32,772 bases of DNA. Origin: Verrucomicrobiota bacterium (lineage in GTDB: Bacteria; Verrucomicrobiota; Verrucomicrobiia; Chthoniobacterales; UBA10450). Made by a program: the position numbers and the translations under genes. Below the pieces are notes generated by a model, which saw only the letters and a program-made list of their open reading frames with translations, did no database searches and was not told where the DNA came from. The stretch is taken from the NCBI GenBank assembly GCA_005887825.1, contig VBQC01000170.1, forward strand, positions 1-32,772, given 5' to 3'. This document shows, piece by piece, positions 1-32,772 of the stretch (its first letter is position 1; each line of letters opens with the position of its first letter).

Positions 1-655
1 TAGCGAAGACCGCGGGAATCGAATCGACCGCAAAGAGCAGGTCCGTCAGCTCGATTACGATCATGGTCAAGGCGAGCGGGGTCAACATCCAGCGACCATC
101 CAGGCGCACTTTAAAGTGTACGTCATGAAATTCGCGGGTAATGGGAAAGATGCGGCGGCACATCCGGATCGCCCAATTCTCCGCAAGCTCTCGCGGCGGA
201 TGCTTTCGAAACAACATTCGCAATGCAGTGAGGAGGAGGAACAAGCCAAAGAGATAGAGAACGAAATGAAACCGCTGCACCAATGCGATGCCGCAGACAA
301 TCATAATTCCGCGCATGATAAGCGCGCCGAGGACTCCCCAGACCAAGACACGATGTTGTGCCAGCGGAGGGACGCGGAAATGCGCGAAAATCAATACAAA
401 CACAAAGATGTTATCGACGCTCAACGAATACTCGATTAGATAGCTGGTAAAAAAATCGAGGCCATGATGAGGACCTTTAAGGCGCCACACGAGCGCGTTA
501 AATCCGAGCGATACGACCACCCATAATATGGTTCTCTGCGCCGCCGCGCGCATGCTCAGTTCGCGATCGCGACGCTTGAAGGTGATGAGGTCGATTCCAA
601 TTGCGATGAAGACGCCGATGTGAAAGGCGATCCAAAACCAAATACTGGTCGTCAC
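1..655 (-). CDS. TerC/Alx-family integral membrane protein, 3' end cut by the window edge
   Basis: Absent from the ORF track because it has no stop in the window. Reverse-strand reading from GTG at 655 gives VTTSIWFWIAFHIGVFIAIGIDLITFKRRDRELSMRAAAQRTILWVVVSLGFNALVW...SYLIEYSLSVDNIFVFVLIFAHFRVP...LTDLLFAVDSIPAVFA, with TerC-like SVDN and LLFAVDSIPA motifs. Confidence 0.88.
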   Translation of the reverse strand, partial: MTTSIWFWIAFHIGVFIAIGIDLITFKRRDRELSMRAAAQRTILWVVVSLGFNALVWRLKGPHHGLDFFTSYLIEYSLSVDNIFVFVLIFAHFRVPPLAQHRVLVWGVLGALIMRGIMIVCGIALVQRFHFVLYLFGLFLLLTALRMLFRKHPPRELAENWAIRMCRRIFPITREFHDVHFKVRLDGRWMLTPLALTMIVIELTDLLFAVDSIPAVFA

Positions 656-834
656 GGTGCGGGGAGGTTTTCACGCCGCGAGGCGCGCGGCAATAGCAAA
701 TTGCAAGACGCGCACGTCGCGTTCGCTGCGTCGCATGAAACGCATACGTCCCAAAGCTCACATTCGACACATGCGCCCAATAGACTTTTTCCTCGCCATC
801 TCGACCGTTCGTCGTAATTTGTGCACTCCTGAAA

Positions 835-2727
835 ATGGACGCGGAATTGGAAAAACTAGTGGACGCTGGCAAGCTCACGGCAAAAGGCGCTGAACAGCTC
901 GAGAAACTCAAGCCTGGCGCCTACTGTTTGCACAAGAGCTGGGGGTTCGGTCGGGTAACAGAATGGAATCTTCTCCTCAATCAGATCGTGATTGATTTTG
1001 CGAGCAAGAAGTCGCATCCCATGCAGGTCCAGTACGCGGCGGAAAATCTTACGCCGCTCGCGCCCCAACACTTTCTCGCACGCAAGGCGAACGATCTGGC
1101 ATCAATCAAAAAACTTGCCAGGGAAGAACCTGTAGCCTTGGCGCGAAATATTATCGAGAGTCTGGATGGGCAGACAACGGTCGCCCAGATCGGCGAATGG
1201 CTGGTAGGCGACGTTTTAACGGAAGCGGAATGGAAACGCTGGTGGGAATCGACCAAGAAGTTACTCAAAGCGAGCGGCGCGTTTTCCGTCCCTTCGAAAA
1301 AGACGGACCCAATTCGACTGCACGGCGAAGGTCTGTCGCATACTGACGAATTAATCGCTTTGTTCAACAAGGCGCGGCAGCCAAAAGAGCAAATCGCGGC
1401 GCTCGACCAGCTCATAAAATTTCATCAGCAATTCAAAGAGCCGGAAAAACAACTACAGCCAATCGTGGCAACGATCGAGAACATGGCGGTGCGCAACCAG
1501 AAGATGCATCCCGAGCTCGCTTTCGAGCTGATCATCGCGCGCGACGATTTGCTCGGGTGCGTGTCGCAACTGCACACGACGCACATCGGTTTGACCCTGT
1601 CAAAATTAATTCTTGAGGAAGAGAAGCGGTTGATGTCGGTCTTGCCGAAATTGCCGGCGGCAAAAGAGAAAAGAGTTTTGCAAGCGTTGCCATCCGCGCT
1701 CGGTCCTCGCTGGACGGAACGCGCCTTGCAATTGATGCGAGGGAGTCATGGTCGCATGGTCGCGCAAATCCCGCGCGTCTTGAGCGAGGCGGGACAACAT
1801 GCCGAACTTCGGGCAATGCTTGAACGAGGCATTCGCGAACATTCGGCCACGGGCGAGATGCTGGCCTGGCTGTGTAACGAACGCCAGCGCTGGAGCGAAC
1901 TGATTACTCCGGAATTGCTCAGCGCGATTTTCGCGACCCTCGAACGCGAGCAACACAACGCTCCGGGCCGCGCCAGCAAGTTGCACCGTGTGCTGGTTGA
2001 AGACCGGCAATTGCTTGGAGACATTTTTAAGAAAACCGATGTCGCTATTGCACGCGACGCGATGCGGCGACTGCAACTAAGCCCACTGTTTGACGAACTG
2101 ACGAAACGCTCGCTTCTGGCCCGGATCGTCAAGGTCTATCCTGAGTTGGAAGGCATGATCACAAGCGCGCAACCGCAGGAAAAGACCGCACAGTTAATCG
2201 TTTCCTGGAGCAGCTTGGAAAGACGCAAGGCCGAATACGAAGAGCTCGTGAAAGTAAAAATTCCTGAGAATACCAAAGAAATCGCGCTAGCAAGGTCGTA
2301 TGGCGATCTCAGTGAGAATTTTGAATTTAAAGCCGCCAAGCAAATGCAAAGCGTCTTGATGCGACGCAAATCGGAGCTCGAACAAATGCTGCACAACGCA
2401 CGTGGCACTTCATTCGAGAATGTCGATATATCACGCGTTTCGATCGGCACAATCGTCACACTGCGTAGCGTGGAGACGAACAAAGAAGAAACCTACACTA
2501 TTCTAGGCGCGTGGGACGGCGACCCCGACCGGCACATTATCTCCTATCAAACCGCCATCGCTCAGGCATTACTCGGGCATAAAGCTGGCGAAGTGATCTC
2601 CTTCAGCACCGATGATGGCTCCGCTCAACTTACAATTGTTTCAATTCAGCCGGCGCCACTAGACGAAACCCCGCCACCTCCAGCTCTTCCAACAGAATCT
2701 GCCGTAGAAGCGGCGATAGCGGAGTAG
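835..2727 (+). CDS. greA: GreA/GreB-family transcription elongation factor with long N-terminal extension (630 aa)
   Basis: C-terminal ARSYGDLSENFEFKAAKQMQSVLMRRKSELEQML (Gre coiled coil with the acidic D..E tip) and QALLGHKAGEVISF (Gre C-terminal domain). N-terminus has GAYCLHKSWGFGRVTEWNLLLNQIVIDF. Confidence 0.85.
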   Translation: MDAELEKLVDAGKLTAKGAEQLEKLKPGAYCLHKSWGFGRVTEWNLLLNQIVIDFASKKSHPMQVQYAAENLTPLAPQHFLARKANDLASIKKLAREEPVALARNIIESLDGQTTVAQIGEWLVGDVLTEAEWKRWWESTKKLLKASGAFSVPSKKTDPIRLHGEGLSHTDELIALFNKARQPKEQIAALDQLIKFHQQFKEPEKQLQPIVATIENMAVRNQKMHPELAFELIIARDDLLGCVSQLHTTHIGLTLSKLILEEEKRLMSVLPKLPAAKEKRVLQALPSALGPRWTERALQLMRGSHGRMVAQIPRVLSEAGQHAELRAMLERGIREHSATGEMLAWLCNERQRWSELITPELLSAIFATLEREQHNAPGRASKLHRVLVEDRQLLGDIFKKTDVAIARDAMRRLQLSPLFDELTKRSLLARIVKVYPELEGMITSAQPQEKTAQLIVSWSSLERRKAEYEELVKVKIPENTKEIALARSYGDLSENFEFKAAKQMQSVLMRRKSELEQMLHNARGTSFENVDISRVSIGTIVTLRSVETNKEETYTILGAWDGDPDRHIISYQTAIAQALLGHKAGEVISFSTDDGSAQLTIVSIQPAPLDETPPPPALPTESAVEAAIAE

Positions 2728-2778
2728 ATTCTTCCGACCACTGTAGAGGCGTTTGTGCCATACGCCCGGCTGACAGCT

Positions 2779-2800
2779 CGGTGCTTGACACAAAGCACCG
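2779..2800. terminator. Hairpin between convergent greA-like and rsmE genes; possible bidirectional terminator or part of a REP-like element
   Basis: CGGTGCTT-GACACA-AAGCACCG, perfect 8-bp stem, between the 2727 stop and the 2813 stop. Confidence 0.45.
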
Positions 2801-2812
2801 CTACGCGCGCTA

Positions 2813-3634
2813 CTACATCAGCAATTCGTAGGAGAGGACACTCAGGCAATAGATCGCAGCGGTTTCCACCCGCAGAATAATCGGGCCAAGAGTGATCGGC
2901 TGGCATCCATGCCGCCGGGCGAGCGCAAGTTCCGCAGGCGTGAAATCGCCTTCCGGGCCGATGAGCATCAATACGGTTTCGGGGCGGTGTTGGTGTTCGC
3001 TTAAATAATCTGCGAGGATTTTCTTCAAGTGCTGCGCGTCGGGCTGGAGCGAACCGATCAGGCGCAGGTCAAATCGAGCAATATCTTTCTGTAGTGGTCC
3101 ACCTAAGGCGGATGTCGGCTGCGACACTGGAGACTCAGCAGGCGACACGCCTGCCTCTACAGCATCAAAAAATTCCGCGAGTTTTCTTGGCGCGTACACG
3201 CGCGGCAGCCAGTTCTGCCCGCATTGCTTGGCCGCTTCAACTGCGATCTGCTGCCATTTCGCCTGTTTTTGCGCGGCGCTTTCGGAATCAACCTGCACAA
3301 CAGTGCGATCGGAAATGATCGGCGCAATCTCGACCGCGCCGATCTCGACCGCCTTCTGCACGATCAACTCCATGTTTTTCCCTTTGGGAATTGCCTGTCC
3401 GAGAACAATCCGGCAGCGCAAAGGCGGCGTCTCCGCTTCGTGTAACTTCTGCAATCGAATTTCGTCGCCAAGGTCGACAATTTCCGCGGTGATTTCGCGC
3501 CCGCGCCCATTGAAAAGAACGAGCTTGTCGCCGCGCTTCATGCGCAGGACATCGCGCGCATGGTGAGCTTCCGATCCAGTCAGCGCAAGCGCGTCAGGGC
3601 TCCAATTCTCGGGCGAGATATAGAAGCGGTGCAT
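2813..3634 (-). CDS. rsmE: 16S rRNA (uracil1498-N3)-methyltransferase RsmE
   Basis: MHRFYISPENW, GSEAHHARDVLRMKRGDKLVLFNGRG, QAIPKGKNMELIVQKAVEIGAVEIAPIISDRTV, LMLIGPEGDFTPAELALARRHGCQPITLGPIILRVETAAIYCLSVL are RsmE signatures. Confidence 0.93.
   Translation of the reverse strand: MHRFYISPENWSPDALALTGSEAHHARDVLRMKRGDKLVLFNGRGREITAEIVDLGDEIRLQKLHEAETPPLRCRIVLGQAIPKGKNMELIVQKAVEIGAVEIAPIISDRTVVQVDSESAAQKQAKWQQIAVEAAKQCGQNWLPRVYAPRKLAEFFDAVEAGVSPAESPVSQPTSALGGPLQKDIARFDLRLIGSLQPDAQHLKKILADYLSEHQHRPETVLMLIGPEGDFTPAELALARRHGCQPITLGPIILRVETAAIYCLSVLSYELLM
3089..3162. repeat. Palindromic (REP-like) element inside rsmE
   Basis: Bounded by CTGTAG (3089-3094) and CTACAG (3157-3162); internal GCAGGCG-ACA-CGCCTGC (3138-3154). 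Encodes an extra low-complexity segment EAGVSPAESPVSQPTSALGGPLQ. Confidence 0.65.
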
Positions 3635-3731
3635 TGAGGCGTTTCCTTTTCTGCATTCGAAAGAGAGCGATGTGACGCATTCGATCTATAGGACTAATAA
3701 GACCTGTGGGGCAAGCAACCCCCGATTTTCT

Positions 3732-4595
3732 TTATTGGTACTCGGACGCGATATCCGAAGTCATCGCCAGTACATTCTCCAGCGATTTACCGATCGACGG
3801 CTCCACACCGCGTTGTTGCAGCGCCTCGATCACGCTCTCAGTCGGGATGTTCCCAACCAGCGCGTCCTGCGCGAAGGGGCACCCACCGAGCCCACCAATA
3901 ACTGAATCAAAGCGGCGGCAACCGGCGTCGTATGCGGCGAGCACTTTGGCTGAAGCGCCGGTACGTGTGCTGTGCATGTGCACTCCGATGTCGTAATTGG
4001 CGTATTCGTTCGTCACCGATCGCACCACACGGCCAACCAGATCGGCGGTGGCTAAACCGACGGTGTCCGCGAGCGAGATGGATCGGACCCCGAGTTCGGC
4101 TATTTTTTTCATTGCGTCGGACACATGGTCCTCATCCCACGGGTCGCCATAGGGATTTCCGAATGCCATGGAAAGATAAACGACTATGTCGAGTCCCGAA
4201 TCGTCACCTCTTGTTTTGATTGATCGTAAAACTTTGTAGCACTCCTCAGGATTCTGGTTCTGGTTTCTGCGCAGAAACGTCTCCGAGGCCGAGCAGGGAT
4301 AACCAAGCGTCGTCACTGCTCCAGTTGTGATCGCGCGCTCCGCGCCTTTCTCGTTCACCACAATCCCGATGATTTCGACATCGGGGAGCGGACCGATTTG
4401 CTCCAGCACCTTCTCGCTATCGGCCATCTGCGGCACGGCCTTCGGAGAGACGAAGCTCACGGCATCGATGTGCTTGAACCCGGCGCTCATGAGCGCGCGC
4501 AGGTATCGTACTTTCAATTCCGTCGGAATCTGTCTCCTGAGACCCTGCCAGGCGTCGCGGGGGCATTCGATCAGTTTTACAGCGTCGTCCGGCAT
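3732..4595 (-). CDS. Hydroxymethylglutaryl-CoA lyase-like (HMGL-like TIM barrel) protein
   Basis: ECPRDAWQGLRRQIPTELKVRYLRALMSAGFKHIDAVSFVSPKAVPQMADSEKVL; ISLADTVGLA; VHMHSTRTGASAKVLAAYDAGCRRFDSVIGGLGGCPFA. Confidence 0.85.
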   Translation of the reverse strand: MPDDAVKLIECPRDAWQGLRRQIPTELKVRYLRALMSAGFKHIDAVSFVSPKAVPQMADSEKVLEQIGPLPDVEIIGIVVNEKGAERAITTGAVTTLGYPCSASETFLRRNQNQNPEECYKVLRSIKTRGDDSGLDIVVYLSMAFGNPYGDPWDEDHVSDAMKKIAELGVRSISLADTVGLATADLVGRVVRSVTNEYANYDIGVHMHSTRTGASAKVLAAYDAGCRRFDSVIGGLGGCPFAQDALVGNIPTESVIEALQQRGVEPSIGKSLENVLAMTSDIASEYQ

Positions 4596-4607
4596 TCTTG
4601 CGGTCTA

Positions 4608-5747
4608 TCACTGGAAAAATTCTTTTGCGCGTTCGAAAAAGCTCTTGCGCAGCGGAGTGTTCTCCTCACCGCAAAGCTCTGCGAATTCCTCAAGCTTGCG
4701 ACGCTGTTCAGCGTTTAGGCGGGACGGTACTTCGACAATCAAACGCGCAAGCAGATCGCCACGGTCGCGTCCGTTCATGTTCATGATTCCTTTCCCGCGC
4801 AGTTTAAACATCTGTCCGCTTTGCGTGCCGGCCGGCACTTTCAGATACGCTTTACCTTCGAGTGTCGGAACGTCAACGTCGCCGCCCAGGGCCGCGATTG
4901 AAAAAGGGATGGGCACCTCGCAATAAAGATTATCGGCGTCGCGTTGAAAGATTTTGTGCTCCTTGATATGAATGACTACGTAAAGATCACCGGGCGGGCC
5001 GCCACGAATGCCGGCCTCGCCATTGTGCGCCGAACGCAGTCGCGAGCTTTCCCTGATGCCAGGCGGAATTTTCAGTTTAACACGGCTTAGTTTTTCCACG
5101 CGTCCATCGCCGTGACAGTGCCGGCACGGTTTCTCGATGATTTTGCCGGCGCCGCGACACCGGGGACACGTCTGCGAAATGTGAAAAAATCCGCGCGAAC
5201 TGATCACCTGGCCGCGTCCGCCGCAGGTGGGACAACTAACGGTACGCGAACCTGGCTCAGCACCGCTGCCGTGGCATTTATCGCAGGTGTCAAGCTTTTC
5301 GATTTCGATCTCTTTTTCAGCGCCAAAAGCCGCTTCCTCCAGCTTGATCTGCATATCGTAACGCAAATCCGACCCGTGTTGCGGATCTTCCGTGCGTGGG
5401 CCGGCGCCTCCAAAAAACGTCTCGAAAATTCCCCCACCAAATCCGCCCTGACCGAAGACTTCGCGGAAAATGTCGAACGGATCATGGAAACCCCCGCCAA
5501 AACCGGCGCCCCCATGGGCAAAGGCGGCGTGGCCGAAGCGATCGTAGGCGGCACGCTTATCGGGGTCCATGAGAACATCATAAGCCTCCCCCAGCTCCTT
5601 AAATTTTTCTTCCGCATGCGGATCCTCCGGATTTTTGTCCGGATGGAACTTCACTGCGAGCTTGCGATAAGCGCGCTTGATCTCCTCGTCGGCGACGTTT
5701 CGCTCGACGCCAAGCACTTCGTAATAGTCGCGTTTCTTCGTGGCCAT
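4608..5747 (-). CDS. dnaJ: Chaperone protein DnaJ
   Basis: J domain with HPD ([27 protein letters not shown]), Gly/Phe region, four zinc motifs [32 protein letters not shown]. Confidence 0.97.
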
Positions 5748-5788
5748 GTGACGAATTGAGTCCTATGTGACCTATGGGACTAATCGGC

Positions 5789-5807
5789 GAGGCAGGCAAG
5801 ACGCCTC
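5789..5807. repeat. Short inverted repeat related to the rsmE element, in the grpE-dnaJ spacer
   Basis: GAGGCAGGCAAGACGCCTC; its reverse complement GAGGCGTCTTGCCTGCCTC matches the rsmE element core AGGCGACACGCCTGCCTC except for the loop. Confidence 0.5.
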
Positions 5808-5809
5808 AC

Positions 5810-6370
5810 TTATTTTCCCGGTCCGCTTGAAACGACCACACTCGATGGTCGCAGCAAGCGGTCTCTAAACCGATAACCGCGGCGAGTCTGGCGCAGGACA
5901 ATCCCTTCGGGAAATTGATTGCTCGGCTCATGCGCAATTGCTTGGTGCAGGTTTGGATCGAATCTTTTGCCCTCTGCCTCGATTGGTTGCAGCCCATTTT
6001 CGGCCAGGAAATCGTGGAGTTGTTTGAGAACGAGAGTCATTCCGGAATAAATCGGAGACTGTTCGCTGTCTCCTTTGGCAGCTTCCAGACCAAGCTCAAA
6101 ATTATCAATAATTGCCACCAGCCGCTCAAGTAACGAGCTATTCGCGTATTTGATCGCCTCTTCTTTTTCGCGCGCAGAGCGCTTTTTGTAATTCTCGAAA
6201 TCGGCCTGACTGCGCAGCGCGAGATCACGAAACCTGTCAAGATCGGCTTGCAAGCTGGCAGTTGGGTCTTCCGCCTCGCTTCGATCCGTTGCGGCAGGTG
6301 CAGCCGATGAAGATGTCGCTGCCGATCGTTCGGTTTCTTTGTTTTGTGCGGTAGCAGAAGGCTTTTTCAT
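5810..6370 (-). CDS. grpE: Nucleotide exchange factor GrpE
   Basis: DLDRFRDLALRSQADFENYKKRSAREKEEAIKYANSSLLERLVAIIDNFELGLEAA...SGMTLVLKQLHDFLAENGLQPIEAEGKRFDPNLHQAIAHEPS; position upstream of dnaJ. Confidence 0.92.
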   Translation of the reverse strand: MKKPSATAQNKETERSAATSSSAAPAATDRSEAEDPTASLQADLDRFRDLALRSQADFENYKKRSAREKEEAIKYANSSLLERLVAIIDNFELGLEAAKGDSEQSPIYSGMTLVLKQLHDFLAENGLQPIEAEGKRFDPNLHQAIAHEPSNQFPEGIVLRQTRRGYRFRDRLLRPSSVVVSSGPGK

Positions 6371-7803
6371 GTCTTGCGGATGGCAATCAAAGTGATGTCG
6401 TCATTTTGTGGAAGGGAACCGGTAAAATTGCGCACGTCCTCGATGACTCTCCTTACAATCGCCTGCGCACCATCGGTCGCGCTGGCGCGAACCGATTGAG
6501 CCATACGATCAAAGCCGAATTCATCGCCCTCAGTATTGAGTGCTTCGGTCACGCCGTCAGTATAGAGAACCAGGCAATCCTCGCGCTCGAGCGGAACGGC
6601 GAAATCGGTAGTCAGCCTATCGAACACACTTCCACTGTCAATTCCCACGACCATTCCCGGCGATTTTATCGGTGTAACGGTTTGCGACTGTCGCTTGTAG
6701 AGCAACGGCGCGTCGTGCCCTGCGCGCGCGAGCGTGACGCCATCGCTCTGATGATTCAGAATGAGATAGGCCATGCTAATAAACATGTCTTCCTTAATGT
6801 CGGGATAAAGTTGCCGGTTTACCTTTCGCAATACATCTGCCGGAGATGGGTTTCGCGCTGCCTCAGCACGCAACACGCTGCGGCAAATCGCCATGATAAG
6901 CGAGGCGGGAACGCCTTTACCCGAAACATCCGCGATCGCTACGCCGAGCCGTTCGTCATCGACGCGGATGTAGTCGAAGTAATCGCCGCTGACCTGACGC
7001 GCAGGCACATTAATGCCGCTAATCTGAAACCCGTTTATGGCCGGCGCTTCGGCTGGAAGCAAAATACGCTGAATATCTCTTGCGATTTCAAGGTCGTGAT
7101 CGAGCCGCTTTTTTTCGTTCGCCATCGAGTAGATAATGGCGTTGTAAAGAGCAAAAGCGGACTGTTCAGCGATCGATTTAAAAACGACGAAATCGGCCTG
7201 CGAAAATGGCGCACCCGTGGGGCCATTCGCGAGAGCGAGAACACCGAGGTCTTGATTTCCGTATCGTAGCGGTGCGGCCATCACCGACACAGCGCCGAAA
7301 GCGCTGCCATGTAATTTCGCCAACTCCGGCGCCTCCGAGAGCTCGGTGAAGCAACCGGGCTGTCCGGTTTGCCAGACGTGTCCCAGTATCCCCTCGCCGG
7401 GAGTAACCGAATGCAGCCGCAGATAACTTTCCAAGGCAATAGGCGTGGCGGCTGCTTGCTGCAAAATATTTAGTGGAACATCCACTAACGGCGGGCACCC
7501 CTTTGAAATAAAGGCAGGAGTCAGTCTCCCGCCTGTACGGTCAGTCATATAAAGGGCGCCTCCGTGTGCGTCGAGGATACGCGTTGCGCCTTCGACGATG
7601 AGCCGGTGCAGTTCTTGAGGTCGAATCGTTTCCCTGAAAGCCTCGCCAAGCCCGTGCAGGAAATCGAAAACGAGCGTTTCTTCGACCTGAATTTCTTCAT
7701 GGGAGCGTTCCAGACTTCGAATTCGCCGCGCCTGGTAGTAGGCGGTGAAAATCCAACCGGCCACAGACGCAAGAAGCAGTCCGAAGAGAAGAGTCGGCCA
7801 CAT
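6367..7803 (-). CDS. Membrane-anchored GAF-PP2C (SpoIIE/RsbU-type) serine phosphatase
   Basis: N-terminal TM helix, GAF-like region (RILDAHGGALYMTD...GILGHVWQTGQPG), PPM core AREIQ-like RDIQRILLPAEAPAINGFQISGINVPARQVSGDYFDYIRV, GVAIADVSGKGVPASLIMA, LVLYTDGVTEA. Stop overlaps the grpE start by 4 nt. Confidence 0.92.
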   Translation of the reverse strand: MWPTLLFGLLLASVAGWIFTAYYQARRIRSLERSHEEIQVEETLVFDFLHGLGEAFRETIRPQELHRLIVEGATRILDAHGGALYMTDRTGGRLTPAFISKGCPPLVDVPLNILQQAAATPIALESYLRLHSVTPGEGILGHVWQTGQPGCFTELSEAPELAKLHGSAFGAVSVMAAPLRYGNQDLGVLALANGPTGAPFSQADFVVFKSIAEQSAFALYNAIIYSMANEKKRLDHDLEIARDIQRILLPAEAPAINGFQISGINVPARQVSGDYFDYIRVDDERLGVAIADVSGKGVPASLIMAICRSVLRAEAARNPSPADVLRKVNRQLYPDIKEDMFISMAYLILNHQSDGVTLARAGHDAPLLYKRQSQTVTPIKSPGMVVGIDSGSVFDRLTTDFAVPLEREDCLVLYTDGVTEALNTEGDEFGFDRMAQSVRASATDGAQAIVRRVIEDVRNFTGSLPQNDDITLIAIRKT

Positions 7804-7817
7804 GATGCAGGGCCAGC

Positions 7818-8333
7818 TTACTTCGAAGACGTCTTGTGATGAAGGTCTTGTTTTAGATAATCGAGAACGTCCTTAAAGCGAAAAAGATTCTCGGGCGCCG
7901 CTTCACAAAGGGCTTCATGCGCTTCCAGCATCGTTTCCGTTTGCTCCTGTTTTTTGCTATCTCGCGATAGATCCTTGGACGCGCGATCGAGCGCCTCACA
8001 TTCAGGCGCAGTCGTGCCATCGGCACGAATATCGAATATCTGATCCAGGCCCAGCCCGGAAAGGAGCTCCCGGCTGCGATTCCGGCAGTGGACGACGTGA
8101 AGATGACCTCGACCGAGTTCCTTCAAGCGCAACGCCACGCTGGCCATTGTTCCCATGAATGTGGAATCCATCATGGCGCAATCCGCCAGATCAACGACAA
8201 ACTCGCGATAACCGCGGTCCAACATTTCGCGAGCGAATTCCTTCAGGTTGCCGCTGTTCAGGAAACTACCTTTTCCCTCTACTTTCACCCATACGGTTGG
8301 ACCGTTTATCCCTACTTGAATCGATGACTCCAC
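7818..8333 (-). CDS. STAS-domain protein (anti-sigma factor antagonist-like) with C-terminal extension
   Basis: FVVDLADCAMMDSTFMGTMASVALRLKELGRGHLHVVHCRNRSRELLSGLGLDQIFDI; candidate phosphoacceptor Ser in MDSTFMG. Confidence 0.88.
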   Translation of the reverse strand: MESSIQVGINGPTVWVKVEGKGSFLNSGNLKEFAREMLDRGYREFVVDLADCAMMDSTFMGTMASVALRLKELGRGHLHVVHCRNRSRELLSGLGLDQIFDIRADGTTAPECEALDRASKDLSRDSKKQEQTETMLEAHEALCEAAPENLFRFKDVLDYLKQDLHHKTSSK

Positions 8334-8442
8334 GTTTTCTCTCTATAAGATACAAGACCGGGAGGCACGCTGTCAAACCTTCCCAGCTCACGAAAACCTC
8401 TAAGAATTGATTCGAAATGGATAACGCAGAAAGCCGAATATC

Positions 8443-9063
8443 TCAAAGAGAGCCAATCTGATGCTGCTCCCACATGTAGGAGCGGTTTTCCGCCACGATC
8501 CTCCCGTTTTCGATTAACAAACATCGCCAGGCAATCACTCGCCCGTCATCAAGGTAATCATCGCCAATGACTTTGAATTCCGTTTTATGAGTGCCCCGCA
8601 CGTTTCGGTAGGAAATCTCCTGTGCCTGGACGTGTTCGTGCAATTTCTCCTGGCGATACTCCAGACGCACTGTGAGATCGGCGGGCCGCTTTGCCCGCCA
8701 AAAGAAATCGAAGTAATCGCCGAAACGTTGGCGCGTATCCACCCCAGTCACGGCGCCGAAGAGCCGGTATTGCCGCTCAAATGTGATGGGCGCATCTTGA
8801 AGGGTCGCTGTCTTCTGGGAAGACGATGTACTGCCGCCGCCTGTAAGCGCTCCCGGTTTGAGAGTGCTGGATGTCTGTCGCGCCGGCGCTTGTACGGGTG
8901 CTTTTTCACTTAAAAAGAAAAGTTTCGTCTTTCGAAACTGGAAGTCTTTGCTCAACGCCACTGGAAGCGGCGCCGCTTTTTCGACAATCTTGGGTTCTTC
9001 CGTCGCCCGCGCTAATCCGCTTGCGATAATGATCAACCCGGCCGCCACCGCCTTAAACTTCAT
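8443..9063 (-). CDS. Hypothetical secreted protein
   Basis: Signal-peptide-like MKFKAVAAGLIIIASGLARA; 206 aa; divergent from the 9167 gene. Confidence 0.65.
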   Translation of the reverse strand: MKFKAVAAGLIIIASGLARATEEPKIVEKAAPLPVALSKDFQFRKTKLFFLSEKAPVQAPARQTSSTLKPGALTGGGSTSSSQKTATLQDAPITFERQYRLFGAVTGVDTRQRFGDYFDFFWRAKRPADLTVRLEYRQEKLHEHVQAQEISYRNVRGTHKTEFKVIGDDYLDDGRVIAWRCLLIENGRIVAENRSYMWEQHQIGSL

Positions 9064-9166
9064 CCCCTAATGAAACCGGTTCACGCGCCGCATGTCAATA
9101 TACGTCGTATCGGACGCAATCAGTCCCATGGTTTCACTTGCCCTGTTTCCCGCCTAGATTTTCACC

Positions 9167-11962
9167 GTGATCGACGTTCAATATCAGCGCGGCGTTTACT
9201 TGTCGCACGAGGACTTGTGGCTCGACCCGTGGGACGCCAAGCGTTTCGCATTCGTCTCGCACGCGCATAGCGACCACATCGCGCCACATGATGAGATCAT
9301 CGTTTCGAAGCGCACCGCTCGGTTGATGCAGGCGCGTCTACCGGGGACACGCATAGAACATGCATTGTCGTTTGGCGAACGAAGAACAGTGCACGATGTC
9401 GATGTAACGTTGTTGCCCGCCGGCCACATTTTCGGTTCGGCGCAATTTTTTCTTTTCGCGAGAGACGAGACGCTGCTTTATACGGGGGATTTCAAGCTGC
9501 GTCCGGGGAAATCCGCCGAGCGCGCGGAGTGGCGCGAGGCCGACACACTCATCATGGAGACGACTTTTGGCCTGCCGCGCTATCGATTTCCGCCAACGGA
9601 ACAAGTTATTGACCAAATCGTCACTTTCTGCCGCGAAACACTGGACGATGGCCAGGTGCCAGTGCTCCTCGGCTACTCGTTAGGTAAGGCGCAGGAGATA
9701 TTGTGCTCGCTCGACGAAGCAGGATTAACGCCCATGCTGCACGGCTCCGTCTATCAGATGACCCGCATCTACGAACAGCTCGGCCAATCGTTCTGTAAAT
9801 ACGTGCGCTACAACGTGAATGATGTCGCGGGAAAAGTCCTCATCTGTCCACCCAGCGCAAATCGATCGCGCATGCTGGAAAAAATTCCGCACAAACGCGT
9901 TGCGATGATCAGTGGCTGGGCGACTGATCCCAACGCGGTTTATCGCTATCAGGTTGATGCCGCTTTTCCTCTTTCGGACCACGCTGATTACAACGACCTG
10001 CTTCGCTATGTCGATCTTGTGCGGCCCAGGCGCGTGTTCACCCTCCATGGTTTCGCCGCCGAGTTTGCGCGCGATTTGCGCGAACGCGGCATCGAGGCCT
10101 GGGCGCTCACGGAAGAAAATCAAATGGAACTGAGCTTGGGGAGCGCGGGCATGTTGCCGGAAGCCTCTGGCAAAACGCGCGGTGAAGTTGTCCGGCAAAG
10201 TGCCGGACAGAGCGGGCAGCATGCCCGCGCTCCTCAATCCGAATCGGAATTCTTTGCATTCGCTCACGTCGGCGAAAGAATCGGCGCCGCTGCCGCAAAG
10301 CTGCAGAAAGTGCGTTTGCTTGCCGATTATTTGCGGACGCTCGGTCAAGAACAGCTTCCCATCGCGGCGATTTACTTTACAGGCCGGGCTTTTGCGCAGA
10401 GCGATCCGCGCACATTGCAAGTGGGAGGATCGATCATCTACCGCGCAATGATGGCAGCGGCGAAATTGAGCGACGCAGAGTTCCACCGCATTGCCCACGG
10501 GCACGGAGACGCCGGCAAAACTGCCTTCGAAGCGCTGGAGGGGCGCACTAATCCCGAGCCGTTCGCGCTCGAAGAATCGTGCAATTTCTTCGATACATTG
10601 CATCGAAGCCGTGGCCCCATTGCGAAGACCGAGTTGCTGCGATCACGCCTTGCCAAATTGTCCGCGCGTGAGGCTCAGTACGTGGTCAAGATTCTCACGG
10701 GAGACTTGCGCATCGGCTTGCGGGAGGGACTCGTGGAAGAAGCAATCGCCCACGGCTTCGAGATGCCGCTGGATCAGGTGAAGGAAGCCCACATGCTCCT
10801 GGGCGATATCGGCGCCACCGCAATGCTTGCTTCACGAAAAGAATTGCACCGCGCGGAATTATCGATCTTTCGTCCGATCAAGTGCATGCTGGCGACTCCG
10901 GAACCAACAGCAGAAGCAGTGTGGGAACGGTTCGTCGAAGGGAAGGATCCTGCGGCCCAACTGCTTTCGGTCGCCGCGGCGACCTATGACGCAGCAGGCA
11001 ACGCGGCTACAGTTTATTTGGAAGACAAATTCGACGGTATTCGCGCGCAGCTTCATCGCAGCGGACAACGGGTCGAAATTTTCTCGCGCGATTTGCGGCG
11101 CATCACCGATCAATTTCCAGAACTGGCGAGGCAAGCAAGGAACTTCGAGAAAGAGCTGATCGTGGATGGTGAAATTATCGCCTATGAACAAGGTCGCAGA
11201 CTCACCTTCTTTGATCTGCAAAAGCGGCTCGGTCGCAAAAGTGATGGCGCGGATTTGTTCGATGGTGTCGCGGCAGATGTGCCGGTCGCTTTTATCATCT
11301 TTGATCTTCTTTGGCTGAATGGGCGCTCGTTGCTGAAAACTCCGCTGCGCGAGCGACGCGGACGGCTCGGCGGCTTGCGATTACCGCCGCAATTTCAGAT
11401 AGCGGAAGTAATGTCCGCGCATTCCGCGAGTGAGATCGAGCAAACTTTCCAACAGGCTCGGCGTCGCTTGAACGAAGGTCTTATGATCAAAGACCCGGAA
11501 AGCGTCTATTTACCGGGCACCCGTGGGATGTTTTGGTTTAAGCTCAAGAAAGAGCTGGCAACGCTCGATGTAGTGGTCGTCGCCGCCGAGCTTGGCCATG
11601 GCAAACGCAATAATGTGCTGAGTGATTACACATTCGCGGTGCGCGACGAAACAACGGGCGAGCTCTTGCCGATAGGCAAAGCCTATAGTGGGCTGACTGA
11701 CGCGGAGATTGCGGACTTAACCGAGCACTTCAAACAGAACACGATTGCAGATCATGGCCGATACCGTGAAGTGAACCCGGACATCGTGCTCGAGGTCGCA
11801 TTCAACTCAATCCAGCCGAGTACGCGCCACGCCAGTGGACTCGCGCTGCGCTTTCCCAGAATCAAAGCGATCCGGCGCGACAAAAATGTCGATTCCATCG
11901 ACACCCTCGAATACGCGCGACAACTCGCGGCGCAGCGATCAGAGGTTGGAGTGTTGGAGTAA
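9167..11962 (+). CDS. Fusion of MBL-fold ligase-associated exonuclease and ATP-dependent DNA ligase (931 aa, GTG start)
   Basis: N-terminal beta-CASP/MBL signature FVSHAHSDHIAPHDE, LLPAGHIFGSAQFFL, LLYTGDFKLRP, METTFGLPRY, FPLSDHADYNDLL; C-terminal ligase motif I EDKFDGIRAQLH, FSRDLRRITDQFPEL, VDGEIIAYEQGRRLTFFDLQKRLGR, GLMIKDPESVYLPGTRGMFWFKLKKEL. Confidence 0.93.
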   Translation: MIDVQYQRGVYLSHEDLWLDPWDAKRFAFVSHAHSDHIAPHDEIIVSKRTARLMQARLPGTRIEHALSFGERRTVHDVDVTLLPAGHIFGSAQFFLFARDETLLYTGDFKLRPGKSAERAEWREADTLIMETTFGLPRYRFPPTEQVIDQIVTFCRETLDDGQVPVLLGYSLGKAQEILCSLDEAGLTPMLHGSVYQMTRIYEQLGQSFCKYVRYNVNDVAGKVLICPPSANRSRMLEKIPHKRVAMISGWATDPNAVYRYQVDAAFPLSDHADYNDLLRYVDLVRPRRVFTLHGFAAEFARDLRERGIEAWALTEENQMELSLGSAGMLPEASGKTRGEVVRQSAGQSGQHARAPQSESEFFAFAHVGERIGAAAAKLQKVRLLADYLRTLGQEQLPIAAIYFTGRAFAQSDPRTLQVGGSIIYRAMMAAAKLSDAEFHRIAHGHGDAGKTAFEALEGRTNPEPFALEESCNFFDTLHRSRGPIAKTELLRSRLAKLSAREAQYVVKILTGDLRIGLREGLVEEAIAHGFEMPLDQVKEAHMLLGDIGATAMLASRKELHRAELSIFRPIKCMLATPEPTAEAVWERFVEGKDPAAQLLSVAAATYDAAGNAATVYLEDKFDGIRAQLHRSGQRVEIFSRDLRRITDQFPELARQARNFEKELIVDGEIIAYEQGRRLTFFDLQKRLGRKSDGADLFDGVAADVPVAFIIFDLLWLNGRSLLKTPLRERRGRLGGLRLPPQFQIAEVMSAHSASEIEQTFQQARRRLNEGLMIKDPESVYLPGTRGMFWFKLKKELATLDVVVVAAELGHGKRNNVLSDYTFAVRDETTGELLPIGKAYSGLTDAEIADLTEHFKQNTIADHGRYREVNPDIVLEVAFNSIQPSTRHASGLALRFPRIKAIRRDKNVDSIDTLEYARQLAAQRSEVGVLE
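10140..10233. repeat. Palindromic element in frame in the linker between exonuclease and ligase domains
   Basis: 14-nt perfect arms GGAGCGCGGGCATG (10140-10153) / CATGCCCGCGCTCC (10220-10233), extendable to 19 bp with one G-U pair; nested perfect hairpin GTCCGGCA-AAG-TGCCGGAC (10190-10208). Confidence 0.75.
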
Positions 11963-12038
11963 TGCTTTAGGCGGATTCCTACACTGAGCCATCCCGAGTG
12001 AAGCGAAGTCGCCAATACTTCACTATGCGACCGCACCC

Positions 12039-12548
12039 CTACTGCGGTGTTCCATCGGAAGATGTTGGCGATGGCGCGGGCGAGGCACTTTCCGACTGAT
12101 CAGACGCCGGCGAAGACGATGTCGATTCTGAATTGCCGGGCGTTCCTGATGAACCCGCGGACGTTTCCGAAATGCCTGGCGCCTCCGGCAAAGATGAGCC
12201 CGGCGCCTCCGGCAAAGATGATGGTGTCGCAAAACGACTGTGCCGAAGACCACGCGGCGGAACCCCGGCGCGCCCAGGGATAGGCGGGATGGCGAAGTCC
12301 CCCGGTGGGGAACCTGGCGCCGCATCTGGTCCGGCTGATTTTCTTTTCTCCAACGCCTTCTTGCGGTTCTCGAGCCAGGCTTGGCGCCGCTCGATCTGCT
12401 GTTGCTTCTGGGCCTCCTGCTCCGCAGCCAATTGTTGCTGCACCTCCTGCTTGACCATGGCTCTTATTTCTTCCTTGGTTGTCTGCTTTTGGCAGGAACA
12501 AAATGTGGCCAAGGCAAGGATCAGCGGCAGGGCAAACGAGTTCTTCAT
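12039..12548 (-). CDS. Hypothetical lipoprotein with low-complexity Ser/Pro-rich C-terminus
   Basis: Lipobox-like MKNSFALPLILALATFCSCQ followed by a coiled-coil segment and S/P/A-rich repeats. Confidence 0.6.
   Translation of the reverse strand: MKNSFALPLILALATFCSCQKQTTKEEIRAMVKQEVQQQLAAEQEAQKQQQIERRQAWLENRKKALEKRKSAGPDAAPGSPPGDFAIPPIPGRAGVPPRGLRHSRFATPSSLPEAPGSSLPEAPGISETSAGSSGTPGNSESTSSSPASDQSESASPAPSPTSSDGTPQ
12175..12222. repeat. 24-bp tandem direct repeat, 2 copies
   Basis: CCTGGCGCCTCCGGCAAAGATGAG / CCCGGCGCCTCCGGCAAAGATGAT, encoding SSLPEAPG-type octapeptides on the minus strand. Confidence 0.85.
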
Positions 12549-12707
12549 GTCAGGATTGGTAATATGGTTGATTCTTGTTGTTCGAACTAAGCGAGTAAGC
12601 GAGCACGCCTTCTAGCGCGAGTCAATGCGACCGCGCGGACAGCGAAACCGCGATTCGTTTTCGTTATTCGAGAGAGGAACAAAGGACCGCCGCCGATCAA
12701 AGGAAAG

Positions 12708-12902
12708 TTAACGCGCCGGCGCCGTTGGTGAAGTTGCCGGTTTCACGATGACCGTTTCGACCCGGTCACGTCGAAAACGCTGAATGTTGGCGTAAACGGC
12801 CAACAGCGCCATTGATCCGACGATTATAAGCATCAGCACAACAGCACTCTTTGGAACTCGGGACGACCGAAATTTTTCGCGAGGCGGCTGTGCCGAATTC
12901 AC
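12708..12902 (-). CDS. Small single-pass membrane protein (64 aa)
   Basis: VPKSAVVLMLIIVGSMALLAVYANIQRFRRDR; one hydrophobic helix, downstream of and co-directional with plsC-like/cmk/aroA. Confidence 0.5.
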   Translation of the reverse strand: MNSAQPPREKFRSSRVPKSAVVLMLIIVGSMALLAVYANIQRFRRDRVETVIVKPATSPTAPAR

Positions 12903-12942
12903 AGTTAAAGTATCGATGTCGATCTCGCGCGCGCAAATCCGA

Positions 12943-13557
12943 TCACGTCAACTCTAGTGCCGCGATTGAATCCATGACGCGCTGGCTTAGGCGTCTGTAG
13001 AGATTCTTCCCTCGCGATTCGACCTCGGCCGACGTAAAAAAAATCGGTTCTCCAATAACGATGGTGATTGGCGCAAAGTGCAAACCGCCACCGCCACGCG
13101 GCAAAGCTTCATGGGCGCCGAAGATCCGCATCGGTACAACCGGGGCGAGCGTCTTTGCAATTACGAGCCCCAACCCCGGCTCGGCGGGCTGCAAGCTGCC
13201 GTCGAGGGTCCGCGAGCCTTCCGGAAAAACCAGCGCTGCATTTCCGGACTCGAGGACGCGAATAAGGGCCTTCAGGGCGCTGCGGTCGATCCCCTCCTGA
13301 TTAACTGGGATCACATTCAGCTTAGGCAAAAGCCAGCCAAGCAAGGGCACGTCCATCAACGTTCGCCGCGCCAGAAAATAAATCGCGCGATCGCATGTAG
13401 TGCCCGCGAGGGGCGGATCGAGATAACTCTGATGGTTCATCGCGAGAATCACCGGACCGCTTTGAACCATGCGCTCCCGATGAATTACGCGAAGACGAAA
13501 AAAAAATCGGCCAACCAGGCGAGAAAAATTGTAGCCAAGCCAGTAATAGAAGTTCAT
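12943..13557 (-). CDS. plsC: 1-acyl-sn-glycerol-3-phosphate acyltransferase (PlsC family)
   Basis: NHQSYLD (NHx4D) and FPEGSRTLDG motifs; LGLVIAKTLAPVVPMRIFGAHEALPRGG. Confidence 0.88.
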   Translation of the reverse strand: MNFYYWLGYNFSRLVGRFFFRLRVIHRERMVQSGPVILAMNHQSYLDPPLAGTTCDRAIYFLARRTLMDVPLLGWLLPKLNVIPVNQEGIDRSALKALIRVLESGNAALVFPEGSRTLDGSLQPAEPGLGLVIAKTLAPVVPMRIFGAHEALPRGGGGLHFAPITIVIGEPIFFTSAEVESRGKNLYRRLSQRVMDSIAALELT

Positions 13558-13607
13558 CGTTAAGGCGCTAAGGCGTCGAGTATCGAAACGGCGGAAAAAG
13601 CGGAGGA

Positions 13608-14291
13608 TCAGGCGGCAGAAGGAAGGAGGCCGTTTTGTTCCAGCCGGCCGATGATCTCGTTGACAACTTGTTCGATTGTTAAGTGCGACGTATCGATTAT
13701 GCAGGCGTCTTTGGCGACGACGAGCGGCGACACAGGTCGCGACGAATCGGCGTGGTCACGCATCGTAATTTCATCGCGTTGCCCCTGCGCCGCACGACGG
13801 CGCAGACGCACCTCAGGCGAAGCATCGACATAAAATTTGTAGGCAGTGTCTGGGAAAACGACCGAGCCGATATCCCGGCCTTCAATAACCAAGTCGCGAC
13901 CCTGTGCATGCTCGCGCATTTTCTCGACGACAATTTCACGGACTCGCGGAATGCTGCTGACGCGGGAAACACTTTCGTTTACGCGATCGTCGCGCAAGTA
14001 ATCGCCCGGATCGACATTATCAATAAAGATGCACAACTCGTTATCTCGGAGGCAGCAAGTGATCTGGGCAGATTCGACAGCGTGCGCAACGCGATCGCTT
14101 TCTCCCACATCGATTCCCTTTTGCAGGATATGCCAGGTGATCGCTCGATAAATCGCCCCTGAATTGAGATAGGCAAAGCCAAGCCGACGAGCAAGCTCAC
14201 GCGTAACGCTGCTTTTCCCAGAGGCGGCAGGCCCATCAATGGCAACGACGCGATGGGAGGATTGCTGGCCGGACTGCATGACGCGAGGCAA
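13608..14291 (-). CDS. cmk: Cytidylate kinase
   Basis: VVAIDGPAASGKSSVTRELARRLGFAYLNSGAIYRAITW; VIEGRDIGSVVFPDTAYKFYVDASPEVRLRRR. Confidence 0.95.
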   Translation of the reverse strand: MPRVMQSGQQSSHRVVAIDGPAASGKSSVTRELARRLGFAYLNSGAIYRAITWHILQKGIDVGESDRVAHAVESAQITCCLRDNELCIFIDNVDPGDYLRDDRVNESVSRVSSIPRVREIVVEKMREHAQGRDLVIEGRDIGSVVFPDTAYKFYVDASPEVRLRRRAAQGQRDEITMRDHADSSRPVSPLVVAKDACIIDTSHLTIEQVVNEIIGRLEQNGLLPSAA

Positions 14292-14360
14292 ATTTAGCCA
14301 TCGTTTTCATGGCGACGCAATGCGCCTCATAAGGTGTGTGTAACCTACGTGGCCTGCGAA

Positions 14361-15719
14361 TTAGGCTTCCTCGACCGGGGCAGGAGTAAGCGAACCGATC
14401 ACAGGAGTGCTTATCTGCATCCGTTTCGGATTGGTGAACTCCTCCAGAACGGCTTCAAATCCCGGATAAGACTCACGAATGCACTCGGCATCCTGAACGA
14501 TAGTTTCCCCGTCAGCGAACAGACCCGCTATGGCAAATGCCATCGCAACGCGATGATCGCCGAAGCTTGCTACGCGCGCCCCATGCAGCGGAGCCGGACC
14601 ATGAATTTCGAGGCCATCGTTCATTTCCGTGACCTGCGCGCCCATAGTGCGCAGATTGTGCGCGATAGCGGCAATGCGATCGGATTCTTTCACACGCAAT
14701 TCCTGGGCATGCCGAATAATCGTTTTACCATTTGCCAGGGCGCCTGCGACTGCGAGGATCGGCAGTTCGTCAATGAGCTGCGGCACTTCTCTGCCCTGAA
14801 TAACGGTGCCTTTGAGGGGGACTCCCGTGACCTCGACGACCCCCCGCGGTTCAAGTTGATCGACCTCTTCAATCGCCTCTCGCACTTGCGCGCCCATTCG
14901 GAGCAACACGCCGAGTAAGGCCGTTCTAGTGTCGTTTAGGCCAACTTCGCGCACAAGCAGATGACCTCGCGGTTGCGCCGCCGCGGCGACCAGCCAAAAG
15001 GCTGCCGAGGAAATATCGCCCGGAATTGTAAAGTCGCGAGACTCCGGCACCTGGTCGCCGAAGACAGTAACGCTCCCGTCGCCATCCTTTGCCGTGCTAA
15101 CGAGAAAATAATTAAACATCATCTCCGTATGGTTTCGCGTCGGTGATGGTTCCTCGACAGTCGTCTTGCCCTTGGCGAAAAGGCCCGCCAGCAGCAAAGC
15201 ACTCTTAACCTGCGAGCTCGCAATGGGCAGCCGATAGCGAATTCCACGCAAGGAGCCTCCATGGATGCGAAGCGGTGGCGTCTGTTCCGGCCCCTCTGCG
15301 AGAATATTTGCACCCATCTGGCGAAGCGGCGTGATCACGCGGTCCATAGGACGTCGCGAAAGCGCCGCATCACCGACGAGGCGGCTCTCAAATGTCTGTC
15401 CGGCAAGCAGCCCAGCGAGAAGTCGCATGGTCGTGCCGGAATTTCCGCAATCGATTTCCTTTTTAGGCGGTGCAAGGACGCGCTTTTTCCCATGGACGAT
15501 CAGCCTGTCCGGCTGGGGCTGTTCGATCTTAATACCCAGAGCGCGCATGGCATTGACTGTATGTATGCAATCTTCGCTCGGGAGAAAACCGCGCAGCGTG
15601 CATACACCATTCGACAAGGCCGCAATGATTACCGCGCGATGCGAAATGCTTTTGTCGCCCGGTACGGTAATTTCGATATCAATTCGAGACGCCCGTTTGA
15701 TTCGTAATTCCATAGACAA
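14361..15719 (-). CDS. aroA: 3-phosphoshikimate 1-carboxyvinyltransferase (EPSP synthase)
   Basis: VPGDKSISHRAVIIAALSNG; NSGTTMRLLAGLLAGQ; LKGTVIQGREVPQLIDELPILAVAGALANGKTII; RVKESDRIAAI; FGDHRVAMAFAIAGL. Confidence 0.97.
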   Translation of the reverse strand: MSMELRIKRASRIDIEITVPGDKSISHRAVIIAALSNGVCTLRGFLPSEDCIHTVNAMRALGIKIEQPQPDRLIVHGKKRVLAPPKKEIDCGNSGTTMRLLAGLLAGQTFESRLVGDAALSRRPMDRVITPLRQMGANILAEGPEQTPPLRIHGGSLRGIRYRLPIASSQVKSALLLAGLFAKGKTTVEEPSPTRNHTEMMFNYFLVSTAKDGDGSVTVFGDQVPESRDFTIPGDISSAAFWLVAAAAQPRGHLLVREVGLNDTRTALLGVLLRMGAQVREAIEEVDQLEPRGVVEVTGVPLKGTVIQGREVPQLIDELPILAVAGALANGKTIIRHAQELRVKESDRIAAIAHNLRTMGAQVTEMNDGLEIHGPAPLHGARVASFGDHRVAMAFAIAGLFADGETIVQDAECIRESYPGFEAVLEEFTNPKRMQISTPVIGSLTPAPVEEA

Positions 15720-15813
15720 GTGTGAAATTTTTCCCGAAGCGAACGCTTCATCCGCGCGCGATGATCAGCATCGGATATAAGACGCGGTTGTCCAGCTTCG
15801 CTCCCTCAAGGCC

Positions 15814-15831
15814 AAAAATCCGAAGATTTTT
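15814..15831 (-). terminator. Likely terminator downstream of the 15868-16254 gene
   Basis: Minus-strand transcript AAAAATC-UUCG-GAUUUUU: perfect 7-bp stem, UUCG tetraloop, U-rich 3' arm. Confidence 0.55.
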
Positions 15832-15867
15832 AGCTGAACTTTGCCAGCGCGACGAGCATTGGCAAAA

Positions 15868-16254
15868 TTACGGAACAAGAAAAATTTTGTCTGTGTAGGG
15901 ATCTTTTACTTCTGTTCCTGGCGGAAACCCTTCTACATCGACGTACTTGCCAGGCGAATAAGGACTTTCCACCAGATGAGGTTTGCCAGGAACGGGTATT
16001 CCGTACGGATAATCTCCCTTGGCGACTTTTGTCGGCGCGGCCGTTGGAGGAGGCGAGGCTGCAGTCTCCGTCTGCGGCGTCCCCATCGGCTGAACGGGCC
16101 CATTGGGATTAAATGGCTGTTGCTGCGGCGGATATTCCTCAGTACGGCTTGGCGGATAATTGGCGACGCGATGGCGGGTGGGTTGCGGCGGCTCTTCACT
16201 GCATGAGGCGACGAAGAAGGTGGTGAGTAGGGCAAGGGACAGTGAGAATTTCAT
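15868..16254 (-). CDS. Hypothetical lipoprotein, Pro-rich
   Basis: Internal Met start gives MKFSLSLALLTTFFVASCSEEPPQPTRH (lipobox-like); the longer track ORF starts at 16302. Confidence 0.6.
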   Translation of the reverse strand: MKFSLSLALLTTFFVASCSEEPPQPTRHRVANYPPSRTEEYPPQQQPFNPNGPVQPMGTPQTETAASPPPTAAPTKVAKGDYPYGIPVPGKPHLVESPYSPGKYVDVEGFPPGTEVKDPYTDKIFLVP

Positions 16255-16399
16255 AATTGAAAATGCTGTTGCAATCCTATCTGCAGTCCAACCCATTGCC
16301 AATCACTAAATCGTTTTTCGCCGCAAGCCCTGGGGGCACTTCGGTAAAGATTGACCTGAATACAATGACGGACCGGTTTTCATCCGAATCCAAAGAAGA

Positions 16400-17566
16400 A
16401 TGTCGAACAACTCCCGTGCACAGATTTTGGTCGTGGACGACGATGCCATAAGTCGCAAGATCCTGGCACAACTTCTGGCCTCCGCTGGTCACGACTGCCG
16501 CGAGTGCGAGGACGGGGCCAAAGCGTTACAACTAATTCACGCCAAGCCGCCTTCACTTCTTCTTCTTGATTTCGATATGCCGGGGCTAAACGGCGCCGAG
16601 GTTCTAAGACGCCTTCGCTCGGATGCCGATCCGGCAGTCGCGCAGATTCCCGCGATTATGTTGACTGGGCATGGGAGTGAAGAAAGCGAGGTATCCTGTT
16701 TGCAAGCTGGCGCGGATGATTTTGTGACCAAGCCAATCAATGCCGCGGTGCTGCTGGCGCGAATTGAGACCCAGCTTCGCCTGCGCTCCATGCGACGCCA
16801 ATTAGAGCGGCAAAATGATGAGCTCGAAGAATGGCGTCGCAATCTCGAGCGCGATCTGGCCGCTGCGCGTTTGACGCAACAATCACTGATTCCTCAAAAG
16901 CCGCCGCCGCTCCCCGGTTGGCAAGTTGCCACCTGTTACCGCCCCGTAATCCAGGTGGGCGGTGATATCTACGGCTGGCTGCCTATGAAGGATAGCCGGA
17001 TTTTGTTTTGGATCGCAGATGGCACCGGACATGGGGCCGCTGCTGCGTTGCTTACCACGCTAGCGAAACTCCTTTTTCATTATGGCAGCGTGGAACATGA
17101 CGCGCCAGCCACGGTAATGGAAAGGGTGAACAGTGATTTCCGCAGTATTTTTGGCGCACGCTCTTTTATGACGGCGATGTGTGTCGCCCTCGATCCCGCG
17201 AGCGGACACGCGAGCGTCGTGGGCGCGGGTCACCCACCGTTGCTGGTCAGCCGCGACAACGGGGCGACGGAGTCAATAGCCTCGATCGCGCCGCCATTGG
17301 GCTTAATCGAACATCCCGAATTTACAGAAACCGTCATTGGCTTCGAAACGGGGGACGCTTTTCTTCTCTATACAGATGGTCTGTTTGGCTCGGCGAAGGA
17401 CGAGCGGCGCCGTCTGACTCCGCAACGCTTGGAGAAAATGCTGGATCATTCCGCGCCCAGTGCAGAGGCGCTGCTCAAGGGAATACTAACTCAAGTAGCG
17501 CCAGATAACGCCGGGGACGCTCTGCCAGATGATCTGGCGGCCCTGGCGGTCCGTCGGGCGGCCTAG
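16400..17566 (+). CDS. Response regulator: receiver domain fused to PP2C (SpoIIE/RsbU-type) phosphatase
   Basis: REC: ILVVDDDAISRKILAQLL...LLLLDFDMPGLNGAEVLRRLR...IMLTGHG...GADDFVTKPI. PPM: QVGGDIYGWLPM, FWIADGTGHGAAAALLTTL, FLLYTDGLFGS. Confidence 0.93.
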   Translation: MSNNSRAQILVVDDDAISRKILAQLLASAGHDCRECEDGAKALQLIHAKPPSLLLLDFDMPGLNGAEVLRRLRSDADPAVAQIPAIMLTGHGSEESEVSCLQAGADDFVTKPINAAVLLARIETQLRLRSMRRQLERQNDELEEWRRNLERDLAAARLTQQSLIPQKPPPLPGWQVATCYRPVIQVGGDIYGWLPMKDSRILFWIADGTGHGAAAALLTTLAKLLFHYGSVEHDAPATVMERVNSDFRSIFGARSFMTAMCVALDPASGHASVVGAGHPPLLVSRDNGATESIASIAPPLGLIEHPEFTETVIGFETGDAFLLYTDGLFGSAKDERRRLTPQRLEKMLDHSAPSAEALLKGILTQVAPDNAGDALPDDLAALAVRRAA

Positions 17567-17632
17567 TAATATTTTTTTCGTTTGCTTAAAATTAGTATTG
17601 CTCTCTTGCGAGGGAAACGTTAATCAGCGTCC

Positions 17633-17914
17633 ATGCCGAAAACCAAAAAGAAACCTTCCAAGCGCAAACCGAATCCCGCCTTCATGAGACCGGTCCAACC
17701 TGACGATAAGCTTTCTGCCATCGTCGGGTCACAGCCGTTACCACGCTCCGAGCTTACCAAAAAGCTTTGGAACTACATCAAGAAGCACGGTTGCCAAGAT
17801 AAGAAGAAAAGAACCATGATCAACGCCGATGACTCACTAAGGCCGGTATTTAATGGTAAAAGCCAGGTGAGCATGTTCGAGATGACCAAGCTTGTCTCGA
17901 AGCATCTGCACTAG
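17633..17914 (+). CDS. Stand-alone SWIB/MDM2-domain protein (93 aa) with basic N-terminus
   Basis: LSAIVGSQPLPRSELTKKLWNYIKKHGCQDKKKRTMINADDSLRPVFNGKSQVSMFEMTKLVSKHL matches the SWIB consensus; N-terminal MPKTKKKPSKRKPNP. Confidence 0.92.
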   Translation: MPKTKKKPSKRKPNPAFMRPVQPDDKLSAIVGSQPLPRSELTKKLWNYIKKHGCQDKKKRTMINADDSLRPVFNGKSQVSMFEMTKLVSKHLH

Positions 17915-17930
17915 ATCTCAAATCCGTTCA

Positions 17931-17958
17931 ATAGCCCGGCGTTCGTGCGCCGGGCTAT
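17931..17958 (+). terminator. Hairpin after the SWIB gene, probable terminator
   Basis: ATAGCCCGGCG-TTCGTG-CGCCGGGCTAT, perfect 11-bp stem 17 nt after the stop; no clear U tract. Confidence 0.55.
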
Positions 17959-18047
17959 CTGCGGACACAGCCCGCGGAATAATTCCCGCACCGACGGTGC
18001 GTTGTACCGCTCTTGCGCCGGGCTGCAATCTGGTTGAAGTTGGCGGC

Positions 18048-18503
18048 GTGAAAAATCATCGTTTGATTCTTTTTGCTGCCGCAGCGTCTGTTTTTCTCGC
18101 TGCGCCGCTGGCTCGCGCCGAGTCGGCCGGCTGGCTAAGTGATTACCAGAAAGCCCAGCAAGAGGCGAAGGCGAGCAATAAATTTCTCCTGCTCGATTTC
18201 ACTGGTTCGGACTGGTGCGGCTGGTGCAAAAAGTTCGACAGGGAGATTCTATCGCAATCTCAGTTTAAAGATTACGCACGTGAGAATCTCGTGCTCGTGG
18301 AACTCGATTTCCCGCGGGGCAAGCCGCAAAGCACCGAACTGAGAAAGCAGAATCAAGAGCTCGCGCAGCAATACCAAGTTCAGGGATTTCCCACTATCGT
18401 CGTGCTCAATGGCGATGGCCGAAAGGTCTGGCAATACGATGGCTATTTCCCCGACGGGCCGGCCGCCTTCGTTGCGCTACTAGAGAAATTGCGCAAAGGT
18501 TGA
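18048..18503 (+). CDS. Secreted thioredoxin-like protein (GTG start preferred)
   Basis: Signal-like VKNHRLILFAAAASVFLAAPLARA; LLLDFTGSDWCGWCKKFDREI; YQVQGFPTIVVLNGDGR. The track ORF starts further upstream at 17892. Confidence 0.88.
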   Translation: MKNHRLILFAAAASVFLAAPLARAESAGWLSDYQKAQQEAKASNKFLLLDFTGSDWCGWCKKFDREILSQSQFKDYARENLVLVELDFPRGKPQSTELRKQNQELAQQYQVQGFPTIVVLNGDGRKVWQYDGYFPDGPAAFVALLEKLRKG

Positions 18504-18637
18504 ATGCACATCGATTGTTTGCGGCAACGCGCAAATCTACTGTGATATTCGTCAGTCTGGCGTCTTCCGTGGCCGCTTCCTGCGTAACTGGCCACCTCTG
18601 CTAGATACACGCATTCAGTTCGCTCCTTATCACGCTT

Positions 18638-19465
18638 ATGTCTGTTTGCCGTCTGCTTCTCTTTTGTCTCGCCGGACTGATCGTACATGAGTTTCGAGCG
18701 GAGTCAGCAGTTCCAGCGCACGAGGCGGAGCGTGATAACCCGGGCCCCGCGGCTGAGTCGAGTATCACGTTCAGCTCAGTCCATGTGGACGGCCCTTACA
18801 TAGCGATGACCTTTGACGATGGGCCAAGCGCAACGCTTACCCCGAAGCTGCTCGATTTGCTCGCCGCTCACCACATTAAGGCAACTTTCTTCGTGATCGG
18901 CGAGAACGTCGCGGAACATCCCGAGATTGTTGCGCGGGCTGCTCGGGAAGGTCACGAAATTGGAAACCACAGCTGGTCGCATCCCAACCTCGCTAAGATG
19001 TCGGAGGAAGGCGTTCGCAGCCAACTGCGGCGAACTGACGACGCAATTAAAAGCGCTACCGGTGTTCGTCCGACTTTGCTCCGGCCGCCTTATGGATCGA
19101 TCACGGCACGCGAAAAACGTTGGATCCATGATGAATTCGGATATCAGATCATTCTTTGGGACGTGGATCCGAATGACTGGAAGCGACCAGGTCCGGCTGT
19201 GGTTCGCACTCGCATTCTTAAAGAGACTCGGCCTGGCTCGATCGTGTTGTCTCACGATATTCACCCGGGAACAATCGAAGCCATGCCTTCTACCTTCGAT
19301 GCGCTCGAAGCGAAGGGATTCAAATTCGTCACCGTATCGGAGCTGATTCGCACGGCGGTAGCTCAACCGCCACATGCCTCGCCGCGGACAGGCGGGAGCA
19401 TTCCGACAGCTATCACTGCATCGCCGTCACCACCACCGTCTCCGGCATCTTCACCAGGTAGCTAA
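18638..19465 (+). CDS. Polysaccharide deacetylase (NodB-homology) family protein
   Basis: IAMTFDDGPSATLTPKLLDLLAAHHIKATFFVIGENVAEHPEIVARAAREGHEIGNHSWSHPNL; RPPYGS; ILWDVDPNDW; GSIVLSHDIHPGT. Confidence 0.95.
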   Translation: MSVCRLLLFCLAGLIVHEFRAESAVPAHEAERDNPGPAAESSITFSSVHVDGPYIAMTFDDGPSATLTPKLLDLLAAHHIKATFFVIGENVAEHPEIVARAAREGHEIGNHSWSHPNLAKMSEEGVRSQLRRTDDAIKSATGVRPTLLRPPYGSITAREKRWIHDEFGYQIILWDVDPNDWKRPGPAVVRTRILKETRPGSIVLSHDIHPGTIEAMPSTFDALEAKGFKFVTVSELIRTAVAQPPHASPRTGGSIPTAITASPSPPPSPASSPGS

Positions 19466-19479
19466 GCCAGGAAGAAGTG

Positions 19480-20313
19480 CTACTTCTTCGCTGCACCGGA
19501 ATTTCGTTCAGCCAAACGCTGCTCGGTTTGGCGGCGGGCAATGACGAAGTGATTGTTTTCGCCGTAGCTCCGCCATGGGCCCGGAGGCACATCGCGAACT
19601 TCGATAAATTGCCAATCGGTCACGTCGGTTGGCGCGAGCCCGAGATAATCGCGCACGGCCGGGGAAACATCCAGGCCGGCTCCATGGTTCAGGTTTGGCT
19701 TCGGCCGTTCATTTTGGAACACATATTGGAAGTGATCCGTGCGAAAGGGGCCGCAATCTTCCCATTGCGCGTAGCAAGTGCGATTCCCCTTTCGAATGGC
19801 GATCCAGCGATCCTTGCACACTGATTGACCAGGCCCCGTGTAGGCCTGTTTGAACCATGGGATAACAAGCGGCGCTTCCGGTTTAAACTGGCCGTGCGTG
19901 ACATCATTGTACGGCAGTGCGCAATAGAAGGGATTCTGGCGCGGGATAAACGCCACCGGAATATAGCTGCGTCTCGCCGACGACTCGGGGTTGTCAAATC
20001 CACCGTAACTGCCGGTCCAATTCGCGTCCCAGGAACTTCTGTAATTGGGCACCGGATTGTTACCTCCGGCTTGTTCTCCAACCCAAAACACCGTGGTTAC
20101 AATATTCGTTTTCCATTGGAAACGTTGTATCGCAGGGCGCGAACTTGTCGGGACAAACACTTGCGGCTCAACTTTAAGCAATGCCTGCTCGCGCAGCTTC
20201 ATTGCATATTTGGCAAAGTCTGCCGCCGTCGCGTAGGGCGAAGTGGATTGTTCGTCGGCTCTAGCTGCGGCAGCTATCGCTAGAGTCAGACAAGCCGCAA
20301 AAAGTCTCTTCAT
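19480..20313 (-). CDS. Hypothetical secreted protein
   Basis: Internal Met start gives signal-like MKRLFAACLTLAIAAAARADEQ; the longer track ORF starts at 20394. Confidence 0.65.
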   Translation of the reverse strand: MKRLFAACLTLAIAAAARADEQSTSPYATAADFAKYAMKLREQALLKVEPQVFVPTSSRPAIQRFQWKTNIVTTVFWVGEQAGGNNPVPNYRSSWDANWTGSYGGFDNPESSARRSYIPVAFIPRQNPFYCALPYNDVTHGQFKPEAPLVIPWFKQAYTGPGQSVCKDRWIAIRKGNRTCYAQWEDCGPFRTDHFQYVFQNERPKPNLNHGAGLDVSPAVRDYLGLAPTDVTDWQFIEVRDVPPGPWRSYGENNHFVIARRQTEQRLAERNSGAAKK

Positions 20314-20409
20314 GCAGAACTTACCGCCACCCTTTATCTGATCACTTGCTTTTAGGCAAGACGAATTTTCGATGCGCGACGGGGCGGACCACACATTGCG
20401 ATCCGGGGC

Positions 20410-22002
20410 TCAACCGCGGCTAAGCACCGTCTCGCCCTTGAATTGTCGATCTTCCGTCTCGGGATAATCCAGCGTGTAATGGAGACCACGGCTCTCTTTT
20501 CGACTCAACGCAGAATCGACAATCAACGCTGCCACCGTTGCGAGATTACGCAGCTCGAGCAGGTCCACGGATATTTTGAAATTCCAATAGAACTCGCGAA
20601 TTTCCCGCTGGAGATTTCGCAACCGCGCGCTGGCGCGCTGCAGCCGCTTGTCGGTTCGCACAATTCCCACGTAATCCCACATCAGACGTCTGATCTCGTC
20701 CCAATTGTGATAAATCACGACCATTTCATCAACGTCCTGCACATCTCCCGATTTCCATTCGGGCAACGAAATTCTTTGTTTTGAACCCGATCGTATGTCG
20801 ATGCAGGCCACCGCTGCGCGATGCGCCACAACCAGACCTTCCAGCAGGGAGTTGCTCGCCAGACGATTTGCTCCGTGCAACCCGGTGCACGCCACCTCGC
20901 CGATCGCATACAACCCTGGCAAATTCGTTGCACCATTCATGTCCGTTTTGATTCCACCGCATTGATAATGCGCCGCCGGCACGACCGGAATCGCCTGCTT
21001 CGACATGTCGATGCCAAACCGCAGGCATGTCTCGTAAATGTGCGGGAATCGCTCGCGAATAAATTCCGGGGACTTGTGCGTGATATCTAGAAACACGCAC
21101 TTCGCGCCGGAGCGCTTGATCTCCGCGTCGATCGCTCGCGCCACGATATCGCGCGGCGCGAGCGAGCCACGCGCGTCATAACGTTTCATAAAATCTTCGC
21201 CTCGATTGTTGCGCAAGATTCCGCCTTCGCCGCGCACTGCTTCCGAAATTAAAAATGATTTGGCCTGGGCGTGAAAAAGACAGGTTGGATGAAATTGGAT
21301 GAATTCCATGTTCGCGATCTCGGCGCCCACTCGCCACGCCATCGCCACACCATCTCCCGTCGCGATATCCGGATTCGTCGTGTACAAATAAACTTTGCCG
21401 CAACCGCCGGTCGCGAGCACGATTCGATCCGAACGGATCGTTTCTACTTCTCCTTTTTTTTCGTCCAGCATGTAAACGCCAAGACAGCGGTCTTCTGCGG
21501 CGAAGCCGAGCTTGGCCGCGGTGATCAAATCCACCGCCATGTGATTTTCTAAAAGCTCGACCTCTGACTGCCGACGCAGCTCGCGCAACAAAGTCTCCTC
21601 AATCTCCTTCCCTGTCACGTCTTGTACATGCAACACGCGGCGCTTCGAATGGCCGCCCTCCCGGCCAAGATCGAGCTCACGATGTCCGGAAACATCCCGC
21701 TCGTCGAACTGCAACCCGAGTTCCATCAGTTCGCGGATGCGCTCCGGACCTTCGGTCACAACCGTGCGCACCACCGCCTCATCACACAGGCCTGCGCCAG
21801 CCACAAGCGTGTCGCGCACATGTAGCTCGAATGAATCTTCATCGCTGGTCACGCACGCGATTCCGCCTTGCGCCCAGGCCGTATTGGTGTCGGCCCCTTT
21901 GCGTTTCGTGATTACGGCAACCGAGCCATACTTCGCTACTTTCAACGCAAAGCTGAGACCGGCGATACCGCTGCCGATCACAACGAAATCGTACTCCTTC
22001 AT
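20410..22002 (-). CDS. nadB: L-aspartate oxidase
   Basis: YDFVVIGSGIAGLSFALKVA; TNTAWAQGGIACV; DDRD-like GREGGHSKRRVLHVQDVTGKEIE; PAAHYQCGGIKTDMNGATNLPGLYAIGEVACTGLHGANRLASNSLLEGLV. Confidence 0.95.
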   Translation of the reverse strand: MKEYDFVVIGSGIAGLSFALKVAKYGSVAVITKRKGADTNTAWAQGGIACVTSDEDSFELHVRDTLVAGAGLCDEAVVRTVVTEGPERIRELMELGLQFDERDVSGHRELDLGREGGHSKRRVLHVQDVTGKEIEETLLRELRRQSEVELLENHMAVDLITAAKLGFAAEDRCLGVYMLDEKKGEVETIRSDRIVLATGGCGKVYLYTTNPDIATGDGVAMAWRVGAEIANMEFIQFHPTCLFHAQAKSFLISEAVRGEGGILRNNRGEDFMKRYDARGSLAPRDIVARAIDAEIKRSGAKCVFLDITHKSPEFIRERFPHIYETCLRFGIDMSKQAIPVVPAAHYQCGGIKTDMNGATNLPGLYAIGEVACTGLHGANRLASNSLLEGLVVAHRAAVACIDIRSGSKQRISLPEWKSGDVQDVDEMVVIYHNWDEIRRLMWDYVGIVRTDKRLQRASARLRNLQREIREFYWNFKISVDLLELRNLATVAALIVDSALSRKESRGLHYTLDYPETEDRQFKGETVLSRG

Positions 22003-22853
22003 GGCAGGCGGATATTGTCGATCAGACGAGTTTTGCCGAAAAAAACGGCAAGCGCGAGCAGCGAATTTGGCCTGACGACTTCTATTGACTGCAAACTCTC
22101 TGCGTCAACAAGATCGGCATAGTCAATACGGGCGAGCGCCGCCTGCTCGATTGTCTCGCGAACTGCGGAGACAATTCGCGCAGCCGACTTTTCGCCGTCG
22201 CCCGCCATCGCGGCTCCTTTCATCAGGGCCTTTCGCAAAACCGTCGCCTGTTTTCGTTCCTCCACGTTCAAGTATTGATTGCGCGAACTGCACGCGAGCC
22301 CGTCGTCCTCGCGAATTGTAGGCACAGCGATGATGTCGATGTTGAAATTCAAATCGCGCACCATTCGGCGAACAATCGCAAGCTGTTGAAAATCTTTTTC
22401 GCCAAACACCGCCGCGTCCGGCGCAAGAATATTGAAAAGCTTCGCGACCACCGTGCAAACACCACGGAAATGTCCGAGGCGCGATTTGCCCTCAAGCACA
22501 CTCGACAAAGAAGTTTCCTCCACAAATGTCGAGCGATCATCAAAATACATGTCGCCGACCGGCGGCCGAAACAAAAGATCGACCCCTGCGTCCCGGCAAA
22601 AATCCTCATCGGCTTTTTCCGGACGCGGATATCGTTGGTAATCGCTTCCCGGCTCAAACTGGAGCGGGTTCACAAAGATGCTCACCGCCACTTCGCCATC
22701 GGGGCCGGCGTGCGCACGCGCTATCCGAATCAACTGCAAATGCGCCTTGTGCAAGGCCCCCATCGTTGGAACGAGCACGAGAGGTTTGTTTTTTACCAGT
22801 GACCTAGCGGTGGCGACGGTGGTGAGAATTTCCACGCCGGCAGCATTACCCAA
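21999..22853 (-). CDS. panC: Pantothenate synthetase
   Basis: LVPTMGALHKAHLQLIRIAR; VSIFVNPLQFEPGSDYQRYPR; GVCTVVAKLFNILAPDAAVFGEKDFQQLAIVRRMVRDLN; DGLACSSRNQYLN. 4-nt overlap with nadB. Confidence 0.95.
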   Translation of the reverse strand: MGNAAGVEILTTVATARSLVKNKPLVLVPTMGALHKAHLQLIRIARAHAGPDGEVAVSIFVNPLQFEPGSDYQRYPRPEKADEDFCRDAGVDLLFRPPVGDMYFDDRSTFVEETSLSSVLEGKSRLGHFRGVCTVVAKLFNILAPDAAVFGEKDFQQLAIVRRMVRDLNFNIDIIAVPTIREDDGLACSSRNQYLNVEERKQATVLRKALMKGAAMAGDGEKSAARIVSAVRETIEQAALARIDYADLVDAESLQSIEVVRPNSLLALAVFFGKTRLIDNIRLP

Positions 22854-22906
22854 TCGCCTGCAATCCGCGAATCACGAAATATATCTGGGTCGGACACGAC
22901 CCCAAA

Positions 22907-23584
22907 TCAAAGGAAGAGGATAAATACGCCAGTGACCATCAACGCGAGCATCCAGAACAAATCGATGTTGAACCAAGCTCGGCGCAACATTCCGACACCG
23001 AGCTTCTCGTAAACCAACATCGCCACCAAGCCAGTTACCAGAAGATAGCCCAAGGTATGGACGGCAACTGAACTCGTCAGGAGCGAAGGCGTGCTGAACT
23101 TGGCGAATTCGAGGGCGCAGGTCGCGTGCATGTGTAAGCCCATTGGACCCGTGTGTTGTGCAAGCGTCTGTGGGGCTGATTTAAGAAATAACGGGATTAG
23201 CATTAAACCCGCGCCATGGGCCGATGCCATCACAAAAGACCAAAGAGTTAAATCGCCGAAACCAACCCGCATGCCTACCCAGTTCGGGTGACGTGAGCGA
23301 AAGAGGCGATACAATCCAAAAGCAAATAGGATCGCAGCAGCAGTAATTTTTAGAGCGAATGGTGGCACGGCAACCCGAGCCAGGAGAACCGCGGCGATGA
23401 TGATCCCGATGGAAAGCGCGTGCCCGAGAGCGATCGGCGGCAGAGCGCGAAGGACTGCTATGCGCTTCTGTTCCTGCAATCCGAGTCCAACAGCAAACAA
23501 CCATCCCATCGCCGGATTGATCCCATGAAAAGCGCCTAAGCCGAACAGCGTCAGCCAGGGCCAGAGCTCACTCACGGAAAGCAA
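22907..23584 (-). CDS. Multi-pass membrane protein, function unknown, paired with the SBP56-like gene
   Basis: Several hydrophobic segments; LTLFGLGAFHGINPAMGWLFAVGLGLQ and VMASAHGAGLMLIPLFL; start overlaps the 3' end of the SBP56-like gene by 13 nt. Confidence 0.75.
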   Translation of the reverse strand: MLSVSELWPWLTLFGLGAFHGINPAMGWLFAVGLGLQEQKRIAVLRALPPIALGHALSIGIIIAAVLLARVAVPPFALKITAAAILFAFGLYRLFRSRHPNWVGMRVGFGDLTLWSFVMASAHGAGLMLIPLFLKSAPQTLAQHTGPMGLHMHATCALEFAKFSTPSLLTSSVAVHTLGYLLVTGLVAMLVYEKLGVGMLRRAWFNIDLFWMLALMVTGVFILFL

Positions 23585-24966
23585 TAGGAATCGCTCGATG
23601 AGTCGCCGCCTTCGAGGCGGACTTGGTGAACCCGATAATCGCTGCTCTCGACAAAAAAAATTTCGTCGAGGGCAATGCCGCCGTTCCGGCCCGCGTCAAG
23701 CTTGACCATCCAACTGCCCACGCCGTCGGGATAAAATTGTTCGTCCCACGCGGCGTAGAGCGAGTTCGTAAAATAGATTCGTTTCCCGTCGCGGCTCACT
23801 TCCACCATTTGCGGTCCGCCAGCCAACGGCTGGTTCGGATTTTTCGGGTGGGACGTTCGGTTAACAATCCCGCCGATGCGCACCGACCCGGTCTTCTTCG
23901 GGCTGAATGGATCGGACACGTCGTACTGCAAGAATTCACCTGTTCCCCAGCAGGAAACGTACAAAAATTTGTCATCCAGCGACAAATTAATGTCCGATAC
24001 CAGTGGCGGCACTGCTTTAAAATCCTTGAGCATCGGCGGCAGCTTCGCCGGGTCGGCGGGTTCGGCTGGGATTTCGATCACTTTCTTTAGATCCCACGCA
24101 CCATCGGCCCGATACCAGAGCCAGACGGATGCGGATAAATCCTTGAGCGAAACGACCACTCCAACAAAACCGTACGCCTTGGTCGGGTTGTGCGCAGGAC
24201 GCATCTCAAGGACCATCTGCTGCTCTTTTCCCAAATCGAGCGCCTGGATATGGCGTCGTCGGCGCAAATCCCAAACGTGCATCTGATGGCCGTATTTGCT
24301 GGCCAGAAGCAGGTCCGGCTGCAATCCGCTTTCAATCATGTTCGGCGTGCCCCACTCGCTGCTCAGCAGCGTGTCGAAACCCAAATGCCACCAAAAATCG
24401 TAATGAAGAAATTGCGGACCGCGGTCCATTTCCCACTGGCCCAGAATCTCGAACGTTTCGCAATCGAGCATGAAGATGCCGCCCGGACCGTCACCATTGG
24501 GCGCCCCAAACGCGCTGACGTAAATGCCTTCCGGCCCGCAGTGAATCGTGTGCGGACGCGAATAATTAGCCCGCGAGAAGACTTCTTCCGGTTCGATCAC
24601 TTTAACAATCTTCGGTTTTCGCGGATTGGGCTTCGTGTCGATAATGTGAATGCGAGATGAGCGCAGCCCAGGGACAACCAGGTAGCGGCGCTCGACGTGC
24701 GGATGCGGGGCGTACGGGCAAAGGGCCGAACTGCACGCATTCCAACCGAAATGATGCAGCTCGTCGCCAAACTTTGGCATCTTAACCTCCCCAACGCGCT
24801 GGCCGTAAGTGCGTGACCCGGGATCAATATCCACAACCAACAGCGCGTCGTTGAGGTTGCTGCCTGGCGCATTAAGCGCCGCTACAAACGCATGCTTTTC
24901 AGCGGGAGCCTCCATCGCCAAACGCGGCGACGGATAAAACGTCGGGTCCGGTTTCAAGAGCGGCAT
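23572..24966 (-). CDS. SBP56-family protein (selenium-binding protein / methanethiol oxidase-like)
   Basis: DPTFYPSPRLAMEAPAEKHAFVAAL; MPKFGDELHHFGWNACSSA; SRPHTIHCGPEGIYVSAFGAPNGDGPGGIFMLDCETFEILGQWEMDRGPQFLHYDFWWHL; FLYVSCWGTGEFLQYDVSDP; GGPQMVEVSRDGKRIYFTNSLYAAWDEQFYPDG. Confidence 0.93.
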   Translation of the reverse strand: MPLLKPDPTFYPSPRLAMEAPAEKHAFVAALNAPGSNLNDALLVVDIDPGSRTYGQRVGEVKMPKFGDELHHFGWNACSSALCPYAPHPHVERRYLVVPGLRSSRIHIIDTKPNPRKPKIVKVIEPEEVFSRANYSRPHTIHCGPEGIYVSAFGAPNGDGPGGIFMLDCETFEILGQWEMDRGPQFLHYDFWWHLGFDTLLSSEWGTPNMIESGLQPDLLLASKYGHQMHVWDLRRRRHIQALDLGKEQQMVLEMRPAHNPTKAYGFVGVVVSLKDLSASVWLWYRADGAWDLKKVIEIPAEPADPAKLPPMLKDFKAVPPLVSDINLSLDDKFLYVSCWGTGEFLQYDVSDPFSPKKTGSVRIGGIVNRTSHPKNPNQPLAGGPQMVEVSRDGKRIYFTNSLYAAWDEQFYPDGVGSWMVKLDAGRNGGIALDEIFFVESSDYRVHQVRLEGGDSSSDSYCFP

Positions 24967-25075
24967 AAATGCCTTTCAGGTTCTATGCTTCACTTGATTA
25001 CGTCTTCGCGGGCGAAATTTCAAGGCATTGTTCAGCCGATTCCAAGCCGCAAACAAAGTCACTCCAAGTTGAATT

Positions 25076-25768
25076 TTATTCGAGCCAAATGGCTTGCCGC
25101 GCGAACCGAAATTTTTTGCGCCCAAAATCTTGCCAGCCGGCTCGTCGCGCTAAGTCATCCAATTCTGCAAAAGAAAATGCCCGCTTGACGGAGAGTCGCG
25201 CATCATAACGTGTCATCGGTTCGCGAAAAATCAGCGCGGTCAAAAGATAGACGCCGGCGGTCGCAAGGAACCCGCGCCGCAAATCAGAAACGAGGACAAA
25301 TCTTCGGGAGAGTTCGCGGCATCGACGCAAGAGCCGGATCGCATCCTCTTCACTGAAATGATGCAGCGCGAGAGAATTGAGGACGATGTCGTAGGGCGCA
25401 TTAGCTTGCCGTTCTAAAATGTTCGCTTCCACGAGCGAAATTTCCGGATAACCGATGCTCAATCGTCTTGCGATCTCCAGTGTGGCAGGTTGTCGGTCTA
25501 ACGCGTCGATCTCAACGTTCGCACGAATTTTTCGTGCATAATCGACAATCAATCGCGGAATATCACCCGATCCGGTGGCAAGGTCGATAATGCGCATGCG
25601 GGCAGCACCAGGTTTGATCCAGCGATTTATAAAGTGCAAGACAAGGCGATAACTGCCAAACCAGCGGTTGAGTTGCCGAATTCGTTTCAGATCCCGCTCC
25701 AGCTCTGCAGAAACCGGTTGCGGACGATCCATCATCTCGAACACGGCCGGATCGAAGCTTCGCTTCAT
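25076..25768 (-). CDS. Class I SAM-dependent methyltransferase
   Basis: RMRIIDLATGSGDIPRLIVDYARK (motif I) ... VEIDALDRQPATLEIARR; YDIVLNSLALHHFSEEDAIRLLRRC. Confidence 0.85.
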   Translation of the reverse strand: MKRSFDPAVFEMMDRPQPVSAELERDLKRIRQLNRWFGSYRLVLHFINRWIKPGAARMRIIDLATGSGDIPRLIVDYARKIRANVEIDALDRQPATLEIARRLSIGYPEISLVEANILERQANAPYDIVLNSLALHHFSEEDAIRLLRRCRELSRRFVLVSDLRRGFLATAGVYLLTALIFREPMTRYDARLSVKRAFSFAELDDLARRAGWQDFGRKKFRFARQAIWLE

Positions 25769-25816
25769 TAGATTATGCTAGCGGCTCACCGAATACCGCG
25801 TGCGTGGCGATTGAGG

Positions 25817-26569
25817 TCAATCGCCCCTACCTAAAAATTCCCGCCATGAATCGGGCAACTCCGCAGTCTCGACTTCGCTTGCGATGCGTCCCTCGAATTC
25901 GGGATGGAAAATAGTGCTTGTTCCGTAAACCATAATGACATCTTCGGCGCCTTCTACGCGAATCGCGTGCGCGACACCGGGGGGAACGACCACTCCCACA
26001 TTGTTGCTGCTGCGATGATTGTCGCCATCGATGAAGAAACGCATGATGCGCTTGGAAAAACCAGTACGCACATCGCACAAAATCATCTCCACGGTTCCCT
26101 GGAGAAAAAACATGACGTCCCACTGCTCGTCATCGTAACGACGCAGCGAATAATTCTCGGGCGAGCGTACGAACAAACGTCGCAGCCATTTCTCGGCGGT
26201 CGTATCGGGCGGAATGCTCGGTGGATGCACATGAAATCCCTTCGCGCTCTGTGCAAACATGCGCGCGGCCGACCATTGCTTTGGCCAAAATCCGATTTTC
26301 GACAGGATTCCCTCATCGCGCCGGCAAAATTCGCCGAAAACTCCACGATGACGCTGCGAATGAATTTTTCGTGGAAAAATTTCCACGCCGGGGATCCAGG
26401 CGCGCTTTACCTCTGGCCTCGACCGGTCTGCTACGGCTAGTTCGCCGGCATCAATACCGGAATACGCGATGCGTTGCGCCAAGGAGCCTGCTTTATAATC
26501 GCGCGCAGTGAGCGCGTTTCGCGCCTCATCGCTCAAGCCCGTCCACAAGTTCGTTTCGTCTTTGTTCAT
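25817..26569 (-). CDS. Cupin/RmlC-like beta-barrel domain protein
   Basis: EMILCDVRTGFSKRIMRFFIDGDNHRSSNNVGVVVPPGVAHAIRVEGAEDVIMVYGTSTIF resembles dTDP-4-dehydrorhamnose 3,5-epimerase-type cupins. Confidence 0.55.
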   Translation of the reverse strand: MNKDETNLWTGLSDEARNALTARDYKAGSLAQRIAYSGIDAGELAVADRSRPEVKRAWIPGVEIFPRKIHSQRHRGVFGEFCRRDEGILSKIGFWPKQWSAARMFAQSAKGFHVHPPSIPPDTTAEKWLRRLFVRSPENYSLRRYDDEQWDVMFFLQGTVEMILCDVRTGFSKRIMRFFIDGDNHRSSNNVGVVVPPGVAHAIRVEGAEDVIMVYGTSTIFHPEFEGRIASEVETAELPDSWREFLGRGD

Positions 26570-26663
26570 ATCGATCTTTTAAGACCGCTTATTGCTAATG
26601 AGAAATCCGCGCGTTCGCCAGAATAAACCATTTCGCAAATCGATGGGACACATTTTGCGATCC

Positions 26664-26687
26664 TGCTCGTGCTCATGCTCGTGCTCG
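26664..26687. repeat. Hexanucleotide tandem repeat, TGCTC(G/A) x4
   Basis: TGCTCG TGCTCA TGCTCG TGCTCG. Confidence 0.8.
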
Positions 26688-26805
26688 TAATCGGTCTGCA
26701 GTTTCATTGCCGACCGTCGTTGAACCGCGGTGTGAGCGAGTGGCGCGTTTTTGGAAATTTCACCATCGTCATGAACTCCGTTTAGCCGGTTGTCAGACGG
26801 CAATA

Positions 26806-28983
26806 TTATTGCAGATCGTACACTTCCACGAGAGCAACACCAGTGGTGTTGTTCACACCACGCACAATCGCGGTGTAATTGCCCGGTGGCAGCGTTGCAA
26901 TAATTGCAGACTCGCTTGGCTGACTGGGAGAATGCCCGCTGTTCTGGATAGCGCTGACCTGGTTAGTGGTAATGACGCCGCCTATTACCGTAGTCTGCCA
27001 GTTATCGTTAAAGTCAATCAAAGCGCCTGTGCCATCGTGCAGTTCCAATGTCGGATCAGCCAAGGCGTTGGGAATATTATATGGAGGTGCGGATAACTCA
27101 GGACCAATGGCACGCAGAATCACCGTCTTTGGTCCGGTCCCTTGGACGATAAAACCGCCAATCATCACGTTGTTACCCGTCTGCACCAAGCCCCGAGTGC
27201 TGATGTTGCCTAGAATTGAAGCAGCCCCAGGGCTGAGATCGTACACTTCTACAAGAGCAACTCCGACGGCGTTATTTCTTCCCCGCACGATTGCGGTGTA
27301 GTTACCCGGTTGTAGCGTGGCTATAATCGCAGACTCGCTTGCCTGTATCGGAGCATGCCCGCTGTTTTGGATCGCGCTGACCTGGTTAGTGGTAATGATG
27401 CCGCCTATTATCGTAGTCTGCCAGTTGTCGTTAGAGGCAATCAAAGCCCCTGTGCCGTCGTGCAGTTCCAATGTCGGATCAGCCAAGGCGTTGGGAATAT
27501 TGAATGGCGGCGCAGATAGCTCAGGACCAATGGCACGCAGAATGACCGTCTTTGGTCCGGTCCCTTCGACGATAAAACCGCCAATCATCACGTTGTCGCC
27601 CGTCTGCACAAAGCCCCGAGTGCTGATGTTGCCTAGCGTGACTCGATTCAGGTCGTAACCGATGACGTCGAGATTGATCCCTTCCGGCGATGTAGCCGTG
27701 ACGTCGGAAGATTGTCCTGCACAACCAAATGCATTCTGGACATACGGATGCGCCTGAGGGCACGCGGTGCTCAACCAATCACCCAAATCGCCGCTCGAAT
27801 CCTGACTGAAATTGACGATGTTGGTGCTGCCACCGTTGATCGAGAAATAGCGCGTGCCAGTCGAACTGATATTTCTGTGACCGGCAGAGGACCAACTGAA
27901 CAGGTCCTGCGGGCGGAGATCAGAAAGATTTACTTGCGATCCAAAACCGATGACCTCGTCCATTTCGTGCTCCGTCGAACGCTGCGCGTCGAAGTTGCTG
28001 CCGCTGGTAGGTCGGGTGAACTGATACGGTACTGCAGAATTGAGGGTAACTATTCCATCGTATGGGCCGCCGTTGCCGACTCTGGCGTTTGCAAACATCG
28101 CCGGGGGCGTGTTCAACGCCACTGCCCGCCCGTTCGCACTCGACGGTTTGATGTTAGAGGATAATGCAGTGCCTGGCAGGCTGGCGTTCGCGAGATCGTC
28201 GTTGCTCGTCTTTGCATCGCCCCTCAGGGCATTGATATACGTGCTCCACGGAAACGTGTAGACCACCAAGTCGCTTTGCGAGATAGTCCCCGCCGACAGT
28301 GGAGTGCCATCCGGTGCAGTGGTTGAGTAGCGGAAAAAGATCTGGATCGTGATTGGATCGCTAAACAGCGACTCGTCAATCGAAATGGCTCGGTTGATCA
28401 TCGCCTCGATGGCCGCCGCGTTTGGGTTGCTGGTAATGGAGCTGTCGAACGTTGCGTGAATGATCAGCCCGGTAGTAGCTACCGTTGTGGCGGCCATTAC
28501 GTCCGAGTAGCCGCCTGGACCGATTGCATCATAAGCGCGCACTCGATAATAGTAGGTGGTGCCCCGATTCAGGCCGGTCACTACCCGTCCGGCTACGTTG
28601 CCCACGTCCAAGTTGTGATAACCGTCCACGTAGCTGTCGAACGAGTTGCTCATGGAGACATCCAGCAGATAGCCGGTCGCGCCACCTACGCTAACCCAGT
28701 TAGCACTAAAGCTGCTGCGTGTGGGCACTGGCCCCTGCCGCAACCCAATGTCAGCTTGTGCCGGAATTTCGCTGACGCTCGGAACCCCGGGCGCGATTTG
28801 CGACTCTGCCCGGGTCACGTGCGTCGCGGTGCCCGCTGCGAATGGAGACGATGCGTTCGCGATACTGTTTTGCCCTGGCAAACTTGTGCTGCCGCCGAAC
28901 GCAGCCAGTCCCAACACGACATCAGCAGCAAAAATAATCGAACGCGTTATCGGAAAGCCCCGGCCATTGCATCGTTTCCCCAT
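26806..28983 (-). CDS. Large secreted protein: fibronectin type III-like domain, metallopeptidase-like region, two C-terminal ~136-aa repeats
   Basis: FN3-like SFSANWVSVGGATGYLLDVS...VTGLNRGTTYYYRVRAYDAIGPGGYS; STEHEMDEVIGFGSQ; two copies of LGNISTRGxVQTGxNVMIGGFIVxGTGPKTVILRAIGPELSAPP...VALVEVYDL. Confidence 0.82.
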   Translation of the reverse strand: MGKRCNGRGFPITRSIIFAADVVLGLAAFGGSTSLPGQNSIANASSPFAAGTATHVTRAESQIAPGVPSVSEIPAQADIGLRQGPVPTRSSFSANWVSVGGATGYLLDVSMSNSFDSYVDGYHNLDVGNVAGRVVTGLNRGTTYYYRVRAYDAIGPGGYSDVMAATTVATTGLIIHATFDSSITSNPNAAAIEAMINRAISIDESLFSDPITIQIFFRYSTTAPDGTPLSAGTISQSDLVVYTFPWSTYINALRGDAKTSNDDLANASLPGTALSSNIKPSSANGRAVALNTPPAMFANARVGNGGPYDGIVTLNSAVPYQFTRPTSGSNFDAQRSTEHEMDEVIGFGSQVNLSDLRPQDLFSWSSAGHRNISSTGTRYFSINGGSTNIVNFSQDSSGDLGDWLSTACPQAHPYVQNAFGCAGQSSDVTATSPEGINLDVIGYDLNRVTLGNISTRGFVQTGDNVMIGGFIVEGTGPKTVILRAIGPELSAPPFNIPNALADPTLELHDGTGALIASNDNWQTTIIGGIITTNQVSAIQNSGHAPIQASESAIIATLQPGNYTAIVRGRNNAVGVALVEVYDLSPGAASILGNISTRGLVQTGNNVMIGGFIVQGTGPKTVILRAIGPELSAPPYNIPNALADPTLELHDGTGALIDFNDNWQTTVIGGVITTNQVSAIQNSGHSPSQPSESAIIATLPPGNYTAIVRGVNNTTGVALVEVYDLQ
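26812..27636. repeat. Tandem duplication of a ~408-bp coding unit (2 copies)
   Basis: Two highly similar blocks (~26812-27213 and ~27229-27636), each ending in ...CGAGTGCTGATGTTGCCTAG on the + strand. Confidence 0.85.
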
Positions 28984-29059
28984 GAAGCCTGCTAGTTTAA
29001 CTGGACAATGCTGATCGCCAAGTCGAAAAACCGGGAAAAGCCGAGGGCTGTGGCTGTGA

Positions 29060-29088
29060 GCGCTCGCGTGTTCGTCACATGCGAGCGC
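29060..29088. repeat. Inverted repeat between the 29102 gene and the 28983 start; possible terminator
   Basis: GCGCTCGC (29060-29067) / GCGAGCGC (29081-29088), with an additional GTG/CAC pairing in the loop. Confidence 0.4.
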
Positions 29089-29101
29089 GTCGCTGCTAGA
29101 A

Positions 29102-29803
29102 TTAGTAGCCGCTGGTGTGCAAGATTACTTTCCCGTCGCTGATTTCTCCGCCCGTTACGCCATACTGGTTGGCATATTTGATCACGTAACTTCGCAGTGA
29201 TTGTCCGGCTCCGAGTAATCGCCGGTCCAGCAGATCGGTGGGAAAGCTGTGGCCGTTAACTGTCACCTCGCTCAGTTGCACGTTATTCGCGTTGGTTCCC
29301 GGCGGCGCTGCCACGGTGACAGTGGCATTCAAATACCGATCGCCCAGACCAAATGCATCGCGAAATGGAACCTTCAGTCGTTCCAACGGAATGGATACCT
29401 GGACCTGCCCGACATTGCCGTCGATCCGAACAAACGCCAGGCCATGCGATTTTCGATTGGCCGCGATCAGCGCATTGATCTCTCCGGCAGTGAACTCCAC
29501 CCCGGTTCGCTCGTGAGTGCGCGCCGCTGATTTGATCGTATCCAAGCGTTCGCGAACCGGAGCGCTTGTTTCGCTCGGCGTGGCCGCGCTTGTTTCCCCA
29601 GGAGTCGCAGCGCTGGTTTCGCTGGGCGCAGAAGCTTCAGGGATCGGTGCGGGTTTATCGGAAAGATAGATGTGACGGAGACTCCAATAAGTTCCGCCGA
29701 CCCCTGCTACGACGAATAAGATCCCGAATGCGATGAGGATCAGGCAGCCTTTTGCGAAACAGCCCTTTCCTCGTTTCGGCGGCGTCTCAACCCGGGCGTT
29801 CAT
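29102..29803 (-). CDS. Hypothetical membrane-anchored protein
   Basis: N-terminal TM LILIAFGILFVVAGVGGTYW, then SETSAATP repeats and a conserved-looking C-terminal domain. Confidence 0.65.
   Translation of the reverse strand: MNARVETPPKRGKGCFAKGCLILIAFGILFVVAGVGGTYWSLRHIYLSDKPAPIPEASAPSETSAATPGETSAATPSETSAPVRERLDTIKSAARTHERTGVEFTAGEINALIAANRKSHGLAFVRIDGNVGQVQVSIPLERLKVPFRDAFGLGDRYLNATVTVAAPPGTNANNVQLSEVTVNGHSFPTDLLDRRLLGAGQSLRSYVIKYANQYGVTGGEISDGKVILHTSGY
29562..29633. repeat. 24-bp imperfect tandem repeat, 3 copies
   Basis: GCGCTTGTTTCGCTCGGCGTGGCC / GCGCTTGTTTCCCCAGGAGTCGCA / GCGCTGGTTTCGCTGGGCGCAGAA. Confidence 0.8.
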
Positions 29804-29967
29804 TTTTGTGATTCCATGTCGATCTTGCTCCGCGCATCGATCAGCTTCTCATAGAAGATGCGCAATCCTTCCAAGAGCATCTGCGTTCCGCTGAGGACCG
29901 GCATAAAGCTAATGCCACCATGACCATGCAACCGAGGAGCGCGCAACCGCAAATCAACGTCTTTCAC
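29800..29967 (-). CDS. Small unlisted ORF (55 aa, GTG start), possibly the 3' part of a frameshifted gene
   Basis: VKDVDLRLRAPRLHGHGGISFMPVLSGTQMLLEGLRIFYEKLIDARSKIDMESQK; its TGA overlaps the ATG of the 29803 gene (ATGA). Confidence 0.45.
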   Translation of the reverse strand: MKDVDLRLRAPRLHGHGGISFMPVLSGTQMLLEGLRIFYEKLIDARSKIDMESQK

Positions 29968-30201
29968 GGTTTCGATGTGAGCACGATCGTCAAGACGCGG
30001 AGTTGCGCTGCGGGTCTTTGAAGGAGACTGAGCCTTGCTCGCTCACGCGACTGGCCATATCGCCCAGCCGACAAGCGCGCCTCGGCAATACTGATCTGCC
30101 AATACCCTCCTCGCCCGATCAACTCCTTGGCTGCATCGCGCCCATGCGCTTCGACTAACCGAAAGACACTCGCTGCGCGTGGCTGGCTTTAGAACGGAGT
30201 A

Positions 30202-32391
30202 TTAGTGCAGATCGTATACTTCTACGAGAGCAACGCCGGTGGTATTGTTCGCGCCACGCACGATCGCGGTGTAGTTGCCCGCTGGCAGGTCTGCTATGAT
30301 CGCAGATTCCCTTGGGTCGCCTGGAGCGTAGCCGCTGTTTAAGATGTCGCGAACCTGGCTGGCGGTGATGATCCCGCCGATTATCGTGTGCTGCCAGTTA
30401 TCGTTAGACGCAATCAAAGCTCCAGTGGCGTCGTGCAGCTCTAATGTCGGATCAGCCAATACATTGGGAACACCGTATTGAGTGAGCTCGGGGCCAATTG
30501 CGCGAATAATCACACTCCGCGGTTGAGTCCCTTGAACGATGAAACCGCCGATCATCACGTTGTCACCCGTCTGCACAAAGCTGCGAGTACTAATGTTGCC
30601 TAGTGTAGAGTCAGGCGCGGGGCTGAGATCGTACACTTCCGCGAGAGCAACTCCGGTCATGTTAGCCACACCACGCACAATCGCAGTGTAGTTACCCGGT
30701 GGCAGGCTTACGATCATCGCCGACTCCCTTATGTCACCTGGAGCATAGCCGCTGTTCAGGATGTCGGTCACTTGATCGCTGGTGATAATCCCGCCGATGA
30801 TCGTTGTCCCCCAGTTATCATTAGAGGCAATTAAAGCTCCGGTATCGTCGTGCAGCTCCAAGGTTGGATTTAACAATGGATTGGCAACGCCGTATTGAGT
30901 GAGCGAAGGGCCAATCGCGCGAATAACTACCTTCTTTGGTTCAGCCCCTTGAACAATGAAGCCGCCAATCATCACGTTGTCGCCTGTCTGAACAAAGGCA
31001 CGCGTAGAAATGTTTCCGAGAGTTGAGATAGGGCCCGCTTCCACTGTTCCAAGGCCGCTCCCAAACTCAGAGAGGATATGTGGGGCGCCGCTCATTGGAC
31101 CTCCATATATACCCGGCGGTTGCGCAACGCCGCCGACCACTAATGAGGCGATTACGTCGGGAGGCCCAGTAAAGTCGAGGTTGATAATTGAGTCGCTTAC
31201 GAGAATTAGACCGACGGTATCCGCGATGCAGGTGTTAGTTTGCAAAGTGATTACCCCGCTGCCGATCTTGGCCAGCGAACCGCCTTGGCCGTCACTCGAG
31301 ATCACGCCGGAGAAAGACGTGTCGATGTCGTTTATGCCTACTGTCAGCCTATTAGCTCCTAAGAAAACATTTCCGGAGCCCTCAATAGAGCCGATGGTCA
31401 CGCCGGATTGGTGGCCGCTGATATCCAGGTAACCATAGTCAAAAACCATCACCTGCGCGGTACCACCGGTCGAACCACCTTCGAAAGCAATCGCACCGCT
31501 CCCAATCCCATTACTCGCTCCATTGGCGATAAGAGTCGCGCTGTCGGCAGTCGATGAATCATTGAAGATGGTCACGCCGCCTAATGATGGTTCCTCAAGC
31601 TCGCCGTGGTTGGTGATGGTCGCGTGGCCGGCGCTCGATGTGTCGTTGAAGATTGTCACGGCCGCTCCATCAGCGAAGCCAAAGCCTTCCTGGTTGTCGA
31701 TGGAAGCGTTGGCCGCAGTTGATGTGCCGTTGAAAGTTGTCTGGGCGCCAATACCATGACTAAGTTGAGCTCCGTCGTTGCTGATCGAGGCATGGTCGGC
31801 AGTCGATGCGTCGTTGAAAATCGTTCGACCGATATCGCCGTTTAAGCCTAATTCTGCGCTAGCGTTTTCGATCGAAGCGCCGGCCGCACTCGACGTATCG
31901 TTGAAGATCGTCTGGCCGCCAACTCCGAATCCCAGATCGTAGTTAACAATGCGCATCTGAGCGGTGGCCGCAGTCGATGTGTTGTTGAAGATTATTTGGC
32001 CTGCTTCACCAACTACAAAGGTTTGCAAAACGCTGTTATTGTTGGTGACGCCGGTGCCGCTTATTATCAGTTCGCCTCCGGAGCACCCGAAGCAATCCGC
32101 CGGGATGTTTAAAGTGAAAGAGTTGGAGGCGGAAGTGAACACGATGCTGTTCACCTCCTCCAATGTCGAGACGTTCACGCTTGTTTGCGAGGACTGAGCG
32201 AAGGTCGCAATATCGGAGGGCCCATTCGGCGGCCCACCTGGCGTCCAATTATTAGCGTTTTCCCAAGCCGAGTCCTGCGGCGAGGATAGCCACGTCGCAC
32301 TGCCTGCGAGGCCAATTTGAGCAGTCAGCACGAGCACCGCCGCCGCGATGCTGTGAACGATATAAGCGGTAATTTTGCTTTTGGTCTTCAT
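30202..32391 (-). CDS. Large secreted repeat protein (autotransporter-repeat-like) with two C-terminal ~136-aa domains
   Basis: Internal Met start gives signal-like MKTKSKITAYIVHSIAAAVLVLTAQIGLAGS; array of 27-29 aa IFNDTSTA... units; two LGNISTRxFVQTGDNVMIGGFIVQG...GVALxEVYDL copies. The longer track ORF starts at 32511. Confidence 0.82.
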   Translation of the reverse strand: MKTKSKITAYIVHSIAAAVLVLTAQIGLAGSATWLSSPQDSAWENANNWTPGGPPNGPSDIATFAQSSQTSVNVSTLEEVNSIVFTSASNSFTLNIPADCFGCSGGELIISGTGVTNNNSVLQTFVVGEAGQIIFNNTSTAATAQMRIVNYDLGFGVGGQTIFNDTSSAAGASIENASAELGLNGDIGRTIFNDASTADHASISNDGAQLSHGIGAQTTFNGTSTAANASIDNQEGFGFADGAAVTIFNDTSSAGHATITNHGELEEPSLGGVTIFNDSSTADSATLIANGASNGIGSGAIAFEGGSTGGTAQVMVFDYGYLDISGHQSGVTIGSIEGSGNVFLGANRLTVGINDIDTSFSGVISSDGQGGSLAKIGSGVITLQTNTCIADTVGLILVSDSIINLDFTGPPDVIASLVVGGVAQPPGIYGGPMSGAPHILSEFGSGLGTVEAGPISTLGNISTRAFVQTGDNVMIGGFIVQGAEPKKVVIRAIGPSLTQYGVANPLLNPTLELHDDTGALIASNDNWGTTIIGGIITSDQVTDILNSGYAPGDIRESAMIVSLPPGNYTAIVRGVANMTGVALAEVYDLSPAPDSTLGNISTRSFVQTGDNVMIGGFIVQGTQPRSVIIRAIGPELTQYGVPNVLADPTLELHDATGALIASNDNWQHTIIGGIITASQVRDILNSGYAPGDPRESAIIADLPAGNYTAIVRGANNTTGVALVEVYDLH
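30208..31022. repeat. Second tandem pair of the ~136-aa-domain coding unit
   Basis: Two blocks (~30208-30605 and ~30620-31022) encoding domains homologous to those at 26812-27636. Confidence 0.8.
31460..32000. repeat. ~84-bp coding repeat array, about 7 copies
   Basis: Recurring GTCGATGTRTCGTTGAAGAT-type block; translated spacing between IFN motifs is 28, 29, 28, 28, 28, 27 aa. Confidence 0.8.
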
Positions 32392-32434
32392 CTCTTTCTC
32401 CATTCTTCTCTGGACATTCTCGGTTTTTTCAAAA

Positions 32435-32731
32435 TTAAGCAGATTCGGTTGCCGCTTGGCTCTCCGCATCTTGGCAAAGACTGTGCAGTTTTTGTGAATT
32501 GGCGCTGACACTACGCCGAATCCGGTGACGCCAGTAAACTTCTTCGATAGCTCGTTGATAGGAGACGCGCTCTGTGAAGCTGAGTCCGGCAGCTGCCGGA
32601 TGGGAAACTCTTGCCGGCGTTTCCGTACGGAAGAAAGCCAGCAATGTTCCTGTCACGATTGAGCATGCGGCTCCGCAAACAAGAAGAGCGATTAAGACGC
32701 GCGCGGATTGAGATGTGGAGTTTTTCTTCAT
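32435..32731 (-). CDS. Small hypothetical exported protein (98 aa)
   Basis: N-terminal hydrophobic ARVLIALLVCGAACSIVTGTLLAFF followed by ERVSYQRAIEEVYWRHRI. Confidence 0.4.
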   Translation of the reverse strand: MKKNSTSQSARVLIALLVCGAACSIVTGTLLAFFRTETPARVSHPAAAGLSFTERVSYQRAIEEVYWRHRIRRSVSANSQKLHSLCQDAESQAATESA

Positions 32732-32772
32732 TTGAGTGTGGACGGAGTTTCGTGCGAAGCGCGCGGTTGGCT

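Follow-up and report, generated by a model that had tools for sequence, protein, structure and literature searches.

An in-frame palindrome in the linker of a Verrucomicrobiota exonuclease–ligase fusion as a probable mini-element of a RAYT-associated family

The palindrome between the exonuclease and ligase domains

The window, the whole 32.8-kb stretch of DNA that was analysed, comes from a Verrucomicrobiota genome that we call G000. An open reading frame on its forward strand at 9167–11962, with a GTG start, encodes a 931-residue fusion of a ligase-associated exonuclease (MBL/RMMBL) and an ATP-dependent DNA ligase, as assigned from the domain matches. The exonuclease match, TIGR04122, covers residues 7–316, and the N-terminal domain of the ligase starts at residue 362; thus, a 94-bp palindrome at 10140–10233, which encodes residues ~325–356, lies exactly between the two domains, where the preliminary description had placed it. 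The frame is unbroken across the palindrome. The linker between NQMEL and SEF (10127–10246, forward strand) is hypervariable among orthologues, with independent palindromic elements in different subclades. An AlphaFold model of the fusion, made without an alignment, had a pLDDT of 34 and was uninformative.

The base pairing that had been described was reproduced. The arms, GGAGCGCGGGCATGTTGCC and GGCAGCATGCCCGCGCTCC, pair perfectly over 14 nt and over 19 nt with one G-U, and when they are extended outward to 10136–10158 and 10215–10237, the 23 nt on each side are 91% complementary. With the imperfect outer 4 nt of both arms counted in, the entire mini-element occupies 10136–10237. The left end (10138–10158, forward strand) consists of the tag GGGGAGC (10138–10144) and a hairpin that, compared with the orthologue of genome G012, has lost 21 nt without a change of frame, seen as an alignment gap after GCGGGCAT. 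The right end (10212–10233, reverse strand) has the tag GGAGC (10233–10229) and the hairpin GCGGGC-ATGCT-GCCCGC, which is the end motif of the family copies described below in its intact form. The second hairpin of the right end is the nested TTGTCCGGCA-AAG-TGCCGGACAG at 10188–10210, with 8 perfect base pairs, or 10 including an A-U and a G-U pair.

The folding energy of the palindrome is −63.1 kcal/mol, compared with −38.2 ± 3.0 for shuffled sequences (n = 200; z = −8.2), so that it is about 25 kcal/mol more stable than their mean, and none of the 200 folded as well. No second site with at least 18 of 19 paired terminal positions at a spacing of 50–199 nt was found in the 32.8-kb window. The palindrome could in principle be native linker coding sequence with a chance symmetry, which would fit the open frame and the fact that the linkers of relatives also vary in sequence. 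The z-score and the uniqueness in the window argue against this, as do the homologous palindromes elsewhere and the lack of the segment in relatives. Since the same element is present at unrelated sites, we consider the chance-symmetry reading refuted, with a probability that is practically negligible.

An Rfam scan of the window gave no match. A candidate second element at 12050–12450 proved to be a short direct repeat. Farther along, the window contains long direct repeats (~420 nt) and a tandem array of 84 nt at 26813–31072 and 31520–32011, probably belonging to a repeat-rich surface protein.

The linker in orthologues and the copies elsewhere

Orthologues of the fusion were found in 57 of the 58 related genomes searched. 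Both domains are common to all of the aligned orthologues, while the linker varies freely in length and sequence. The segment of ~32 residues encoded by the palindrome is missing from most of them and present in two or three only, so it is not conserved throughout. The orthologue of G012 has a fuller copy of ~117 bp, GGGAGC-GCGGGCATTCTGCCCGC-TGCTGACGGCACGTTGCCGACGG...TGTCCGGCAAAATGCTGGACAGAGCGGGCAACATGCCCGCGCTCC, with the same spacer, site, and flanks as in G000. The two elements are 87% identical over 90 nt, and the left arm in G000 is shorter by 21 nt, or 7 codons, with the frame kept. Judged from this alignment, the window palindrome is a truncated copy of the fuller element. In G008, a decayed right half of the element remains in the linker.

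The linkers of G010, G027, and G032 have an unrelated palindrome, with GTAGGGAC..CGCGCTGCG..GTCC as an inverted pair, which has the form GTAGGGACATCGCGCTGCGATGTCC in G010 and G032. This is a genuine GTAG REPIN, with 28–42 pattern matches per genome and none in G000; the linker loci are L053 (G010), L057 (G032), and L064 (G027). The presence of one element in G000 and G012 and of an unrelated REPIN in the other three genomes shows that the linker tolerates palindromes and has received them repeatedly. G000 and G012 are not recovered as sisters in the tree of the fusion protein, so that either several losses or two insertions from one source must be assumed. Because the spacer is common to both, we prefer one insertion in their ancestor followed by several losses. 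A target-site duplication and a nucleotide-exact empty site are unreadable in this linker due to its hypervariability.

Might the insert have been kept for a function, either as an mRNA hairpin that times translation between the domains or as a useful spacer peptide? The high stability of the hairpin and its position between two domains would suit such a role, as would the fact that another subclade has accepted an unrelated palindrome there. However, the element is absent, deleted, or decayed in most relatives, the linker is unconstrained in length and sequence, and protein-level selection on the peptides that the family's hairpins encode is weak (see below). A retained function is thus very unlikely, and the linker peptide appears simply to be tolerated.

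The suggestion that the element may belong to a family was supported, with corrections. In BLASTN with the element against the whole G000 genome, the element itself was the sole match above noise, so the close subfamily is single-copy there, but relatives occur elsewhere in the same genome, the genus, and the order, with BLASTN matches in 26 of the 197 genomes of the order and several close copies in G003. Canonical copies, for example L104 (G003) and L082 (G014), have the layout GGGGAGC-hairpin-hairpin-spacer-hairpin-hairpin-GCTCCCC and look intergenic. A search of G000 with the core-hairpin pattern gave ~30 matches, many of which are composite palindromes of the same hairpin geometry, with GTGGC, GTAGC, or GGAGC as tags, sometimes mixed inside one element. 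About three quarters of the composite palindromes look intergenic, and among ~12 that were examined, 3 are in frame in conserved genes, namely those in the ligase, in holA (L027), and in carB (L074); these proportions come from a sample and are not a genome-wide count. Copies within coding sequences that keep the frame do exist, as had been anticipated, but because the mini-copies are mostly intergenic, insertion into genes is not the habit of the element. Further in-frame copies lie in holA, carB, and recG, and elements of this kind do supply linker peptides, as had been suggested. The holA gene (L027, G000:C84, 685–2082, TIGR01128) has a composite palindrome in frame. Directly upstream of the likely holA start, there is a second hairpin-type peptide, GSARVSRAGERVL...RLFRQDAETSTRDACATR.

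RAYT elements within housekeeping genes

A search of G000 for Y1 transposases found six places, two of which are within long open frames. In L075 (G000:C109, 1281–1985), a complete RAYT element lies in the only recG found in G000, and the recG frame is open from end to end. Its ends, GGGGAGC-ACAGGCTGCCAGCCTGT-TG-TGTCCGGCAGCTTGCCGGACA, are 46 nt long and 91% complementary, and they stand on either side of the RAYT domain (NF047646). The second, L074 (G000:C269), is a carB with a different, related RAYT in frame at ~1080–1880. The same carB has its in-frame mini-element further along, at ~2655–2735.

With the recG-borne RAYT as query against species genomes, 50 Verrucomicrobiota loci were obtained, nearly all of the genome data being MAGs. 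The RAYT is in frame with host protein on both sides in 39 of these loci and on the single visible side in 8, and it is not in frame in the remaining 3. The hosts are recG (21), alaS (13), metH (7), thrS (4), carB (3), and priA (1), with one locus having no host; host identities were checked with protein family models. The insertion site is fixed for each host gene except metH, which has two, used in different genomes (L163, L165, and L175 for one; L166, L167, L178, and L180 for the other). The inverted repeats at the termini are typically 24–65 nt. In a sample of the phylum, 7 of 289 genomes had matches, and 7 of the 8 matches were in frames of 730–1316 residues. By contrast, the strongest Y1 matches among genomes of the bacterial family are nearly all free-standing, ~150–390 residues in length.

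The HUH motif is present in 48 of 52 RAYTs and the Y..NP motif in 49. Where dS was measurable, dN/dS of the RAYT is mostly 0.03–0.13, similar to that of the host genes, while that of the hairpin arms is mostly 0.2–1.0. These ratios show purifying selection on the RAYT transposase. Between the left end and the RAYT domain, 39 of 44 elements have no ATG, and 17 have no ATG, GTG, or TTG. The left stem begins at codon position 1 in 40 of the 44, and the window palindrome has the same phase; these counts come from a strict end finder, which mis-set the left end of L075, where the GGGGAGC stem is in phase 0 by eye. The mini-elements in the ligase, holA, and carB are all in the same codon phase as the RAYT elements (holA and carB by eye). 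A predicted structure of a RecG fusion (L155) has an overall pLDDT of 60, with the RAYT domain at ~75–90 over most of its length. In this model, the RAYT domain is flanked by two apparently disordered stretches (pLDDT ~21–29), which correspond to the hairpin-encoded peptides. Foldseek with the model matched both RecG (1gm5) and a REP transposase (4er8), and a PHMMER search of PDB sequences with the RAYT domain gave no match.

The recG genes of the genus show the site in three states. At least 16 genomes have an occupied site and 15 an empty one, and the recG of G027 contains an in-frame mini-element without transposase, at the site used by the autonomous copies. By analogy, this is a direct model for the ligase linker, with the G027 mini-element as the direct analogue of the window palindrome. 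Two RAYT lineages that are only 51–58% identical are found in the same recG loop, although their hosts are ~80–90% identical, which shows that the loop has been colonised more than once or that the resident has been replaced. Two MAGs, G022 and G023, each have two recG genes, one occupied and one empty; these may be mixed strains or true duplicates.

The palindrome might also be a classical GTAG REPIN, spread by an ordinary free-standing RAYT and in frame by chance, with the in-frame RAYTs a separate matter. The mostly intergenic position of the mini-copies speaks for this, as do the free-standing RAYTs in G000 and most genomes of the bacterial family and the genuine GTAG REPINs in the same linker of G010, G027, and G032. 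But the tag is GGAG, and the two hairpins at each end match the arrangement around the recG-borne RAYT. Furthermore, the G027 mini-element is at the exact site of autonomous copies, and the best free-standing Y1 transposase of G000, L073, was considered but rejected, being flanked by different repeats. We regard this explanation as rather unlikely.

The RAYT segments might be spliced out or bypassed in translation, restoring the host protein. Their placement in conserved housekeeping genes is intein-like, and the complementary ends could bring the flanks together. However, no intein, Hint/protein-splicing, or intron family was among the matches in NCBIfam, Pfam, and Rfam scans, and an element that is skipped needs no open host frame, yet nearly all of them keep it. 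Removal of the segments is therefore extremely unlikely.

Proposed origin and comparison with known systems

We propose, with good confidence, that the palindrome is a mini-element, non-autonomous, from a Verrucomicrobiota family that has hairpin ends, is associated with RAYTs, and has autonomous members residing in frame in housekeeping genes. An ancestor of G000 and G012 would have received the insertion in frame, and the copy in G000 would later have lost 21 nt. Counter to this proposal are the single close copy in G000, the mostly intergenic mini-elements, the GGAG tag in place of GTAG, and the non-sister position of G000 and G012. An intact end, the tag GGGGAGC with two short hairpins, would form structures of the kind that a RAYT-type HUH/Y1 enzyme recognises on single-stranded DNA, and RAYTs of the recG-borne lineage probably recognise the GGAG double hairpins. 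In autonomous members, with the RAYT gene between the ends and in frame in a conserved housekeeping gene, the transposase would be translated within the host protein, as one of its domains, with disordered hairpin-encoded peptides as tethers. Surviving insertions would be those that keep the frame in surface loops. Mini-elements may arise by internal deletion or by mobilisation in trans, presumably by the recG-type RAYT lineage, and the ligase-linker palindrome would be such a remnant. Lacking a transposase, they would persist inside a gene only if the 30–40 additional residues fall in an unstructured loop or linker that tolerates them. Transposition of the family, like translation of the fusions, is inferred.

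A broader view, which we consider somewhat more likely than not, is that this RAYT lineage is intein-like without splicing. It would have no start codon of its own and be made only as an inserted domain of RecG, AlaRS, MetH, ThrRS, CarB, or PriA, with hairpin-peptide tethers, would have persisted at the same sites throughout the phylum, and would shed in-frame mini-elements. Like inteins, the RAYT elements are mobile genes in frame at conserved housekeeping sites with a patchy distribution. Unlike inteins, they have no splicing domain, their ends are nucleotide hairpins, and they encode an HUH-Y1 transposase instead of a homing endonuclease.

The preliminary description had likened the palindrome to Rickettsia palindromic elements. 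The behaviour is indeed alike, since the element is inserted in frame in a coding gene, adds a new peptide segment, and leaves the protein still encoded, but the lineages are unrelated, and the comparison is one of behaviour. RAYT/REPIN systems and TIRtrons are the better comparison, because the full-length members carry a RAYT gene. In the REPIN/BIME and RAYT (TnpA-REP) systems of E. coli and Stenotrophomonas, there are also inverted pairs of tagged hairpins and an HUH-Y transposase (PMC8266576). RAYT enzymes bind tagged hairpins in single-stranded form and cleave adjacent to them (PMC8266576). The Group 3 REP, in which a perfect palindrome with a loop of 3 nt follows the tag immediately (PMC8266576), is close to the 7-bp stems and 3-nt loops seen here. 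However, GTAG is critical in REPIN/BIME (PMC8266576), whereas here the 5' foot of the stem has GGAG, as GGGGAGC at both ends. Two inverted hairpins around a spacer are present, with two hairpins per end in the full copies, and the recG-borne RAYT, as a putative cognate, is flanked by matching double-hairpin ends.

Intragenic REP dimers have been described in Opitutus terrae, Rickettsia conorii, and other species by Di Nocera et al. in 2013 (PMC3733652). These authors already reported a DNA ligase of Opitutus terrae with an in-frame REP and suggested that the tolerated sites are flexible linkers or loops (PMC3733652). Such dimers, like the present family, are palindromes in frame in conserved genes, where they add 20–30 residues, but they have GTAG or CGTC tags (PMC3733652), whereas the present family has GGAG/GGGGAGC with two hairpins per end, and its autonomous RAYT copies are themselves in frame in genes. 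TIRtrons, or TIRYT, have a RAYT-like transposase flanked by long inverted repeats that share GGGGWSAS and are in some cases double palindromes, and TIR dimers occur as repeats (PMC3733652). TIRYT is likely subclass 2.1 of Quentin et al. 2018 (PMC6006769). The published consensus GGGGWSAS agrees with GGGGAGC(A/G) at 7 of 8 positions at best. TIRtrons were described as free-standing genes, and that paper does not report any in frame within housekeeping genes (PMC3733652). Thus, in-frame REPs and double-palindrome TIRtrons were known, while residence of the transposase gene in frame within host housekeeping genes is, as far as the open-licence literature goes, without a description that we could find and would be new.

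Insertion sequences are expected to break genes, but the ends of this family would serve as hairpins in the DNA and as flexible tethers in the protein. A transposon family could thereby live in essential genes, make use of their expression, and be passed on over the long term. Conserved enzymes would have here a concrete way to acquire new linker peptides and fused domains, and the persistence of REP/RAYT systems becomes directly testable. A survey of transposases set aside proteins that were longer than expected, taking them for fusions or errors of annotation (PMC6006769), and odd long annotations of RecG, AlaRS, MetH, ThrRS, and CarB in Verrucomicrobiota would be accounted for by in-frame RAYT elements. 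On the contig of L163 (G007:C150), two RAYT domains seem to lie in one frame.
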